NCBI GenBank assembly: GCA_949949005.1
Contig: CATLHM010000002.1
Location: 1-64,000 of the forward strand
DNA: 64,000 nucleotides
Direction of reading: 5' to 3'
Origin: an uncultured Lachnospiraceae bacterium
Lineage (GTDB): Bacteria; Bacillota; Clostridia; Lachnospirales; Lachnospiraceae
The translations under genes and the position numbers were made by a program. Below, one piece after another: positions 1 to 64,000 of the stretch (position 1 is the first letter of the stretch; every line of letters begins with the position of its first letter). The notes below the pieces were generated by a model. The model saw only the letters and a list, made by a program, of their open reading frames with translations, was not told the DNA's origin and did not search any database.

Positions 1-38
1 AGGAAACCGGCAAATACGAAACACTGTAGGAGGATAAT

Positions 39-239
39 ATGCTGAAAAACGAAAAATTCTACGAGAAATCGGACATAGAGGATATGCTGCCGGAGGCAGA
101 GGTCACGGAGCCTGGCAAGTATTGGGCTATCGGAGATAATGGCAGAGCCTACAGCGCAACATATACACTGAAATACGGTGGAGCTTTCTTTTTCTGTATC
201 CCGGCCGCCGTAAAAATTCTGGGATATGTACCGGCGTGA
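39..239 (+). CDS. Small hypothetical protein, accessory region
   Basis: A 66-residue protein with no family I recognise. The ATG follows an AGGAGG-type site (about 28-33) at normal spacing. The N-terminal half is acidic and the C-terminal half is hydrophobic and aromatic (GGAFFFCIPAAV), so membrane contact is possible but not shown. It is the first complete gene of the accessory run and is followed by the large structured intergenic segment. Confidence 0.6.
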   Translation: MLKNEKFYEKSDIEDMLPEAEVTEPGKYWAIGDNGRAYSATYTLKYGGAFFFCIPAAVKILGYVPA

Positions 240-240
240 G

Positions 241-549
241 CCGGTGCCTCTAATGCGGGAATCAGGTCACAACCCCTGGGGAAGTCGCAGAGTGGAGGCA
301 GCTCTTTTATAAGCATTGTCTATTTGGTGTTGGTCAACAGGTTTTCAGTCCGGTTTTTAATGCGAAAACGGGGCGGCGGTTCGAGCAGAGAACGCCTGAA
401 AATGCTCATACTGGCCAGCAAGTTTTCAGGCTTTAGTGCGAAACCTGATAAGGGAGGTTCCCCCCGACATGCGAGAGAACAGGCGGAAAGTATGTAAGCC
501 GCTCAATAAATTCATACCCAAATAGACAATTTTTATAAAAGGGCTGTCT
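241..549 (+). ncRNA. Candidate large structured RNA with long closing stem
   Basis: This 340-base gene gap has no credible ORF. Bases 296-312 and 315-327 pair with 533-549 and 518-530, giving about 30 bp interrupted by one two-base mismatch and two G-U wobbles. Inside the stem are two related units, 331-404 and 412-490. Each has TGG(T/C)CA(A/G)CA followed by GTTTTCAG, then TGCGAAA, then GAGAAC. TTTTCAG at 342-348 can pair with CTGAAAA at 396-402, and GTTTTCAGGC at 422-431 can also pair with the same segment. TGCCTC at 245-250 can pair with GAGGCA at 295-300, which excludes the outer end of the closing stem. The 3' arm ends 17 bases before the ribosome site of the next gene, so it may be either a leader or a separate RNA. 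The strand is inferred from the genes around it. I do not recognise the RNA family. Confidence 0.55.
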
Positions 550-579
550 GCCTGAAATTAAATTGAAAGGATGTGGAAA

Positions 580-903
580 ATGAAAGATTATAACAGGATT
601 GCACAGAAAGTAGGGAAAATGGCGTCATTCTGCGATATCTATAATTGTGGATGCCCTACCGAACATAACCCGGTAAATTTGTATTTCCAGATGCGTGAAC
701 CTTACATCATAGGAATTGGATTCTATGTTTCCTATGATTGGGGAGAGTGGTCTGTATATTATACGTTAAACCCGGATATAAAAATGAGATCGGATATGGA
801 ACGTGTTAGAGGAATTAAAACTGAACAGGAAATGTATGCCATTGTATCAAGTGTAATTGAACAGATCAGAAATAGCGTAAAAAATAAGTCGAAAGGAGAA
901 TGA
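580..903 (+). CDS. Hypothetical protein downstream of structured RNA
   Basis: A 107-residue protein of unknown function. An in-frame ATG at 571 lies directly against the AAAGG site (566-570), so the ATG at 580, nine bases away, is the better start. The sequence is rich in Tyr and Trp (YVSYDWGEWSVYYTL) in its middle, suggesting a small beta-rich fold, and ends in a lysine-rich tail. It is the gene most likely to be affected if the upstream structured segment is a leader. Confidence 0.6.
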   Translation: MKDYNRIAQKVGKMASFCDIYNCGCPTEHNPVNLYFQMREPYIIGIGFYVSYDWGEWSVYYTLNPDIKMRSDMERVRGIKTEQEMYAIVSSVIEQIRNSVKNKSKGE

Positions 904-904
904 A

Positions 905-1063
905 GTGTCAGAAAAAGGAAAGAACATATTGCTGCGCCTGCATCAGACAGGAGGATGCGGGGCAACGGACGAATATTCCAAAGGCTGGGATGATGCCATA
1001 ACAGAGGCAATCCGGATAGTGGAAGAGGAAACAGGAATAAGCATTGCGGATGTATTGGACTAA
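905..1063 (+). CDS. Small hypothetical protein with GTG start
   Basis: A 52-residue protein starting at GTG, one base after the stop of the preceding gene. GGAG at 895-898 gives a six-base spacing. The product begins MSEKGKNILLRLHQTGG and ends in an acidic segment, EEETGISIADVLD. No family is recognised. The tight spacing and good ribosome site support translation. Confidence 0.5.
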   Translation: MSEKGKNILLRLHQTGGCGATDEYSKGWDDAITEAIRIVEEETGISIADVLD

Positions 1064-1080
1064 AACAGGAGGGAAAATCT

Positions 1081-1686
1081 ATGAAGTATTACAGCACACA
1101 GCGGCCGATCACGCCTGGGAGTTATCCGAAGTCACCGTTTAATGATGTTCTGCAGGTGGTCAACTTTGACGCCAGAACCTATTGCGAAGAGATAGGACGT
1201 GACGCCTGGGGATATATTGAGTACAAATATCCCCTGCACCCGGATGATGTGGCAGATTATGAGCTTTCAGTTATCCCGTCTAAAATTAAAGAGGTAGTAT
1301 TTGCCGGGCTGGATGATTTTGGATGCCGTACATACAAAGACCAGGACGGTAGAATCTGGAAATATGCGGAGCCTGGGGAAATGCCGGAAGAGAGGCATGA
1401 TAGACTGTACGCCTCGTCAAGTAACGCAATGGACGGAGAGTCGGACGGTCCTATGGATTTAGACATGGACTACCGGATAAAAGAGGATTTCACTAAAAAA
1501 TACTGGTGTGCGACAACCACTATCAGCAATAAAGGGCGTGCGGTGGCAAAAATAACAAATGTAATCGAAGCGGCCCAGAAACCGGAGAACTCGTTCACCA
1601 GCACGAGCTGGAGAGATATTTACAATGACTGGTTTGAGAGCCAGGAGGAGGCTGAAAAATTTGTAGAGGAGGCTAAAGACGCATGA
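1081..1686 (+). CDS. Hypothetical protein, accessory region
   Basis: A 201-residue protein preceded by GGAGGG at normal spacing. It begins with the motif MKYYSTQRPITPGSYPK, has an acidic centre and a C-terminal amphipathic helix. I have the impression that 'RPxxPGxxP' N-termini recur in proteins of conjugative elements of gut Clostridia, but I cannot name the family. Its stop overlaps the next start by four bases, so the two genes are probably translationally coupled. Confidence 0.7.
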   Translation: MKYYSTQRPITPGSYPKSPFNDVLQVVNFDARTYCEEIGRDAWGYIEYKYPLHPDDVADYELSVIPSKIKEVVFAGLDDFGCRTYKDQDGRIWKYAEPGEMPEERHDRLYASSSNAMDGESDGPMDLDMDYRIKEDFTKKYWCATTTISNKGRAVAKITNVIEAAQKPENSFTSTSWRDIYNDWFESQEEAEKFVEEAKDA

Positions 1687-1970
1687 GATTCAAGCATACA
1701 GAACAGACGGCAAAGGCCTACAATTCCATGATTAAGGAATACCGGGAAATATCGTGTGATAGCGACCTGGAACGTGCGGGGATTTCCTATGACGATTACC
1801 ACAGTTCCGATTTTGGTCTTTTCCTGGATATGCTGCGGTATGACGGTGTAGGCCATACATCATCAAATGATGTGGCAGAGTGGGCAAAGCGCCACGGGTG
1901 CTTTGTGACCGGAGAGAAAAACAACTGGACGGTCAGATTACAGGAGGTAGAGGATGAAACTGGAAATTGA
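1683..1970 (+). CDS. Hypothetical protein, accessory region
   Basis: A 95-residue protein whose ATG overlaps the previous stop (ATGA) and is preceded by GAGGAGG. The sequence is largely polar and charged, with no membrane segment or known motif. The arrangement suggests coupling with the genes on both sides. Confidence 0.65.
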   Translation: MRFKHTEQTAKAYNSMIKEYREISCDSDLERAGISYDDYHSSDFGLFLDMLRYDGVGHTSSNDVAEWAKRHGCFVTGEKNNWTVRLQEVEDETGN

Positions 1971-2487
1971 AGTAAAGAGGATCAGGGGGAGTGTTACCCA
2001 GGGAGAAGCGGCCGTATATGTGAATGGTGAAAAGGTGATACAGTTCGGAGACAGGATAGAGATTATCAAAGAGGGCCAGCCGTACTACAGCGAGAAGATA
2101 GGCGGCTGGGCCAGCGTAAAGCCGGATGCGGATTTCATCAAGGGATTGTTGTGGCATCCGTTTGATGATGTATACCATTACAGCGATAAGGTGAAAGAAA
2201 TCCTGGATGCAGACACGGAAAGGATGAAAGGTATGGATTGGAACATTGAAAAGACAGAGGGAATCCTGGAGGAAATAAGGGTGCGTGAGGGATTCAAGGA
2301 ATTTCTAGCTATGGCCGTTCTGCGGTTCATGACAAAAGACTGGGGAGCGGTTGAGCCGGAGGACGCCGCCCATAATGACAAGAACCCGCAGGCGGCTATC
2401 GGTGCATATATGTATCGGGATGAAATAAAGGTATACATCAAAACAGAGGACGGACACCTGCGGGTGTTTCTTCCGGATGAATATTGA
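1954..2487 (+). CDS. Hypothetical protein, accessory region
   Basis: A 177-residue soluble protein of unknown function. It starts at an ATG preceded by AGGAGG at 1942-1947 and overlaps the previous gene by 17 bases. The N-terminal 40 residues read as alternating beta strands (LEIEVKRI, AAVYVNGEKVI). The middle is helical and acidic, and the C-terminus returns to strands (IKVYIKTEDGHLRVFL). Confidence 0.65.
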   Translation: MKLEIEVKRIRGSVTQGEAAVYVNGEKVIQFGDRIEIIKEGQPYYSEKIGGWASVKPDADFIKGLLWHPFDDVYHYSDKVKEILDADTERMKGMDWNIEKTEGILEEIRVREGFKEFLAMAVLRFMTKDWGAVEPEDAAHNDKNPQAAIGAYMYRDEIKVYIKTEDGHLRVFLPDEY

Positions 2488-2500
2488 AAGGAGTTATCGC

Positions 2501-2683
2501 ATGTTGGAGATTTTGAAATTTGTATTGAGTGATTTTTGGATTTTCTGCGGAACTGTAGTTTTGATTTATGTTTCCGGAGAATCGGTGGCCATGATTATTT
2601 CTGCAGCATTTGGACGCAATGCGAGTTTTTCTTTGATAAATATGCCTGGAAAGAAGAAAGAGGATAAAAAGGGGGGAAAATAA
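2501..2683 (+). CDS. Small membrane protein
   Basis: A 60-residue protein. An upstream in-frame ATG at 2477 lacks a ribosome site, while the ATG at 2501 is preceded by AAAGGAG, so I use 2501. Residues about 9-33 are hydrophobic and probably span the membrane. The tail is strongly basic (PGKKKEDKKGGK). Its function is unknown. Confidence 0.55.
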   Translation: MLEILKFVLSDFWIFCGTVVLIYVSGESVAMIISAAFGRNASFSLINMPGKKKEDKKGGK

Positions 2684-2685
2684 CG

Positions 2686-3009
2686 GTGTTGTATAAACTG
2701 TTTTATCAGAAATACCGGAGGAAATATCAGAAAGTGAAACGTACCGCCGACCGGCTCCGGGGTGTCAAGGCGGCTTACAAGAAAGAAGTGGCAGATCTCC
2801 GGAGGCGTGTAGCTCTTCTGGAGGACGGTTATGTGGTGGAGTGGTGCTCAAACTGTGATACCCAGATCACCATGCTTTGGAATGTAAAAGAGGACGGGTG
2901 CCGGGCATGTTGCCCGCATTGCGGAGAAGTGATGATGCTCTGCGATTCATGCCAGGGCGAATGTGATTACAATTACGGGAATGATACCTGTAAAGAAAGC
3001 TTGACATGA
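2686..3009 (+). CDS. Coiled-coil, Cys-rich zinc-ribbon-like protein
   Basis: A 107-residue protein starting with GTG after a GGGGGGA site. Residues 1-50 are very basic and helical, with heptad-like Leu/Val spacing. Residues 54-105 carry paired cysteines: CSNC, CRACCPHC, CDSC, and a final CDYNYGNDTC. This spacing suggests at least one zinc ribbon and possibly two metal sites. The basic helix plus zinc ribbon suggests nucleic-acid binding, which is inference only. Confidence 0.6.
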   Translation: MLYKLFYQKYRRKYQKVKRTADRLRGVKAAYKKEVADLRRRVALLEDGYVVEWCSNCDTQITMLWNVKEDGCRACCPHCGEVMMLCDSCQGECDYNYGNDTCKESLT

Positions 3010-3051
3010 AATTATGAAATGCGGTAAAGTTAGGAAAAGGAGGCGTTCACT

Positions 3052-3375
3052 ATGAGAGCGGTTGATTCTATCGTAAAGTATATCGAGGGGCAGGGTATGA
3101 CGCAGGAAGAGGCGGCCGCCGTGGTCGGGTGTAGCCGTCAGGCTTTGTGGGATAAGTTGAATAAGGGCAGTTCGAGATTCCACAAGATGTTGCCTATCTT
3201 TTCCGCCTTTGGCTTTGATTTAAATATCGTCCATGAGGACGGTAGCCCTGCTGAATTTGATATAGAAAAATTTATAGCGGCGGCATCCGGAGCCAGGAAC
3301 ATGTATTTTGACGATCTGGAAAATGTGATTGCTGCCATGGGATATAAATTCGAGCTGGTGAAAAAAAACGAATAA
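3052..3375 (+). CDS. XRE-type helix-turn-helix regulator
   Basis: A 107-residue protein with an N-terminal helix-turn-helix at about residues 15-36 (MTQEEAAAVVGCSRQALWDK), the hallmark of Cro/CI-type DNA-binding domains. The remainder is a short alpha/beta tail. The start is supported by AAGGAGG. A terminator follows at 3397-3421. Just beyond it is a promoter carrying a repeated ACCAAAGTGAGT box, which is a reasonable but untested target of this protein. Confidence 0.8.
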   Translation: MRAVDSIVKYIEGQGMTQEEAAAVVGCSRQALWDKLNKGSSRFHKMLPIFSAFGFDLNIVHEDGSPAEFDIEKFIAAASGARNMYFDDLENVIAAMGYKFELVKKNE

Positions 3376-3396
3376 ATGTATTTTACGGTCGGAGAG

Positions 3397-3421
3397 GCAC
3401 CCTGAAAATGGGTGCTTTTTT
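3397..3421 (+). terminator. Rho-independent terminator after XRE gene
   Basis: GCACCC at 3397-3402 pairs with GGGTGC at 3410-3415 around a seven-base loop and is followed directly by six T. It closes the first accessory transcript. Confidence 0.85.
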
Positions 3422-3456
3422 GTTGTAAAAAAATATTAAAAATGAAAGTATAATAC

Positions 3457-3520
3457 TTGCAAAACTTACCAAAGTGAGTTATAATAAGAGTATAGAAAAG
3501 AAAAACAAACCAAAGTGAGT
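3457..3520 (+). promoter_or_regulatory. Promoter with duplicated operator-like box
   Basis: TTGCAA at 3457-3462 and TATAAT at 3480-3485 are separated by exactly 17 bases. The box ACCAAAGTGAGT occurs at 3468-3479, filling most of the spacer, and again at 3509-3520, 41 bases on (about four helical turns). The first copy lies in a dyad, AACTTACCAAAGTGAGTT. This layout is typical of a repressor-controlled promoter driving the genes from 3536 onward. Confidence 0.7.
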
Positions 3521-3535
3521 ACAGGAGGATGTATC

Positions 3536-4156
3536 ATGATAAAGGTCAAGAATTATGAAGAGGCATGGGAAATCGTAAACGGGATTTTTCCTACAGATTA
3601 TGAAAAGGACGAAGAGGGGAGCCAAAGGGCAGGCTATCCGATCTACAGAAGCACAGCAGACGGACACTACTACGATTATATCTGCGACTTGAATGACCGC
3701 CTGGAAGTAAATCTGAAAGACGGAAACCGGACTATCAATGTCTGGATTGAATCAGAGCCGGTCGGGGAGGAAAAAGAAATTCCCAATGCGGAGGAACGAG
3801 GAAAGGTTCTCAAAAGAATCCACAGGCTGACCGCATGGTTCGCAGAGGAAATGTTAGACCAGGAAGAACAGGGGCGGAAAGCCAGAGAAGAATTTGAAAA
3901 AGCCTGCGCAAAAGAACCGGAAAAGCAGATGCTTATGGTCGATTGTTCCACCGGAAATGCGGAATGTATGAAAAACTGCATGAAAGCCTCTATCAAGGCG
4001 GCAAAGTTTATTAGGGATAAAGAGAACGAAGTGGAGGACTGGCAGATAGCCGGAATCAATGCAATGTTTGATAAAGTCAATGAAAGTAAAACAATTCCGT
4101 TTGATCTCCCGTATGCAATGAATGGAATACTGCTGATATTGGAAGATAACGACTAA
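3536..4156 (+). CDS. Hypothetical protein, accessory region
   Basis: A 206-residue soluble protein of unknown function. AGGAGG at 3523-3528 selects the ATG at 3536 over an upstream GTG at 3515 that lies inside the operator repeat. It is acidic overall, with a long helical segment around residues 80-130 and a cluster of cysteines (CSTGNAECMKNCMK). It is the first gene of the second accessory transcript. Confidence 0.65.
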   Translation: MIKVKNYEEAWEIVNGIFPTDYEKDEEGSQRAGYPIYRSTADGHYYDYICDLNDRLEVNLKDGNRTINVWIESEPVGEEKEIPNAEERGKVLKRIHRLTAWFAEEMLDQEEQGRKAREEFEKACAKEPEKQMLMVDCSTGNAECMKNCMKASIKAAKFIRDKENEVEDWQIAGINAMFDKVNESKTIPFDLPYAMNGILLILEDND

Positions 4157-4211
4157 ACAGAAATCATTCCCGCCCCGGAGGTAACGAGGGCAAAATGAGA
4201 GGAGGCAGGTC

Positions 4212-4460
4212 ATGAAGAGAAGCGAATATTTTAAGAGAGCGGCCGATCTGTACGGTAGCGGCCAGGTGAGCGGAGAAGTCTATGACGCTATGATTATGAA
4301 CGCTGACAGTTTCTGTGATGATGAAGAGGACGAGGACGGATACCAGGGTGGGCTCCCGGACACATATGCAGAGGTTGAGTATTCAGACTTTGACAATCCG
4401 GAGGCGGTTGACGGTGCCAGGTTTGACGATATGAATTATCTCCGGTACACGGAGAGGTAA
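4212..4460 (+). CDS. Small acidic hypothetical protein
   Basis: An 82-residue, strongly acidic protein (DDEEDEDGYQGG in the middle), preceded by AGAGGAGG. The N-terminal 35 residues look helical (RSEYFKRAADLYGSGQVSG). A compact acidic protein like this could be an inhibitor or DNA mimic, but nothing beyond composition supports that. Confidence 0.55.
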   Translation: MKRSEYFKRAADLYGSGQVSGEVYDAMIMNADSFCDDEEDEDGYQGGLPDTYAEVEYSDFDNPEAVDGARFDDMNYLRYTER

Positions 4461-4472
4461 AGGAGGCGCAGG

Positions 4473-4664
4473 ATGAAAGTAAAACAGGGATACATAGTAA
4501 AGATTGCGGATATCGGTACTCCGGGAACCGTGGTCAGGGTTGGGGAGAGCGGCAGGGCGGCGGTTGTCGAATTTGATTTCCCCGAGGGCAGGGTTGAGAG
4601 TACACTCCCGGTATCTATCATAAGCAGTATTATTTCCAGGGGGAAAACCTATGCACCGGCTTGA
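4473..4664 (+). CDS. Small beta-barrel-like hypothetical protein
   Basis: A 63-residue protein with AAGGAGG at normal spacing. The pattern (GYIVKIADIGTPGTVVRVGE, then AAVVEFDF) resembles a small SH3- or KOW-like barrel, though I cannot assign a family. It overlaps the next gene by 14 bases. Confidence 0.5.
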   Translation: MKVKQGYIVKIADIGTPGTVVRVGESGRAAVVEFDFPEGRVESTLPVSIISSIISRGKTYAPA

Positions 4665-4956
4665 ATTTGAACGTGCTGCCGGATATGAGGTCTGGGATGA
4701 AGAGTGGCAGAAAATACAGCTTATCTACATGAACACAGACGCAATCACCAGTGTAGAGCAAATGGCCAGGATATATGTAAATCTGGAAAGAGAGGATTTA
4801 GACGCCCTGTATTCCCTGGTCGTGGAGAGAGGCAGACTGATTGAAACAGTGGGAGAGCTCCGGTCGGAGCTTTCCTCTGTGAAAAAGGAAGTCCGGCATC
4901 TGAAAGGGTTCCGGGACGCAATCATAAAAGAGGCCGAAAGAATCGGCGCAGAATAA
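4651..4956 (+). CDS. Coiled-coil hypothetical protein
   Basis: A 101-residue protein that overlaps the preceding gene by 14 bases and has GGGGGA ahead of its ATG. Residues about 60-95 form a probable coiled coil (TVGELRSELSSVKKEVRHLK). No catalytic motif or family is recognised. Confidence 0.55.
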   Translation: MHRLEFERAAGYEVWDEEWQKIQLIYMNTDAITSVEQMARIYVNLEREDLDALYSLVVERGRLIETVGELRSELSSVKKEVRHLKGFRDAIIKEAERIGAE

Positions 4957-4967
4957 GGAGAATAAAG

Positions 4968-5285
4968 ATGTTAAAACAGGAAGTTATCGCACAGGGAGAG
5001 GAATTCAAGGAGCTGGCAAAAGACATTCTTCCGCTGGTAAACCAGATCGAGGACGTTCTGAAAAAGCACGGAGTCACCGCTATAGCGAGCGTGACGGCAG
5101 ACGTATCAACCGGATATTTTTCTTTTTCCACACACGCAAACCGGTGGGAAATGCTAAGGGTAAACAATGAATATCCCGTAAATCTCCGTCATGAGTATTC
5201 GGAGGTATTCACCCTGGAGGAGAAAACAGAATCCAGAGAATCTGGCACAACAAAAGGATTTATCAATTATCAAAAGGAGGCGTAG
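4968..5285 (+). CDS. Hypothetical protein, accessory region
   Basis: A 105-residue protein preceded by AAGGAGA. It has an N-terminal helix followed by strand-rich sequence (GYFSFSTHANRWEMLRV). There is no recognisable domain. Confidence 0.55.
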   Translation: MLKQEVIAQGEEFKELAKDILPLVNQIEDVLKKHGVTAIASVTADVSTGYFSFSTHANRWEMLRVNNEYPVNLRHEYSEVFTLEEKTESRESGTTKGFINYQKEA

Positions 5286-5290
5286 GAACT

Positions 5291-5671
5291 ATGGTAAAAA
5301 CAGTGAAGATTACAACGGATAACGAGATATCCATATTGGAGCTTACCAGGTGGGATATCTACACCATGGAGGCGGCAATCGGAGCGGACTGCACCGAGGC
5401 TGTGAGAACACAGCGGATGCTTGACTTATTCCAGGATTCAATCGTGATGATTGTAGATGAAAGCGGGTATATAAAGAACAGGCCAGACAACCAGGTGGCA
5501 TCATTCCTTTATGGGGCAGATATACATGGATACACAATCGCCGGTGATGTGATTTTCGCAGTCAGGAGGGGCCCGGATGATTTGCCACCGGAGAATCCGG
5601 AACTGTTGAAATTTTTTCTGAAAGACCATTTCCCCATACTGCGGGACGCAAAGGAGGGAGGGGAATCATGA
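5291..5671 (+). CDS. DUF3846-like protein
   Basis: A 126-residue protein with AGGAGG ahead of the start. The order of features fits my memory of DUF3846, a small family of phages and mobile elements: an N-terminal strand, an acidic helix with an Ile/Ala-Gly-(A/G) turn, then 'VMIVDESGYIKNRPDNQVAS' and a closing 'YTIAGDVIFAVR' strand. The function of that family is unknown. The assignment is from pattern only. Confidence 0.5.
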   Translation: MVKTVKITTDNEISILELTRWDIYTMEAAIGADCTEAVRTQRMLDLFQDSIVMIVDESGYIKNRPDNQVASFLYGADIHGYTIAGDVIFAVRRGPDDLPPENPELLKFFLKDHFPILRDAKEGGES

Positions 5672-5916
5672 TAAAGAATACCCTGGGAGACCTGAATAAT
5701 CTCTTATTTGCTCAACTGGAAAAGTTGGGGGATGATGATTTGAATGGTGAGGAAATGGATGCGGAAATCCGCAGGGCGGAGGCCATGGCAAAAGTCGGAG
5801 AGCAGATCATTAAGACCGGAGAATTGCAGTTAAAGGCAATGATGCACATGGATGAATATGGTTACGACAGAAAGAAAGCCGTTCCGGAAATGCTGGAAGT
5901 CCGGGGGGTGAACTAA
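5668..5916 (+). CDS. Small hypothetical protein
   Basis: An 82-residue helical protein overlapping the previous gene by four bases (ATGA) with GGAGGGAGGGG ahead. The pattern 'GDLNNLLFAQLEKL...AEIRRAEAMAKVGEQIIKTGELQLKA' resembles small phage proteins usually found next to HNH endonuclease genes, as here. Its role is unknown. Confidence 0.6.
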   Translation: MIKNTLGDLNNLLFAQLEKLGDDDLNGEEMDAEIRRAEAMAKVGEQIIKTGELQLKAMMHMDEYGYDRKKAVPEMLEVRGVN

Positions 5917-6783
5917 GTGTGGAAGTGGCCACAGGAGGTAGTTGACTGGTTGGACGTGAATGTGCCAGGCCGGACCACAAAGGAAGTGACGGAGCTAATC
6001 AACCAGCAGGGGTTTGATGAAAAATACGGAATGGTTTTCACGGAGGACATAGTCAAAGGGGCAAAGAGCCGGTACGGTTTCAAAAGCGGTACACCTATGG
6101 GGAATCCAAAAGGGTTTTCCTCTAAATACCCGGAGGGAATGGCGGAGTATGTTTCCAGTATCGCCCAGGGGAAGAGCACTGCAGAACTGGTGGAGGAGGT
6201 GAACCGGAAATATGGAGCCGGAACAATCGGAATCCGGCAGATGAAAGCCTATAAGAAAAACCATGGAATCAATACCGGGCTGACAGGGCAGTTTGAACCT
6301 GGGCACACTCCGGCCAATAAGGGAAAGAAAATGTCTCCAGAAGCATATGAGAAATGCGCCCCTACAATGTTCTGCAAAGGTCAGACGCCAGTAAACCATA
6401 AACCGGTAGGCACCGAGAGCGTCAGGCGGAACTATAAAAGAAACCAGATGTTTGTCTATGTAAAAGTTGCGGAGCCTAACATCTGGCGCATGAAACATAT
6501 CCTGGAATGGGAAAAGCACAACGGGCCAGTACCGAAAGGAAAAGCGATTATCTTCGCAGACGGCAATCCACAGAATACGAACATAGATAATCTGGTAATG
6601 GTGAGCCGGTCACAGCTTGCGGTCATGAACCGCTGGGGAATCCATGGATATGATAAACAGACTGCGGAAGTGGCCGCAAATGTGGCATCCCTGAAAATCG
6701 TTGTATCAGAAAGAAAGAGAGGAAAAAAGCATGGCAGTAGTAGTGAAAGAGTTGAATCAGAGCCTAATAAACCAGGCGAATAA
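5917..6783 (+). CDS. HNH homing-type endonuclease
   Basis: A 288-residue protein starting at GTG immediately after the previous stop. The N-terminal half contains helix-turn-helix-like repeats. FEPGHTPANKGKK (about 126-138) is a linker motif common in phage HNH proteins. The nuclease core lies at about 190-232, with WRMKHILEWEK (His194) and IIFADGNPQNTNIDNL, the D-G-N-x-x-N-x-x-x-x-N-L pattern of HNH_3 enzymes. It would nick or cut DNA. Such genes are frequent in phages and conjugative elements. The next gene starts 53 bases before its end. Confidence 0.8.
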   Translation: MWKWPQEVVDWLDVNVPGRTTKEVTELINQQGFDEKYGMVFTEDIVKGAKSRYGFKSGTPMGNPKGFSSKYPEGMAEYVSSIAQGKSTAELVEEVNRKYGAGTIGIRQMKAYKKNHGINTGLTGQFEPGHTPANKGKKMSPEAYEKCAPTMFCKGQTPVNHKPVGTESVRRNYKRNQMFVYVKVAEPNIWRMKHILEWEKHNGPVPKGKAIIFADGNPQNTNIDNLVMVSRSQLAVMNRWGIHGYDKQTAEVAANVASLKIVVSERKRGKKHGSSSERVESEPNKPGE

Positions 6784-7525
6784 TAACAGCATGAGCGGAA
6801 CCAGGGGAAACGGTTCGGCGGCAGGGTATAAGGAACTTGCAGACAAAATCCAGACCTGGCCCATATCCGAGGCGAAAATGCAAAGCCTCCTGGATAAGCT
6901 GTACCAGAAATACAGCGAAATTCTGAAATATGAGGCGCAGCATGTGAGCGTCATGGTGGCAGGCCCGGCGAGGTACAACGCCAGGAAATTGGATAAGTCA
7001 GACCGAATCCTGTCTCTGTACCATGACCTGTCTGTATGGTTTAAGGGGCTGGAAGAGCAGATTGCACATGGCCTGGTGAAAGATAATAGCGATAAGGCAA
7101 AAAGGCTCATTGAAATGATAGAGTTCTGCAGGAAGTCTGACAACCCGTGCAATCCGACAAATGACCTGGCAGAGCTGGCCTTGTATGATAACCAGGCGTT
7201 CATCCGGCTGTATGAGGAAATGTACCCGGAATACAAGTGGAGGAAAAACAGCACCATAGCGAAGCTGTACCAGAAATCCATAGCGGGTGAACTTAAAGAA
7301 ATCCGGAAAGAGATTTTCTTCGAGGATGATAATTTCACCGCCTACACGGAGGGAGACCGGGCATACATAAAATTCGTAATGAGGCCGAAAAGACAGCTCC
7401 ATGTTGCGCTGAAAAGCCGTGGGTGGTGGTGGAATAGTTACCAGAGCGCCTACAGCACCTATCTTGACCGTGTAGATAAAGAGTGGATCGCCACAATCAG
7501 CACCAGATACGCACAGTATATTTGA
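6731..7525 (+). CDS. Hypothetical protein overlapping HNH gene
   Basis: A 264-residue protein. AGAGAGGA at 6716-6723 supports the ATG at 6731 (MAVVVKELNQ) rather than the ATG at 6701, and this gives a 53-base overlap with the HNH gene. The centre is helical and charged. The C-terminus has an aromatic strand pattern (KSRGWWWNSYQSAYSTYLDR) that resembles small modules in large phage and plasmid polyproteins in which an aromatic 'GFxW...W' hairpin occurs. Function unknown. Confidence 0.65.
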   Translation: MAVVVKELNQSLINQANNNSMSGTRGNGSAAGYKELADKIQTWPISEAKMQSLLDKLYQKYSEILKYEAQHVSVMVAGPARYNARKLDKSDRILSLYHDLSVWFKGLEEQIAHGLVKDNSDKAKRLIEMIEFCRKSDNPCNPTNDLAELALYDNQAFIRLYEEMYPEYKWRKNSTIAKLYQKSIAGELKEIRKEIFFEDDNFTAYTEGDRAYIKFVMRPKRQLHVALKSRGWWWNSYQSAYSTYLDRVDKEWIATISTRYAQYI

Positions 7526-7536
7526 GGAGGTATAGC

Positions 7537-7785
7537 ATGAACGCAACAGGAGACGGAAACAACATAAACACAATCAAAATGAGGCACCAGGGAGCGGACA
7601 TGAATTTCCACAAAGTTTGTAGCCCATATCATCCGGGAGGAATCGGGGCTCCTGTAGAAAGAGAAAAATGCCTCTCCCTGGAATTTCAGGACATTTGCGA
7701 AATAGAAAATCTCATATACGCCTTACAGGAGTTTAAAGAAGCGTGCCAGCTCCATTTAGGGAGCTGGAGGAGGGGGAGAGCATGA
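7537..7785 (+). CDS. Small hypothetical protein
   Basis: An 82-residue protein. GAGGAGG at 7524-7530 directs the start to 7537. The C-terminal part (LEFQDICEIENLIYALQEFKEACQLHLGSW) is helical. It overlaps the next gene by four bases. No family is recognised. Confidence 0.55.
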   Translation: MNATGDGNNINTIKMRHQGADMNFHKVCSPYHPGGIGAPVEREKCLSLEFQDICEIENLIYALQEFKEACQLHLGSWRRGRA

Positions 7786-8042
7786 ATTATATCTGCGAAA
7801 AGCGAGGCAAAATAGACCGGCTCTGGGGAGTGTTTATCCAGCACATTATCCAGATGCAGGAGGCCGGTATCAAGGTGGAGTATGTGAAGAAAGGTGAAGT
7901 CGTCCTAAATGGAAAGAGATACTCTCCCCTGTACTTTGAAAATACCATGCGGTATGAACCTATCGGGAAAGGCGGCGGGAATGTTGTGCTGACCGGCCAC
8001 AATATCCAGCCCCTCATTGATTATCTAAGGAGGCATACATGA
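7782..8042 (+). CDS. Small hypothetical protein
   Basis: An 86-residue basic protein starting at an ATG preceded by GGAGGAGGGGGAG. It overlaps the genes on both sides by four bases. It has no recognisable motif. Confidence 0.6.
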   Translation: MNYICEKRGKIDRLWGVFIQHIIQMQEAGIKVEYVKKGEVVLNGKRYSPLYFENTMRYEPIGKGGGNVVLTGHNIQPLIDYLRRHT

Positions 8043-8257
8043 TTCGGATCAAAGATATAACAGGAAAAAGCGGAGACTTGTGCGAGGGCGCAAGATTCAG
8101 CGCAGAGGATAAGCTGGGGAATAAGTACCAGTACCGGTATGAGGGAATCGAGAAAACGGACAATGGAATGGATATACATTTACACAACCTGACGGACGGT
8201 ACGGAAACGTATGTGGAAAAGAAGTGGTTCGGTCAGAGAAAAATCAAAATCATGTAA
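8039..8257 (+). CDS. Small hypothetical protein
   Basis: A 72-residue, probably all-beta protein starting in an ATGA overlap with the preceding stop, with AAGGAGG ahead. It is translated just before the ParB-like gene. Function unknown. Confidence 0.55.
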   Translation: MIRIKDITGKSGDLCEGARFSAEDKLGNKYQYRYEGIEKTDNGMDIHLHNLTDGTETYVEKKWFGQRKIKIM

Positions 8258-8271
8258 AGGAGAAAATGAGA

Positions 8272-9654
8272 ATGGAAAACACAAAAAGTAACGTTATTGT
8301 AAGCATTAACACGCAGGATATCTACCAGCACCCGGACAATCCCAGGAAAGACCTGGGAGACCTGTCCGAGCTGTCAGATTCTATCGCCAAAAAGGGAATC
8401 ATGCAGAATCTGACCGTCATTCCCGGACATTGGGATGCAGATAGAAACTGGCATGAGGACGGATATACTCTGATTATCGGCCACAGGAGATTTGCGGCAG
8501 CAAAGCAGGCGGGCATCCAGGAGCTCCCCTGCCGGGTGGTGGAGGACATGGATAAAAAAGACCAGGTATCTACCATGCTGGAAGAGAACATGCAGCGTGC
8601 CGATCTGACTATCTGGGAACAGGCAAACGGTTTTCAGATGATGCTTGACCTGGGGGAGAGCGAAGAGCAGATAGCGGAGAAGTCCGGGTTCAGCAGAACC
8701 ACGGTTCGCCGCCGCCTGAATATCGCCAAACTCGATCAGAACATCCTCCGGGAAAAAGAGACCAGTGACAGTTTTCAGTTGTCTCTCAAAGACCTGTATG
8801 AGTTGGAAAAAGTGGAGGATATCGCCACCAGAAATAAAATTCTGAAAGAGGCCAGCTCTTCCAGGGATATTGTATGGAAAGCCCAGAGTGCCGTATCCGA
8901 GGCCGCAAGAAAAAAGCGGGAGGCGGCCATTGTGAAACTTCTGGACGAGGCCGGTATCGAAAAGGCGGCAAAGTATGAACAGGAGAGATATTCCGGGAAA
9001 TGGGAGGTTGTCAAGGAATATTCTCTTGACAAGGACGCCCCTAAGAGCCTGGGGATTCCGAAAAAGGAAAAAGGCAAGCTGTATTACGGGAGGTACTACA
9101 GCAGTATCCATGTAATCAAAGCGGCCGCAAAGAAGAAAGAGACAGCGGAGGAACGGGCCCGCAAGGAAATTGACGCCAGAAAAAAACAGATCAAAGCGGT
9201 CATGAAAGAAATGAATAACCGCAAACATGAGTTTATCAGTAATATTCTCTCTGGGAAGATTGCACCTGTAAAAGAAACCGAAAAGGTGCGTGAGGAAATC
9301 TGGTTCGCCATGATGAATATGGATTCCTATATGTCACCGTCCGGTATGCGCAGATTCTTCACCGGAAAGGAAGATTATAATTGCACCCAGGAGGAAAAGG
9401 AAGAGGCCGCAAAGAAAGTGGCCGGATTGAGCATGGAACATCAGATGTTGCTTGTCATGAGCTACGGCCTTGATAATATAGGTGATGTATTCGATTATTA
9501 TTTTCACCATGACGAGAAACGCTGCGGGGCAATCAAGGCCGCATATGCTGTATTGGAAAAATACGGCTGGTCATTCACGGAAGAGGAAAACCAGATATTG
9601 AACGGCACTCATGAATTTTATGTGCCGGAAGAGAAGAAAAAGGGGGAGAAATAA
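8272..9654 (+). CDS. ParB/Spo0J-family DNA-binding protein
   Basis: A 460-residue protein. GGAG at 8259-8262 fits the ATG at 8272 better than the one at 8266. Residues about 10-95 form the ParB N-terminal domain: 'NPRKDLGDLSELSDSIAKKG' (box I) and 'GHRRFAAAKQAG' (the GxRR nucleotide-binding box II). Residues about 140-165 form the central helix-turn-helix (EEQIAEKSGFSRTTVRRRLN). The long C-terminal part is lysine-rich and unlike the short dimer domain of chromosomal ParB. ParB proteins of this kind occur on plasmids, phages and conjugative elements, acting in partition or as regulators. No ParA lies nearby in this window. Confidence 0.85.
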   Translation: MENTKSNVIVSINTQDIYQHPDNPRKDLGDLSELSDSIAKKGIMQNLTVIPGHWDADRNWHEDGYTLIIGHRRFAAAKQAGIQELPCRVVEDMDKKDQVSTMLEENMQRADLTIWEQANGFQMMLDLGESEEQIAEKSGFSRTTVRRRLNIAKLDQNILREKETSDSFQLSLKDLYELEKVEDIATRNKILKEASSSRDIVWKAQSAVSEAARKKREAAIVKLLDEAGIEKAAKYEQERYSGKWEVVKEYSLDKDAPKSLGIPKKEKGKLYYGRYYSSIHVIKAAAKKKETAEERARKEIDARKKQIKAVMKEMNNRKHEFISNILSGKIAPVKETEKVREEIWFAMMNMDSYMSPSGMRRFFTGKEDYNCTQEEKEEAAKKVAGLSMEHQMLLVMSYGLDNIGDVFDYYFHHDEKRCGAIKAAYAVLEKYGWSFTEEENQILNGTHEFYVPEEKKKGEK

Positions 9655-9941
9655 TGAAACAGGGTACATTGAACAGAAAGCAGTATGATAAAATCCGTAA
9701 AATGGATCACGGGCAGATGCAGGACTACTTCAAGGGAGTATACGAACTCGGATACGAGGCCGGAGTCAAGGCGGCGTCCGAAAAGAGGGAAATGCCGGAG
9801 CTGGTCGGTCTGGAAGAAGAATTGCTCTCAATCCGTGGGATAGGGAGCGCAAAGGCACGGCTTATCTGCGAAAAGGTCAAAGAATTTTTAGAGAGAAAGG
9901 CGGGGCATGATGAAGCCGGTGTTGAAATATCCGGGGAGTAA
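9654..9941 (+). CDS. Helix-hairpin-helix protein
   Basis: A 95-residue protein overlapping the ParB-like gene by one base. Residues about 55-80 read as a helix-hairpin-helix (LEEELLSIRGIGSAKARLI), a non-specific DNA-binding motif with the typical hydrophobic-x-G-h-G turn. The last 35 bases overlap the methylase gene. It is probably an accessory DNA-binding protein of the module. Confidence 0.65.
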   Translation: MKQGTLNRKQYDKIRKMDHGQMQDYFKGVYELGYEAGVKAASEKREMPELVGLEEELLSIRGIGSAKARLICEKVKEFLERKAGHDEAGVEISGE

Positions 9942-10725
9942 ATGGAGGATAGCAGACCAGATAGTCCAGATGATTCCTGAACACCGTACATACTGCGAGC
10001 CGTTCTTCGGCAGCGGAGCCGTTTTCTTCCGGAAACCGCCGAGCGATATCGAGCTCATAAATGACCTGGATAATGATGTGCCGAATCTGTTTAAGTGCAT
10101 ACGGGATTCCCCGGAAAAGTTGGCCGCCATAGTTGCGGCCACTCCCTATAGCAGATATGAATATGAGCGGGCATTTTACGCCAGGGATGAAAAGGACCAG
10201 TACCAGAGGGCGGCAGACTTCCTTACAAGGTGCTGGCAGAGCCACGGATTCCGGGTGAACGGATACAGGGTAGGCTGGAAAAGTGACGTACACGGGCGGG
10301 AAAGCATGTATGCTCTCCGGGATTGGTACAATCTTCCGGACTGTATACTGGAAACCGCCGAACGCCTACGGTGCGTCCAGATAGATAACCGGCCGGCCGT
10401 TGAAATTATAAAGCGGTTTGATTTCCCGGATGTTTTTATGTATATTGACCCGCCGTATCTCCTGGGAGTGAGAACGGCAAAGCAGTACCGGCATGAAATG
10501 ACGGATGCGGATCACGGGGAACTTCTGGAGCTCCTGATTACACTGGATGCAAAGGTGATGATAAGCGGCTATGAATCGGAGCTATACAATGACATGTTGC
10601 GGGGCTGGCATAAGGAATACTTCAAGTCAAATGCCGAACATGGAGGCTCCCGGACGGAGGTAGTCTGGATGAATTACGAGAGGCAGATCACCATACAGGA
10701 GTACCAACAGCAGAAATTATTTTAA
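9907..10725 (+). CDS. D12-class DNA adenine N6-methyltransferase
   Basis: A 272-residue methyltransferase that moves a methyl group from S-adenosylmethionine to adenine N6. It has YPGSKWRIA (8-16) and EPFFGSGAVFF (31-41), the AdoMet-binding motifs of Dam and D12 enzymes, and the catalytic DPPY at 181-184. Length and order match phage and plasmid Dam-like orphan enzymes. No cognate restriction enzyme is adjacent, so an orphan role (self-protection against host restriction, or regulation) is more likely than a complete restriction system. The start region overlaps the helix-hairpin-helix gene by 35 bases. Confidence 0.9.
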   Translation: MMKPVLKYPGSKWRIADQIVQMIPEHRTYCEPFFGSGAVFFRKPPSDIELINDLDNDVPNLFKCIRDSPEKLAAIVAATPYSRYEYERAFYARDEKDQYQRAADFLTRCWQSHGFRVNGYRVGWKSDVHGRESMYALRDWYNLPDCILETAERLRCVQIDNRPAVEIIKRFDFPDVFMYIDPPYLLGVRTAKQYRHEMTDADHGELLELLITLDAKVMISGYESELYNDMLRGWHKEYFKSNAEHGGSRTEVVWMNYERQITIQEYQQQKLF

Positions 10726-10735
10726 GGAGGTAGGC

Positions 10736-10906
10736 ATGAAGAAAAAAATCGTAAACACCATAGGATGTATAATAGCAAAGTGGATATTGCACAATTTTGA
10801 GGGCGGCCTGGTAATAAAGCGGAGGGGCGGGGCAGACCAGATCATAAAAGTTTTTTCCGTGCAGGCATATAAAAACATAATAAAACCTGTTATCCACAGA
10901 AAATAG
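10736..10906 (+). CDS. Small basic hypothetical protein
   Basis: A 56-residue protein with an excellent AAGGAGG site at 10724-10730. It begins MKKKIVNTIGCIIAKWILHNF and has a net positive charge. The spacing between the methylase and the next gene, plus the ribosome site, supports translation. Function unknown. Confidence 0.5.
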   Translation: MKKKIVNTIGCIIAKWILHNFEGGLVIKRRGGADQIIKVFSVQAYKNIIKPVIHRK

Positions 10907-10914
10907 GGGGCGGC

Positions 10915-11412
10915 ATGAATAGAAAAGAAATTACGTCTTTTCTCGGAGAACTGTTAATACATAGCAAGTTATCTGGGATTGGCAAGTATTGGGCGAGCGA
11001 AGTATCGCTTGACTTTGGTACAACAGAAGTGAAGAGGGTTGATTTTATGCAGTTTGAGCCAGCGGGAGTTGTCGGCATAAGTGGAATTGAAAAGGGAATC
11101 TTTATCTGCTATGAGATAAAAAGCTGTAAAGCTGATTTTGAGAGTGGTTTTGGCAGAAATTTCATAGGAGAAAAGAATTATTTTGTAATGCCAATGGCCA
11201 CATACAAAGAGGTTGCATTCGATATTCCGCACAATGTAGGTGCCCTGGTTCCCATTCCAATAAATGCAGATAAGGTCGAGGAATTTGAAAATCCAACAGA
11301 TCTGTCAGCTGACACAAAATGGAAACTCTGCACAATGATACCTGCACATCCGCAGTTGCGAAAAAGGTCCATAACAGAGCTTTTGTTTTGCATGTTGAGG
11401 GCAGGGCATTAA
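10915..11412 (+). CDS. PD-(D/E)XK nuclease-like protein
   Basis: A 165-residue protein. The segment 'KRVDFMQFEP' followed by 'GIFICYEIKSCKADFE' matches the D...(E)xK core of PD-(D/E)XK nucleases and is close in layout to MmcB-type proteins (D-x-x-x-x-x-P, then YEIKxSxxDF). It may cut or bind DNA. The AT-richer base composition relative to the preceding genes hints at a separate origin. The nuclease call is inference from motif spacing. Confidence 0.6.
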   Translation: MNRKEITSFLGELLIHSKLSGIGKYWASEVSLDFGTTEVKRVDFMQFEPAGVVGISGIEKGIFICYEIKSCKADFESGFGRNFIGEKNYFVMPMATYKEVAFDIPHNVGALVPIPINADKVEEFENPTDLSADTKWKLCTMIPAHPQLRKRSITELLFCMLRAGH

Positions 11413-11434
11413 AATTCTATCAGGAGGATAAATT

Positions 11435-12031
11435 ATGGATTTATACAGAGGAAAATCAGTGGGAACCGGAGACTGGATAATCGGCGCCGCCGTGTGCATT
11501 GGCGACAAAGCGCATATCTTGGGATCCGAAAGCCTTTTCCCGGAGCGGCCGGCGTATCACGGCATGGCCATAGGAGCCGGTCTTGAGGATTCCTGCATCA
11601 CCGACCGGTACGAGGCGGCGGCTTACGGCTGGACGGAGGCACTGGACCGGTACGAAGAGAATTTCCCGGAATGGATTGAAGTCATACCGGAGACAGTCAC
11701 AAGATGCACAGATAAGCATGATATTCCGGGAAATGTTCTTTTTGAGGGTGATGTATACCGGAATCCGGACAATCTGCTGTTTGAAGTCTGCTACGGGAAA
11801 TACCAGGCATATTGTCCGGCCGATAAGTGCTATATGGAAAATGTGGGATTCTTTGCCATTTCTAAAGACGTAAAAGAAATTTACGGGATTGATGCACCTA
11901 TGCCTTTAGGAAGTACAGAGGAATACGCATACCTGGTAGGGAATGTCTTTGACAATCCGGAGTTGAGACAGGATGCAGGGCAGAACGCCGGACAGTGGGC
12001 GGATCAGCCGACACTAAGACCGGCCACATAA
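11435..12031 (+). CDS. YopX-like phage protein
   Basis: A 198-residue protein preceded by AGGAGG. It starts 'LYRGKSVGTGDWIIGAAV', continues 'IEVIPETVTRCTDKHD', and has 'GNVLFEGDVYR', the three conserved stretches of YopX-family proteins of phages and conjugative elements (R-G-K...W-x-x-G, E-V-x-P-E-T-V, x-E-G-D-x-V). The family function is not established. The N-terminal half is typical, while the C-terminal end is longer than usual and polar. Confidence 0.7.
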   Translation: MDLYRGKSVGTGDWIIGAAVCIGDKAHILGSESLFPERPAYHGMAIGAGLEDSCITDRYEAAAYGWTEALDRYEENFPEWIEVIPETVTRCTDKHDIPGNVLFEGDVYRNPDNLLFEVCYGKYQAYCPADKCYMENVGFFAISKDVKEIYGIDAPMPLGSTEEYAYLVGNVFDNPELRQDAGQNAGQWADQPTLRPAT

Positions 12032-12066
12032 TCTGCAATTTTGATAATGCAAAAATAGTACCGGCA

Positions 12067-12075
12067 TGGTATAAT
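12067..12075 (+). promoter_or_regulatory. Extended -10 element ahead of lipoprotein gene
   Basis: TGGTATAAT is an extended -10 hexamer. A TTGATA at 12041 is too far (23 bases) to be its -35, so activity would depend on the TGn extension. It lies 25 bases ahead of the lipoprotein start. Confidence 0.45.
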
Positions 12076-12099
12076 ATGGACTTACAGGAGGAAAAACAG

Positions 12100-12822
12100 A
12101 TGAAAAAAATAGTTGTTATGTTATTTGTGACGTTCGCCATGCTCTCCCTGGTGGCGTGCGGTGACAGCTTTGAACAGGGGATGAAAGACGCCATGAATGA
12201 TACTTCCCAGGCAGACAAGGAAACAGAGGCAGAATCCCAGGAAACGGAGCCGGAATCGCCGGAGACGGAGACGCCTGCAGAACAGGAGCCAGAGACCGCC
12301 GCCGATCAGCAGAGCCAGGAGAGCCCTACAGTGGTAGAATATGACAATCTACAGACGGTATTTCTTACACTGAATGAGAATACCACACCGGACGAACTGG
12401 AAAAACTCATTTCCGAATCTGAATTGTATTACACGGCAGAGGAATACAATTCCTCGTCTGGGAAAAATGTCAGCTACAATATAGCCTATACAGAGGGGGC
12501 GGCGGCTCAAAAGTACGCAGAGGCCGGGGATCACCTGACAGTAGACTTTGGAGGAGACGGCAAGGACGAATTTATGTATGCGCAGTACGTCAATGAAAAA
12601 GACGTATCATATTCCGCTTTACTGTATGACCATGGAACCTGGTTTGATTTCAGCGATAACAACGCAGAGGACTACGGCGGGTATTATGTCGTTGACAGTA
12701 TTTCCGAGAAAGGCGGGATCACGGTCAAATATTCCAACGGGAATGAGACGGAAACCGGGTATATTCCCTGCGCATCCGGGGAAGAGGCCATACAGAAAAT
12801 CATGGAGAGAATTTCAGAGTAA
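12100..12822 (+). CDS. Secreted lipoprotein, accessory region
   Basis: A 240-residue protein with GGAGG ahead of the ATG at 12100. A basic start and hydrophobic stretch end in the lipobox LVAC (Cys about 20), so it should be lipidated and anchored outside the membrane. A Glu/Ser/Thr/Pro-rich linker follows (about 35-72), then a C-terminal domain of about 160 residues with acidic, Gly-rich strands (TVDFGGDGKDEFMYAQYV). No family is recognised. Such lipoproteins are typical cargo of conjugative elements. Confidence 0.75.
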   Translation: MKKIVVMLFVTFAMLSLVACGDSFEQGMKDAMNDTSQADKETEAESQETEPESPETETPAEQEPETAADQQSQESPTVVEYDNLQTVFLTLNENTTPDELEKLISESELYYTAEEYNSSSGKNVSYNIAYTEGAAAQKYAEAGDHLTVDFGGDGKDEFMYAQYVNEKDVSYSALLYDHGTWFDFSDNNAEDYGGYYVVDSISEKGGITVKYSNGNETETGYIPCASGEEAIQKIMERISE

Positions 12823-12828
12823 GGAGCT

Positions 12829-12874
12829 GGATATTTAACAAAAGTGCAATTTCGGTCACTTTTCGTTAATATCC
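12829..12874. repeat. Long interrupted inverted repeat
   Basis: GGATATT, AAC and AAAGTG in the left arm (12829-12846) pair with CACTTT, GTT and AATATCC in the right arm (12857-12874), giving about 16 bp with small bulges and a 10-base spacer. No T tract follows, so it is not a simple terminator. It could be a recombinase or transfer site, or an operator. Confidence 0.5.
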
Positions 12875-12943
12875 GGGATGCGATGCTTGTGATTTAACAC
12901 TGTTTCCGTACATTTTGTAAACAAGGAAATATTGAGGAAATGA

Positions 12944-12973
12944 GCCGAAGAACTACTGATCTTCGGCTTTTTT
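12944..12973 (+). terminator. Rho-independent terminator
   Basis: GCCGAAG at 12944-12950 pairs with CTTCGGC at 12961-12967, followed by six T. It closes the second accessory transcript. Confidence 0.85.
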
Positions 12974-12984
12974 CATGGATTTGT

Positions 12985-13030
12985 AAAAGTAAAAATACTG
13001 CTTTACTTTTGTCTTGCAAAATTCTATAAT
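12985..13030 (+). promoter_or_regulatory. Promoter overlapped by inverted repeat
   Basis: TTTACT (13002-13007) and TATAAT (13025-13030) are 17 bases apart. AAAAGTAAA at 12985-12993 and TTTACTTTT at 13002-13010 form a perfect 9-bp inverted repeat that covers the -35, the expected position of an operator. Confidence 0.6.
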
Positions 13031-13081
13031 GAAGTTACAGTTAAGAAATGGCAAGGACTTAACAGGAAAGGAGTAAATCAT

Positions 13082-13243
13082 ATGGAGGTATTGGATATGG
13101 CAATCAGTGAAAAAGAATTAAAGTTGCTTTTGAATTTTGTCAAAGACAATTTGCAGGAGGCAAGAGAAACCAAGGACGAGGAAAATAGAAACAAAAGGAT
13201 TGATAAAACATTGGAGCATATCCAGCAGTATTTAGAGGATTAG
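13082..13243 (+). CDS. Small hypothetical protein
   Basis: A 53-residue, highly charged helical protein (begins MEVLDMAISEKELKLLL). It has GGAAAGGAG ahead of the ATG, its own promoter, and a terminator 12 bases after the stop, so it is a compact single-gene unit. Function unknown. Confidence 0.6.
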   Translation: MEVLDMAISEKELKLLLNFVKDNLQEARETKDEENRNKRIDKTLEHIQQYLED

Positions 13244-13254
13244 ATTAATATGAG

Positions 13255-13280
13255 AAAGGGCGGGCTTACCACCGCCCTTT
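13255..13280 (+). terminator. Hairpin terminator
   Basis: AAAGGGCGG at 13255-13263 pairs with CCGCCCTTT at 13272-13280 around an eight-base loop. The T run is short and lies within the stem. Confidence 0.65.
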
Positions 13281-13335
13281 CCATAAAAAATTAAGTGGCA
13301 AGAGGGAGGCGGTTCTAACGGAAAGCAAAAAGAAA

Positions 13336-13581
13336 ATGGGGAGGCCCACAGACAATCCCAGGCCGCACAGTCTGACTATACGCATGAGTGACATAGATAA
13401 AAGAATTTTGGAGGAATACTGTAAAAAAACCGGAGTGAATCGAACTGAGGCAATCAGCCGGGGAATTGGTAAATTGAAATCGGAAGATGCGGTAACACCA
13501 GAGGAAGTGGAGGCATTACAGGAAGCCAGACAGGAAATCCAAAGAGCTGTGACTTTACAAAAAGTCTCAAGTGGTTTATGA
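13336..13581 (+). CDS. Ribbon-helix-helix-like protein (MGRPTDNP family)
   Basis: An 81-residue protein from the first ATG, beginning MGRPTDNPRPHSLTIRMSD. This start, a strand, and then two helices (DKRILEEYCKKTGVNRTEAI) fit the ribbon-helix-helix proteins common on conjugative elements of gut Clostridia. These bind DNA as dimers. The only good ribosome site, GGGAGG at 13304-13309, is 26 bases from this ATG but eight bases from an in-frame ACG at 13318. The true start could therefore add TESKKK upstream, initiated at a non-standard codon. Confidence 0.7.
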   Translation: MGRPTDNPRPHSLTIRMSDIDKRILEEYCKKTGVNRTEAISRGIGKLKSEDAVTPEEVEALQEARQEIQRAVTLQKVSSGL

Positions 13582-13623
13582 TAGAAATATAGAAATTTGA
13601 ATGATACTCAGATGGAGGTATAT

Positions 13624-13962
13624 ATGGAAGAAAGAAGAAGAACAAACAGACGAACACTGGAATCCAAGCTTCTGATCAAGAGACTGGATGGCTCAGGACA
13701 GGAAGACGCACAAATTGAAATAACGGACGTATCAAAGACGGGGATTGGCTTCAGTTGCAATAAGCTGTTAGATATCGGCGCCGTATATGAATCCTTTTTG
13801 AGGATCTGGACACAGGAAGTCATTCATGCGTTTCTTGAGGTTGTCAGAATAGAAAAAAAAGGGCAAATCTACAGCTATGGCGCAATTTTTATCGGTATGC
13901 CGGAGGCTGATGCTGCCAGGATTCAGACCTATGACACAATAGAGACAATGAAAGGCAACTGA
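13624..13962 (+). CDS. PilZ-domain protein
   Basis: A 112-residue single-domain protein. GGAGG at 13614-13618 selects this ATG. It opens with an RRRTNRR segment and has 'ITDVSKTGIGFSC', matching the RxxxR and (D/N)xSxxG signature of PilZ domains, which bind cyclic di-GMP. Its partner is unknown. It is the first gene that looks chromosomal, and the mobile element probably ends just before it. Confidence 0.8.
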   Translation: MEERRRTNRRTLESKLLIKRLDGSGQEDAQIEITDVSKTGIGFSCNKLLDIGAVYESFLRIWTQEVIHAFLEVVRIEKKGQIYSYGAIFIGMPEADAARIQTYDTIETMKGN

Positions 13963-14072
13963 GAACTCATTATTTTGTGGCACAAAATTTTCCAATGCAA
14001 AATCCTGCGTATCCTCCGGAGAGGCAATCAAATTCGGTAAGCGATACATAAAATTTTACTGACAGGAAATAG

Positions 14073-14155
14073 ATAAGGCTGTCGCATTAACAGGGATAAC
14101 TGCTGATTAGGTATCAAATGGTGATCAGGTATTTGTTTCTGTGCGGCAGCCTTAT
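14073..14155. repeat. Short inverted-repeat element, MITE-like
   Basis: ATAAGGCTGTCGCA (14073-14086) is the inverse of TGCGGCAGCCTTAT (14142-14155) with one mismatch. Within the 83 bases, TGATTAGGTAT and TGATCAGGTAT form a direct repeat. Ends reading 'AAGGCTGTCGCA' resemble termini of some insertion sequences, so this could be a miniature remnant. Alternatively it is just a hairpin between two genes. Confidence 0.45.
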
Positions 14156-14193
14156 TGCTATGTGGAAATATCTTGGGTTGGGAGTCAGAAAAG

Positions 14194-14703
14194 TTGAAGG
14201 CAAAAAAAATATATACAGCAGTGGCTGTCATTCTGTTAATAGCGTTATATATTCTTATATTTTCCTTCTCGGCGGAAGATGGGGAACAATCCTCCGCTGT
14301 CAGCACCAGGGTCACAAAGGCTTTAGTCAGAGGCTATCTGGGGCTGGTAGGGGGAAATGGAAAAACGGTTGCGCAACTGACGCTTTTATTCGAAGGATTC
14401 ATCAGGAAGCTGGCTCACTTTATGGAATACATGTGTATGGGATTTTTATCCTACAGCATTGTTTATCTGTGGCGCGGCACATGGAAAAAGGGGATCCTGG
14501 CAGTCCTGCTACAGGTTTTTCTCTCTGCCGCCCTGGATGAATTCCATCAGTACTTTATTCCCGGCAGGTGCGCCTCTTTCAGAGATGTGCTCCTGGACAC
14601 GGCAGGCGGCATGGCCGGGATTTTGCTCATTCTTTTGTGGAACGGGCTTTTTCGCCGGCGCCATTTTTCTCCGGACGGAGCGGATAGCTCCGGCAAGGAA
14701 TAG
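14194..14703 (+). CDS. VanZ-like membrane protein
   Basis: A 169-residue protein if started at TTG 14194, nine bases after GGGAG. The ATG at 14155 has no ribosome site and lies at the edge of the inverted repeat. It has four hydrophobic segments and the VanZ landmarks 'SFSAEDGEQSS', 'RKLAHFMEYMCMGFL', 'ALDEFHQYFIPGR' and 'SFRDVLLDTAGGMAG'. VanZ proteins give low-level teicoplanin resistance when part of van clusters, but stand-alone relatives like this one are widespread and of unknown role. The start is uncertain. Confidence 0.8.
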   Translation: MKAKKIYTAVAVILLIALYILIFSFSAEDGEQSSAVSTRVTKALVRGYLGLVGGNGKTVAQLTLLFEGFIRKLAHFMEYMCMGFLSYSIVYLWRGTWKKGILAVLLQVFLSAALDEFHQYFIPGRCASFRDVLLDTAGGMAGILLILLWNGLFRRRHFSPDGADSSGKE

Positions 14704-14719
14704 CCCCTTTCATAGCCTT

Positions 14720-15814
14720 TCAATAGACGCAGTAGCCTTTGGCCGTCAGAATTTCACGGGCTTTTTCGATGCTTTCCTCCTGATAAAATTCTACCTTCAA
14801 AACCCCGTCCGCCTGTTCCCTGTTATGGGCAATCCCAATATTTTTGATGCTGATCTGATGCAGAGCCAGAATCGTGGCGATAGCGGCCAGGGCGCCGGGT
14901 TCGTCGGCAATCTCAATGCGCAGAGAAAAGGATTTCTTGATTGGCCCGCTGGAAGCGTCGATGAAGGAATCCCGGTAATCCCTTGCCTCCTCAAAGAAAT
15001 GGTAGAGCTCTTGGGGGTGTGACGAGTCGATTTCATATTTTATCTGCTGTAGGCAGGAAATGTAATCCGACAGCAGCTTCGAGATATTTTTCCCGTTGGT
15101 GAGACAGATCTGCTGCCACATCACCGGAGAGGAGGATGCGATCCTTGTGATATCCTTAAAACCTCCGGCGGCAATCAACTTCATAATTCCGTCCTGCGAG
15201 TCCGACTCTCTGATCAGATTTACCAGACAGGCTGCCACCACATGGGGCAAATGGCTTATGGCGGCAGTGACATAGTCATGATTCTCACAGGAAAGCAGGA
15301 GAGGAATCGCCTTCAAAGAAGCGATAAGTTCTTTAAAATCCGCCACGGTTTCGGCGTCCACCTCTTTTTCCGGAGTCAGAATATAGTAGGCATTTTGAAG
15401 CAGAAGGGCTTTGGAGTTCACATAACCTGTCCGCTCGCTTCCGGCCATGGGATGGCCGCCGATAAAGCAGCGGGAGAGCCCTGCCTGCCTGATCTGGTGA
15501 TGAATCGGTGCCTTTACGCTTCCCACGTCCGTGAGCAGGCAGGAAGGGGAGAGGTATTTTTTGATCTCCAAAAGAAGGCCGTTATTTTCAGAGACAGGGG
15601 CGCACAAAAAAAGATAGTCACAGGCGAGAAGGTTTCTGTCAATGCCAGAAAGGGGCAGATCTACCACCCCGTCATTTTGGGCCATTGTCAGGGCGTCCTG
15701 ATTGGTATCATATGCCATAATGCGGCAGGAGGGGTGATATTCCCGCAGCGCCCTTGCAAGGGAGCCGCCGATCAGTCCCAGTCCGATCAATCCGCAGGTA
15801 AAGTCCGTTTTCAT
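14720..15814 (-). CDS. tyrA: Prephenate dehydrogenase with ACT domain
   Basis: A 364-residue NAD-dependent enzyme that converts prephenate to 4-hydroxyphenylpyruvate in tyrosine synthesis. The N-terminus has the dinucleotide motif GLIGLGLIGGSLA. 'GGHPMAGSERTG' and 'ISHLPHVVA' are typical of the catalytic region. A C-terminal ACT domain starts near residue 295 (RIEIADEPGALAAIA) and probably senses tyrosine. AAGGAG upstream selects the start at 15814. It lies 69 bases downstream of aroF on the same strand and is probably co-transcribed. Confidence 0.92.
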   Translation of the reverse strand: MKTDFTCGLIGLGLIGGSLARALREYHPSCRIMAYDTNQDALTMAQNDGVVDLPLSGIDRNLLACDYLFLCAPVSENNGLLLEIKKYLSPSCLLTDVGSVKAPIHHQIRQAGLSRCFIGGHPMAGSERTGYVNSKALLLQNAYYILTPEKEVDAETVADFKELIASLKAIPLLLSCENHDYVTAAISHLPHVVAACLVNLIRESDSQDGIMKLIAAGGFKDITRIASSSPVMWQQICLTNGKNISKLLSDYISCLQQIKYEIDSSHPQELYHFFEEARDYRDSFIDASSGPIKKSFSLRIEIADEPGALAAIATILALHQISIKNIGIAHNREQADGVLKVEFYQEESIEKAREILTAKGYCVY

Positions 15815-15883
15815 GAGTATCTCCTTACATCCAAATTCCTTGTATCCAAAGCCTTCCAATCCGCAAGGGAGCCTTGCTCATTT

Positions 15884-16900
15884 TTACAGAAAGCTTCTTC
15901 CCATAAGCTCGCAGAAAGGCTTAAGCTCTCCGGTAAGCGCCGCAAATTTCTCAAAATTCAGGGACTGAGGGCCGTCGGAGAGGGCATGTGCCGGGTCGTT
16001 GTGTACCTCAATCATCAGGCCGTCGGCGTCGCAGGCCACCGCCGCCTTTGCCATTGGCGCCACATATTTGTAGGAGCCGGTGGAATGGGAAGGATCCACG
16101 ATAACAGGCAGATGGGTCTTTGTGCGCAGTACGGGAACGGCACTCAAATCCAGGGTGTTTCGCGTGGCCGTCTCAAAGGTGCGGATGCCTCTTTCACAGA
16201 GAACCACATTGGGATTGCCCTCCGCAATAATATACTCCGCCGCATTGAGCCACTCGTCGATGGTAGCACACAGCCCCCGCTTTAACAGAACCGGAAGCCC
16301 CGACTGACCTGCCTCCTTAAGCAAAATGAAATTCTGCATATTCCTGGCTCCGATCTGGATCATATCCACATATTTCACCGCCGCCTCAATGGCCTCCTGG
16401 CTCACCACCTCGCAGATGGTGGCAAGGCCAAAGGCCTTTCCTGCCTCCTGCATGTACCGAAGTCCCTCTTCCTCCAGTCCCTGGAAAGAGTAAGGGGAGG
16501 TTCTGGGCTTATAAGCGCCGCCCCGCAGAAGGGTAGCTCCGCAGGCCTTCACCGCCCGGGCGATATCCAGAAGCTGTTCTTCCTTCTCCACGGCGCAGGG
16601 GCCCGCCATGATGGTAAGGTTGCCGGGGCCGATACTGGTGCCTCCCACCTTTACTGCCGTAGGCTCCGGATGAAATTTTTTGTTGGCAAGCTTGTAGCTC
16701 TCCGTCACGGGCACGATCCGGTCCACGTCTTTAAAAATAATCAGATTTTCTGTGGAAATCTTTGTTTTATCGCCTACAATGCCGATAATGGTAACCTCTT
16801 CCCCTTCGGAAAGATGGGTTTGCAGCCCGTTTTCTTCAATATATCGGGTAACGGCCTGGATACTCTGCTCCGACGCCCTGGGTTTCATTACAATAATCAT
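15884..16900 (-). CDS. aroF: 3-deoxy-7-phosphoheptulonate (DAHP) synthase
   Basis: A 338-residue enzyme that condenses phosphoenolpyruvate and erythrose 4-phosphate, the first step of the shikimate pathway. The start MIIVMKPRA follows GGAAGGAG. Residues 1-70 form a ferredoxin-like regulatory domain. The catalytic domain includes 'MAGPCAVE', 'GGAYKPRTSPYSFQG', 'LLKRGLCATIDEWLNAAEYI' in two parts, and 'VDPSHSTG', as in type I-beta DAHP synthases. It is upstream of tyrA, and a promoter is visible at 16967-16995. Confidence 0.93.
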   Translation of the reverse strand: MIIVMKPRASEQSIQAVTRYIEENGLQTHLSEGEEVTIIGIVGDKTKISTENLIIFKDVDRIVPVTESYKLANKKFHPEPTAVKVGGTSIGPGNLTIMAGPCAVEKEEQLLDIARAVKACGATLLRGGAYKPRTSPYSFQGLEEEGLRYMQEAGKAFGLATICEVVSQEAIEAAVKYVDMIQIGARNMQNFILLKEAGQSGLPVLLKRGLCATIDEWLNAAEYIIAEGNPNVVLCERGIRTFETATRNTLDLSAVPVLRTKTHLPVIVDPSHSTGSYKYVAPMAKAAVACDADGLMIEVHNDPAHALSDGPQSLNFEKFAALTGELKPFCELMGRSFL

Positions 16901-16966
16901 TGTTTTGCTCCTTCCTGTGTTTCGCCCTTCCTTTTTTAAGGGTGCTGAAAAAACTTTGCTCAAAAC

Positions 16967-16995
16967 AATATAGCACTTCAACGTGTGAAAGTCAA
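16967..16995 (-). promoter_or_regulatory. Promoter of aroF-tyrA
   Basis: On the minus strand TTGACT (16995-16990) and TATATT (16972-16967) are separated by 17 bases. The leader before aroF is about 60 bases and shows no T-box or riboswitch-like structure. Confidence 0.75.
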
Positions 16996-17052
16996 CAGGC
17001 ACGCGTTCTTTGCCATCCTTTTTCCATCCATTGAAAAAAATGCTGATTTTGC

Positions 17053-17081
17053 TTGTATAAATCCTGATTATTTAGTAGAAT
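17053..17081 (+). promoter_or_regulatory. Promoter of EF-G-like gene
   Basis: TTGTAT at 17053-17058 and TAGAAT at 17076-17081 are 17 bases apart, about 80 bases before the start codon. It is divergent from the aroF promoter. Confidence 0.55.
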
Positions 17082-17168
17082 ATACCCATGGGAATTTAAC
17101 AGGCCAGAATTGCTTATTTTAGGAAACACGGCGGAATGCCCAAAAATGCTGAAAATGGAGGAACTTAT

Positions 17169-19259
17169 ATGAATATTTACACAACTGACAAAATCAGAAA
17201 TGTAGCTTTGCTGGGACATGGTGGGTGTGGAAAGACCAGCCTGGTGGAAGCTATGGCATATTTGTCAGGTATTACATCGAGAATGGGTAAGGTAGACGAC
17301 GGAAATACGGTCAGCGATTTTGGAAAGGAAGAGCAAAAGAGAAAAATTTCAATCAGTACGTCCGTGGTTCCCATCGAATGGGATGGATATAAGATTAATT
17401 TGTTAGATGCCCCCGGCTTTTTCGATTTTGAGGGAGAGATGGAAGAAGCCATCAGCGCCGCAGGAGCCGCCATCATCGTGGTGAACGGCAAAGCGGGCGT
17501 GGAAGTGGGCGCCCAGAGGGCATGGGAGCTGTGTGAAAAATATAAGCTTCCCAGAATGGTATACGTGAGCAATATGGATGTGGACAACGCCTCCTTCCGC
17601 CAGGTAGTGGAAGATATGACGGCGCAGTTCGGCAAGAAGATGGCTCCTTTCCATCTTCCCATCCGTGAAAATGAGAAGTTTGTGGGATATGTCAATGTCA
17701 TCACTGAAACCGGAAACAGATGGCAGGGCAAGGAAGTTGTGGAGTGCGAGGTGCCTGAGTACAACAAGCCTAACCTTCAGATTTGCCGCGACACCCTGAT
17801 GGAAGCGGTAGCTGAGACCAGCGAGGAAATGATGGAGCGTTATTTCAGCGGGGAGACCTTCTCTGACGCCGAGATCAGAGCCGCCCTGCGGACAAATGTA
17901 TGCGACGGCAGCATCGTTCCCATGACCATGGGTTCCAGTGTTCTCTGCCAGGGAATGTACACCCTTTTGGACGATATTATCAAATATTTCCCCAGCCCGG
18001 AGAACAGAGAGGTTGCCGGAATTAATTTAAAGACCAACGAAATTTACCATGCGGACTACGATTTCTCCAAGGCGAAATCCGCTTATATCTGGAAAACCAT
18101 TGTGGATCCCTTCATTGGTAAATATTCCCTGATCAAGGTCAACTCCGGCGTTCTTAAGACCGACGATGTGATCTATAATGCGGATAAGGATATTGAGGAA
18201 AAGATTGGCAAGATTTATGTGCTCCAGGGCAGCAAGCCCATTGAGGTAAAGGAGCTCCACGCCGGAGATATCGGCGCCCTTGCCAAGCTCACAGCCGCTA
18301 GGACAGGCGACAGCCTTTCCACCAAGGCAACCACCATCAAATACGGGAAATGGGAGATGCCGAAGCCTTATACATATAAGCGCTACAATCCCAAGAATAA
18401 GGGAGATGTGGATAAGATTTCCCAGGCCCTGCAGAAAATCTCCCATGAAGACCAGACCATGAAGTATGTGAACGACTCCGAGAACAGACAGATGCTCCTC
18501 TATGGAATGGGCGATCTGCATCTGGAAGTAATCTCCAGCAAGCTGTTGAACGAATACAAAGTGGAAATAGAGCTCACAGAGCCCAAGGTGGCTTTCAGGG
18601 AGACCATCCGCAAGACCTCCGATGTGGAATACAAGTACAGAAAGCAGTCGGGCGGCCACGGTCAGTACGGCCATGTTAAGATGAAATTCGAGCCTTTGGG
18701 CAATCTGGAGGAGACCTATGCCTTTGAACAGCAGGTAGTGGGTGGAGCAGTTCCCAAGAATTACTTTCCCGCAGTGGAAAAGGGAATCCAGGATTCCGTT
18801 TTGAAGGGGCCTTTGGCTGCTTATCCGGTAGTGGGTGTAAAAGCCATCCTTTACGATGGTTCCTACCATCCCGTTGACTCTTCGGAAATGGCCTTTAAGA
18901 TGGCTACCATCCAGGCTTTCAAGAAGGGCTTCATGGAGGCAAGCCCGGTTCTGTTAGAGCCGATCGTTTCCTTAAAGGTAACCGTTCCGGATTCCTATAC
19001 AGGCGATGTTATGGGCGATCTGAACAAGAGACGCGGAAGAGTGCTTGGCATGAACCCGGCTCCCGGTGGCAAGCAGGTGATTGAGGCGGACGTTCCTATG
19101 ATGGGTCTGTTTGGCTACTGTACCGACCTGCGTTCCATGACCGGCGGCCGCGGGAATTACGAGTACGAATTCTCCCGCTATGAGCAGGCGCCCAGCGATA
19201 TCCAGGAAAAGGAAGTTGCCGCAAGAGCTGCCAAGGTGGCTGAGGGATCTGAGGATTAA
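17169..19259 (+). CDS. Elongation factor G paralogue (EF-G-like GTPase)
   Basis: A 696-residue translational GTPase of the EF-G class. GGAGG at 17157-17161 selects this start. It has G1 GHGGCGKTS (16-23), G3 DAPGF (80-84), and the EF-G domain IV and V sequences near the end (GDVMGDLNKRRGRVLGM, RSMTGGRGNYEYEFS). The G4 box reads SNMD (134-137) instead of NKMD, and it stands alone without ribosomal protein genes. It is therefore a paralogue, not the main fusA. Its role (a back-up translocase, ribosome recycling or stress) cannot be decided from sequence. Confidence 0.88.
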   Translation: MNIYTTDKIRNVALLGHGGCGKTSLVEAMAYLSGITSRMGKVDDGNTVSDFGKEEQKRKISISTSVVPIEWDGYKINLLDAPGFFDFEGEMEEAISAAGAAIIVVNGKAGVEVGAQRAWELCEKYKLPRMVYVSNMDVDNASFRQVVEDMTAQFGKKMAPFHLPIRENEKFVGYVNVITETGNRWQGKEVVECEVPEYNKPNLQICRDTLMEAVAETSEEMMERYFSGETFSDAEIRAALRTNVCDGSIVPMTMGSSVLCQGMYTLLDDIIKYFPSPENREVAGINLKTNEIYHADYDFSKAKSAYIWKTIVDPFIGKYSLIKVNSGVLKTDDVIYNADKDIEEKIGKIYVLQGSKPIEVKELHAGDIGALAKLTAARTGDSLSTKATTIKYGKWEMPKPYTYKRYNPKNKGDVDKISQALQKISHEDQTMKYVNDSENRQMLLYGMGDLHLEVISSKLLNEYKVEIELTEPKVAFRETIRKTSDVEYKYRKQSGGHGQYGHVKMKFEPLGNLEETYAFEQQVVGGAVPKNYFPAVEKGIQDSVLKGPLAAYPVVGVKAILYDGSYHPVDSSEMAFKMATIQAFKKGFMEASPVLLEPIVSLKVTVPDSYTGDVMGDLNKRRGRVLGMNPAPGGKQVIEADVPMMGLFGYCTDLRSMTGGRGNYEYEFSRYEQAPSDIQEKEVAARAAKVAEGSED

Positions 19260-19323
19260 GCATGGGACATAAACTGTACATTAAAAGTTGTGAATGAAAG
19301 TTCTTTTTAGAGAAGGAAAAGCG

Positions 19324-19367
19324 ACAGGATGCTGCGTATGGGGGTATGCAGCATCCTGTTGTATTTT
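19324..19367 (+). terminator. Strong terminator after EF-G-like gene
   Basis: ACAGGATGCTGCGTA (19324-19338) pairs with TATGCAGCATCCTGT (19345-19359) over 15 bp with one wobble, followed by TGTATTTT. The tail also supplies the -35 of the next promoter. Confidence 0.8.
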
Positions 19368-19413
19368 AATGGGAATAATTGTATAATAGGACAACGGATG
19401 TACCATCCGTTGT
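19359..19413 (+). promoter_or_regulatory. Promoter with perfect dyad at the start site
   Basis: TTGTAT (19359-19364) and TATAAT (19382-19387) are 17 bases apart. ACAACGGATG (19391-19400) and CATCCGTTGT (19404-19413) form a perfect 10-bp inverted repeat with a three-base centre, beginning at the predicted start of transcription. It could be an operator or a 5' stabilising hairpin. Confidence 0.6.
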
Positions 19414-19441
19414 CTATTACACTAAAAAGAAAGGAAAGATT

Positions 19442-21091
19442 ATGGGTAAGAAGAAAATAATAAGGAATATCCTTCTGGTTCTTGCCGGGATCCTTTTTCT
19501 GGGAATCTATTATTATGTGACGATTCCGGCCATCAACATTCACTCAAAAGGAACCTGGGGGGTACTTCTGTTTCTTGTGTTACTCCTGATGCTGCTGGCT
19601 GGTTTTAAGCAGCTTAAAAAGAGCGGAGCCGATACGGTGGAGGGGATCAGGACCTTCCGCTTCCATTTTAAAGAGTATGGGATTGTTTTTAAGGCACTGG
19701 CGGTTCTTTTGATTCTGTTGTGCGTTTTTTATGTGGCAGGATCGCTTTTGTCATCTCCCTTTTTCAATGCAGCCAAATACCAACAGCTTCTGACCATTGA
19801 AGAGCGGGAGTTTACGGACGATATCAAGGAGGTGGATTACAAGACGATCCCCCTGTTGGACAGAGATTCCGCCTCGCTGCTGGGTAACCGGAAGATGGGA
19901 AGCATGGTGGATATGGTTTCTCAGTTTGAAGTTTCTGGAGACTATTCCCAGATCAATTATCAGGGAAAGCCTGTGCGGGTCACTCCTCTGACATACGCAA
20001 GCCCCATCAAGTGGCTTACCAACCAGAAGAACGGTATCCCGGCCTATATTCTTATTGATATGACCACCCAGAATACGGAGTGCGTGAAGCTCACGGAAGG
20101 AATCAAATACTCCAAGGGAGAATATTTTAACAGGAATCTTTACCGGCATCTGCGTTTTCGGTTTCCCACCTATATTTTTGACGATCAGATCTTTTTTGAG
20201 ATCGACGAGGAGGGGACGCCTTATTGGGTATGCCCTGTCAAGAAATTCAATATTGGCCTCTTTGGGGGTCAGACCGTGGGAAGGGTGGTACTGTGCAACG
20301 CCCAGACGGGCGAGTGTGTGGACTATGCGGTGGAGGACGTGCCCTCCTGGATTGACAAGGTGTACTCCGCAGAGCTTTTGGTGAATCTGTATGACTATTC
20401 CGGGCTCCTTAAGCATGGCTATTGGAATTCCATGCTGGGCCAGAAGGATTGTCTGCAGTCTACCAACGGCTACAATTACATTGCCCTGGAGGATGATGTG
20501 TGGGTCTACACCGGCATCACCAGCGTCAGCGGTGACCAGTCCAATGTGGGCTTTGTGCTGATGAACCAGCGTACCATGGAAACCCGTTCCTACAAGGTGG
20601 AGGGAGCCATCGAAGACTCGGCCATGTCCTCCGCGGAAGGACAGGTGCAGAACTTAGGCTATCGGGCTACTTTCCCCCTGCTTCTCAACATTGCGGATGA
20701 GCCCACCTACTTTATGGCATTGAAAGACGGAGCCGGTCTGGTAAAAAAATATGCTATGGTCAACGTCCAAAAGTATCAGTGGGTTGCCATCGGGGACACG
20801 GTACAGGAATGTGAGCGGAATTATACCGGGCTGCTCAGCACCAACGGCATTGTAAGCGATTCGGCCTCCTCGGGCAAAAGCGCCAGCGGAAAGATCGAAA
20901 GTATTTCCCCCATTGTTCTGGGGGGAAATACCCACTATTATCTTTGTCTGGAAGGGCAGGAGGATATCTTCGATATCGACCTGTCAAACGCGGCCCTGAT
21001 ACAGGCAATCCGCTATCAGCCGGGAGATCAGATTACGCTGGAATATCGGGAAGGCTACGGATTAAATGAGGTTATTGACATTTTGCCCTAA
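19442..21091 (+). CDS. Large membrane protein of unknown function
   Basis: A 549-residue protein. AAAGGAAAG selects the ATG at 19442. Three hydrophobic helices lie in the first 110 residues (about 8-28, 34-54 and 80-100), followed by roughly 430 residues that would be mostly outside the membrane if the helix count is right. The large domain is strand-rich, and its later part contains 'DSASSGKSASGK', a low-complexity linker before a small final beta domain. I recognise no family. It has its own promoter and no operon partner. Confidence 0.8.
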   Translation: MGKKKIIRNILLVLAGILFLGIYYYVTIPAINIHSKGTWGVLLFLVLLLMLLAGFKQLKKSGADTVEGIRTFRFHFKEYGIVFKALAVLLILLCVFYVAGSLLSSPFFNAAKYQQLLTIEEREFTDDIKEVDYKTIPLLDRDSASLLGNRKMGSMVDMVSQFEVSGDYSQINYQGKPVRVTPLTYASPIKWLTNQKNGIPAYILIDMTTQNTECVKLTEGIKYSKGEYFNRNLYRHLRFRFPTYIFDDQIFFEIDEEGTPYWVCPVKKFNIGLFGGQTVGRVVLCNAQTGECVDYAVEDVPSWIDKVYSAELLVNLYDYSGLLKHGYWNSMLGQKDCLQSTNGYNYIALEDDVWVYTGITSVSGDQSNVGFVLMNQRTMETRSYKVEGAIEDSAMSSAEGQVQNLGYRATFPLLLNIADEPTYFMALKDGAGLVKKYAMVNVQKYQWVAIGDTVQECERNYTGLLSTNGIVSDSASSGKSASGKIESISPIVLGGNTHYYLCLEGQEDIFDIDLSNAALIQAIRYQPGDQITLEYREGYGLNEVIDILP

Positions 21092-21113
21092 CATGGGTAA
21101 AATTGGGTAACAG

Positions 21114-21255
21114 TTATAGTAAACGACAAAATAATTTGTCGTTTACTATAATCCCTCCGGGGGATGCGCACGATTTTGCATAGGTAAATGCTGCGTTTCA
21201 CGCAGCGCAAAATCGGCGCAGCGAACAAATTCACTGCGTGAATCTGTTCGCTATA
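21114..21255. repeat. Cluster of inverted repeats upstream of leuS
   Basis: TTATAGTAAACGACAAA (21114-21130) and its exact inverse (21135-21151) form a perfect 17-bp hairpin. Further hairpins follow: GCTGCGT/ACGCAGC (21190-21206), and GCGAACA/TGTTCGC (21221-21251) enclosing ATTCAC/GTGAAT. CGATTTTGC and GCAAAATCG flank the first of these. No T-box consensus for leucyl-tRNA is visible. The first hairpin may end the upstream transcript, and the rest resemble a palindromic intergenic repeat. Confidence 0.65.
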
Positions 21256-21300
21256 AGAATAGAAATCAGCGCAAAATACCGCGCAGAAATGAGGAATGAA

Positions 21301-23715
21301 ATGGCCACACCATATAATCACAGAGAAGTGGAAACAAAATGGCAGAAGATTTGGGACGACGAAAAAGCCTTTCAGACTTCTTCCGATTACTCGAAACCGA
21401 AATATTACGCCCTGGTGGAGTTCCCTTATCCCTCGGGACAGGGACTTCATGTAGGACACCCCAGGCCTTATACGGCTCTGGATATCGTGGCCCGAAAAAG
21501 GAGAATGCAGGGCTACAATGTGCTCTATCCCATGGGTTGGGACGCTTTTGGACTTCCCACGGAAAACTACGCGATTAAGAATCATATCCATCCCAGAATC
21601 GTAACCAAAAACAATGTGGAGCGGTTTAAGGGACAGCTTCACGCTCTGGGATATTCCTTTGACTGGGAGAGAGAAATCAATACCACGGATCCTGCTTATT
21701 ATAAATGGACGCAGTGGATCTTCTTAAAGCTCTTTAACGCCGGGCTGGCTTACAAGGCAGAAATGCCTATCAACTGGTGTACCTCCTGTAAGGTGGGCCT
21801 TGCCAATGAGGAAGTGGTAAACGGCGTCTGCGAGCGCTGCGGTTCCGAGGTTGTCCGTAAGGTAAAGAGCCAGTGGATGTTAAAGATCACGGATTATGCG
21901 GATAAGCTCTTAGAAGGCCTGGAGAGCGTGGATTATGTGGAGCGCATCAAGGTTTCCCAGAAAAACTGGATTGGCAAATCCACGGGAGCGGAGGTCGACT
22001 TCCTTTTAAAAGACAAAGAGGATAAAATGAGAGTCTACACCACAAGGCCTGACACCCTCTTTGGCGTCACCTACATGGTTATGAGTCCGGAGCATCCTTT
22101 TATTGATAAATATAAAGCGGATATTGAGAATTGGGATGAGGTAACCGCCTATCGGGAAATGGCTGCCAGGAAATCCGATTTTGAGCGTACCGAGCTTGCA
22201 AAAGAAAAAACAGGCGTGATGATCAAAGGCCTTACTTCCATCAATCCGGTAAACGGAAAGGAAATTCCGGTGTGGATTTCCGACTATGTGCTTATGAGCT
22301 ATGGGACAGGCGCCATCATGGCAGTGCCTGCCCACGACGAGAGGGACTGGGAATTTGCCAAAAAGTTTGACATGCCGATTATCGAGGTGGTGGCCGGAAG
22401 CCCGGTGGATGTAAACGAAGCCGTTTTTACGGATGTGGAGACGGGAACTTTGGTGAACTCCGGCTTTTTAAACGGCCTCTCCGTAGCGGACGCCAAGGTT
22501 AAGATTACGGAATTTTTGACGGAAAAGGGAATCGGACATGCCAAGACCAACTTTAAGCTTCGGGATTGGGTCTTTTCCAGACAGCGTTACTGGGGGGAGC
22601 CTATTCCCATCGTAAAGTGTGAAAAGTGCGGTTATGTTCCTCTTGCGGAGAGTGAGCTTCCTTTAGAGCTTCCCGAGGTGGAGAGCTATATGCCCACCGA
22701 CAACGGGGAATCCCCTCTTGCCAAGATGACAGACTGGGTACGGACCACCTGCCCGAAGTGCGGTGGAGAAGCTATGCGGGAGACAGATACCATGCCTCAG
22801 TGGGCCGGTTCCTCCTGGTATTTCCTGCGCTACATCGATCCCAAAAACGACAAGGAGCTGGCCAGCAAGGAGGCTCTCGATTACTGGATGCCTGTGGACT
22901 GGTACAATGGAGGGATGGAACATACCACCCTGCATCTTCTTTACTCCCGGTTCTGGCACAGATTTTTATATGATGAAAAGATTGTTCCCTGCCCGGAGCC
23001 TTACGCCAAGAGAACCTCTCACGGTATGATCCTGGGCTCTAACGGGGAGAAGATGAGTAAATCCCGGGGCAATGTAGTGAACCCTGACGATATTGTGAGA
23101 GATTACGGGGCAGACACCCTGCGCACCTATGAGATGTTCATCGGCGCTTTCGATCTGAGCGCCGCCTGGTCGGACGAGGGGGTAAAGGGATGCCGCCGGT
23201 TCCTGGAAAGAGTCTGGAAGCTCCAGGAGCTTCTCACCGGGGAGGAAGGCTATTCTAAAGAGTTAGAGGTAAAGCTCCACCAGACCATCAAGAAAGTTTC
23301 CGGCGATTTTGAAAGCCTGAAATACAACACGGCAATTGCGGCAATGATGGCTCTGATCAATGAGTTTTACCGCAGGAATAGCGTTACCAGAGGGGAATAC
23401 CAAACCCTCCTTACGCTCCTTAACCCGGTTGCGCCCCATATTACTGAGGAGATTTGGCAGCGCTGCGGCTACGAAGGACGCATTTACCAGACTGCCTGGC
23501 CGGAATATGATGAGGACAAGACCGTAGAGTCCACCATCGAGATTGCTGTCCAGATCAACGGAAAAACCAGGGCCACCTTAAATATCGCAAGGGATGAGGC
23601 AAAGGAGACGGTGATTGCCCGGGCAAAGGAAACCGTGTCCGGCAAGCTCACCGGAAATGTCATAAAGGAAATTTATGTCCCGGGTAAAATTGTAAATCTT
23701 GTAATGAAGGGCTAA
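21301..23715 (+). CDS. leuS: Leucyl-tRNA synthetase
   Basis: An 804-residue class I aminoacyl-tRNA synthetase that charges tRNA-Leu. The HIGH box is HVGH (50-53), preceded by FPYPSGQGL, and KMSKS is at 584-588. The editing insert contains '[12 protein letters not shown]' and '[11 protein letters not shown]'. Zinc-site cysteine pairs (CEKCG, CPKCG) are present. Length is normal for Firmicutes. GAGGA upstream supports the start at 21301. A second in-frame ATG at 21289 is possible. Confidence 0.97.
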
Positions 23716-23746
23716 GGCAAGCCCTGTTGTCCATTTTTTGCATACC

Positions 23747-23776
23747 AAAAGCCGGCTTCTGAAAAGAGCCGGCTTT
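23747..23776 (+). terminator. Terminator between leuS and convergent gene
   Basis: AAAAGCCGGCT (23747-23757) pairs with AGCCGGCTTTT (23766-23776). The stem can work for leuS and, with its A run, for the minus-strand genes. Confidence 0.85.
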
Positions 23777-23828
23777 TATGAAACAAAAGGATGTCCGGCA
23801 GAGCCTGGGATCCGTTGTTGTAAAATAT

Positions 23829-24098
23829 TTATTTCCGTGAGCGCATTGCCATAATCTTCTCGATCTTGGCAGCTTCCTCCGGAGAAGCCTCTTTGCGCAG
23901 CACGGCAACGATCTTGCCGATTTCTTCCTCGGAAAAGGAAACCTTCTGTTCCTTTCCCCGTTTGGCAACCGCCATCAGGAAAGGAAGGAGCTGTTCCTTT
24001 TTCAAATGGTTGCTTTCAAACATGAGTGCCTGCAAAAATTCCAGTTTAAAGGGATCGATATCCTTCAAGGACTCATCCTTCATCCATTTATTCTCCAT
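23829..24098 (-). CDS. Hypothetical protein, partner of upstream gene
   Basis: An 89-residue helical, charged protein. GGAGGTAATCAAC precedes the ATG at 24098 (MENKWMKDE). The sequence ends 'EEIGKIVAVLRKEASPEEAAKIEKIMAM', which suggests an amphipathic helical bundle. It overlaps the preceding gene by 11 bases, so the two are translationally coupled. No family is recognised. Confidence 0.7.
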   Translation of the reverse strand: MENKWMKDESLKDIDPFKLEFLQALMFESNHLKKEQLLPFLMAVAKRGKEQKVSFSEEEIGKIVAVLRKEASPEEAAKIEKIMAMRSRK

Positions 24099-24657
24099 GT
24101 TGATTACCTCCAAACATTTCATACATTTGTCTCTGCTCAGGGGTGAGCATATTCATCAGCATACTCATCATATCAAAGCCCCCGGGTTCGCCCTGGGCCC
24201 CCGGATTTCCCTCATCCTGCGCACAGGGCCCCTGGCTATTTGACTGTGCAGCGGAGGCATCCATAAAGGAAGCGGCATCCGGCATAAACTCCTTCATCAT
24301 TTCCATAGTCTGAGACATTTCCCTGTACATTTCCATACTGCGTAAGATATTCTGAATCTGTTCGATCTGGGATTTTTCGCTTTCCGTACAATAGGGAAGC
24401 AGTTCCGAACACATTTGTAGCAGATCCGGCGCTTCCCGCCTCTCCATACAGCCGCAGAGAGGATAAGGGTGCCTTCTGAAATATTCCATGGTATAGTTTA
24501 ATTCCAGAAATTTAATATAGATCGCCATAGATTTCTGGGTCTGATTGTCCATATAGGGAAGCATGACCTTCAGCATCTGTATGTGATTGGTGCAAAAGAG
24601 AGTGTCAAATGCTATTACCTTAGAAGTGCCTTCTATGTTTTGCTCATTTGGGTCCAT
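24088..24657 (-). CDS. Hypothetical protein, Met-rich, coupled pair
   Basis: A 189-residue protein with GGAAGGAG ahead of its ATG. It is helical, with Met-rich stretches (SQTMEMMKEFM; MMSMLMNMLTPEQRQMYEMF) and a Gly/Gln/Ser-rich linker. The order and charge suggest a helical scaffold or a regulatory protein. The C-terminal 'LTPEQRQMYEMF' element may be a docking helix. I recognise no family. Confidence 0.7.
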   Translation of the reverse strand: MDPNEQNIEGTSKVIAFDTLFCTNHIQMLKVMLPYMDNQTQKSMAIYIKFLELNYTMEYFRRHPYPLCGCMERREAPDLLQMCSELLPYCTESEKSQIEQIQNILRSMEMYREMSQTMEMMKEFMPDAASFMDASAAQSNSQGPCAQDEGNPGAQGEPGGFDMMSMLMNMLTPEQRQMYEMFGGNQHGE

Positions 24658-24713
24658 AGCTTCTCCTTCCCACCCGTTTTCATATTTTATGTTTTCAGAT
24701 CAGCCTCTATGCA

Positions 24714-24740
24714 GAAAAGTAGGCCCTTTTCAGGGCCTGC
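24714..24740 (-). terminator. Terminator of Cys/Gly-rich protein gene
   Basis: On the minus strand AGGCCCT, loop GAAA and AGGGCCT (24738-24721) are followed by ACTTTT. Confidence 0.7.
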
Positions 24741-24777
24741 CTTTCAGACATGATGAAAAGAATCCCACGGACCGTAA

Positions 24778-25020
24778 TTAGCAGCCGCATCCGCAGCCGT
24801 TGTTGCCGCTGCCGCAGCAGGACAGTAAAATAATAAGCCAGATGAGATCGCAGCATCCGTTCTCGGAATTGCCACCGAAGCCGCCGCCAAAACCAAAGCC
24901 ATTGCCGTTGCCGCAGCAGCAAAGTAAGATGATAAGCCAGATTATGGAACCACATCCAAATCCGTTATTGCTGACGGAATTACTTCCGCATCCACATCCT
25001 GTAGCTGTTAAATCACTCAT
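24778..25020 (-). CDS. Cys/Gly-rich small protein with duplicated hydrophobic module
   Basis: An 80-residue protein with GGAGG ahead of the ATG at 25020. It contains 13 cysteines, about a quarter glycine, and two nearly identical hydrophobic modules: IIWLIILLCCCGNGN (26-40) and LIWLIILLSCCGSGN (59-73). The ends are CGCG and CGCGC. The general look is shared with small Gly/Cys-rich proteins of spore formers (YjcZ-like or 'HCB'-annotated proteins), but I cannot assign it. It could be a membrane-inserted, cross-linked or metal-binding coat-type protein. Confidence 0.75.
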   Translation of the reverse strand: MSDLTATGCGCGSNSVSNNGFGCGSIIWLIILLCCCGNGNGFGFGGGFGGNSENGCCDLIWLIILLSCCGSGNNGCGCGC

Positions 25021-25205
25021 AATTGCCTCCAAAAGGTTTTTGATTATGGTTTATCATATGTAGGAGGGCTTGTGTATGTTTCAAAGTTACAAAAGAAAAA
25101 TTTTTATGGACATTTGCCCCATCTTACCTTACAATAAAAATGATGGGCGGCGCGCCTTGCGGCGTTCGTTACTTTAAGAATTATTTTTATGTATGAGGTG
25201 GACAA

Positions 25206-25877
25206 ATGAGCGAAGAGAAGAAGATATATTGTACCCAGTGTGGGAATCAAAATGACCCGTCTTCCAAGTTCTGCAGTAACTGCGGCGCAAAATTAGAGCG
25301 TCCGGAGTCTTGGAACGGGGATGAGACATCTAAGTCGGAGGAAGGCTTATTTTCGGGAAGTGTTTCAGGAAGTGGGAGTACCGGTTCCCTTTTTGGCGAG
25401 AGTACTGGTTCCCCTTTTGAAAAGATCACGGACGCCGAGGAAGAAAAGCCCACACCCATCCCTGAAATACAGATCAATTATGGCTCCTCCGGGCAAAGCT
25501 ATGACAACACCGGCACAAGTTCCGGAAGATACTATGATTCCCGCCAGGATTCCCATCAGGGTGGATACTATGCAGAAAATCCCTATGCGGAAAAGCAGGG
25601 AGGCGGGAACATCGGTTTTGCCATTGCCTCTTTGGTCTGCGGCATCATTTCCCTGTTATGCTGTTGTCTGGGACTTTTCAGTGCAGTGCTGGCAATAGCG
25701 GCGATCGTGCTGGGTATCATTACCCTGTGCTTTAAGTATGACGGAAAGGGAATGGCCATTGCAGGAATTGCAACCGGAGGGGTAGCCATTGTCATTGTGG
25801 TGATCTCCCTGGTCATCAGCGGCACTTCCTTTTATAATGACCTGCTCTACGAGTTCGCAGATGAATTTTACTATTGA
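25206..25877 (+). CDS. Zinc-ribbon, DUF4190-like membrane protein
   Basis: A 223-residue protein. It begins with a zinc ribbon (CTQCGNQNDPSSKFCSNCG, about 10-28), then has a low-complexity Gly/Ser/Tyr linker, then two hydrophobic helices from about residue 137 on (IGFAIASLVCGIISLL; LAIAAIVLGIITL...GKGMAIAGI). That C-terminal pattern is typical of DUF4190. Its function is not known. The ribosome site is GAGGTGGA. The next gene overlaps its end. Confidence 0.75.
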   Translation: MSEEKKIYCTQCGNQNDPSSKFCSNCGAKLERPESWNGDETSKSEEGLFSGSVSGSGSTGSLFGESTGSPFEKITDAEEEKPTPIPEIQINYGSSGQSYDNTGTSSGRYYDSRQDSHQGGYYAENPYAEKQGGGNIGFAIASLVCGIISLLCCCLGLFSAVLAIAAIVLGIITLCFKYDGKGMAIAGIATGGVAIVIVVISLVISGTSFYNDLLYEFADEFYY

Positions 25878-26298
25878 TTTTGGAAACAAAAAATATCGGG
25901 TTGATCATATTTTTTATCAATTGGGGAAGTTGGTCTGGCTTCCCTTTTGCATCACCGGATTTTGGTTTGCGCAGAGCGGCTATGAAAAGTATGGGGAACT
26001 TACGGCCTGTGCCCTGCGGCGCAGATGCGGCCTGCCATGTCCTGGCTGCGGAGGAACCAGAGCGTTCTACTATTTATTTCAGGGAGATTTCATAAGGAGC
26101 CTTACCCTTAACCCCTCCGTTATTTTCGGCGTTTTGGCCTATCTGCATTTTATGCTGCTTTTCTTTTACAGAAAGCACATCAAAAAGAACCTTAAGGAAA
26201 AAGAAATTTCCATAGAATATTATCTCTACGCCGCTGTAGGGGTGATATTGACTCAATGGGTCATAAAATTGATAAGGATTTTCAGCGTTCTTTTTTAA
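25861..26298 (+). CDS. DUF2752 membrane protein
   Basis: A 145-residue protein using the ATG at 25861, which overlaps the previous gene by 17 bases. An ATG at 25837 is also possible, and neither has a clear ribosome site. The central 'CGLPCPGCGGTRAFYYLFQGDFIRSLTLNP' stretch (in two parts CGLPCPGCGGTRAFYYL and SLTLNP) is the DUF2752 signature, flanked by hydrophobic helices. The biological role is unknown. Confidence 0.75.
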   Translation: MNFTIDFGNKKYRVDHIFYQLGKLVWLPFCITGFWFAQSGYEKYGELTACALRRRCGLPCPGCGGTRAFYYLFQGDFIRSLTLNPSVIFGVLAYLHFMLLFFYRKHIKKNLKEKEISIEYYLYAAVGVILTQWVIKLIRIFSVLF

Positions 26299-26354
26299 CG
26301 TCAGGATAGCTGAGAGGTTGTTATTATTTATTTTTACGATAGGAGGAGTAAGAG

Positions 26355-26621
26355 ATGGACGCGAAAACCACAAGTATTGTAGCTTATCTGACATGGATCG
26401 GGTTTTTTATTGCTTTGCTGGCAGGGGATAAGGAGGGGGCCAAGTTTCACATCAATCAGGCCTTTGTCATCTTAATCTTTTTTATTCCGGTGTTCATACC
26501 GTGTATCGGTCAGATCTGGGGGATATTCATGGTAATCTGCTGGATTCTGGGACTGGTTGCCGCCATCAACCAGGAGGAAAAAGAAGTCCCTCTGATCGGA
26601 AGGCTGCGGATTTTGAAATAA
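26355..26621 (+). CDS. Small DUF4870-like membrane protein
   Basis: An 88-residue protein with TAGGAGGAG ahead of the start. It has two or three hydrophobic helices (SIVAYLTWIGFFIALLAG; AFVILIFFIPVFIP; IFMVICWILGLVAAI) and the 'KFHINQAF' loop typical of DUF4870/Tic20-like small proteins. It may form one transcript with the two genes before it. Function unknown. Confidence 0.7.
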   Translation: MDAKTTSIVAYLTWIGFFIALLAGDKEGAKFHINQAFVILIFFIPVFIPCIGQIWGIFMVICWILGLVAAINQEEKEVPLIGRLRILK

Positions 26622-26636
26622 AGAAGTAGAAACAAC

Positions 26637-26703
26637 GGATGCCAGGCTTCGCCAGGCATCCTTATGTAAAAAGAACGCCTGATGACTGGTCAGGCGTTTT
26701 TCT
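26637..26703. terminator. Two hairpins, bidirectional terminator
   Basis: The first hairpin, GGATGCC/GGCATCC with inner GGC/GCC, lies at 26637-26661. The second, AACGCCTGA/TCAGGCGTT (26674-26698), is followed by TTTTTCTC and preceded by AAAAAG. The second can terminate transcription from both sides. Confidence 0.75.
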
Positions 26704-27227
26704 CATTCGTCAGGCGTTTCCTCGTCCTCATAGGTGAAGATCTCCTCCGGAATGTTTCCATGGAGAATCGAAACGATATACTGAAGTCTTGTGTTGGCAA
26801 AGACATAATTCTGCTGTGCGATATCTTCCAGGGAAGCGTCAAAGCCCCCTCCTTCATAAGCCATATGATAGTAAGAAACCGCCTCTGACATGTACCTGCT
26901 GGCATCATCCGCCAGCTCGTCCACCCCCGGAAAGCAGTCGGGAACCTCCAGGGAAGCCATTTGCTGGAAGGAGGTATCCATGGAATCCAAGAGGGAGAGA
27001 AGCTCCGCCACCGCCTCATCGGATTCCGGATTTTGAATGGCATTGATGGAAGAGTCGAAAATCCTTATATTTTCAAAAAACTGATTCATATTCGCTTTAT
27101 AATTTTCCAGCTCCTGATTGTCTCCACAGCCAGAGAGCAGGCACACGCACAGCGCACACAGGGGCAGGGCAGAGAGCCTGGCTTTTGCCGCAGATAGTAT
27201 TTTCGATAAAAAAAACGGGTATTTCAA
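26703..27227 (-). CDS. Lipoprotein of unknown function, TTG start
   Basis: A 174-residue protein if it starts at TTG 27227, which has AGGAGG at ideal spacing. An upstream ATG at 27317 would add 30 residues with no ribosome site. A basic N-terminus and hydrophobic stretch lead to the lipobox LSGC. The rest is helical and acidic ('YKANMNQFFENIRIFDSSI'), typical of small surface helical bundles. No family is recognised. A promoter with 17-base spacing is visible upstream. Confidence 0.75.
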   Translation of the reverse strand: MKYPFFLSKILSAAKARLSALPLCALCVCLLSGCGDNQELENYKANMNQFFENIRIFDSSINAIQNPESDEAVAELLSLLDSMDTSFQQMASLEVPDCFPGVDELADDASRYMSEAVSYYHMAYEGGGFDASLEDIAQQNYVFANTRLQYIVSILHGNIPEEIFTYEDEETPDE

Positions 27228-27288
27228 GTGGGATCCTCCTGGTATCTTCTGAATTTTTCTGAGAGTATTAACAGTAAACACTATATTT

Positions 27289-27338
27289 AAATTATCATAG
27301 TTGCCCGCGAAAGTCAAAACTCCAATTGTAGTTTTGAC
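27289..27338 (-). promoter_or_regulatory. Lipoprotein promoter overlapped by palindrome
   Basis: On the minus strand TTGACT (27317-27312) and TAATTT (27294-27289) are 17 bases apart. GTCAAAACT (27313-27321) and AGTTTTGAC (27330-27338) form a perfect 9-bp inverted repeat over the -35, between this gene and divergent metH. Confidence 0.6.
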
Positions 27339-27394
27339 GAATTTATGTTACCATTGAACAAGTAATGTCAATTTCAGTAATACAGAGGGAATTT

Positions 27395-29911
27395 ATGACG
27401 GCAGAGGAATTTAAACTTTTTTCTAATAATAAACTGATTTATCTGGACGGAGCCACAGGTTCCAATCTCATGAGAAGGGGAATGCCCGCCGGGGTCTGTC
27501 CGGAAAAATGGATTCTGGGGCATCCGGATATTCTTAAGGCCTTACAGGAGGAATATGTCCTTGCAGGCAGCAATATCCTTTACGCCCCCACCTTTACGGC
27601 AAACCGGATCAAATTAGGTGAATATGGCCTTGCAGGGCAGATCAGGGAGATCAACCGCGACCTGGTTCACCTGTCCAAGGAAGCGGCAGGGGGAAAGGCC
27701 CTGGTGGCAGGGGATCTTACCATGACAGGCCGCCAGCTTATTCCCATGGGCGATATGGATTTCGAGGAGCTGATCGGCGTTTACAAAGAGCAGATCGAAC
27801 TGATCGCCGATGCCGGGGCTGACCTGTTGGTGGTGGAGACCATGATGAGCCTCCAGGAAACCCGGGCGGCTCTCATTGCGGCAGGGGAGGTCTGCGACCT
27901 GCCCGTGATGGCTACCCTTACCTTTGAGCAGGACGGGAGAACCCTTTATGGCACGGATGCCCTCACCGCCGCCGTCACACTGGAAAAGCTGGGAGCCTGC
28001 GCGGTGGGAGCCAATTGCTCCACAGGCCCTGACCGGATGCGGGGGCTGATCGAAACCATTGCCCAGGGGGTATCTGTTCCCGTGATCGCCAAACCCAACG
28101 CCGGAATGCCAAGCCTGGACGGGGATGGGAACACGGTCTACGATATGGCGGCAGAAGACTTTGCCAGGGAAATGAAAGGACTGGTGGAGGCCGGTGCAGG
28201 AATATTGGGCGGCTGCTGTGGCACCTCCCCGGAATACATCAAAGCGCTGGCCAAAGCCACCAAAGACATGGTTCCCCCTGCCAGAGAGCCTGACAGGATG
28301 CGTTATCTGACCAGTGAGAGAAAAACCCTGGCTTTCGGGCCGGACAGCCCTTTTATGATTGTGGGAGAGCGCATTAATCCTACCGGCAAAAAGAAATTGC
28401 AGGCAGAGCTTCGGGAAGGAAGCCTTGCCATGGTTCTTTCCTTTGCCGAGGAACAGGAGGCCTGCGGAGCATCCCTTCTGGATGTGAATGTGGGTATGAG
28501 CGGTATCGACGAAAAGGAAATGATGCTGAAAATCCTGGATGAGATCACCGAGGCCTCCAACCTGCCTCTTTCCATTGATTCCAGCCACGTGGAGGTCATA
28601 GAGGCGGCCCTGCGCAGATACCCCGGAAGAGCCCTGATCAACTCCATCTCCGGGGAATCCGAAAAGCTGGAAAAACTCCTTCCCATTGCAAAAAAATACG
28701 GGGCCATGTTTATTCTTCTGCCCCTGTCCGACGAAGGGCTGCCGAAGAATTTGGATGAGAAGATTGCCATTATTGAAAAAATCTCCCAGAGGGCCTTTGC
28801 CCTGGGCATGAGCCGGGAGGATATTGTGGTAGACGGACTGGTCACCACGGTGGGAGCCAACAAAAAGGCTGCGGCAGAAGTTCTGGAAACCATCCGCTAC
28901 TGTAAGAAGGAGGGCTTTGCCACCATCTGCGGGCTTTCCAATATTTCCTTCGGCCTTCCCGAGAGAAGCTTTGTAAACACTGCCTTTCTCACCATGGCAA
29001 TCCAGGAAGGGCTTACCATGGCCATTGCCAACCCCTCCCAGGATCTGTTGGTAAATATGGCTTTCGCCTGCGACCTTCTGATGAATAAGGAAGGGGCGGA
29101 TGTGCGCTACATTGACAGGATCGCTGACTACAGCGAGAGAGTTCCAAGGACGGCTCAGCCACCTGCTCCAAAGGCCGGGGCAGCCGGGGAGGGTTCCGCT
29201 AAGGCGGTGGCAAACGCCAGGGCAGATATCAGAGCGGGGAATGAAGCAGATGCCGGAAAGGATGGCGGTCACGGCTTCCTCAATTCGATCCTTTATCAGG
29301 ATGTGCTCAAGGGAAACCGCAAACAGATCAGAGAACACACCAAAACAGCGGTGGAACAGGGAACGCAGGCCTCCCACATTCTCAACGAAATGCTGCTTCC
29401 GGCCATCAATCATGTGGGAGAGCTCTTTGACAAGGGAAAATATTTTCTGCCTCAGCTCATTGCCAGCGCGGAAGCCATGAAACTTTCTATCGAATATTTG
29501 GAGCCTTTCCTCTCCACCGGCAAGGAGGACGCCCAGATGCCAGTGGTGGTGATCGCCACTGTAGCCGGGGACATCCATGACATTGGAAAAAATCTGGTGG
29601 CCCTGATGCTGAAGAATTACGGCTTTCGGGTGATCGACCTGGGGAAGGATGTTCCCAGGGAAACTATTGTGGAAAAGGCCATGGAAAGTCACGCTCAGAT
29701 CATTGCCCTCTCAGCGCTGATGACAACCACCATGCAGGAAATGAAGCGGGTCGTGGAATATGCCAGAAAGCAAAAGGCCAGCGCCAAAATCATGATCGGC
29801 GGGGCAGTCATTACCCCCGAATATGCAAAGGAAATCGGTGCGGACGCTTATTCCAGGGATGCCGCAGACGCCGTGAGAGTCGCCAGAAAGCTTCTGGGAA
29901 TGGATGAATGA
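27395..29911 (+). CDS. metH: Methionine synthase, cobalamin-dependent, short form
   Basis: An 838-residue enzyme that methylates homocysteine using methyltetrahydrofolate and cobalamin. Domains in order: homocysteine-binding (zinc ligands in GANCSTG and GGCCGTSPEYI), pterin-binding ('VGERINPTGKKKL', 'DVNVGMSGID'), then cobalamin cap and B12-binding (DIHDIG, 726-731, with His728 as cobalt ligand). The C-terminal AdoMet-binding reactivation domain of the roughly 1,200-residue enzyme is missing, as in some anaerobes that use a separate activator. An Ala/Gly/Asp-rich linker precedes the cap domain. GAGGGA supports the start at 27395 over an ATG at 27365. Confidence 0.93.
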   Translation: MTAEEFKLFSNNKLIYLDGATGSNLMRRGMPAGVCPEKWILGHPDILKALQEEYVLAGSNILYAPTFTANRIKLGEYGLAGQIREINRDLVHLSKEAAGGKALVAGDLTMTGRQLIPMGDMDFEELIGVYKEQIELIADAGADLLVVETMMSLQETRAALIAAGEVCDLPVMATLTFEQDGRTLYGTDALTAAVTLEKLGACAVGANCSTGPDRMRGLIETIAQGVSVPVIAKPNAGMPSLDGDGNTVYDMAAEDFAREMKGLVEAGAGILGGCCGTSPEYIKALAKATKDMVPPAREPDRMRYLTSERKTLAFGPDSPFMIVGERINPTGKKKLQAELREGSLAMVLSFAEEQEACGASLLDVNVGMSGIDEKEMMLKILDEITEASNLPLSIDSSHVEVIEAALRRYPGRALINSISGESEKLEKLLPIAKKYGAMFILLPLSDEGLPKNLDEKIAIIEKISQRAFALGMSREDIVVDGLVTTVGANKKAAAEVLETIRYCKKEGFATICGLSNISFGLPERSFVNTAFLTMAIQEGLTMAIANPSQDLLVNMAFACDLLMNKEGADVRYIDRIADYSERVPRTAQPPAPKAGAAGEGSAKAVANARADIRAGNEADAGKDGGHGFLNSILYQDVLKGNRKQIREHTKTAVEQGTQASHILNEMLLPAINHVGELFDKGKYFLPQLIASAEAMKLSIEYLEPFLSTGKEDAQMPVVVIATVAGDIHDIGKNLVALMLKNYGFRVIDLGKDVPRETIVEKAMESHAQIIALSALMTTTMQEMKRVVEYARKQKASAKIMIGGAVITPEYAKEIGADAYSRDAADAVRVARKLLGMDE

Positions 29912-29964
29912 AAGAAAACTTTCTCTTTTTAAAGCCGCTTGGTGGCAGCAACAGGGAGGTCAAT

Positions 29965-30429
29965 ATGAATCAAAACCAGGGAGAAATCAGCAAGATCATG
30001 GAGAATCAGGACAGAAGGCTGTCTGAAAACCAGCAGTTAGCCCGGCTCATTGAGCTGTCGGAAAAACAGCTCTTTCACGCCAGAGTCAAAAGCGTTCTTA
30101 CGCTGATCACCACGCTCTGCGTCGTCTATGCCCTGATCCTTGTGGTTCCCGCCATACGCAAGACCGCAGCTAGTGCCGATGCGGTGATCGCCCAGGCCTC
30201 AATCACCATCACACTTATGGATGAAGGCATCGGGGGGATTATCGAGATGAGTGAGGCCATCACAGAAATGGGACAGAGTATGGATGCGCTGATAGAGGAA
30301 AACGGGGATGCGGTTTCTTCCCTTATGAAAGAGGTTGAAGCAATAGATTTTGAAGGATTAAATAAGGCAATCAAGGATCTGGGAGACGTAGTGGAGCCCT
30401 TTGCCAAATTTTTTAACAGGTTCAAATGA
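29965..30429 (+). CDS. Membrane protein with coiled coil, unknown
   Basis: A 154-residue protein. GGGAGG selects the ATG at 29965. A helical N-terminus is followed by a transmembrane segment (about 43-62, 'VLTLITTLCVVYALILVV'), then a long coiled-coil-like helix rich in Ile/Met/Glu. This resembles methyl-accepting or phage-tail-like helical stalks, without conserved signalling motifs. It lies between metH and ilvB and may share their transcript. Function unknown. Confidence 0.7.
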   Translation: MNQNQGEISKIMENQDRRLSENQQLARLIELSEKQLFHARVKSVLTLITTLCVVYALILVVPAIRKTAASADAVIAQASITITLMDEGIGGIIEMSEAITEMGQSMDALIEENGDAVSSLMKEVEAIDFEGLNKAIKDLGDVVEPFAKFFNRFK

Positions 30430-30457
30430 ATGTTTTGAAAGGAGCAGTGTTATAAAA

Positions 30458-32074
30458 ATGACAGGAGCAGATGCAATCGTAAAATGTTTGGAAGCAGAAG
30501 GCGTGGAATATGTATTTGGCTATCCCGGGGTAGCCATCTGCCCGTTCTACAACAGTATTTTGGATTCCCCGGTGCGCACCATCCTTATAAGGACCGAGCA
30601 GAATGCCGCCCACGCAGCCAGCGGGCTTGCAAGGGTTTCCGGAAAGGTGGGGGTCTGCGCCGTCACCTCCGGCCCGGGAGCAACCAACGTGATCACGGGA
30701 ATTGCCACGGCCTTTGCGGACAGTATCCCCATGGTATGTATCACTGGCCAGGTAATTTCCGAGGTGATCGGCAGCGATGTGTTCCAGGAAGCGGATATCA
30801 CCGGGGCGGTGGAATCCTTTGTGAAATACAGCTATCTGGTAAAAGATGCCAATGAAATTCCCCGCATTTTCAAGGAAGCTTTCCATATCGCAAACACAGG
30901 CAGAAGGGGGCCGGTTCTGATTGATGTCCCCATTGATATTCAAAATGCGGAGGTTAAGAAATTCCTTTACCCCGAATCGGTTTCCATGCGCACCTACAAG
31001 CCTACGGTAAAGGGCAACATGGTGCAGATCAAGAAGGTGGCCGCAGAGCTTCAAAAGTCAAAACGCCCGATTATCTGCGCCGGAGGAGGGGTTCTTCTCT
31101 CCAACGCCCAAAAGGAGTTGCAGACATTTTGCGAAAAGCATGAGATCCCGGTGGTTTCCACCATGATGGGAATCGGAGTTATGCCCACCAGACATCCCCT
31201 GTATTTCGGGATGGTGGGAAATAACGGAAAGCCCTGCGCCAACCGGGCCATGAATGAGTCGGATCTGCTGATCATGGTAGGGGCAAGGGTGGCTGACCGG
31301 GCCGTGAACCAGCCGGATCTGATCACCAACAACAAGGTGCTGATCCATATCGATGTTGACCCCGCCGAGATCGGCAAGAACGTAGGCCCTACCATTCCTC
31401 TGGTGGGGGACGCGAAACATATTTTTGCGGATCTCTTAGAGCAGGAAATCCCTTCCGGGCACAAGGAATGGACAGATACCCTGAATCAATATAAAGAAGC
31501 CATGGCGCCCAAACGGAATCCTAATCCCGCCTATGTGGATCCGGCCGGATTTATCACCATGCTCTCCGACAAGATGCAGGAGGACGCCATCTATGTTGCC
31601 GACGTGGGGCAGAATCAGATCTGGTCCTGCGGGTACCATATTGTGAGAAAAGGACGTTTTCTCACCTCCGGAGGAATGGGAACCATGGGCTATTCCATCC
31701 CGGCGGCCATGGGGGCCAAGCTGGCAGATAAGCGCAGGCAGGTGATCGCGGTCTGCGGGGACGGCTCCTTCCAGATGTCTATGATGGAGCTTGCCACTAT
31801 GCGCCAGCATGACATTCCGGTGAAGATCATCGTGCTTAAAAACAATTATCTGGGAATGGTACGGGAATTCCAGCACTATACCTATCAGGATCATTATTCC
31901 GTGGTGGATCTCTCCGGCAGCCCGGATCTGGAAAGGCTCTCCTCCGCTTACGATATGAAGTTCCTGCGCCTTGAAAACATGGAGCGGGCGGATGAGATCA
32001 TAGATCAATTCCTTGAAAAGGACGAATCCGTTCTGTTAGAGTGTATCATTGACCCTATGGATTTGGTTAAATAG
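30458..32074 (+). CDS. ilvB: Acetolactate synthase large subunit
   Basis: A 538-residue thiamine-diphosphate enzyme making acetolactate or acetohydroxybutyrate for branched-chain amino acids. The catalytic Glu47 is in RTEQNAAH. The TPP-binding motif is 'GDGSFQMSMMELAT' with the matching NN at the end of 'IVLKNN'. The start follows AAAGGAG. It is about 20-30 residues shorter than the usual anabolic enzyme and lies just ahead of two small regulatory subunits and ilvC, which supports an anabolic role over a catabolic pyruvate oxidase or AlsS. Confidence 0.9.
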   Translation: MTGADAIVKCLEAEGVEYVFGYPGVAICPFYNSILDSPVRTILIRTEQNAAHAASGLARVSGKVGVCAVTSGPGATNVITGIATAFADSIPMVCITGQVISEVIGSDVFQEADITGAVESFVKYSYLVKDANEIPRIFKEAFHIANTGRRGPVLIDVPIDIQNAEVKKFLYPESVSMRTYKPTVKGNMVQIKKVAAELQKSKRPIICAGGGVLLSNAQKELQTFCEKHEIPVVSTMMGIGVMPTRHPLYFGMVGNNGKPCANRAMNESDLLIMVGARVADRAVNQPDLITNNKVLIHIDVDPAEIGKNVGPTIPLVGDAKHIFADLLEQEIPSGHKEWTDTLNQYKEAMAPKRNPNPAYVDPAGFITMLSDKMQEDAIYVADVGQNQIWSCGYHIVRKGRFLTSGGMGTMGYSIPAAMGAKLADKRRQVIAVCGDGSFQMSMMELATMRQHDIPVKIIVLKNNYLGMVREFQHYTYQDHYSVVDLSGSPDLERLSSAYDMKFLRLENMERADEIIDQFLEKDESVLLECIIDPMDLVK

Positions 32075-32106
32075 GCAAAGGAAGCCGCGAAAGGAGCAGA
32101 TAAAAT

Positions 32107-32592
32107 ATGAAAAGAATTTATTCCGTTTTAGTGGAGAACCGTTCCGGTGTGCTCAGCAAAGTGGCAGGACTGTTTTCCAGACGCAGCTTTAATATTGATT
32201 CCCTTGCGGTGGGGGAGACCGACGACAGCGCCGTTTCCTGCATGACCATTGTGAGCAGCGGGGACAAGCGCACATTAGAGCAAATTGAAAAGCAGCTTAA
32301 CAAAAAGCTGGATGTCATTAAGGTAAAAACCTTTGACGAGTCCAGCAGCATCAGCCGCGAGCTGCTTCTTATGAAGATCAAGTATAACAGAAATAACCGC
32401 CGGGATATTATGGAAGTCTGCGAGATCATGAACGCCCGGATTGTGGACATGTCAAAGAGCATGATGTTGATACAAATGTGTGATATTCCGGAGAGAATAC
32501 AGCTTTTTATAGGCATGTTCAAAACCATCAGCATTGTGGAGGTTGCCCGCACAGGCACCCTGGCCCTTCAAAAATGTATGGAGACCGATTAA
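32107..32592 (+). CDS. ilvN: Acetolactate synthase regulatory subunit, copy 1
   Basis: A 161-residue ACT-domain protein that makes the holoenzyme sensitive to valine and boosts activity. The N-terminal ACT domain has 'VLVENRSGVLSKVAGLFSRR' and 'NIDSLAVG'. The C-terminal domain is as in IlvN/IlvH. It lies 32 bases after ilvB with AAAGGAG. A second, different copy follows directly. Confidence 0.9.
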   Translation: MKRIYSVLVENRSGVLSKVAGLFSRRSFNIDSLAVGETDDSAVSCMTIVSSGDKRTLEQIEKQLNKKLDVIKVKTFDESSSISRELLLMKIKYNRNNRRDIMEVCEIMNARIVDMSKSMMLIQMCDIPERIQLFIGMFKTISIVEVARTGTLALQKCMETD

Positions 32593-32651
32593 AACGTTGA
32601 CTTTTAATAAGGATATTGATAAAATAATTTTCATGTTAGGAGGAGAAAAAA

Positions 32652-34350
<1,699 letters not shown>

Positions 34351-34421
34351 TTTGAGAGGCAATAACATATCAATAAGGGCAGCCGTGTTTTGTGAGTTAT
34401 CCTTATAAAATTTAACGAAGT

Positions 34422-34471
34422 AAAAAGCCTGATCAGGACAAAATTTTGTTTGTTGCTGGTCAGGCTTTTTT
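34422..34471. terminator. Bidirectional terminator between ilvC and lysR
   Basis: AAAAAGCCTGA (34422-34432) pairs with TCAGGCTTTTTT (34460-34471), with a T run on each strand. It ends at the stop codon of the LysR gene. Confidence 0.85.
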
Positions 34472-35413
34472 CTACACATCACCAAAATACCCCCTGCAAT
34501 ACTGCATCAGTCCATCCATGGCCTCCATCACAGGCCTTCTGGAAGGATAAGCGAATCCAATTTGTCTTCTCGGTATTTTATGCCCCAATTTCAGTTCCCG
34601 CAAAGTCCCTTTTTTGAGATCGTTATCCACAAAGTCGCTGATCACGCAGGCAATCCCCAGACCTGCCCTGGCAAATTCAATGGCCAAATCCATATTGTTC
34701 ACTTCAATTACATTCTCGAGGGCAATTTGGTGCTCCGCAAGGAAACTGTCCACATGCCTGCGGGAGATATTTTCACTGTTCAGCATGATAAAGGAAGCTC
34801 CCTTTAGCGTGCCTTTCAGGAAATTTTCTTTGTCCTGCATTTTTTCCCTGTATCCGTTCTGAAAAGAGTTCAGGTAAGAATCCGTAGCCACAAAAATATC
34901 CTCTATTCTTTTTAACGGCAAATAAGTAATGGGGTGGTTTTTTTCCGTATCTGTCAGGGGTGGAATCCCCACCAGGCCGATATCTATCGTCCCCTCCTGC
35001 AAGAGTGCCAGCGTGTCATAGGTGGACTGACAAAAGATCGAAATCTTGATATTGGGATTTTCCTCCAGGAAGCTTTTCAGGACGGGCAGAAGGATGTACT
35101 TGCACAGTGTGGCGCTCACCCCGATAGAGAGATGGCTTACCTTTTGGGAGGCCGAAAACTGGAGCTGTTCCTCCCCGGCTTTCAGGGTATGGAGGGCCTG
35201 CTCCACATAGTGATAGAGAAGCTCACCTTCCCGGGTCAGGGTGACTCCTTTGGAACAGCGGTGGAAGAGGAGGGTGTCTAAATTTTCTTCCAGCCTTGCT
35301 ATGGCTTTGCTGATGGCGGGCTGGCTGATATACATTTTTTTCGCGGCAATGGAAAAATTACGGCAGTTTGCCACCTCAAAAAAGACCTGATACAGGTTCA
35401 GATTCTGCTCCAT
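34472..35413 (-). CDS. LysR-family regulator, divergent from leuC
   Basis: A 313-residue transcription regulator. The N-terminal helix-turn-helix ('FFEVANCRNFSIAAKKMYISQ' split as FFEVANCRNFSIAAKK and MYISQPAISKAIARLE) is typical of LysR. The C-terminal effector domain of two lobes follows. It is divergent from leuC, and the shared intergenic region carries a perfect palindrome with the T-N11-A LysR layout, so it probably regulates leuCD and itself. The effector is unknown. Confidence 0.9.
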   Translation of the reverse strand: MEQNLNLYQVFFEVANCRNFSIAAKKMYISQPAISKAIARLEENLDTLLFHRCSKGVTLTREGELLYHYVEQALHTLKAGEEQLQFSASQKVSHLSIGVSATLCKYILLPVLKSFLEENPNIKISIFCQSTYDTLALLQEGTIDIGLVGIPPLTDTEKNHPITYLPLKRIEDIFVATDSYLNSFQNGYREKMQDKENFLKGTLKGASFIMLNSENISRRHVDSFLAEHQIALENVIEVNNMDLAIEFARAGLGIACVISDFVDNDLKKGTLRELKLGHKIPRRQIGFAYPSRRPVMEAMDGLMQYCRGYFGDV

Positions 35414-35478
35414 AGGTATTTTCCTTTCCTGTCATGCTTTCTTATAATAACTTTTTGTAATTTTATCACAACTATTTC

Positions 35479-35493
35479 ATAACTACAAGTTAT
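35479..35493. promoter_or_regulatory. LysR-type binding palindrome
   Basis: ATAACTACAAGTTAT is a perfect 6-3-6 palindrome that fits the T-N11-A LysR box. It lies between the divergent LysR gene and leuC. Confidence 0.55.
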
Positions 35494-35515
35494 CGTTGCT
35501 ATGAACAGATACTAT

Positions 35516-35544
35516 TTTTCATTTCAGGAAATATGTGCTACACT
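35516..35544 (+). promoter_or_regulatory. Probable leuC promoter
   Basis: TTTTCA (35516-35521) and TACACT (35539-35544) with a TGC extension at 35536 are 17 bases apart. It lies 23 bases after the palindrome. The -35 is weak, as expected for an activator-dependent promoter. Confidence 0.5.
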
Positions 35545-35665
35545 TTCTAATAGCAAAACAAGAGAGGTCAGATGGGCCTGCGTATTTCAGGACTCTGAAG
35601 TAATTGTCAAATCAATCTGACACAAATGGAAGGATTTCATGAAAATTTTGAAGGAGGTAAAGACC

Positions 35666-36931
35666 ATGGGAATGACAATGACCCAGAAAATACTGGCAAA
35701 ACATGCCGGACTTGACCGGGTGGAAGCCGGACAATTGATCGAGGCGGATTTGGATCTTGTGCTGGGCAACGATATCACCAGCCCGGTTGCCATTAAGGAA
35801 ATGGAAAAAATGAAGGTGGAGGGGGTTTTTGACAAAGATAAGATCGCCCTTGTCCCCGACCATTTTGTGCCCAACAAGGATATTAAGTCTGCGGAACACT
35901 GCAAGTGTGTGAGGGAATTTGCATACCGCAATCAGATCACCAATTATTTCGAGGTGGGCGAGATGGGCATCGAGCACGCCCTTCTTCCCGAAAAAGGCCT
36001 GACCGTGGCAGGAGACGTGATCATCGGGGCTGATTCCCACACCTGCACCTACGGTGCCCTGGGGGCTTTTTCAACCGGAGTTGGCAGTACGGATATGGCC
36101 GCAGGCATGGCCACCGGAAAGGCATGGTTCAAGGTGCCTGCCGCAATCAAATTTAATCTCACCGGCAAGCCCGCTAAGTGGGTCAGCGGCAAAGATGTTA
36201 TTCTGCATATTATAGGAATGATCGGCGTGGATGGGGCTCTGTACAAATCCATGGAGTTTGTGGGAGACGGGGTGGCAAACCTGACCATGGACGATCGCTT
36301 CACCATCGCCAATATGGCCATTGAGGCCGGTGGAAAGAATGGAATTTTCCCGGTGGACGATCTGGCGATCGCCTACATGAAGGAGCATTCTCAAAAAGAA
36401 TATACCATCTATGAGGCGGATGAGGATGCGGTTTATGACGAAGAATATACCATTGATTTAAGTAGCCTCCGGCCCACCGTGGCTTTTCCCCACCTTCCCG
36501 AAAACACCAAAACCATCGACGAGATTGGGGAGGATATCAAAATCGACCAGGTCGTGATCGGTTCCTGCACCAACGGGCGGATGGACGACATGCGCATTGC
36601 CGCAGAGGTATTAAAGGGACGTCATGTGGCGCCCGGTATGCGCTGCATTATTATTCCGGCTACCCAGGCTATTTATCTTAAAGCTATGGAGGAAGGGCTT
36701 CTGAAAATCTTCATTGAGGCCGGCGCTGTGGTCAGCACTCCCACCTGCGGGCCCTGCCTGGGCGGCTATATGGGTATTCTGGCGGAGAAAGAGAGGTGCG
36801 TCTCTACCACCAACCGAAATTTTGTGGGACGTATGGGGCATGTAAAATCCGAAATCTACCTGGCCAGCCCTGCGGTAGCTGCGGCAAGCGCCGTGACAGG
36901 AAAAATTTCCTGCCCTTGCCAGTTAAAATAA
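35666..36931 (+). CDS. leuC: 3-isopropylmalate dehydratase large subunit
   Basis: A 421-residue aconitase-family protein that isomerises 2- to 3-isopropylmalate in leucine synthesis. The 4Fe-4S ligands are in GSCTNGR and TCGPCLGG. '[19 protein letters not shown]' is the typical substrate loop. Length matches the bacterial LeuC/HacA type. AAGGAGG supports this start. LeuD follows in the same orientation. Confidence 0.95.
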
Positions 36932-36939
36932 AACGAACA

Positions 36940-37013
36940 ATGCCCGTTTACAGGTAATACCCATTTACAGGCAAAGCTCGTATACGAGTAACGCCTTTTC
37001 ACGGGCAGAGCTT
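36940..37013. repeat. Degenerate repeats in the leuC-leuD spacer
   Basis: CCCGTTTACAGG and CCCATTTACAGG repeat in tandem, followed by the 12-base palindrome CTCGTATACGAG. GCCCG (36942) and CGGGC (37002) can pair across the segment. Function unknown. Confidence 0.55.
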
Positions 37014-37059
37014 GTTTTGTGATCAGAACTCATACAAATATGAAAGGAGTATCATCAAT

Positions 37060-37548
37060 ATGAAAGCGGCAAAAGGAACTGTTTTTAAATATGGCGACAA
37101 TGTGGACACAGACGTGATCATTCCGGCCAGATACTTAAATTCCTCCGATCCGGCAGAGCTTGCCACTCACTGTATGGAGGATATTGACAAAGATTTTATC
37201 CACAAGGTAAAAAAAGGCGATATTATCGTTGCAGATAAAAATTTCGGCTGCGGTTCCTCCCGGGAACACGCCCCAATCGCCATCAAGGCGGCGGGAGTGA
37301 GCTGTGTCATTGCCCAGACCTTTGCAAGGATTTTTTACCGGAATGCCATCAATATCGGGCTTCCCATCATTGAATGCCCCGAGGCCTCCCAGGGAATTGA
37401 GGGAGGCGATGAGGTGGAGGTTGATTTTGACTCCGGTATCATCAAAAACCTCACCAAGGGAACCCAGTTTAAGGGGCAGGCTTTCCCGGAATTTATGCAG
37501 AAGATCATTGCAGCGGAAGGTTTGGTAAATTATATTAATCAAAAATAA
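37060..37548 (+). CDS. leuD: 3-isopropylmalate dehydratase small subunit
   Basis: A 162-residue swivelling domain protein that joins LeuC. '[17 protein letters not shown]' and '[17 protein letters not shown]' are hallmark motifs. The start is preceded by AAAGGAG at longer spacing. It is the last recognisable gene of the leucine unit. LeuA and LeuB are not in the window. Confidence 0.95.
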
Positions 37549-37631
37549 GGAAGCTCTTTCTTTTCGCTGTAAAATGTAGTAGAATAACAAAGGTATTCAC
37601 AGGAAAGACACAATTTCCTGATAAAATAAGC

Positions 37632-37780
37632 TTTGTGCCACAGCGCCCCCTGGCGCTGTGGTTTGATGCGTATGTCGATGCAGAGGAAATATGCTACCAA
37701 ACTGGCGCATCGGCGGCGCGCGGGTAGGGGAAGTAACCTTCCCTACTCGTTCCGCAGAACGGGCGGTGCATTGCTACGAT
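37632..37780. repeat. Cluster of hairpins after leuD
   Basis: This 256-base gap holds CCACAGCGCC/GGCGCTGTGG (37638-37661, perfect 10 bp), then GTAGGG/CCCTAC and CGTTC/GAACG hairpins, and GATGCG/CGCATC pairing across about 50 bases. The first hairpin has only a short T run and may end the leuCD transcript. The rest resemble a palindromic intergenic repeat, and the layout is like that at 21114-21255. Confidence 0.6.
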
Positions 37781-37804
37781 TTAACGTGAGGAGGAACTTT
37801 TTCA

Positions 37805-39103
37805 ATGGCTAAAAAAACGACGCCTGAAGTAACCACAGAACCGAAGGAACAACAGAAGGTTCAGACCAGATATGACCGGAAAATGGAGGCCAGGAAACAA
37901 CAAAAAATAAAAGAAGCCAAGCAGGAGAAGCTGACCAGGCTGATCGGAGGAACAATCGGTATTCTCGTTGTGGCGGCTTTGGTAATTTCCATCGGGGTTT
38001 CCGTTGTCAACAAGCGAACCATAACCCATGGCACTTACATCAAGGTCGGAGACCATGAGATTTCACAGCTTGAGTATAATTACTTTTTCAACTCCACCGT
38101 CAACACCTATGGAGCCTATATGGGGGTTGACTCTTCCATGGATTTGGAAGCCCAGCCCTATGCGGACGGCCTTACCTTGAAGGATATGTTCGACGAGATG
38201 GCTGTCGAGCAGATCCAGCAGATCAAAGCCACCCTTGATGTGGCGGATGAAACTGATTTTCATTACGATACCGATGAAGAGTATAAGGCCTTTCAGGAAA
38301 GCTTTAAGGAGTCAGCTTCCTCCGCAGGGGTGACAGTGAAGGAATATTATAAGCAGAACTTCGGCGACTATGCCACCGAAAAGAATATGGAGCCTATTAT
38401 CAGGGAAAATCTCCTGGCAGGCGCCTATTATAACAAATTACTTGAGGATAATGCTCCTTCTGAGGATGAGATTACCGCTTACTATGAGGAAAACCAGCAG
38501 AGCTATGACAGGGTGGATTACAGAAGCTTTGTCTTTAAGGCAGATCTGGCGGAGGATGCCGACGAGGCAGCCATCGAGGAAGCCATGAAGGAGCTTAAGG
38601 CAAAAGCTGATGCCATGGTGGAGGCGCGCAAAAAGGGAGAGGATTTCGAAACCCTTTGCATTGAGAATGCCTCTGAGGAAGATAAGGCCTATTATGAGGA
38701 CGAGGAAAACGAATACTGCCTCAGCGAGGGCCGCAGATACGCAGGGGTAGCATCCGCAATTTCCGACTGGCTCTTTGAGGAAAACCGTAAAGAAGGGGAT
38801 ATCGTGGCCCTGGAGGATGAGTCCAGCCATCGGTATTATGTGGCGGAATTTGTCAAGAGATACTTTGACGAGGCGGATAACGAGTCCATTTCCAGCACAA
38901 TTGCAGGTCAGAGAACCTCGGAGTATATGGCAGGCCTGATCGATAATTATCCGGTGGAGGATGTGAAGGGCGATCTGAAGTATTTAACCGTCAGCACAGA
39001 GGAAACCTCTGATGAAACTACAGAGGATGCAGGAAATACCGACGATACGGAAAGCGCTGAAGATGGGGAAAATATAGAGGATGCGGGAAACGCTGAAGAG
39101 TAA
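37805..39103 (+). CDS. PrsA/SurA-like membrane-anchored chaperone
   Basis: A 432-residue protein. A basic cytosolic N-terminus (about 45 residues) precedes one transmembrane segment (about 45-68, 'LIGGTIGILVVAALVISIG'). A SurA-N-like helical domain follows, then a parvulin-like region (VDYRSFVFKADL...). No clear catalytic parvulin residues can be confirmed by eye. The C-terminal tail is Glu/Asp/Thr-rich. It probably folds exported proteins outside the membrane. There is no lipobox, unlike PrsA. Confidence 0.7.
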   Translation: MAKKTTPEVTTEPKEQQKVQTRYDRKMEARKQQKIKEAKQEKLTRLIGGTIGILVVAALVISIGVSVVNKRTITHGTYIKVGDHEISQLEYNYFFNSTVNTYGAYMGVDSSMDLEAQPYADGLTLKDMFDEMAVEQIQQIKATLDVADETDFHYDTDEEYKAFQESFKESASSAGVTVKEYYKQNFGDYATEKNMEPIIRENLLAGAYYNKLLEDNAPSEDEITAYYEENQQSYDRVDYRSFVFKADLAEDADEAAIEEAMKELKAKADAMVEARKKGEDFETLCIENASEEDKAYYEDEENEYCLSEGRRYAGVASAISDWLFEENRKEGDIVALEDESSHRYYVAEFVKRYFDEADNESISSTIAGQRTSEYMAGLIDNYPVEDVKGDLKYLTVSTEETSDETTEDAGNTDDTESAEDGENIEDAGNAEE

Positions 39104-39153
39104 ATGATAGTATCGTATCATCATATGTAAAAAGAAGGAATAACCTACAAATG

Positions 39154-39193
39154 CCAGGAGGCGTCATGATGTCTATGTCATGACGCCTCCTGG
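39154..39193. repeat. Perfect 16-bp inverted repeat between convergent genes
   Basis: CCAGGAGGCGTCATGA (39154-39169) and its exact inverse (39178-39193) flank an eight-base loop. There is no T run. It lies between the convergent chaperone and phosphatase genes and probably blocks read-through, although a transposon-end origin is possible. Confidence 0.75.
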
Positions 39194-39219
39194 TACGCTA
39201 GGCCCCCTGCTTATGCCTG

Positions 39220-40005
39220 TTATCCCTGAAAAGCCTTCGCGAAGGAACCAGCGGAAGATACCGGCTCATGATTGACCAGCAGATGCCCCACGTCCCCGAT
39301 GGTCTGCACCCGGAAATAAGCCTCATTGCTCCAGCGCTCCTCGCTGGCGAGAACGGTGATGGAGGAGGTGGGAAGGAAAAATCCATGAACTAGGGCCGGA
39401 AAGGCGATATTCAGCAAATGGGAGAGCACCAGGCAGGTGATTCCCAGATGGCAGAAGATCACGATCACCGGTTCGTCGCAGGAATCGGGGAGTGCATCCA
39501 GGGCATCAGGGCGGGCAGGTGAAAAGGTGTGGGGAATGAAACGCTCCTTGGCTCCCGGCATACGATAAAAGTGGCCGTCTCTCACATAACCGTAAGAGGA
39601 GAGAAGCTGGTCAAAATTGTGACATACCTCCTGCCAGCCTAGGGGGATCTGGGGATTCGACCGCATAATCTCAGCCTCCGGCCACCGCTCCTGATCCAAC
39701 ATCAGTGCATCCGAGCTCCAGAAGGATGATACAAAATCCCAGGGGATCCCCCGCTTCCCGTTGAGAGGGTCATCGATATCGTGGGCAAATTCTTTCATCC
39801 AGTCCAGCGTAATAGCAGTCCGGTTCATTTTTTCCAGGGTACAGGAGGCCGTGTCCCTGGCCCTGCCAAGTGGAGAGCAGTAAAATTGCGTCACCCTCCA
39901 TTTACTGATGCGTTCTGCCAGAAAGCGTGCCTCACGCCATCCCTTCTCGGTGAGGGAATCTCGGGTATAGTCAGGTTCGCCGTGGCGGACAAAAATAATT
40001 CTCAT
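39220..40005 (-). CDS. Histidine phosphatase-family protein
   Basis: A 261-residue protein of the phosphoglycerate-mutase-like superfamily. It has the RHG catalytic motif (VRHGEPDYTRDSLTEKG, residues about 6-22), an Arg in 'SPLGRARDTA' and a second His in 'FCHLG'. The start is set by AAAGGAG. It is longer than simple GpmB-type enzymes, with an inserted region (about 80-160) for substrate choice. The substrate is unknown. Confidence 0.85.
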   Translation of the reverse strand: MRIIFVRHGEPDYTRDSLTEKGWREARFLAERISKWRVTQFYCSPLGRARDTASCTLEKMNRTAITLDWMKEFAHDIDDPLNGKRGIPWDFVSSFWSSDALMLDQERWPEAEIMRSNPQIPLGWQEVCHNFDQLLSSYGYVRDGHFYRMPGAKERFIPHTFSPARPDALDALPDSCDEPVIVIFCHLGITCLVLSHLLNIAFPALVHGFFLPTSSITVLASEERWSNEAYFRVQTIGDVGHLLVNHEPVSSAGSFAKAFQG

Positions 40006-40145
40006 ATAAGTAAGCTCCTTTTCCTTTGTCTGAATTTGTGCTGTTTTGCGCGTGCAAAAAAGAGGTTGCGGCTAAGGGCAAAAACAACCTGCCCCCTACC
40101 GTCTTATTCTATAATGAATCTCGCCATAATTCAACGGTATTTTGC

Positions 40146-40174
40146 TTGATACATATGTTCGGCTATGATAAAAT
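40146..40174 (+). promoter_or_regulatory. Promoter very close to the NusG-II gene start
   Basis: TTGATA (40146-40151) and TAAAAT (40169-40174) are 17 bases apart. The predicted start of transcription falls at or next to the ATG at 40181, so the transcript may be leaderless or nearly so. Confidence 0.55.
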
Positions 40175-40180
40175 AGAGGC

Positions 40181-40564
40181 ATGGATAAAGTAAGAAAAGA
40201 CTTGACACTCTTAGGGGGATTGCTGATCACGGCATTTTTGTTTTGGCTGATCCCCTTTCTGCTCAATATCATAAACAAAGACCTGCCTGCAACCGTAATC
40301 GTCTATCAGGACGGGCAAAAGCTGGCGGATTACGCTCTGAGCGAAGATCAAACCGTGGTCATTCCCTGGAAGGAGGAAGGGTTTAACCTGCTTTTGATCG
40401 AGAACGGAAGGGCCCGGGTCACGGATGCCGATTGTCCTGACCAGCTCTGCGTCAGGCAGCGAAGCATCGGCCGAAAGGGGGAAAGCATCATCTGTCTCCC
40501 TCATCGGCTGGTGGTGGAAATCAATGCAAAGGAGGAAAGGGAACTGGATGCGCTTACCTACTGA
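40181..40564 (+). CDS. NusG domain II membrane protein
   Basis: A 127-residue protein with one N-terminal membrane segment (about 10-30) and a NusG-II-like domain. 'DADCPDQLCVRQRSIGRKGE' and 'SIICLPHRLVVEI' match the conserved C-P-x-x-x-C and C-L-P-x-x-x-V-V stretches of that family. In related genomes it pairs with the Gx transporter that follows here, and FMN or flavin transfer proteins often sit nearby. It overlaps that gene by 17 bases. Confidence 0.8.
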   Translation: MDKVRKDLTLLGGLLITAFLFWLIPFLLNIINKDLPATVIVYQDGQKLADYALSEDQTVVIPWKEEGFNLLLIENGRARVTDADCPDQLCVRQRSIGRKGESIICLPHRLVVEINAKEERELDALTY

Positions 40565-41135
40565 TAAGGATAAACCCTCTTCCAAAGAAAAAGGCCCCTC
40601 ACCCCTTGCCCAAAACCGATCCTATGTCAGCCGTACCTCCTGCATGGGGCTTTTGCTTGCCTTTGCCCTTATCCTGTCCTACCTAGAAGTGCTGATCCCC
40701 TTTCAGCCGGGCATTCCAGGCATCAAGCTGGGGCTGGCGAATCTGGCGGTAGTGCTGTGCCTTTACCTTCTTGGATGGAGAGAAGCCCTTCTTTTAACCA
40801 TTGTGAAGGCGATTCTTGGCGGATTTCTTTTCGGAAGCCTCTTTATGATCTTATATTCCCTGGCAGGGGCTCTCATAAGCGCCCTTGTCATGATTCTGCT
40901 TGAGAGGGCGGGCGGCTTCCATCTTCCGGTGGTAAGCGCAGCCGGCGGAGTGGCCCACAATATGGGACAGCTCCTGGTGGCCCTATTTGCAGTGGAGACC
41001 TACAGGGTACTCTACTATGTGCCAATACTTTTGCTTGCCGGAATGGGTACCGGAATCCTGATTGGGATTACGGCATCGCTGGTACTGCCTTATGTGAGAC
41101 GGATATATCAAAAATATTGCCAGGGATATTCATGA
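40548..41135 (+). CDS. Gx transporter / heptaprenyl diphosphate synthase component I family
   Basis: A 195-residue membrane protein with five or six hydrophobic helices. The sequence 'VLIPFQPGIPGIKLGLANLA' and 'GGVAHNMGQLLVA' is typical of the Gx family (Pfam HepT component I-like), which resembles ECF transporter S components. The start at 40548 is chosen because GGAAAGGGA precedes it. The substrate is unknown. It is not a prenyl synthase by itself. Confidence 0.8.
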   Translation: MRLPTDKDKPSSKEKGPSPLAQNRSYVSRTSCMGLLLAFALILSYLEVLIPFQPGIPGIKLGLANLAVVLCLYLLGWREALLLTIVKAILGGFLFGSLFMILYSLAGALISALVMILLERAGGFHLPVVSAAGGVAHNMGQLLVALFAVETYRVLYYVPILLLAGMGTGILIGITASLVLPYVRRIYQKYCQGYS

Positions 41136-41151
41136 AAGGACTATGATAGAT

Positions 41152-41769
41152 ATGATTGCGTTTGTAAAAGGACAAATCGAGGAGATTTCAGAGGAAAATG
41201 TGGTGGTGGATATCGGAAATGTGGGCGTCAACGTAAAAATTTCAGCCCGGACAGCGTCCCTACTTCCCGGCATTGGCAAGCCGGTGAAGCTCTGCACCTA
41301 TACACTGGTTCGGGAAGATACTTTTAATCTATATGGCTTTTTAACCAAGGACGACCTTACCATCTTCAAAAAGCTGATCACCGTAAACGGGATCGGCCCC
41401 AAGGGCGGACTGGCAATTCTATCGGTTATGAGTGCGGACGACCTGCGCTTTGCCGTCCTTTCCGGCGATGCTGCCGCCATCGCCCGGGCTCCTGGCATAG
41501 GCAAGAAAACGGCCGAGAGGGTAATCCTTGACTTAAAGGATAAGATTTCCCTTGAAGATACCCTCATCCACAAAGAAATGCAGGCCATGGGGGAAGAGAG
41601 CCCTGATGCCGGGGATGAATATATCGCGGCAAGAAACGAAGCGGTGGAAGCCCTGGTGGCCCTCGGCTATTCCTCCGCAGACGCACTAAGGGCAGTGAAA
41701 AGCGTTCCGGGGGGAGAGTCCATGGATGTGGAGGCCCTCCTAAAGCAGGCGCTTAAGAATATGTTCTAG
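41152..41769 (+). CDS. ruvA: Holliday junction helicase subunit RuvA
   Basis: A 205-residue protein that binds four-way junctions and loads RuvB. The N-terminal OB fold starts at the canonical MIAFVKGQIEE. The two helix-hairpin-helix motifs are 'LITVNGIGPKGGLAIL' and 'IARAPGIGKKTAERVILDLKDK' (given here in parts: PGIGKKTAERVILDL). The C-terminal domain binds RuvB. AAAGGA is 11 bases from this ATG and only two from the ATG at 41143, so 41152 is preferred. Confidence 0.95.
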   Translation: MIAFVKGQIEEISEENVVVDIGNVGVNVKISARTASLLPGIGKPVKLCTYTLVREDTFNLYGFLTKDDLTIFKKLITVNGIGPKGGLAILSVMSADDLRFAVLSGDAAAIARAPGIGKKTAERVILDLKDKISLEDTLIHKEMQAMGEESPDAGDEYIAARNEAVEALVALGYSSADALRAVKSVPGGESMDVEALLKQALKNMF

Positions 41770-41835
41770 GAACATGTTCTAAGAATATGTTCTAAAAACA
41801 TTAAGATCATATTTTAAGAACATGTTTTAACAGCA
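41761..41835. repeat. Degenerate 13-base tandem repeat at the ruvA end
   Basis: Units ATGTTCTAGGAAC, ATGTTCTAAGAAT and ATGTTCTAAAAAC follow one another from 41761, with more decayed copies up to 41835. The first copy contains the last Met-Phe codons and stop of ruvA. GAACATGTTC is also a palindrome. It fills the ruvA-ruvB spacer. Confidence 0.75.
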
Positions 41836-41862
41836 TAGAAAAGGCAAAGCAGGAAGAAAGCA

Positions 41863-42861
41863 ATGGCAAAGAGAACGATTGAAACGAATTTATTGGAAGA
41901 GGATGTGCGGATCGAGGGTTCCCTGCGTCCCCAAAACCTGAATGACTATATCGGTCAATCCAAAATCAAGGAAAATCTGAATATTTCCATTGAAGCGGCC
42001 AGGCAGCGGCAGGAGCCCTTGGATCATGTGCTTTTTTATGGCCCTCCCGGCCTTGGAAAGACCACCCTGGCCGGAATCATAGCCAATGAGATGGGGGTAA
42101 ATATGAAGGTGACCAGCGGTCCTGCCATTGAAAAACCGGGAGAAATGGCTGCCATCCTTAACAATCTCCAGGAAGGGGATCTTTTGTTTGTGGATGAGAT
42201 CCACAGGCTCAACCGCCAGGTGGAGGAGGTTCTTTATCCGGCCATGGAGGATTTTGCCATTGACATTATGATTGGAAAGGGCCCCACCGCCAGATCTATC
42301 CGGCTGGATCTGCCTCATTTTACCCTGGTAGGGGCAACCACCAGGGCAGGACTCTTGACTGCCCCCCTGCGGGACCGGTTCGGAATCATTCACAGGCTGG
42401 AATTTTACTCTGTGGAGGAACTGCAAATGATTATCATGCATTCGGCCAGGATTCTGGAAGCACCGGTAGAGCTTTCCGGCGCCATGGAGATGGCTAGAAG
42501 GAGCCGGGGAACACCAAGGCTTGCCAACAGAATCCTGAAAAGAGTCAGAGACTATGCCCAGGTCAAGCATGACGGCGTCATTACCGAGGAGGTAGCTATG
42601 ACGGCCCTTGACCTGATGGACGTGGACCGGATGGGGTTAGACCATATCGACAGAAACATTCTCCTGACCATGATACAGAAATTTACAGGCGGGCCTGTGG
42701 GGCTTGATACCCTGGCAGCGGCTATCGGGGAAGATTCAGGTACCATTGAGGATGTATATGAACCTTATCTTCTCAAAAACGGATTTATCAACCGCACCCC
42801 CCGGGGACGGATGGTAACCGATCTGGCTTATCACCATTTAGGGCTTGAAATTCCCGAATAA
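41863..42861 (+). CDS. ruvB: Holliday junction branch migration ATPase RuvB
   Basis: A 332-residue AAA+ ATPase. Walker [11 protein letters not shown] (60-69), Walker B DEIHR, and '[18 protein letters not shown]' (sensor/arginine finger region) are intact. It has the winged-helix C-terminus '[20 protein letters not shown]'. It works with RuvA, encoded just upstream. Confidence 0.97.
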
Positions 42862-42932
42862 TCTGATTATAATAGATGTTGTATAGATAGCTTTGGACAA
42901 GCTGTATATTTTGTAGACGGAGGATAAACCGG

Positions 42933-43337
42933 ATGTCAGTTAAAACAGATACGGAAGTGATTATCGGCGGCAAAGTGTTTACGCTGAGCGGTTATGAAAG
43001 TGAAGAATATCTACAGAAGGTTGCGTCCTACATCAACAATAAGACAGCGGAATACGCCAAGGTAGAATCCTTTAAGCGTCAGCCCTTAGACACCCAGAGC
43101 GTTCTGCTCCAGCTCAATATTGCAGACGATTACTTTAAGGCCAAAAGACAGATTAATCTTTTGGAGGAGGAGATTGCAAATAAAGAAAAAGAACTTTATA
43201 ATTTAAAGCACGAACTGATCGCTTCCCAGATCAAGCTTGAAAATACCGAGAAGACCGTTAAATCTCTTCAAAAGGAAGCAAACGAGAACGCCAAAAAGAT
43301 CGTAAGGCTGGAAACCGAACTGAAAAACAACGGATAA
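42933..43337 (+). CDS. zapA: Cell division protein ZapA-like
   Basis: A 134-residue protein. Residues 1-85 match ZapA (VIIGGKVFTLSGYESEEYLQ and 'ASYINNKTAEYA'), which cross-links FtsZ filaments. Residues about 70-130 form a coiled coil. GGAGGAT is ahead of the start. A terminator follows. Confidence 0.8.
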   Translation: MSVKTDTEVIIGGKVFTLSGYESEEYLQKVASYINNKTAEYAKVESFKRQPLDTQSVLLQLNIADDYFKAKRQINLLEEEIANKEKELYNLKHELIASQIKLENTEKTVKSLQKEANENAKKIVRLETELKNNG

Positions 43338-43366
43338 AAACGGGCAGTACCCGTTTTCCACAAGGT

Positions 43367-43396
43367 AAAAAAGCTGTCTTGATCAGACAGCTTTTT
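43367..43396 (+). terminator. Terminator after zapA
   Basis: AAAAAAGCTGTCT (43367-43379) pairs with AGACAGCTTTTT (43385-43396). A smaller ACGGGC/CCCGT hairpin lies just ahead. Confidence 0.85.
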
Positions 43397-43437
43397 GTAC
43401 GAATAACATCGAAAGAAAATGATCTCAAGGAGCAGGC

Positions 43438-45789
43438 ATGAAAAAGGTAGAATTGTTATCGCCGGCAGGCAATTTTGACGCCTTAAAGGGGGCGGTCAAT
43501 GCCGGGGCAGACGCCGTTTACTTAGGCGGGGAGCGCTATGGCGCACGGGCCTATGCGGATAACTTTACGACGGAAGAGATCTGTGAGGGGATTCACTACG
43601 CCCATCTCTTTGGCCGGAAAATCTATCTGACCGTCAATACTCTTGTCAAGGAGAAGGAGTTGGACGGCCTGTATCATTTTGTGCTTCCTTTTTATGAAAA
43701 AGGGTTGGACGGCGTAATCATACAGGATTTGGGGGTTCTTCGTTTTTTGAGAAAGTATTTTCCGCAACTTGCCCTTCATGCCAGTACGCAGATGACCATC
43801 ACCGGGGCTAAGGGGGCGGCCCTGGCCCGGGAGGAAGGAATTTCCAGAATTGTTCCGGCAAGGGAGCTTTCCCTGGATGAGCTGGTTCTCCTCGGAGGGG
43901 AGAGCGGAGTGGAAATCGAGGCTTTTATTCACGGCGCCATGTGCTACTGTTACTCGGGACAGTGCCTTTTCAGCAGTCTTCTTGGAGGACGGAGCGGGAA
44001 CCGGGGCCGCTGCGCCCAGCCCTGCCGTCTTCCCTATCGAATAGACGAAGAGGGGAGCCGGCATCAGCCCTTTCCGGCCCCAGACAAAAAGCAGGTCTGC
44101 TATCCTCTGAGCATGAAGGATATGTGTACCATCGACCTGATTCCTGAACTGATAGAGGCGGGAATCCGTTCCTTTAAAATAGAAGGGAGGATGAAAAATC
44201 CGGCCTATACCGCAGGCGTAACCGCCCTCTACCGCAAATATATTGACCAATATTATCAGGATAAAAAAAATTATCAGGTGACAGCCAGGGACAGGAAACT
44301 GCTGAGCTCTCTGTATATCAGGAGCGAAACCGGAGACGGATATTACCACAGAAAGAATGGACGGGAAATGATCAGTCTTTCTTCCCCGGCCTATTCCCCT
44401 ACGGACGAGGCATTGCTTGCCTCCATCCGGCAAAAATATATAGACACCCCGCTCTGTCATACCGCCAGGGCAAAGGTTTGCCTGAAAGCGGGAGAGCCTG
44501 CGCAGTTAGCATTGGAAATGTCTCTGGGCCAAAGAGAGCTAAAGGTACAGATTCAGGGAGAGCAGGTGCAGACTGCCCTAAAGCAGCCCCTGACAAAGGA
44601 GAAGATCAAAGAGCAGATCCAAAAAAGCTCTAATCTGCTGATCCGTATTGACCAGGTTTGCATAGAAGAGGCGGAAAATATTTTTATGCCTATCCGTGCC
44701 TTAAACGAACTGCGCAGAAAGGCAATCGCTACCCTGGAAGAGTCTGTCCTTCATGCCCAGGCGGCGGAGGCGGAGATTGCGGTTTCGGGCAGGCAGGCCC
44801 TCTTATGGGAGCCTTTTCGCCCTTCTTTGTCTGAGAACCTTACTTTCTTCATGCCATCTGTCAATGCCGGAAATCGCCATAATTCCGGGACTCTCCATGT
44901 GTCTGTCCTGACCCCTGAACAGTTGGAGGCGGCCTTATCGGAAGAGATCGGACGAATTTATATAGATTACGGGCTCTTAGACATTCTTGGGGACACTGTT
45001 GCCAACGGCCGGGAACTATACGGGGTGACACCCTATGTGGTGAGAGAAAAGGATAAAATCTATTTGGAAAAAATCCAGGAGCTCCTCTCATCAGGGGTTT
45101 TAAAGGGCGTGCTGGTCAGGAATCTCGAGAGCGCTGCCTTTTTTGCGAATAATATTTCCACAGGCCAGATCGTGCTGGATACCAATCTCTACATCTGGAA
45201 CCGGGAAGCTCTGGGCTTCTGGGAAGGCCGTGCCGGGGAGTTTTATCTTCCCTTAGAATGCAACAGCCGGGAATGGAAAGAGCTGTTAAACGCCTGTCCA
45301 GAGCGAAAGCCTAAAGCCTCCGCAATCCTTTACGGGCGGCTTCCCATGATGGTTACAGCCAACTGCGTCAAAAAAAATAAGGAGAAATGCGGCAAAAAAA
45401 GAGGAATTACCTTGATGGAAGACCGGTATGGAAAGCAATTTCCGGTTTATTCCGATTGCCTGTGCTGTTATAATGTAATTTATAACAGCGTTCCGCTATC
45501 CCTTCACCGGCCACTTAGCCAATCCTTCCAGGATAAATCTTGGAAGGATAAATCCAACTTGGATAAATCCATTCTGGGTTGGGGGGAGGGCTTATTGGTT
45601 GAAGTTTTATCCTCAGGCGGCAATTACCGGTTGGATTTTACCCTGGAGGAGGCAGAAGAGGCAAGGCAGATCATCCGCTTTTTTCACCGCCTTGTTTTCT
45701 GCAATGACAAGGAAGCCGCAGATCCCCGGGATCAGCTTTCTTTCCTGAAAGAATATACAACGGGACACTATAAAAGGGGAGTTGAATGA
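43438..45789 (+). CDS. U32-family peptidase-like RNA hydroxylation protein
   Basis: A 783-residue protein of the U32 family, whose known members (TrhP, RlhA) hydroxylate tRNA or 23S rRNA and need an iron-sulphur cluster. The start 'ELLSPAGNFDALKGAVNAGA' and the Cys set in 'CYCYSGQCLFSS' and 'GRCAQPCR' are typical. A long C-terminal half looks like DUF3656. At nucleotides 45531-45569, GGATAAATC occurs three times at 15-base spacing, coding QDKSWKDKSNLDKS. The last codon overlaps the next start (ATGA). Confidence 0.85.
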   Translation: MKKVELLSPAGNFDALKGAVNAGADAVYLGGERYGARAYADNFTTEEICEGIHYAHLFGRKIYLTVNTLVKEKELDGLYHFVLPFYEKGLDGVIIQDLGVLRFLRKYFPQLALHASTQMTITGAKGAALAREEGISRIVPARELSLDELVLLGGESGVEIEAFIHGAMCYCYSGQCLFSSLLGGRSGNRGRCAQPCRLPYRIDEEGSRHQPFPAPDKKQVCYPLSMKDMCTIDLIPELIEAGIRSFKIEGRMKNPAYTAGVTALYRKYIDQYYQDKKNYQVTARDRKLLSSLYIRSETGDGYYHRKNGREMISLSSPAYSPTDEALLASIRQKYIDTPLCHTARAKVCLKAGEPAQLALEMSLGQRELKVQIQGEQVQTALKQPLTKEKIKEQIQKSSNLLIRIDQVCIEEAENIFMPIRALNELRRKAIATLEESVLHAQAAEAEIAVSGRQALLWEPFRPSLSENLTFFMPSVNAGNRHNSGTLHVSVLTPEQLEAALSEEIGRIYIDYGLLDILGDTVANGRELYGVTPYVVREKDKIYLEKIQELLSSGVLKGVLVRNLESAAFFANNISTGQIVLDTNLYIWNREALGFWEGRAGEFYLPLECNSREWKELLNACPERKPKASAILYGRLPMMVTANCVKKNKEKCGKKRGITLMEDRYGKQFPVYSDCLCCYNVIYNSVPLSLHRPLSQSFQDKSWKDKSNLDKSILGWGEGLLVEVLSSGGNYRLDFTLEEAEEARQIIRFFHRLVFCNDKEAADPRDQLSFLKEYTTGHYKRGVE

Positions 45790-47219
45790 GTCAGCTAGAA
45801 ATTTATATCAGCGAGTTTTCCAGATATGTGATAGCGCTGCTGATTGTATTATATACCTGCGAAAGCTTTGCCGTATTTTGTCATGCGCAGGAGAACAGAA
45901 AAGGGGGCTATGTAAGACAGAGCTTTTTGATGTTTGCCTTTCATTTCAGTTGTTTTGTGACCATCTGTTTTGAGACAGAGGATATCAATTATCTGTTTTT
46001 TTATGCCTTTCAGCAAATTATGTTGTATGCTTTTACCGTCTTGTACCGGATGCTCTATCCCAGATCCAACCGTCTCGTGAGCAACAATATGTGTATGCTT
46101 CTGAGTATCGGGTTTGTGATCCTGACAAGACTGGACATGGCCAAGGCTATCAAGCAGTTTATCATTGTGGCCGGTTCTCTGGCGATTGCCCTTGCAATCC
46201 CCTTTTTCGTCCATAAGTTTACACTGCTGAAACGGATGAAATGGATTTATGGTTTGGTGGGCGTTGCGGCTCTTGGGATCGTGATGATCCTTGGCCAGAC
46301 CACCTATGGGAGTAAGCTTTCTTATTCCGTTGCCGGTATCACCTTCCAGCCCTCGGAATTTGTAAAGATTTTGTTTGTGTTTTATATCGCCAGCTCCCTG
46401 TATGAGGAATCCGGTTTCTTTGAGGTTTTTACCACGGCGGTGGTAGCGGCCGTTCACGTGATCTCTCTGGTAATCTCCAAGGATTTGGGCAGCGCGCTGA
46501 TCTTTTTTATCGTGTACGTGCTGATGGTGTTTGTGGCAACCCGGAATTTTTGGTATGTGCTGGCAGGCTCCGTGGGGGGCTGTGGGGCTGCCTATGTTGC
46601 CTATCAGGTATTCCGGCATGTGCAGGTGAGAGTACAGGCATGGAGAGATCCCTGGAGCGTCATTGATTCCGATGGGTTCCAGATCACCCAGTCCTTGTTT
46701 GCCATATCCAGCGGCGGATGGTTCGGGCTGGGGCTGTATAAGGGAACCCCACGCTCTATCCCCTTTGTGGAGACGGATTTTATTTTTTCTGCTATCGCGG
46801 AGGAGCTGGGAATCGTAGCCGCCATATGCCTGATTTTGATTTGTATCAGCACCTTCCTCATGTGTATGGATATCGCCTCGGGCATGAGGGATAGGTTTTA
46901 TCAGTTAATTGCCTTTGGCCTGGGTGTCACCTACATTTTCCAGGTATTTCTCACGGTGGGGGGCGGCACCAAGTTTATCCCCCTGACAGGGGTGACATTG
47001 CCTTTGATCAGTTATGGCGGCAGCTCCGTCCTTACTACGATTCTTATGTTTGCCATCGTCCAGGGACTGCATATTATCCGGCAGGACGAGGAAGAGGCAT
47101 TAAAGATAGCTCTCAAGAAAAAGCGCCTGCATAACCAGCGCATGAAACGACAGGCGAAAGAAGGGCCACGGCAGAGAAGCTATCCGGCAGGAGATGAGAT
47201 TGAAGACGAAGAAGAATAA
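45786..47219 (+). CDS. FtsW/RodA/SpoVE-family glycosyltransferase
   Basis: A 477-residue membrane protein with about ten to twelve hydrophobic helices, likely a peptidoglycan polymerase. 'ISKDLGSALIFFIVYVLM', 'FVETDFIFSAIAEELG' and 'FIPLTGVTLPLISYGGSS' are SEDS hallmarks. A longer N-terminal part (about 110 residues) holds extra helices. The basic C-terminal tail overlaps the partner PBP gene by 26 bases. Confidence 0.9.
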   Translation: MSQLEIYISEFSRYVIALLIVLYTCESFAVFCHAQENRKGGYVRQSFLMFAFHFSCFVTICFETEDINYLFFYAFQQIMLYAFTVLYRMLYPRSNRLVSNNMCMLLSIGFVILTRLDMAKAIKQFIIVAGSLAIALAIPFFVHKFTLLKRMKWIYGLVGVAALGIVMILGQTTYGSKLSYSVAGITFQPSEFVKILFVFYIASSLYEESGFFEVFTTAVVAAVHVISLVISKDLGSALIFFIVYVLMVFVATRNFWYVLAGSVGGCGAAYVAYQVFRHVQVRVQAWRDPWSVIDSDGFQITQSLFAISSGGWFGLGLYKGTPRSIPFVETDFIFSAIAEELGIVAAICLILICISTFLMCMDIASGMRDRFYQLIAFGLGVTYIFQVFLTVGGGTKFIPLTGVTLPLISYGGSSVLTTILMFAIVQGLHIIRQDEEEALKIALKKKRLHNQRMKRQAKEGPRQRSYPAGDEIEDEEE

Positions 47220-48621
47220 GAATAAAAGTAAAGAAATCCGAATCGTAACCTGGGGTTTTGTCCTGCTTTTCCTGGGATTATCCGGCTATATTACCTATTA
47301 TTCCGCCACCCACAAGCAGGAGCTGATCAACAACAGCTACAACGGGCGACAGCAGATGCTCATCGCCCAGAACAGAAGAGGGCGGATTCTCTCGGCAGGC
47401 GGGGAGGTTCTCGCTCAGACCGTGGAGGATGATGGAGGGAATGAAAAAAGAGAATACCCTTACGGGAATCTGTTCTCCCATGTGGTGGGGTATGCTACCA
47501 ACGGCCGGATGGGTGTGGAGGCTTTGGCCAACTATTATCTGATCAACTCAAACGTTCCCCTGTCACAGAAGGCGGGGCTGGAATTAGCCGGAGAAAAATA
47601 CCCTGGGGACGATGTATACACCACTCTGGATGTCAATCTCCAGCAGGTGGCATCCACCGCCCTTGGGGTTTATCAGGGTGCAATCCTTGTGACGCAGCCG
47701 GATACCGGGAAAATACTTGCCATGGTCTCCAAGCCGGATTTTGATCCCCAGCAGATCAGCGCCATGTGGGACGAGCTTATTGCGGATAAAGACAGCAGCA
47801 TTTTGTTAAACCGTGCAACCCAGGGACTCTATCCCCCTGGTTCCACTTTTAAGATTATGACGGCGCTTGAATATATCAAGGAAAATCCGGATTCCTTCCA
47901 AAATTACAGCTATAATTGCAGTGGGGCTCTTACCAGAGGGCAGGATCGGATCCAATGTTACCATGGCACCGTGCATGGCGGGGTGAATTTCACCACCTCC
48001 TTTGCCAAGTCCTGTAACACATCCTTTGCCAATATGGGATTTACCTTAGACCGGGACGCTTTCGCAGATACCCTGGAAGGCCTTTTGTTTAACCAAGAGC
48101 TTCCGGTCTCCTTCAATTCCAGTATCAGCCGTGTGGATGTTTCCGCTGAAACCGCAGACTCTGACATGATGCAGATTTCCATCGGCCAGGGCACCACCTC
48201 CATCACGCCCCTTTTACTCAACATGATCACCTGCGCCATCGCCAATGAGGGGATTTTGATGAAACCCTATGTGGTGGACCGGGTGGAAAACAGTGCGGGC
48301 AGCTCTGTAAAAGCCTTTAGTCCCTCTTCCTACGGCAAACTGATGGAACCCCAGGAAGCGCAAATCCTCAGTTCACTGATGACAGACGTTGTGGAGCAGG
48401 GAACCGCCTCCAGGCTCAAAGGCCTTTCCTACACCGCTGCAGGCAAGACCGGTTCTGCAGAGTACGGCACGGTAAAAGGCGATTCCCATGCATGGTTTAC
48501 AGGTTTTGCCCCGGCAGAGGATCCCCAAATCTGCGTGACCATCATTATCGAGGGAGCCGGAGCCGGAGGCGATTATGCGGTGCCTATTGCGAAAAGGATT
48601 TTTGACGCCTATTTTCAGTAA
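47194..48621 (+). CDS. Class B penicillin-binding protein
   Basis: A 475-residue transpeptidase, the probable partner of the SEDS protein upstream. One N-terminal membrane helix (about 17-37) is followed by a small pedestal domain. The catalytic motifs are STFK (217-220), SCN (273-275) and KTG (418-420). The pedestal is shorter than in FtsI or PBP2, as in PbpA-like proteins. Paired RodA-PbpA organisations of this kind are common in Gram-positives. Confidence 0.93.
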   Translation: MRLKTKKNKNKSKEIRIVTWGFVLLFLGLSGYITYYSATHKQELINNSYNGRQQMLIAQNRRGRILSAGGEVLAQTVEDDGGNEKREYPYGNLFSHVVGYATNGRMGVEALANYYLINSNVPLSQKAGLELAGEKYPGDDVYTTLDVNLQQVASTALGVYQGAILVTQPDTGKILAMVSKPDFDPQQISAMWDELIADKDSSILLNRATQGLYPPGSTFKIMTALEYIKENPDSFQNYSYNCSGALTRGQDRIQCYHGTVHGGVNFTTSFAKSCNTSFANMGFTLDRDAFADTLEGLLFNQELPVSFNSSISRVDVSAETADSDMMQISIGQGTTSITPLLLNMITCAIANEGILMKPYVVDRVENSAGSSVKAFSPSSYGKLMEPQEAQILSSLMTDVVEQGTASRLKGLSYTAAGKTGSAEYGTVKGDSHAWFTGFAPAEDPQICVTIIIEGAGAGGDYAVPIAKRIFDAYFQ

Positions 48622-48653
48622 ACCGTATCCCTTGCGGGTGGAAAGGAAAAGAA

Positions 48654-48980
48654 ATGAAATTTTATAAACACCTTTATATTGGCGATACTGTTAGTAATCC
48701 GGCTAAAATCAAGAGAAGGTTAAGGCTTCACGCAGGAGTCACAAGCTATGTGATTGCTCTCTGTAATGGGCCGGATCAGCTTGAAATTTTTCACGGCGGT
48801 TACCTGAAACAGAAATATTACAGATACCACCCGCCTGTAATCATCGGCATTGCCTCTGACCATGAGGAAGCGGTGGGGATTGTTCTGCAAATCACCCAGG
48901 AATGCCTGGACGCAACCGGAGGCTGCAACCTGAAAGCCTATCTAAGGCAAAAGTGCAAAACAAACAAACGCGGAGTTTGA
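48654..48980 (+). CDS. Hypothetical protein, conserved look
   Basis: A 108-residue basic soluble protein preceded by GGAAAGGAA. It opens 'MKFYKHLYIGDTVSNPAKIK'. Its position between the PBP gene and DUF2953 suggests it is conserved in relatives, but I cannot name it. Confidence 0.65.
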   Translation: MKFYKHLYIGDTVSNPAKIKRRLRLHAGVTSYVIALCNGPDQLEIFHGGYLKQKYYRYHPPVIIGIASDHEEAVGIVLQITQECLDATGGCNLKAYLRQKCKTNKRGV

Positions 48981-48981
48981 T

Positions 48982-49962
48982 ATGATTACGATACTGTTGA
49001 CAATTTTAAAGGTTCTGGGAATCCTTCTTCTTGTTCTTTTCATAGTCCTGGTGTTTCTTGTTCTGCTGGTGCTCTTTGTTCCGGTAAGATACCGGATCAG
49101 CCTCCATAGAAAGGAAGGGGAGGAAGCCCCCGTCGCTGTGGAAGTAAAGATCACATGGCTTTTACACCTGATAAACGCCGTTTTTTCCTACCCGGAGGCA
49201 GCCTTTGTGCGTGTTCGGATTTTTTGTTTTACCCTTTTTAGGTCGGATAAGAAAAAGAAAGAATCGGACGCCGAGCCAAAACAAAAGACGGACCGGCAAA
49301 AAGCCCCCGCCTCAAATAAAGAAGAACCTCCTTCCACAAAAGAAGAAGATAAGGAGGAGCAGGCCGCCTCGTCTTCCACAGATTCCGGGGAGGGCTCCAA
49401 GGCAGAGTCCCCGGCCGAATCTACCCAGGAAGCCACCACCGCCCAGGATGAGGGGGAATTGGAGAAGGTGCAGGAACAGGAGGAGGAAAAAAATATTTTT
49501 GAAAAGATAAAGGAGTTTTTTCAGAAACTCTTTTCCCTGTTTCAAAATATCCAGTACACAATTACTCAAATATGTGATAAGATAAAACATATTGTAAATA
49601 ATATCCAATATTACCTGAATATCCTGAAAAGCGATACCTTCAGCCGGGTATGGACCCTATGCTTCGGAGAGGTTTTTTATCTTCTCAAAAGCATTCTTCC
49701 GGGCAAAATCAGCGGAAGTCTGTTAATCGGCACGGGAGATCCGGCCAGCACAGGTCAGGTGCTTGCCGTCTATGGTATTTTATATCCGATGTTGGGTAAT
49801 CATATAACCGTCACACCGGATTTTGAAAGGCAGATCGTGGAGGGAGAGCTTTTTTTCAGGGGAAAAATCACCGCATTTAAGGGATTGAAAGTTGCATGGA
49901 GGGTTTATTTCAACCGGGATGTGCGTCGTTTAATCCGACTATTCAAAAGGGAGGCAGCATAA
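48982..49962 (+). CDS. DUF2953 protein
   Basis: A 326-residue protein with an N-terminal hydrophobic stretch (about 3-33), a Lys/Glu/Ser/Pro-rich low-complexity section (about 88-165), and a C-terminal domain with 'LLIGTGDPASTGQVLAVYGIL' split as GTGDPASTGQVLAVYG, the DUF2953 signature. It directly precedes gerW, as ytfI precedes ytfJ in Bacillus, which supports a sporulation link. Confidence 0.8.
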   Translation: MITILLTILKVLGILLLVLFIVLVFLVLLVLFVPVRYRISLHRKEGEEAPVAVEVKITWLLHLINAVFSYPEAAFVRVRIFCFTLFRSDKKKKESDAEPKQKTDRQKAPASNKEEPPSTKEEDKEEQAASSSTDSGEGSKAESPAESTQEATTAQDEGELEKVQEQEEEKNIFEKIKEFFQKLFSLFQNIQYTITQICDKIKHIVNNIQYYLNILKSDTFSRVWTLCFGEVFYLLKSILPGKISGSLLIGTGDPASTGQVLAVYGILYPMLGNHITVTPDFERQIVEGELFFRGKITAFKGLKVAWRVYFNRDVRRLIRLFKREAA

Positions 49963-50355
49963 ATGGCAGAAAACAACTTTGCAGGAGTAATTGATTCTTT
50001 GATGAAGGGCATGAGTACCGTCTTGTCTACCAAAACAGTAGTGGGTGAGGCCACCAGCATCGGCAATACCATCATCCTTCCATTGGTGGATGTGACCTTC
50101 GGCGTGGGAGCCGGAGCCAGCGTAGGCGATAAAAAGAACGGCGGAGCGGGAGGTTTTTCCGGAAAGCTCACTCCCAGCGCTGTCTTGGTGATCCAAAACG
50201 GCAATGCCAAGCTTGTAAACATCAAAAACCAGGATGCCGTTACCAAGGTGCTCGACCTGATTCCGGATATTGTGGATAAATTTACCGCCCCCAAGGAAGA
50301 AATGATTGAGGATGATGCGGCAGTGGATATTGCTTTTCCGGAAGAAAAAAACTGA
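49963..50355 (+). CDS. gerW: GerW (YtfJ) family sporulation protein
   Basis: A 130-residue protein. 'VGEATSIGNTIILPLVDVTFG' (parts: VVGEATSIGNTIILPLVDV) and 'KLTPSAVLVIQ' are typical of GerW, a protein needed for normal spore germination in Bacillus. It starts right after DUF2953 with AGGGAGG. Its presence is good evidence that the organism belongs to a spore-forming lineage. Confidence 0.9.
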   Translation: MAENNFAGVIDSLMKGMSTVLSTKTVVGEATSIGNTIILPLVDVTFGVGAGASVGDKKNGGAGGFSGKLTPSAVLVIQNGNAKLVNIKNQDAVTKVLDLIPDIVDKFTAPKEEMIEDDAAVDIAFPEEKN

Positions 50356-50444
50356 CCCACACGGTCAGCTTTTGGACACGCAATAAAAGAAGGGCAATTG
50401 CATAAGATAAGGTAAGAAGCATAAGCGAAAAGGATTCTCCCTCT

Positions 50445-50582
50445 ATGAAAAGACTGATCGGATTTATCGCATTCTGGATTGCAGTGGGAATGCTGCTTAT
50501 GCTTTTTTTGGCGCATCATTACCTGATTGCCCTGATCATCATCGCCCTTCTTTTGCTTCTGGGATATAATTTCTACCTGTAA
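50445..50582 (+). CDS. Very small membrane protein
   Basis: A 45-residue protein, almost entirely hydrophobic, with two membrane-spanning helices (FIAFWIAVGMLLMLFLA; YLIALIIIALLLLLGY). AAAGGA lies about ten bases upstream. It follows gerW and might be coupled to it. Translation is likely but unproven. Confidence 0.5.
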   Translation: MKRLIGFIAFWIAVGMLLMLFLAHHYLIALIIIALLLLLGYNFYL

Positions 50583-50661
50583 AAGGGGATGGCTGGCGAA
50601 GCTTTTCATTCATGGTTTGCCAAAAGATGGAAGCCAGCCTGAAAATATTTTGCAGGACGCA

Positions 50662-50690
50662 AAACAGCCCGCTTAAAAACTTAAGCGGGC
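50662..50690 (-). terminator. Terminator of rpmB
   Basis: On the minus strand GCCCGCTTAA and TTAAGCGGGC (50690-50667, loop GTTT) are followed by TGTTTTG. Confidence 0.75.
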
Positions 50691-50714
50691 AATACTGGCT
50701 TCCTCTAACGAAGC

Positions 50715-50900
50715 TTATGCTCTTTCAACTTTTCCTGATTTCAAACAATTGGTACAAACATGCATTCTCTTGGAAGCTCCGTTTACCATACATTTTACTC
50801 TCTTAATGTTTGAATGCCAAATTCTGTTAGATCTTCTATGAGAATGGCTTACATTATTTCCGAAATGAACGCCCTTACCACAAATATCACATTTAGCCAT
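50715..50900 (-). CDS. rpmB: 50S ribosomal protein L28
   Basis: A 61-residue ribosomal protein. 'MAKCDICGKGVHFGNNVSHS' and 'CTNCLKSGKV' give the zinc-type C-x-x-C pairs of L28. AGGAGG is ahead of the ATG at 50900. It is a single-gene unit with its own promoter and terminator. Confidence 0.97.
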   Translation of the reverse strand: MAKCDICGKGVHFGNNVSHSHRRSNRIWHSNIKRVKCMVNGASKRMHVCTNCLKSGKVERA

Positions 50901-50947
50901 CTTTACACCTCCTGACAATTCAGATTATAGATACACACAACGATTAT

Positions 50948-50976
50948 ATATTACCAGAAAACCTGCGGGATGACAA
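50948..50976 (-). promoter_or_regulatory. Promoter of rpmB
   Basis: On the minus strand TTGTCA (50976-50971) and TAATAT (50953-50948) are 17 bases apart. An alternative TATAAT overlaps slightly downstream. Confidence 0.6.
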
Positions 50977-51017
50977 GCAGAAAATTCATTTATTTTGGAG
51001 AAAAAAATTTTCAGAAA

Positions 51018-51039
51018 GTAATTTTGAAGTAATTTTGAA
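51018..51039. repeat. Perfect 11-base tandem duplication
   Basis: GTAATTTTGAA occurs twice in a row in the AT-rich region upstream of the Asp23 gene. A TATAAT at 51074-51079 is a probable -10. Confidence 0.6.
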
Positions 51040-51113
51040 AAAATTTATTGTTTCTTTTTTTTTAGTTTACGGTTATAATACAATATATATGTTCATAAAT
51101 AAGGAGGCAGCCT

Positions 51114-51488
51114 ATGAAAAATTCTTCCATGAAGGAAACTTCCATGAATACCCATATGGGGAATGTTGCCATCGGAAACGATGTGATTGCGCAGTATGCT
51201 GGCAGCATTGCCATGGAATGTTTTGGTATAGTTGGAATGGCAGGCATTAACGTAAAAGATGGCCTTGTGAAACTGCTCAAAAAGGAAAGCATGACCAGAG
51301 GGATCAATGTGTCGATCAGGAATAATAAACTGACCATCAATTTTCATGTGATCGTAGCATATGGCGTCAGCATCCTTGCGGTCACCGATAACCTGATCAG
51401 TAATGTTAAGTACAAATTAGAGGAATTCACAGGAATAGAAGTTGCAAAAATAAACATCTTTGTTGAAGGTGTTAGAGTGATTGATTAA
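51114..51488 (+). CDS. Asp23/Gls24-family protein
   Basis: A 124-residue alkaline-shock-like protein. 'GNVAIGNDVIAQYAGSIAME' and 'GVSILAVTDNLISNVKYKLEE' are typical of the family (YloU-type). In Firmicutes it is normally encoded just before the YloV/FakA gene, as here. AAGGAGG precedes the start. Its role in envelope stress is suspected, but the exact function is unknown. Confidence 0.88.
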   Translation: MKNSSMKETSMNTHMGNVAIGNDVIAQYAGSIAMECFGIVGMAGINVKDGLVKLLKKESMTRGINVSIRNNKLTINFHVIVAYGVSILAVTDNLISNVKYKLEEFTGIEVAKINIFVEGVRVID

Positions 51489-51501
51489 GGAGGACCTTGC
51501 T

Positions 51502-53175
51502 GTGACTAATACAATCGACGCTAAGATACTTGCAAAGATGTTCTTAGCCGGCGCCCAAAATCTGGAATCCAAAAAAGAATGGATCAACGACTTAAACGTT
51601 TTCCCCGTACCTGATGGCGATACGGGAACGAACATGACCCTCACGATCATGTCCGCAGCCAAGGATGTGGCAGCCATGCAGGATCCCGATATGTTCTCCC
51701 TGTGTAAGGCTATTTCCTCCGGTTCCCTGCGGGGGGCAAGAGGAAACTCCGGCGTTATTTTATCCCAGCTCTTTCGGGGCTTTACCAAGTCCATAAGGGA
51801 AAAGGAGAGCCTGGATATTCCGGTATTTGCAGATGCCTTTGAAAAAGCAGTTGAGACCGCTTATAAGGCTGTCATGAAGCCAAAGGAAGGGACAATCCTG
51901 ACTGTTGCCAAGGGCATGTCCATCAGGGCAAGGGAGCTGGCGGATGAGAATCAGACCGATCTGTCCACCTTTTTCGATGAGATCATAAAGCGGGGGGATG
52001 AAGTGCTTGAGCAGACCCCTGAAATGCTTCCCGTTCTCAAACAGGCAGGGGTTGTTGACTCTGGCGGTCAAGGCCTTATGCAGGTTGTAAAGGGGGCCTA
52101 TGACTCTTTCCTGGGGAAGGAAATTGATTTCACCGTTCCCGCGCAGGCGCCCCCCAAGCCCCAAAAGGAAGCCCAGCCTCAGGCCCAGGCCGATATCAAG
52201 TATGGATATTGTACGGAATTTATCATTCTTCTGAGCCGGAACTTTAATATCAAGACGGAGATGGATTTCAAGGAATATCTGGAGTCAATCGGCGATTCCA
52301 TCGTGGTGGTTACGGACGATAACGTGGTCAAGGTACATGTCCACACCAACGATCCCGGTCTTGCCATCCAGAAAGCTTTGAAATACGGCGCTTTGTCCAA
52401 CATGAAAATCGACAACATGCGTCTGGAGCATCAGGAGAAGCTCTTTAAAGAGGGAAAGGATGAGTCCACCACCCAAGCGGCTCCCAAGAAGGAGGACGTG
52501 CCTGCCATGCCCCACAAGGAGGTAGGGTTTATCGCGGTTTCCGTGGGAAAGGGCATCAACGAAATCTTTACAGGATTAGGGGTGGATCATATCATAGAGG
52601 GCGGACAGACCATGAATCCCAGCACCGAGGATATGTTAAACGCCATAGAGAAGGTCAATGCCGACACCATCTTTATCCTTCCCAACAACAAAAACATCAT
52701 TTTAGCCGCTAATCAGGCGAAAATGATGGTGGAAAACAAAAATATCATTGTGATCCCCACCAAAACCGTACCCCAGGGAATCACCGCCATTATCAATTAT
52801 GTTCCCGACCTTTCCGTCGCCGAAAATGAAGAGATCATGAAAAGCGAAATGGGAAATGTAAAAACCGGCCAGGTCACCTATGCCGTGCGGGACACGGTGA
52901 TTGAGGATAAAGAGATCAAACAGGGCGACTATATGGGAATCGGCGATGGCGGTATCTTGTCTGTGGGCGGAGCGGTTCACGAGGTAGCCTTCCAGATGGT
53001 AGCCGAAATGATGGCGGATGAATTGGAGCTGATCAGCATTTATTACGGGGAAGAGATCTCAGAGGAAACGGCGCAGGATCTCAAAGCCCGTGTGGAGGAG
53101 GCGTTTCCTTCCTGCGATGTGGAGCTTCAATACGGCGGACAGCCGATTTATTACTATATTATATCTGCGGAATAG
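51502..53175 (+). CDS. fakA: DAK2/DegV-related fatty acid kinase subunit (FakA/YloV)
   Basis: A 557-residue protein. GTG at 51502 follows AAGGAGG, and a TTG at 51481 is less likely. The N-terminal DhaL-type ATP-binding domain has 'NVFPVPDGDTGTNMTLTI' (parts: FPVPDGDTGTNM) and 'GSLRGARGNSGVILSQLFRG' (parts: GARGNSGVILSQ). A middle Cys-domain and C-terminal FakA domain follow. FakA phosphorylates fatty acids bound by DegV-type FakB proteins, one of which is encoded two genes away. Confidence 0.9.
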   Translation: MTNTIDAKILAKMFLAGAQNLESKKEWINDLNVFPVPDGDTGTNMTLTIMSAAKDVAAMQDPDMFSLCKAISSGSLRGARGNSGVILSQLFRGFTKSIREKESLDIPVFADAFEKAVETAYKAVMKPKEGTILTVAKGMSIRARELADENQTDLSTFFDEIIKRGDEVLEQTPEMLPVLKQAGVVDSGGQGLMQVVKGAYDSFLGKEIDFTVPAQAPPKPQKEAQPQAQADIKYGYCTEFIILLSRNFNIKTEMDFKEYLESIGDSIVVVTDDNVVKVHVHTNDPGLAIQKALKYGALSNMKIDNMRLEHQEKLFKEGKDESTTQAAPKKEDVPAMPHKEVGFIAVSVGKGINEIFTGLGVDHIIEGGQTMNPSTEDMLNAIEKVNADTIFILPNNKNIILAANQAKMMVENKNIIVIPTKTVPQGITAIINYVPDLSVAENEEIMKSEMGNVKTGQVTYAVRDTVIEDKEIKQGDYMGIGDGGILSVGGAVHEVAFQMVAEMMADELELISIYYGEEISEETAQDLKARVEEAFPSCDVELQYGGQPIYYYIISAE

Positions 53176-53204
53176 CAGATACAAACCAGCGTTTGATGTT
53201 GACC

Positions 53205-53229
53205 AAAAGGACGGATCACCGTCCTTTTT
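53205..53229 (+). terminator. Terminator after fakA
   Basis: AAAAGGACGG (53205-53214) and CCGTCCTTTT (53219-53228) form a perfect stem with a four-base loop and a following T run. Confidence 0.85.
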
Positions 53230-53285
53230 GCGTAGAGTAAAATCAAGTAACAAAAACCAGATTGTATAGTTATGGGGAACAGGAG

Positions 53286-55349
53286 ATGAAAGATTCAGAT
53301 AATGTCATATGCCTGAAAGGGATCGGCGCAAAAACCGCAAAGCTATTTGAACGGATAGGGATCACTTCTATAGGAGATCTGCTTTTGTATTATCCCAAAG
53401 GCTATCAGAAATATTTAGCGCCCAAAAAGATTGTGGAGTCCAAGCCAGAGGAGACCATAACGGTGGAGCTCTTCGTGGTAGCGGATTTTAAATGGAAAAA
53501 GGTTCGCAATCTGTCCGTAGGCTCCGGTCTGTGCAGCGACGGACAAACCAAGATCGCCATTACCTATTTCAACGCCCCTTATATGAAGAAGCGGATGACA
53601 GCCGGTGGCTGTTATCTCTTTCGGGGGAAATTGAAGATGGAAAATGGCCGCTATTCTATGGACCAGCCCAAACTTTATTCCTGGAAAGAGTATGAGGCGT
53701 TAATGGGACAATTATGGCCCTGCTATGGCCTGACAGCAGGGCTCACCAACCGGACGGTCTTAAAGGCGGTGCGACAAATCCTTGCCTGTGAGGATTTTGA
53801 GCCGGAGGAGTATGTGCCGGATAAACTGCGGCAGGAATACGGCCTGCTCTCCCGTAAGGAAGCCCTTTCGCAGATTCATTTTCCAAAGGACTATGAGAGC
53901 CTTCTCAGGGCCAGGCAAAGGCTGGTCTTTGACGAGTTTTTCCTTTTTCTTTTGTCCATCCGGCAGACGAAGGAATACAACCAGGCCATCCCTACGGATT
54001 ATCCCATGATAGAGACCGCCTGGCCGGGACGGCTCATGGAGCAGCTTCCCTTTTCCCTGACAGGAGCCCAGCTTCGGGTATGGGAAGAAATCAAGGCAGA
54101 TCTCACCAGCGGGCTGTGCATGAACCGGCTGGTGCAGGGGGATGTGGGCTCCGGCAAGACCATCGTGGCCTTTCTTGCCCTTTTGCTGGCTGTGAGCAAC
54201 GGATATCAGGGCGCATTGATGGCACCCACAGAGCTTCTGGCTGCCCAGCATTTTGAGCAGCTCTGTCAGCTCACCCAAAAATATAAGCTTCCCTTCTCCC
54301 CGGTGCTGCTCACCGGCTCCGTGGGAGCATCCGCCAAAAAGGAGCTCTATCGCAGCATCGGGGAAGGGGAGGCGAATGTCATCATCGGAACCCATGCGCT
54401 GATCCAGGAAAAGGTCAGCTATCATAAGCTGGGCCTGGTGATCACCGACGAGCAGCACCGTTTCGGCGTCCGCCAGCGGGAGTTGTTAAACGAAAAGGGT
54501 GGCAGGGCCCATGTGCTTGTGATGAGCGCCACCCCCATCCCCAGAACCCTTGCCATTATTCTCTACGGGGATCTGCATCTTTCCGCCATCAGAGAACTGC
54601 CTGTGGGCAGGCTTCCCATCAAAAACTGTGTGGTGGGAACCTCCTACCGTCACAAGGCCCACGAGTTCCTTGTGAAAGAGGTGCGAAAGGGAAATCAGGC
54701 CTATGTGATCTGTCCCATGGTGGAAGCCGGGGATGATGAGACAGAAGGGCTTGAAAATGTCACCGATTATGGCGAGCGGCTGAAAAATATTCTGCCCGAG
54801 GATATTCATGTGGAGATCCTACACGGCAAGATGAAGCCTGCCGACAAAAAAAGGGTGATGGAAGCCTTTGCTGCCGGAGACGTCCATGTTCTGGTTTCCA
54901 CCACGGTGATAGAGGTGGGGATCAATGTGCCCAGGGCCACAGTGATGATGATCGAAAATGCGGAACGCTTTGGGCTGGCCCAGCTTCACCAGCTTCGGGG
55001 AAGGATCGGCCGGGGAACGGAGCAGTCCTACTGTATTTTCATAAATGGCTCTGACTCTGAGGCGTCAGCGGAGCGTCTTTCCATTTTGAACCATTCCAAC
55101 GATGGCTTTGCGATTGCAGAGGAGGATTTAAAACTAAGAGGCCCCGGCGATCTGTTTGGCATCCGCCAGAGCGGAGAAATGGACTTTAAAATCGCCGACA
55201 TTTATCAGGATGCCGAATTACTGAAAAAAGTCAGTATTTCTGTGGATCACATTCTCTCAGAGGGCGGCCTTGAGACCCAGGAGTGGGCGCCTTTAAGGCG
55301 GTATCTGGATAAAAATGCCGGAAATTTTATTGACTTTGGAACCATCTGA
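53286..55349 (+). CDS. recG: ATP-dependent DNA helicase RecG
   Basis: A 687-residue helicase that reverses stalled forks. The wedge domain (OB fold) occupies about 60-150. The helicase core has GDVGSGKT (Walker A), DEQHRFGVRQR, 'SATPIPRTLA' and 'QLRGRIGRG'. The C-terminal TRG-like region has 'GFAIAEEDLKLRGPGDLFG'. The start at 53286 is preceded by GGGGAAC; 53262 is an alternative. Confidence 0.96.
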   Translation: MKDSDNVICLKGIGAKTAKLFERIGITSIGDLLLYYPKGYQKYLAPKKIVESKPEETITVELFVVADFKWKKVRNLSVGSGLCSDGQTKIAITYFNAPYMKKRMTAGGCYLFRGKLKMENGRYSMDQPKLYSWKEYEALMGQLWPCYGLTAGLTNRTVLKAVRQILACEDFEPEEYVPDKLRQEYGLLSRKEALSQIHFPKDYESLLRARQRLVFDEFFLFLLSIRQTKEYNQAIPTDYPMIETAWPGRLMEQLPFSLTGAQLRVWEEIKADLTSGLCMNRLVQGDVGSGKTIVAFLALLLAVSNGYQGALMAPTELLAAQHFEQLCQLTQKYKLPFSPVLLTGSVGASAKKELYRSIGEGEANVIIGTHALIQEKVSYHKLGLVITDEQHRFGVRQRELLNEKGGRAHVLVMSATPIPRTLAIILYGDLHLSAIRELPVGRLPIKNCVVGTSYRHKAHEFLVKEVRKGNQAYVICPMVEAGDDETEGLENVTDYGERLKNILPEDIHVEILHGKMKPADKKRVMEAFAAGDVHVLVSTTVIEVGINVPRATVMMIENAERFGLAQLHQLRGRIGRGTEQSYCIFINGSDSEASAERLSILNHSNDGFAIAEEDLKLRGPGDLFGIRQSGEMDFKIADIYQDAELLKKVSISVDHILSEGGLETQEWAPLRRYLDKNAGNFIDFGTI

Positions 55350-55392
55350 AAGTAAGATGTATTTGCACGCTTTGAAATTGAGAAAGGATTGA

Positions 55393-56268
55393 GTGGTAGA
55401 TTTGGATAAGAAGGTAGCGGTTATTACGGATTCAAACAGCGGTATTACCCAGGCCCAGGCAAAAGACCTTGGAATCAGGGTTCTTCCCATGCCTTTTATG
55501 ATTAATGAAGAAACTTTTTTTGAAGATATCAACCTGACCCAGGAGGAATTTTACGAGAAATTGGAGAGCGGAGCCGATGTTGTGACAAGTCAGCCTTCTC
55601 CCGAAGCCGTCATGGATCTGTGGAAGGAGGTACTCAGGGAATATGATGAAATCGTCCATATCCCCATGAGCAGCGGCCTGTCCGGTTCCTGCCAGAGCGC
55701 CATTATGCTCGCCCAGGAGTTTGACCAGAAGGTACAGGTGGTAAACAACCAGCGCATCTCTGTGACACAGAGACAGTCTGTCCTGGATGCGCTTATGCTT
55801 GCAGGGAGAGGAATGACTGCCCCAGAGATCAAGGAGTTCCTGGAAAAGGACAAATTCAATTCCAGTATTTATATTATGCTGAACACCCTGTATTATCTGA
55901 AAAAGGGCGGCAGGATCACCCCTGCTGCCGCGGCCATCGGAACGCTTTTGCGTCTCAAACCAGTACTTCAGATCCAGGGCGATAAGCTGGACGCCTTTGC
56001 CAAGGCCAGGACGTCGAGCCAGGGGAAATCCATCATGACAGGCGCCATCCGAAACGATATGGAAAAACGCTTCGGCGGGGCTATGGCGGATAACATCTGG
56101 CTGGAAGTTGCCTACAGTAAGGATTTGGATGCGGCAGAGCAGTTTGCCGGGGAGCTTTTAAAGGAATTTCCCGGATTTGACATTGTGGTCAATCCTCTTT
56201 CCCTGAGCGTGGCCTGCCATATCGGCCCAGGTTCCCTGGCGGTTGCCTGCTGTAAAAAGATCAAATAG
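55393..56268 (+). CDS. DegV-family fatty-acid-binding protein (FakB-type)
   Basis: A 291-residue protein starting at GTG with GAAAGGA ahead. 'VAVITDSNSGITQAQAKDLG' (parts: TDSNSGITQAQAKDLG) and 'IPMSSGLSGSCQSA' are the DegV fatty-acid-binding signatures, and 'TLYYLKKGGRITPAAAAIG' is the third conserved stretch. It would bind a fatty acid and hand it to FakA, whose gene lies upstream. Confidence 0.9.
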   Translation: MVDLDKKVAVITDSNSGITQAQAKDLGIRVLPMPFMINEETFFEDINLTQEEFYEKLESGADVVTSQPSPEAVMDLWKEVLREYDEIVHIPMSSGLSGSCQSAIMLAQEFDQKVQVVNNQRISVTQRQSVLDALMLAGRGMTAPEIKEFLEKDKFNSSIYIMLNTLYYLKKGGRITPAAAAIGTLLRLKPVLQIQGDKLDAFAKARTSSQGKSIMTGAIRNDMEKRFGGAMADNIWLEVAYSKDLDAAEQFAGELLKEFPGFDIVVNPLSLSVACHIGPGSLAVACCKKIK

Positions 56269-56284
56269 AGAGAGGTTTTGCAAG

Positions 56285-58207
56285 ATGGCTAATTCGGCAG
56301 TTTATGATGCTTCCAGCATCACGGTTTTGGAGGGGCTGGAAGCCGTAAGAAAAAGGCCGGGAATGTATATCGGCAGCGTTTCCACCAGAGGTCTCAATCA
56401 CCTGATCTACGAGATTGTGGACAATGCGGTGGATGAACATCTGGCAGGATATTGTGATAAGATCACCGTCACTTTGGAGGCGGACGGCTCCGCCACCATA
56501 GAGGATAATGGGCGGGGAATCCCGGTGGGTATGCACGAAAAGGGAATCAGCGCTGAAAGGCTGGTGTTTACCACTCTCCATGCCGGAGGCAAGTTTGATG
56601 ATTCTGCCTATAAGACCAGCGGAGGCCTTCATGGCGTAGGCTCCTCGGTGGTAAACGCCCTTTCCACTTATTTGACTGTCCGGGTCAAAAGCGGTGGTTA
56701 TATTTACGAGGACAGATACGAGCGGGGCAATCCTGTGGTGGAATTGATTGACGGGCTGCTCCCTGTGGTCGGCAAGGGAAGGGGGAGTGGTACCAGGGTT
56801 AATTTCCTTCCTGACGATACGATTTTTGATAAGACCCATTTCAAGGAAGACGAGATCAAGAGCCGGATGCACGAGACGGCCTATCTGAATCCTGAGCTGA
56901 CTATTATTTTTGAGGATAAACGCAAAGCTGAGCCTGAGCATGTGGAATATCATGAGCCGGAGGGGATAATCGGCTTTATCCGGGACATGAACAAGTCCAC
57001 GGAAAGTGTCTGCGACGTGATCTATTTTAAGGGGGAGAGCGAAGGGATTTCCGTGGAGGGCGCCTTCCAGTACATCAATGAATTCCACGAAAACGTGTTG
57101 GGATTCTGTAACAATATCTACAATTCCGAAGGCGGCACCCACTTAACCGGATTTAAGACGGCCTTTACCAACATTATCAATACCTACGCCAGAGAGCTGG
57201 GCATCCTAAAGGATAAGGACGCTAATTTCACCGGAGCGGATGTGCGCAACGGCATGACGGCGGTTATTTCCCTCAAGCATCCCGATCCCAGATTTGAAGG
57301 CCAGACCAAGACCAAACTGGACAATCAGGATGCTGCCAAGGTGGTCTCCAAGGTCACCGGGGAGGAGGTTGTCCGGTATTTTGACCGTAATCTGGAGACG
57401 CTGAAAAAAATTATCGGCTGTGCGGAAAAGGCAGCCAAAATCCGCAAGAGTGAGGAAAAGGCAAAGACCAACATGCTTACCAAGCAGAAATTTTCCTTTG
57501 ACTCCAACGGGAAACTGGCAAACTGTGAATCCAGGGACGCCAAAAAATGTGAAATTTTTATTGTGGAAGGGGATTCTGCGGGAGGCAGCGCCAAAACCGC
57601 CAGGAACCGGCTCTTTCAGGCCATCCTTCCCATCCGGGGAAAAATCCTGAATGTGGAGAAGGCCAGCATTGACAAGGTGCTTGCCAATGCAGAGATCAAG
57701 ACCATGATCAACGCTTTCGGCTGCGGCTTTTCGGAAGGGTATGGCAATGACTTCGACATCTCCAGGCTTCGCTATGACAAGATCATTATCATGGCCGATG
57801 CGGACGTGGACGGAGCCCATATTTCCACCCTTTTGCTTACCTTGTTCTACCGTTTTATGCCGGAGCTGATTTATGAGGGCCATGTGTATCTTGCCATGCC
57901 GCCTCTTTATAAAGCTATGCCAAACAAGGGTGAGGAAGAATATCTCTATGATGACAAGGCGTTAGAGCAGTACCGTAAGCGCCACAAAGGCCCCTTTACC
58001 CTGCAAAGGTACAAAGGGCTGGGGGAGATGGACGCTTCCCAGCTTTGGGAAACCACCCTGAACCCGGAAACCAGAATTTTAAAGCTGGTGGAAATCGAGG
58101 ATGCCAGAATGGCGTCGGAAGTGACGGAGCTTTTGATGGGAACGGACGTACCGCCCCGGAAAGCCTTTATCTACGAGCACGCCACTGACGCGGAGCTGGA
58201 TATCTAA
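56285..58207 (+). CDS. Type IIA topoisomerase ATPase subunit (GyrB/ParE)
   Basis: A 640-residue protein with an N-terminal GHKL ATPase (EAVRKRPGMYIGS, 'IVDNAVDEH', 'GGLHGVGSSVVNALS'), a transducer domain, and a C-terminal Toprim (EGDSAGGSAK, 'DADVDGAHI'). The start is supported by GAGAGG. Together with the next gene it forms a full topoisomerase. The second subunit lacks the gyrase box, so ParE (topoisomerase IV) is as likely as GyrB. Confidence 0.92.
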   Translation: MANSAVYDASSITVLEGLEAVRKRPGMYIGSVSTRGLNHLIYEIVDNAVDEHLAGYCDKITVTLEADGSATIEDNGRGIPVGMHEKGISAERLVFTTLHAGGKFDDSAYKTSGGLHGVGSSVVNALSTYLTVRVKSGGYIYEDRYERGNPVVELIDGLLPVVGKGRGSGTRVNFLPDDTIFDKTHFKEDEIKSRMHETAYLNPELTIIFEDKRKAEPEHVEYHEPEGIIGFIRDMNKSTESVCDVIYFKGESEGISVEGAFQYINEFHENVLGFCNNIYNSEGGTHLTGFKTAFTNIINTYARELGILKDKDANFTGADVRNGMTAVISLKHPDPRFEGQTKTKLDNQDAAKVVSKVTGEEVVRYFDRNLETLKKIIGCAEKAAKIRKSEEKAKTNMLTKQKFSFDSNGKLANCESRDAKKCEIFIVEGDSAGGSAKTARNRLFQAILPIRGKILNVEKASIDKVLANAEIKTMINAFGCGFSEGYGNDFDISRLRYDKIIIMADADVDGAHISTLLLTLFYRFMPELIYEGHVYLAMPPLYKAMPNKGEEEYLYDDKALEQYRKRHKGPFTLQRYKGLGEMDASQLWETTLNPETRILKLVEIEDARMASEVTELLMGTDVPPRKAFIYEHATDAELDI

Positions 58208-58233
58208 GCCTGATAAAGGCTTTGGAGATTAAA

Positions 58234-58253
58234 ACGAACTTGTTCGTTTTGCA
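58234..58253 (+). repeat. Hairpin between the topoisomerase genes
   Basis: AAAACGAA and TTCGTTTT flank a CTTG loop. A weak attenuator or mRNA-processing site is possible. GCAAAT/ATTTGC pairing follows. Confidence 0.5.
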
Positions 58254-58305
58254 AATATTGTGCTGACGCCCAAATTTGCAGGTGTTGGCAGCATGGAGGA
58301 TTATT

Positions 58306-60546
58306 ATGGAAGAAAAAATCATTAAAACCGAGTACTCCGACATTATGCAGAAATCCTTCATTGATTATGCCATGAGCGTCATCATTGCCAGGGCTCTGCC
58401 CGATGCCAGGGACGGTCTAAAGCCCGTCCAGAGAAGAGTCCTGTACGATATGCACGAGCTTGGAATACGTTATGACAGGCCTTACCGCAAGAGTGCTCGT
58501 ATCGTAGGCGATACCATGGGTAAGTACCATCCTCATGGGGACAGCTCCATCTATGACGCGCTGGTGGTGCTGACCCAGGAGTTTAAAAAAGGAATCCCGC
58601 TCATAGACGGCCATGGAAATTTTGGAAATATCGAGGGCGACGGCGCAGCCGCCATGCGTTACACGGAGGCCAGGCTGGAAAAGATTACCCAGGAGGCCTT
58701 TTTGGCCGACCTGGATAAGGATATTGTGGATTTCGTTCCCAACTTTGACGAGACCGAAAAGGAGCCCAGCGTCCTTCCGGTAAAAATTCCCAACCTTTTG
58801 GTCAACGGCTCCGAGGGAATCGCCGTGGGTATGACCACCAGTATTCCGCCCCACAATCTGGGAGAAGTGATCAATGCCGTCAAGGCCTATATGCTTGATG
58901 AGAGTATCACCACCCAGGGACTGATGAAATACATCAAGGGGCCTGATTTTCCCACCGGAGGCATAGTCATCAACAAGGATGAGCTTTTGCACATTTACGA
59001 GACCGGGACAGGCAAGATTAAGGTTCGGGGAAAGGTGGACATTGAAAAGGGAAAGGCCGGAAAGACCAATGTGGTCATCAGTGAGATCCCCTATCCCATG
59101 ATCGGCGCAAATATCTCCAAATTTCTTCTGGACGTGGCCGCCCTTGCCGAGAGCAAGAAAACCCAGGATATTGTGGATATCTCCAATCAATCCTCCAAAG
59201 AGGGTATCCGGATCGTAATCGAACTGAAAAAAGACGCGGATGTGGATAATTTTGTGAATATGCTCTACAAAAAGACAAGGTTAGAGGATACCTTCGGCGT
59301 CAACATGCTGGCCATTGCAAACGGTCGCCCGGAGGTCATGAGCCTTAAGCAGATCATCAAGCACAACGTGGATTTTCAGTTCCAGGTGACCACAAGAAAA
59401 TATACCACCCTTCTTGCCAGGGAAAGGGAAAAGAAAGAAATTCAGGAGGGCCTCATCAAGGCCTGTAACGTAATTGACCTGGTAATCGAGATCCTGCGGG
59501 GCTCCAAGGACAGGGCCATGGCAAAGGCCTGCCTGGTAGAGGGCAAAACCACCGGGATTAAATTCCGTTCCAGGGAGTCCAAGGTCATGGCTTCCCAGCT
59601 CAATTTCACGGAAAAGCAGGCCAACGCCATACTGGAAATGCGTCTGTACAAGCTCATCGGCTTAGAGCTGGAAGCCCTCATCAATGATCATGAGGAGACG
59701 GTTGCCAATATCTACCGCTATGAGGATATCCTCGACCGCCATGATTCCATGGCCCAGGTGATTATCAATGAGCTTGAGGACATACGCAGGGCTTATTCTG
59801 TCAAACGCAGAACCCAAATTGAGAATGTGGCTGAGGCCGTTTACGTGGAGAAAAAGGCGGAGGAGATGGAAGTCGTCTTTTTGATGGATCGTTTTGGATA
59901 CACCAAAACCATTGATATGGCCGCCTTTGAACGCAACAAAGAAGCTGTCCTTGCGGAAAACAAATTTGTATTTTCCTGTAAAAATACCGGAAGGATCTGC
60001 ATTTTTACCAACATCGGCCAGCTCCACACCGTAAAGGTCATGGACATTCCTTACGGAAAATTCCGGGATAAGGGAGTGCCCATTGATAATATCAGCAACT
60101 TCGATGGCAGTAAGGAGAGGGTGGTGGCCATCTACAGCCAAATGAGCCTGAACCTCTACCGGATTATCTTTATCACCAAAATGGCTATGATGAAGGTGGT
60201 AAGCGGCGGAGAGTTTGATGTGGCTAAGCGGACAGTGGCAGCCACCAAGCTGATGGATGAGGATGAGGTGGTAAACGTAGCCGTTCTAAGTAATCAGCGG
60301 CAGATCGTGCTTAAGTCCAGAGAAGGATATTTCCTGAAATTTGAGTTGGAGGAAATCCCTGAAAAGAAAAAGAATGCCGTGGGCGTGAGGGGAATGAAGC
60401 TTACCGGAAACGATTGTGTGGAGAGTGTCTATTATACCACAGGGGAGTCGGAGACTGTGATTTCCTGTGGGGAACAGACCATCAGCCTGGATAAGCTGAA
60501 AACCGCCAAACGGGATGGACGGGGAACAAAGCTGAAGCTTTGCTGA
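58306..60546 (+). CDS. Type IIA topoisomerase cleavage subunit (GyrA/ParC)
   Basis: A 746-residue protein. GGAGG selects the ATG at 58306. The catalytic Tyr is 119 (AAMRYTEARL). The quinolone-determining region reads HPHGDSSIYDA, with the Ser and Asp of sensitive enzymes. The C-terminal beta-pinwheel is present, but I see no QRRGG(K/R)G GyrA box, which suggests a topoisomerase IV-type enzyme or a second gyrase-like pair. Confidence 0.92.
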   Translation: MEEKIIKTEYSDIMQKSFIDYAMSVIIARALPDARDGLKPVQRRVLYDMHELGIRYDRPYRKSARIVGDTMGKYHPHGDSSIYDALVVLTQEFKKGIPLIDGHGNFGNIEGDGAAAMRYTEARLEKITQEAFLADLDKDIVDFVPNFDETEKEPSVLPVKIPNLLVNGSEGIAVGMTTSIPPHNLGEVINAVKAYMLDESITTQGLMKYIKGPDFPTGGIVINKDELLHIYETGTGKIKVRGKVDIEKGKAGKTNVVISEIPYPMIGANISKFLLDVAALAESKKTQDIVDISNQSSKEGIRIVIELKKDADVDNFVNMLYKKTRLEDTFGVNMLAIANGRPEVMSLKQIIKHNVDFQFQVTTRKYTTLLAREREKKEIQEGLIKACNVIDLVIEILRGSKDRAMAKACLVEGKTTGIKFRSRESKVMASQLNFTEKQANAILEMRLYKLIGLELEALINDHEETVANIYRYEDILDRHDSMAQVIINELEDIRRAYSVKRRTQIENVAEAVYVEKKAEEMEVVFLMDRFGYTKTIDMAAFERNKEAVLAENKFVFSCKNTGRICIFTNIGQLHTVKVMDIPYGKFRDKGVPIDNISNFDGSKERVVAIYSQMSLNLYRIIFITKMAMMKVVSGGEFDVAKRTVAATKLMDEDEVVNVAVLSNQRQIVLKSREGYFLKFELEEIPEKKKNAVGVRGMKLTGNDCVESVYYTTGESETVISCGEQTISLDKLKTAKRDGRGTKLKLC

Positions 60547-60601
60547 GGCTTTGCTAAAGCTTTAATCTCTTTGTATCTATTAGTGAGGAAGGAAGAGTCA
60601 G

Positions 60602-61162
60602 ATGCGAGTGATAGCCGGAAGCGCAAGAAGCCTGAGACTAAAGGTTCCGGAGGGGGAGGGCACCAGACCCACCACGGACAGAATCAAAGAAACCTTATTC
60701 AATATCCTCCAGGGAGAGATTCCCGGGTGTGTCTTCGTGGATCTCTTTGCGGGAAGCGGAGGGATCGGGATCGAAGCCTTAAGCAGAGGGGCCAGACATG
60801 CCTGGTTCGTGGAAAATGACAGGGAGGCGGCTTCTTGCATTGCGGCCAATCTCACTTTTACTAAGCTGGCGGACAAGGCTACCCTGCTTAAGGGGGACGC
60901 TTTCAGTATGCTTTCCATGATCCATGAAAAGGAGGCGGATATCGTCTTTCTGGATCCTCCTTATGAGTCAGGCTATGAGGAAGCTGTCTTTAAGGCACTG
61001 GCCAGGATGCCTTATGTGACCTCAAACACCTTGCTGATTCTGGAAGCCCAGATCCACAGGGAGCTGGATTTTCTGAAGGAGGCAGGCTTTGAGGCCGTGA
61101 GGGAAAAGAACTATAAAACCAATAAGCATGTGTTTATCAAAAGACAACGGATGGATGGCTGA
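60602..61162 (+). CDS. rsmD: 16S rRNA guanine-966 N2-methyltransferase RsmD
   Basis: A 186-residue methyltransferase. '[18 protein letters not shown]', '[15 protein letters not shown]', '[20 protein letters not shown]' (motif I) and 'DIVFLDPPY' are diagnostic. It is followed by coaD, the common rsmD-coaD order of Firmicutes. GGAAGGAAGAG lies ahead of the start. Confidence 0.95.
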
Positions 61163-61221
61163 GCCTCACATCCACAGGTAAAACAAAGTGCGCGAAAGAA
61201 AGCGCAGAAATGAGGATTCTT

Positions 61222-61713
61222 ATGAAATCAGCAATTTACCCCGGAAGCTTTGATCCGGTAACCTTCGGACATTTGGATGTGATCAGGAGGGCCGCGAAAA
61301 TCTTCGACGAATTAACGGTCAGCGTTTTGAATAATAAACTCAAGACTCCATTGTTTTCTGTGGAAGAACGTGTTAAGATATTAAAGGAAGCAGTCAAGGA
61401 TATTCCCAATGTGAAGGTGGAATCCTTCAGCGGGCTGCTTGTGGATTATGCCAGATCCAGAGATGTCCATGTCGTCATCAGGGGACTGCGCGCCATTACC
61501 GATTTTGAGTATGAGCTCCAAAATGCACAGACCAATGCCAAGCTCTCAAACGGCAGTTTAGATACCATTTTTTTAACCACCAGCCTGGAGTACGCCTACC
61601 TGAGCTCCTCCAGTGTGAAGGAAATCGCCAGTTTTAACGGCGATATTTCCCTGTGTGTGCCTGAATTCGTAGCTGAGCTTGTATATCAGAAATATGGATT
61701 AGAGAAGAAATAA
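61222..61713 (+). CDS. coaD: Phosphopantetheine adenylyltransferase
   Basis: A 163-residue enzyme that adenylates 4'-phosphopantetheine in coenzyme A synthesis. It has '[16 protein letters not shown]' (nucleotidyltransferase HxGH-type motif) and '[11 protein letters not shown]'. GAGGA at 61211-61215 supports the ATG at 61222 over an ATG at 61210. Confidence 0.96.
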
Positions 61714-61726
61714 AGGGGGACAGCCC

Positions 61727-62353
61727 ATGAGCAGCAAGATAGAGCAGTTAATTGACGACATTGAGGAGTACATAGACGGCTGTAAGTATCAGCCTCTTTC
61801 CAACAGCAAGATTATCGTAAACAAAGAAGAGATTGACGAGCTTCTCAGAGAGCTGCGCATGAAAACCCCGGACGAGATCAAGAGATATCAGAAGATCATC
61901 AGCAATAAGGAGGCGATCTTAAGCGATGCGCGGGCCAAGGCGGAGGCGTTGATCAATGACGCCACCATGCACACCAACGAGCTGATCAATGAACATGAGA
62001 TCATGCAGCAGGCCTATGCCCAGGCCAACGAGGTGGTGAAGATGGCTACCCAGCAGGCCCAGGAGATCCTGGACAATGCCACCATAGAAGCCAACAATAT
62101 GCGGATGGCGGCCATGCAGTATACGGACGACATTCTGGCGAATATTGAAAATCTGATCTCACAGACCATGCGTACCACCACAGATCACTATGAGAGCTTT
62201 TTCGGTGCGCTGAATCATTACAGCGATGTGGTCAATGCCAACCGGATTGAGCTCAATCCGCCGGAAGCGGATGAGTATACCGATACTCTGGAAGATGCGC
62301 CAAAGGAAGCGCCCTCCGGCACGGATAGCATCAATCTGGATCTCATCAAATAA
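61727..62353 (+). CDS. Coiled-coil protein next to coaD
   Basis: A 208-residue, mostly helical protein. The middle ('DARAKAEALINDATMHTNELINEHEIMQQAYAQANEVV', seen as heptads) resembles DivIVA-like or V-ATPase H-like coiled coils, a common annotation for this gene position in Lachnospiraceae. It may be a structural protein in division or sporulation, but this is inference. A terminator follows. Confidence 0.75.
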   Translation: MSSKIEQLIDDIEEYIDGCKYQPLSNSKIIVNKEEIDELLRELRMKTPDEIKRYQKIISNKEAILSDARAKAEALINDATMHTNELINEHEIMQQAYAQANEVVKMATQQAQEILDNATIEANNMRMAAMQYTDDILANIENLISQTMRTTTDHYESFFGALNHYSDVVNANRIELNPPEADEYTDTLEDAPKEAPSGTDSINLDLIK

Positions 62354-62387
62354 GTTTGCTGTCCTTTCACCGATAACGAAAAGTCTG

Positions 62388-62422
62388 ACCCGGCTTGCCC
62401 TTTTTACGGAGGCCGGGTTTTT
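62388..62422 (+). terminator. Terminator after coiled-coil gene
   Basis: ACCCGGC (62388-62394) pairs with GCCGGGT (62412-62418), followed by four more T. Confidence 0.8.
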
Positions 62423-62445
62423 AAACGGAAAGAACCCACAAGGAT

Positions 62446-63708
62446 ATGAATAAGCTTGCAGATTTCGATAATATTATTTCGCCGAAAAACGGACAAAATC
62501 TGGTGATCGTCATTGACCCCGGCCATGGTGGCAGCAATCAGGGAGCCCTCTACGACGGCTACATTGAAAAGGAGATGACCCTTACAGTGGCCCTTGCCAT
62601 GCGGGACGAACTGCTTCAATATGAGCAGGTGGAGGTTTATCTAACCCATGAGACGGATGTGGATATGAGTATCAAAGACAGGGCCGATTTCGCCGCTCAA
62701 AAGAACGCCGATTTCCTTTTTTGCCTCCACTTCAACACTTCTAAAGAACGGAATTATTTTGGCGCGGAGGTGTGGGTTCCGGCAGAGGGAGAGTATTATG
62801 CCAAGGGCTATTCCTTTGCCCAGATAGAGATGCAGGATCTCACAGACACAGGGCTTTACTCCCGTGGCATCAAAACCCGGCTGGGCGATTTCGGGAAGGA
62901 TTATTACGGCATTCTGAGATATTGTACACAGAAGTCCGTCCCTTCCGTCTTGATCGAACACTGCCATTTGGACCATGAAAAGGACAAAGGGTTTTACCAG
63001 CAGGGGGACGAGCAGCTTAGAGAATTGGGCCGCTTAGATGCCACTGCGGTGGCCAAGTATTTCGGCCTGAAATCGGAGCGCCTTGGGGTGGATTTTAGCG
63101 GTTATGCCGTTCCCAAGACCCAGGTGCCGGCCCAGAGAGTTGCGCCTGACCGGACAGAGCCGAATCTGTGCAGGATAGAAACCACCGAAATCCGGGAAGA
63201 TACCGGGGAGATCACCCTTCACATGGAGGCAGAGGATGCCGAGAGCTATATCCTGTACTATGGATGCAGCATCGACGGCGGCAAAACCTGGCTTCCCTTA
63301 GAGGAATGGCCAAGGCCTCATGCGTGGAATTCGTCTCTTACAGAATATGATTTCACCCTCACAGTGCCTTTTGACCAGGAGCTGCTCCTTTTAGCCAGAG
63401 CCTATAACGGCTTTGATCTCTATACTGAAAGCAACAGTATCCCTCTGGCTCCCATTCCGGATCCCCAAAGGCTGGCGGAGGAAGCAAGGCTGGCCCAGGA
63501 GGAAGCCCTGCAAGAGCGGCGCAGGGCCCAGCAGGATTATGAGGAAATCCACTATGAAGAACAGCTAAAAGAGCCTGTTTCCAGCCATGTGGTCAAGGAC
63601 TGGCAGATTTTTTGTGTGATAGGCCTTCTTTTGCTTTTGATGCTTCTATTGTCCTTTTTCATGGCAAAAATGATATTTTTGTTAAGAAGAGGTAATAAAC
63701 GACGGTGA
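62446..63708 (+). CDS. N-acetylmuramoyl-L-alanine amidase with C-terminal membrane anchor
   Basis: A 420-residue protein. Residues about 18-210 form an Amidase_3 domain: DPGHGG (His27), GYIEKEM (Glu41), CLHFN and 'VLIEHCHLDH'. A beta-rich domain and a Glu/Arg-rich helical linker follow, and the C-terminus has one membrane helix (about 386-412) and a basic end. No signal peptide is present, and the upstream frame closes at TAA 62422, so the start cannot be moved far. Such topology is odd for a wall hydrolase. Confidence 0.85.
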   Translation: MNKLADFDNIISPKNGQNLVIVIDPGHGGSNQGALYDGYIEKEMTLTVALAMRDELLQYEQVEVYLTHETDVDMSIKDRADFAAQKNADFLFCLHFNTSKERNYFGAEVWVPAEGEYYAKGYSFAQIEMQDLTDTGLYSRGIKTRLGDFGKDYYGILRYCTQKSVPSVLIEHCHLDHEKDKGFYQQGDEQLRELGRLDATAVAKYFGLKSERLGVDFSGYAVPKTQVPAQRVAPDRTEPNLCRIETTEIREDTGEITLHMEAEDAESYILYYGCSIDGGKTWLPLEEWPRPHAWNSSLTEYDFTLTVPFDQELLLLARAYNGFDLYTESNSIPLAPIPDPQRLAEEARLAQEEALQERRRAQQDYEEIHYEEQLKEPVSSHVVKDWQIFCVIGLLLLLMLLLSFFMAKMIFLLRRGNKRR

Positions 63709-64000
63709 GTGCCATAAGAATCGTCTTGTGCATCACGTATTCCCCGATGGAGAGGTCGGTATTTCCTATCATGCTGTAGGTCTGGGCGATGCAGGAGAGC
63801 CCTCCGAAGGGCAGAAGGCACAGCACCAGGTAAGGCGCCTGATCTTTCAGGATGCCGATTCCTCCAGTAATCTCCAAGAGGGCTCCCATACCGCCCATCC
63901 ATAGTCTGGTCTTTTCGGAGGGAAAGGAGAAAAGCTCTGTGGCAAGACGGGGCAGAATAAAAAGCAGGTTGAAAAAGACCATATAGCCCCCCAGCTTTGC
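63659..64000 (-). CDS. ylbJ: Sporulation membrane protein YlbJ-like, C-terminal part
   Basis: The frame is open to the window edge, so the N-terminus lies outside. The visible 113 residues are hydrophobic and include 'FGGLSCIAQTYSMIG', the YlbJ 'FGGLSxxAQ' signature. In Bacillus, ylbJ lies next to ylbH-ylbI (rsmD-coaD), as here. It is convergent with the amidase and overlaps it by 50 bases. It is partial. Confidence 0.7.
   Translation of the reverse strand, partial: AKLGGYMVFFNLLFILPRLATELFSFPSEKTRLWMGGMGALLEITGGIGILKDQAPYLVLCLLPFGGLSCIAQTYSMIGNTDLSIGEYVMHKTILMALTVVYYLFLTKISFLP

What the first reader, a model, noticed from the sequence alone, without database searches (positions are those of the whole stretch)
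241..549. Large two-unit structured RNA candidate in the accessory region
A gene gap of about 340 bases in otherwise tightly packed DNA has about 30 bp of closing stem (296-327 with 518-549, two wobbles) around two related units of about 80 nt (331-404, 412-490). The inner GTTTTCAG(GC) and GCCTGAAAA segments can pair in two alternative ways, and TGCCTC 245-250 competes with the closing stem. The 3' arm ends close to a ribosome site. This combination (long closure, internal duplication, mutually exclusive pairings) is what a large ornate RNA or a switch looks like. I cannot match it to a known family.
Basis: partly seen in the sequence, partly recalled or inferred. Interest (0 to 1): 0.72.

Follow-up and report, generated by a model that had tools for sequence, protein, structure and literature searches.

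The report
Ribozyme-capped leader RNA in mobile elements
This gap encodes a likely self-cutting ribozyme joined to a conserved knotted RNA at the start of a gene in gut-bacterial mobile DNA; relatives swap the ribozyme for another ribozyme or a tRNA-like cut site, which suggests what such bacterial ribozymes are for.

Summary
Behind it lies a structured RNA (296-549) with relatives in Lachnospiraceae and viral contigs. Covariation supports the closing stem and two pseudoknots. A U-run matches the A-run of the core hairpin in length in 59 of 68 units: triple helix or alternative pairing.

There is a two-unit form A (window) and a one-unit form B. Form B follows a hammerhead (cut 104-108 nt from the core in 20 of 21 loci) or a tRNA (3' end 105-109 nt, 10 of 10). 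In form A, two loci with near-identical RNA and downstream DNA carry different ribozymes. Form B is followed by a small ORF with R-x-P-P, a ribosome-arrest motif (38 of 45 loci; 0 of 296 control windows).

Best reading: a processed 5' leader that guards or regulates the new 5' end; this function is inferred. The body matches no Rfam family; the 2015 RAGATH paper was not held.

The parts
245..300 (+). probable twister-P1 self-cleaving ribozyme; P1 = 245-250 with 295-300; predicted cut after 251 (cut site recalled from twister work, not from a call)
   Evidence: Rfam RF03160 match 247-298 over the full model, 32.9 bits, below the gathering score of 67.2; the same family scores 48.5-58.3 bits 5' of L005, L039, L048, L050, L074 and L094
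296..327 (+). 5' arm of the closing stem; its first 5 nt overlap twister P1
   Evidence: changes on both sides in 11 of 31 pairs
332..372 (+). unit 1: GGTCAACA, U strand 341-346 (GTTTTC), hairpin 350-357/365-372
   Evidence: form-B model R1 hits 332-373; U-run/A-run length match
376..395 (+). middle hairpin 376-381/391-395
   Evidence: 86.2% of cells paired, no pair with a change on both sides
383..407 (+). pseudoknot 1: 383-387 (loop of middle hairpin) with 403-407
   Evidence: 5 of 5 pairs with changes on both sides; 96.7% of cells paired, 84.6%
422..447 (+). unit 2: U strand 422-427, hairpin 427-434/441-447
   Evidence: U-run 4 against A-run 3 (identical to L035), an exception to the length match
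483..517 (+). pseudoknot 2: 483-486/499-502 interleaved with 490-494/513-517; only in the long version of form A
   Evidence: changes on both sides at 1 of 4 and 2 of 5 pairs; present in 7 of 13 sequences
518..549 (+). 3' arm of the closing stem
565..570 (+). likely ribosome-binding site for ATG 580 (or 571)
   Evidence: read
571..903 (+). downstream gene, no Pfam or PHROG match; absent at the same place in L035

Best explanation
Window 245-549 is the processed 5' leader of a mobile-element operon. (1) While the operon is transcribed, the twister-P1 ribozyme cuts just upstream and gives the message a new 5' end (sequence evidence; cleavage not tested). (2) The RNA behind the cut folds into a closed, pseudoknotted body of two units (supported by covariation). 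(3) Relatives make a cut with a hammerhead or a tRNA-like element, by inference through RNase Z, and in form B both put the end at the same place, so the position of the new 5' end matters and the chemistry of the cut does not (position shown by prediction; enzyme inferred). (4) The folded body, and in form B a ribosome stalled at an R-x-P-P ORF just behind it, acts as a 5' roadblock that protects the downstream message from 5' decay and sets access of ribosomes to the next gene (inferred).
For: Covariation: form A 23 of 64 pairs changed on both sides, 0 of 500 shuffles reach that; closing stem alone 11 of 31, 0 of 500; form B 15 of 23 pairs, pseudoknot included, 0 of 500. The form-A model was built without the closing stem, yet its new hits L100, L102 and L103 carry divergent complementary arms (read).
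5' modules: sensitive Rfam scans put a ribozyme directly 5' of 9 of 16 form-A loci, and in L050 a twister one step further, in front of RAGATH-8. Form B: hammerhead cleavage site 100-108 nt from the core in 21 loci (L014, L051 and L061 share one core), 20 of them 104-108; tRNA 3' end 105-109 nt away for all 10 ARAGORN tRNAs next to the core, in 28 loci scanned; acceptor plus T-arm element of score 13 or more in 21 of 29 non-hammerhead loci and 0 of 17 hammerhead loci examined.
Swap: L058 (hammerhead) and L048 (twister) agree in 100% (rounded, gaps not counted) of 227 nt of RNA and 249 nt downstream; upstream they align no better than unrelated pairs.
R-x-P-P ORF in 38 of 45 form-B loci and 0 of 296 control windows, with synonymous codon changes.
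Downstream genes are mixed. A 5' roadblock such as a stalled ribosome stabilises long downstream mRNA in B. subtilis (PMC3997798, passage); a flaviviral xrRNA blocked RNase J1 in vitro (PMC5760640, passages).
Against: No transcript, cleavage or decay data. The window's twister is below Rfam's gathering score. No ribozyme was listed 5' of 6 of 16 form-A loci (L038, L086, L087, L089, L100, L101); L011 has a promoter-like site instead (by eye). Of the 21 form-B hammerheads Rfam lists 8 at the element (L007, L014, L026, L069, L079, L081, L085, L088); it did not list L080, L082, L083 at E up to 0.01 nor L012, L021, L024 at the gathering score; the other 7 were not scanned and rest on my consensus script. 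Seven of 50 form-B loci (L019, L033, L044, L059, L064, L075, L084) have no clear 5' module. The count of further pair types is not above shuffles for form B (330 of 500). The window and the other form-A leaders looked at have no R-x-P-P ORF (by eye), so that half of the mechanism does not apply to the window; form-B L019, L044, L064, L069, L083, L084, L085 lack it too. In L024, L036, L037, L053, L075, L077 the motif starts an ORF of 82-145 aa, where a permanent stall would silence the gene. Hammerheads are not dedicated to this RNA: 2 of the 7 found in 299 genomes precede it.
Confidence: 0.5

Rival explanations
1. Conditional regulator: the leader senses something (a small molecule, a phage protein, or translation state through the R-x-P-P stall) and changes fold to switch the downstream gene.
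For: Pseudoknots and the U-strand/A-strand length match (59 of 68; permutation mean 36.5) suit a compact sensor fold; leader peptides with R-x-P-P are known arrest sensors (PMC10951233, PMC12992588, passages); alternative pairings can form.
Against: Alternative pairings do not covary clearly above shuffles; downstream genes are mixed methylation, replication and structural genes; the P1/closing-stem overlap of the window is not conserved (L005 has a gap between them, read).
Confidence: 0.25
2. Free-standing RNA: the processing modules cut out a stable noncoding RNA that acts in trans (for instance on a phage or host factor).
For: A defined 5' end and a large conserved fold; in L068 a twister-P1 follows the R-x-P-P ORF (58.8 bits), which would also release the 3' side.
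Against: Among the 20 loci a ribozyme close behind the core was listed in L068 only; those of L076 and L081 lie several hundred nt further on. No terminator-like site follows the window RNA up to 1100. An R-x-P-P ORF starts within 38-53 nt of the core in 38 of 45 form-B loci.
Confidence: 0.15
3. The body is one of the RAGATH motifs of 2015 or another described motif that Rfam does not hold, so the fold itself is not new.
For: That work collected RNAs near genes associated with twister and hammerhead ribozymes (PMC10085705, PMC4604424, passages; the name RAGATH for them is recalled); RAGATH-8 of Rfam sits beside this family in L050 and 1.8 kb away in L024.
Against: No RAGATH family of Rfam was listed for the window body or L004-L007 even at E up to 10; in L050 RAGATH-8 is a separate RNA that ends before the form-A RNA begins. 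The 2015 paper is not held.
Confidence: 0.25
4. Transposon or MITE ends: the closing stem is a terminal inverted repeat acting as DNA.
For: 32-nt inverted repeat; nearly the same RNA occurs with different downstream DNA (L004 and L058).
Against: Arms change together between loci while units and pseudoknots are kept; no target-site duplication seen by eye at four form-A loci; form B has no such repeat.
Confidence: 0.03

Closest known systems
Twister-P1 ribozyme (Rfam RF03160)
   Same: Window 247-298 spans the full model with UAA.GC, GGUC.CAA.CCC and GC.GAG.G segments.
   Different: Score 32.9 is below the cut-off of 67.2; a model hairpin is shortened; only the 5' cap of the element.
Type-II hammerhead ribozyme (RF02276)
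   Same: Sits 5' of form-B relatives and of form-A L004 and L058; above the cut-off in L004, L007, L014, L026, L058. Reported as common in bacteria, often near prophage genes, function unclear (PMC3088659, passages).
   Different: Absent from the window; exchangeable with twister or tRNA-like elements here.
RAGATH-8 RNA (RF02687)
   Same: Same kind of DNA; behind a twister-P1 and directly 5' of a form-A RNA in L050.
   Different: Separate RNA; its model was not listed for the bodies scanned.
RAPP-type arrest peptides (ApdA, ApdP, ApcA; the last name recalled)
   Same: R-x-P-P motif; RAPP and RGPP stall most readily, Ser or Asp in place of Ala is partly permissive (PMC12992588, passages).
   Different: Form B only; 21 of 38 ORFs have at most 16 codons and the motif is near the N-terminus; REPP (10 of 38) does not occur in that paper's text.
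Exoribonuclease-resistant RNAs (xrRNA)
   Same: Pseudoknotted RNA at a 5' boundary; one also blocks bacterial RNase J1 (PMC5760640, passages).
   Different: No Rfam relation; ring fold and resistance untested here.
VIPR arrays with interspersed hammerheads (2026 preprint)
   Same: Another phage RNA system with hammerhead ribozymes placed between RNAs (PMC13142463, one passage).
   Different: Guide-RNA arrays for a Vipr protein; no twister or tRNA is mentioned in its text.

Membership tests
Twister-P1 ribozyme | Match to the covariance model at the curated score | tested here: not met
   Model 1-68 matched, E 6.4e-6, but 32.9 bits against 67.2; so 'probable', not filed as a proven member. The relatives' twisters at 48.5-58.8 bits are below it too
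Twister-P1 ribozyme | P1 helix and conserved core segments | tested here: met
   TGCCTC 245-250 with GAGGCA 295-300 (sequence); core letters in the alignment
Twister-P1 ribozyme | Self-cleavage | not testable with these tools
   needs in vitro transcription
Any Rfam family (4227) for the body 300-549 | Match at the gathering score | tested here: not met
   no match in the whole window; at E up to 10 only snoRNA, miRNA and sRNA models at E 0.9-4.9 besides twister
RAGATH motifs outside Rfam | Match to the published alignment | not testable with these tools
   paper not held
RAPP arrest leader | R-x-P-P ORF behind the RNA | tested here: not met
   met in 38 of 45 form-B loci but not in the window or other form-A loci (by eye)
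RAPP arrest leader | Ribosome stalling | not testable with these tools
   needs toeprinting
Metabolite riboswitch | Downstream genes of one pathway | tested here: not met
   51 of the 64 downstream proteins scanned: C5 methylase 7, REP_ORF2-G2P 6, PAPS reductase 2, DUF5906 2, the other families 1 each
xrRNA | Blocks a 5'-3' exonuclease | not testable with these tools
   needs an RNase J1 run-off assay
MITE / transposon end | Target-site duplication around identical ends | tested here: not met
   none seen by eye at window, L004, L005, L011; arms covary

The most novel reading that the evidence does not exclude
A new class of bacterial 5' guard: a compact pseudoknot (probably with a U.A-U triple helix) that stops 5'-3' decay at a 5' end made on purpose by whichever cutter is at hand (twister, hammerhead or tRNA-like element), in form B backed by a ribosome parked at R-x-P-P. 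If so, providing such 5' ends is one of the jobs of the so far unexplained self-cleaving ribozymes of bacterial mobile DNA.
Probability: 0.3. Interest if true: 0.92.

Novelty: new variant of a known kind. Interest (0 to 1): 0.8.

Why it matters
Bacterial hammerhead and twister ribozymes are enriched near certain genes, Mu-like phage genes above all; the reason was described as still unknown in 2023 (PMC10085705, passage) and hammerhead functions as unclear in 2011 (PMC3088659, passage). One use has appeared since: hammerheads between guide RNAs in a 2026 preprint (PMC13142463, passage). The family found here gives ribozymes a fixed, testable client: a conserved RNA whose 5' end a hammerhead or a tRNA-like element would set at the same place, and which in another form sits behind twister in one genome and hammerhead in another with near-identical RNA and downstream DNA. 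It also ties such a processed leader to an arrest-motif ORF, a combination that none of the listings I searched showed.

Tried and rejected
Rejected or left open: an Rfam family for the body. Transposon ends (no duplications seen by eye, arms covary). A conserved internal switch (pairing possible, covariation not clearly above shuffles). The twister-P1/closing-stem overlap as a general device: absent in L005 (by eye). A dedicated hammerhead partner: 2 of the 7 hammerheads in 299 genomes precede this RNA.

Led nowhere: blastn of the window RNA against plasmids and phages and of relatives against plasmids gave nothing; blastn of a hammerhead-form relative against phages found one unannotated faecal record, MT836660.1. 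With the tRNA-form L006 the 20 listed of 76 records match the tRNA part, except MT836660.1; 56 were not listed. The class-wide R1 search found only the window's own genome among 321.

Dropped before counts: weak model hits L073 (a stretch without the motif) and L105 (no motif); L093 and L096 are R2 hits on form-B loci already counted; L095 is L074 again. Duplicate loci were removed, but some remaining loci are near-identical, so counts overstate independence. L020 starts inside the element. L023 was too short for the leader count. L079 and L088 were missed by the patterns; one search shows a hammerhead (107 and 108 nt) and REPP in both. I added them to the hammerhead distances; for the R-x-P-P count they would make 40 of 47. 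In one search the hammerhead control list has 19 names but 17 gave rows; 3 of these reached score 12, as did L033 and L059 of the other list. L018, L013 and other near-duplicates were left out, and 51 of its 64 proteins were passed on.

Full report
OBSERVATION. The gap lies between ORFs 39-239 and 571-903. The closing arms 296-327/518-549 are real, and the strand folds better than shuffles (z -4.3, 0 of 100). One search reports no DNA repeat for the two units, but a homologue shows that unit 2 is a worn copy of unit 1 (L089).

RELATIVES. Blastn of the window RNA finds nothing in plasmid or phage records. Among 98 genomes including the window's own, DNA search found relatives in four others, all of the same genus. 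Scans with the core pattern gave 12 viral contigs, then 21 including those 12, and 34 genome contigs: 28 titled Lachnospiraceae or other Clostridia, five unspecified bacteria, one Alistipes bin. Two forms emerged. Form A (window, L004, L005, L011 and others) has the long closing stem and two units. Form B has one unit, GGTCAACARGTTTTC followed by a hairpin TTTTT-AATGNG-AAAA. Covariance models R1 (form B) and R2 (form A without closing stem) hit: R1 9 of 37 genomes of the genus, 14 of 397 of the family, 1 of 321 of the class; R2 7 of 37, 6 of 397, and 5 of 392 of the order. Each tally includes the window's genome. Some weak hits are false by eye (L073; L105) or cross-hits between the forms.

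STRUCTURE. Form B: 96.2% of cells pair, 15 of 23 pairs have changes on both sides, 91 such cells against 25 in shuffles, 0 of 500 as high; the number of further pair types is not raised (330 of 500). The pseudoknot between the P3 loop and its upstream strand is paired in all cells, with 2 of 3 pairs changed on both sides. Form A: 23 of 64 pairs changed on both sides, 0 of 500; the closing stem alone 11 of 31, 0 of 500; pseudoknot 1 in 5 of 5 pairs, though 84.6% of its cells pair in that alignment; pseudoknot 2, present in 7 of 13 sequences, at 1 of 4 and 2 of 5 pairs. The middle hairpin shows no double change. In 68 distinct units the U-run in front of the hairpin equals the hairpin's A-run in 59 (44 at 4/4, 8 at 5/5, 7 at 3/3); permutation mean 36.5, maximum 49 of 20,000. 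A U.A-U triple helix or an alternative pairing would give that. The window's unit 2 (4 against 3) is an exception. These tests ignore relatedness of the sequences.

THE 5' SIDE, FORM A. Rfam in sensitive mode finds twister-P1 at window 247-298 and directly 5' of L005, L035, L039, L048, L074 and L094, and Hammerhead_II directly 5' of L004 and L058: 9 of 16 loci scanned that way (window, L004, L005, L035, L038, L039, L048, L050, L058, L074, L086, L087, L089, L094, L100, L101). In L050 a twister stands in front of RAGATH-8, which abuts the RNA. L103, of another family of the order, has a hammerhead consensus by eye. L011 has a TTGACA-17-TACTAT promoter-like site by eye.

THE 5' SIDE, FORM B. Of 50 loci, 21 have a hammerhead consensus, 21 an acceptor-plus-T-arm element (score 13 or more, 0 of 200 shuffles each) and one more an ARAGORN tRNA (L022); 7 have no clear module. 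Rfam itself lists 8 of the 21 hammerheads at the element, 5 of them below the gathering score; L080, L082 and L083 were not listed at E up to 0.01. ARAGORN calls a tRNA next to the core in 10 of 28 loci scanned, of differing kinds (Met, Ser, Leu, Ile, Val, Arg, one undetermined); several other elements keep acceptor and T-arm while the middle is shortened.

THE CUTS COINCIDE. Predicted hammerhead cleavage lies 100-108 nt from the core, 20 of 21 within 104-108. The tRNA 3' ends lie 105-109 nt away, 10 of 10. Both leave a hairpin with a GGC-containing loop near the new 5' end (by eye). In hammerheads that loop can be explained by the known loop I-tail pseudoknot (PMC3088659, passage), but it is kept behind tRNAs too. 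RNase Z cutting is my inference from the missing CCA and general knowledge.

A NATURAL SWAP. In form A, L058 (hammerhead) and L048 (twister) agree in 100% (rounded, gaps not counted) of 227 nt of RNA and of 249 nt downstream; upstream they align at 78% of 109 nt, as unrelated pairs do (69-78%). L004 and L058 share the hammerhead zone (100% of 68) and RNA (98%) but differ downstream (78% of 185 gapped). So the cutter changed while RNA and gene stayed. This rests on correct assembly of public contigs; L048 is a metagenome bin.

THE R-x-P-P ORF. 38-53 nt behind the form-B core an ORF starts with R-x-P-P within its first 14 codons in 38 of 45 loci (RAPP 21, REPP 10, RSPP 3, RGPP 2, RPPP 1, RDPP 1); 0 of 296 control windows. 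Arg uses five codons and each proline all four, so the peptide is what is kept. L079 and L088, missed by that pattern, also have REPP. RAPP and RGPP readily evolve into arrest sequences and are avoided in proteomes; Ser, Asp or Pro in place of Ala partly keeps arrest (PMC12992588, passages); a minimal R-x-P-P motif was sufficient for arrest (PMC10951233, passages). REPP is not mentioned there. The window has no such ORF.

NEIGHBOURS. Of 51 downstream proteins, 7 match C5 DNA methylase, 6 REP_ORF2-G2P, 2 PAPS reductase, 2 DUF5906, and one each portal, DarA_C, Mom, N6/N4 methylase and others. In the window HNH (5917), ParB (8224) and D12 methyltransferase (9907) genes follow, then a DAHP synthase and other chromosomal genes from about 15.9 kb. 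Hammerheads also serve other clients: 7 of 299 family genomes have one; 2 of these precede this RNA; in L106, L107 and L109 a ribosome site follows within tens of nt (by eye).

MECHANISM. Supported: conserved fold, exchangeable predicted cutters, a fixed cut position in form B, arrest motif in form B. Inferred: co-transcriptional cutting, protection of the new 5' end or control of ribosome access. Support from other systems: stalled ribosomes as 5' roadblocks in B. subtilis (PMC3997798, passages) and an xrRNA halting RNase J1 (PMC5760640, passages). I put the roadblock reading at about 0.5, a conditional switch at 0.25 and a trans-acting RNA at 0.15.

NOVELTY. The body matches none of 4227 Rfam families. 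Paper searches for hammerhead, twister, phage, tRNA, RAGATH, RAPP, xrRNA and RNase J1 terms listed nothing whose title or abstract describes it; I read only passages of the papers cited. Subscription papers are missing and the 2015 RAGATH paper could not be read. I therefore call it a new variant of a known kind (ribozyme-processed structured leader RNA) and leave open that the core motif was listed there.

Noticed in passing
L050 1202-1764: Chain of three RNA modules: twister-P1 (1202-1254), RAGATH-8 (1254-1525) and a form-A RNA from 1538.
   Followed up: partly
L068 1395-1757: Form-B leader with a tRNA-Arg 5' and a twister-P1 3' whose TAAT overlaps the stop codon of the R-x-P-P ORF (by eye).
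   Followed up: partly
L081 2009-2076; L076 2213-2272; L012 1362-1430: A second hammerhead or twister several hundred nt downstream (L081, L076), or about 1.1 kb upstream (L012), as if cutting off neighbouring genes.
   Followed up: no
L086 and L100, about 30-70 nt 5' of the closing stem: Both have nearly the same terminator-like hairpin with a T-run in front of the RNA (by eye) and no Rfam ribozyme; could be an attenuator.
   Followed up: no
window 554-904 against L035 939-963: The gene 571-903 is missing in L035: 351 against 25 nt between the RNA and the next gene, in DNA that is 97% identical up to the RNA's end.
   Followed up: partly
L025, L029, L052, L059 upstream of the core: tRNA-like elements with acceptor and T-arm but a shortened middle; look like processing signals, not decoding tRNAs (L025, L029, L052; L059 by eye).
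   Followed up: partly
L106-L110: Other Lachnospiraceae hammerheads without a confident R1 or R2 match behind them; in L106, L107 and L109 a ribosome site follows within tens of nt (by eye).
   Followed up: partly
L101 and L104 (E 6.5e-4, 2.3e-4), L094 (E 2.1e-4): Weak R2 hits that still have long perfect closing stems by eye (GGCTTCCCGGCC/GGCCGGGAAGCC; GGGCGTTGTAA/TTACAACGCCC), probably distant one-unit members.
   Followed up: no
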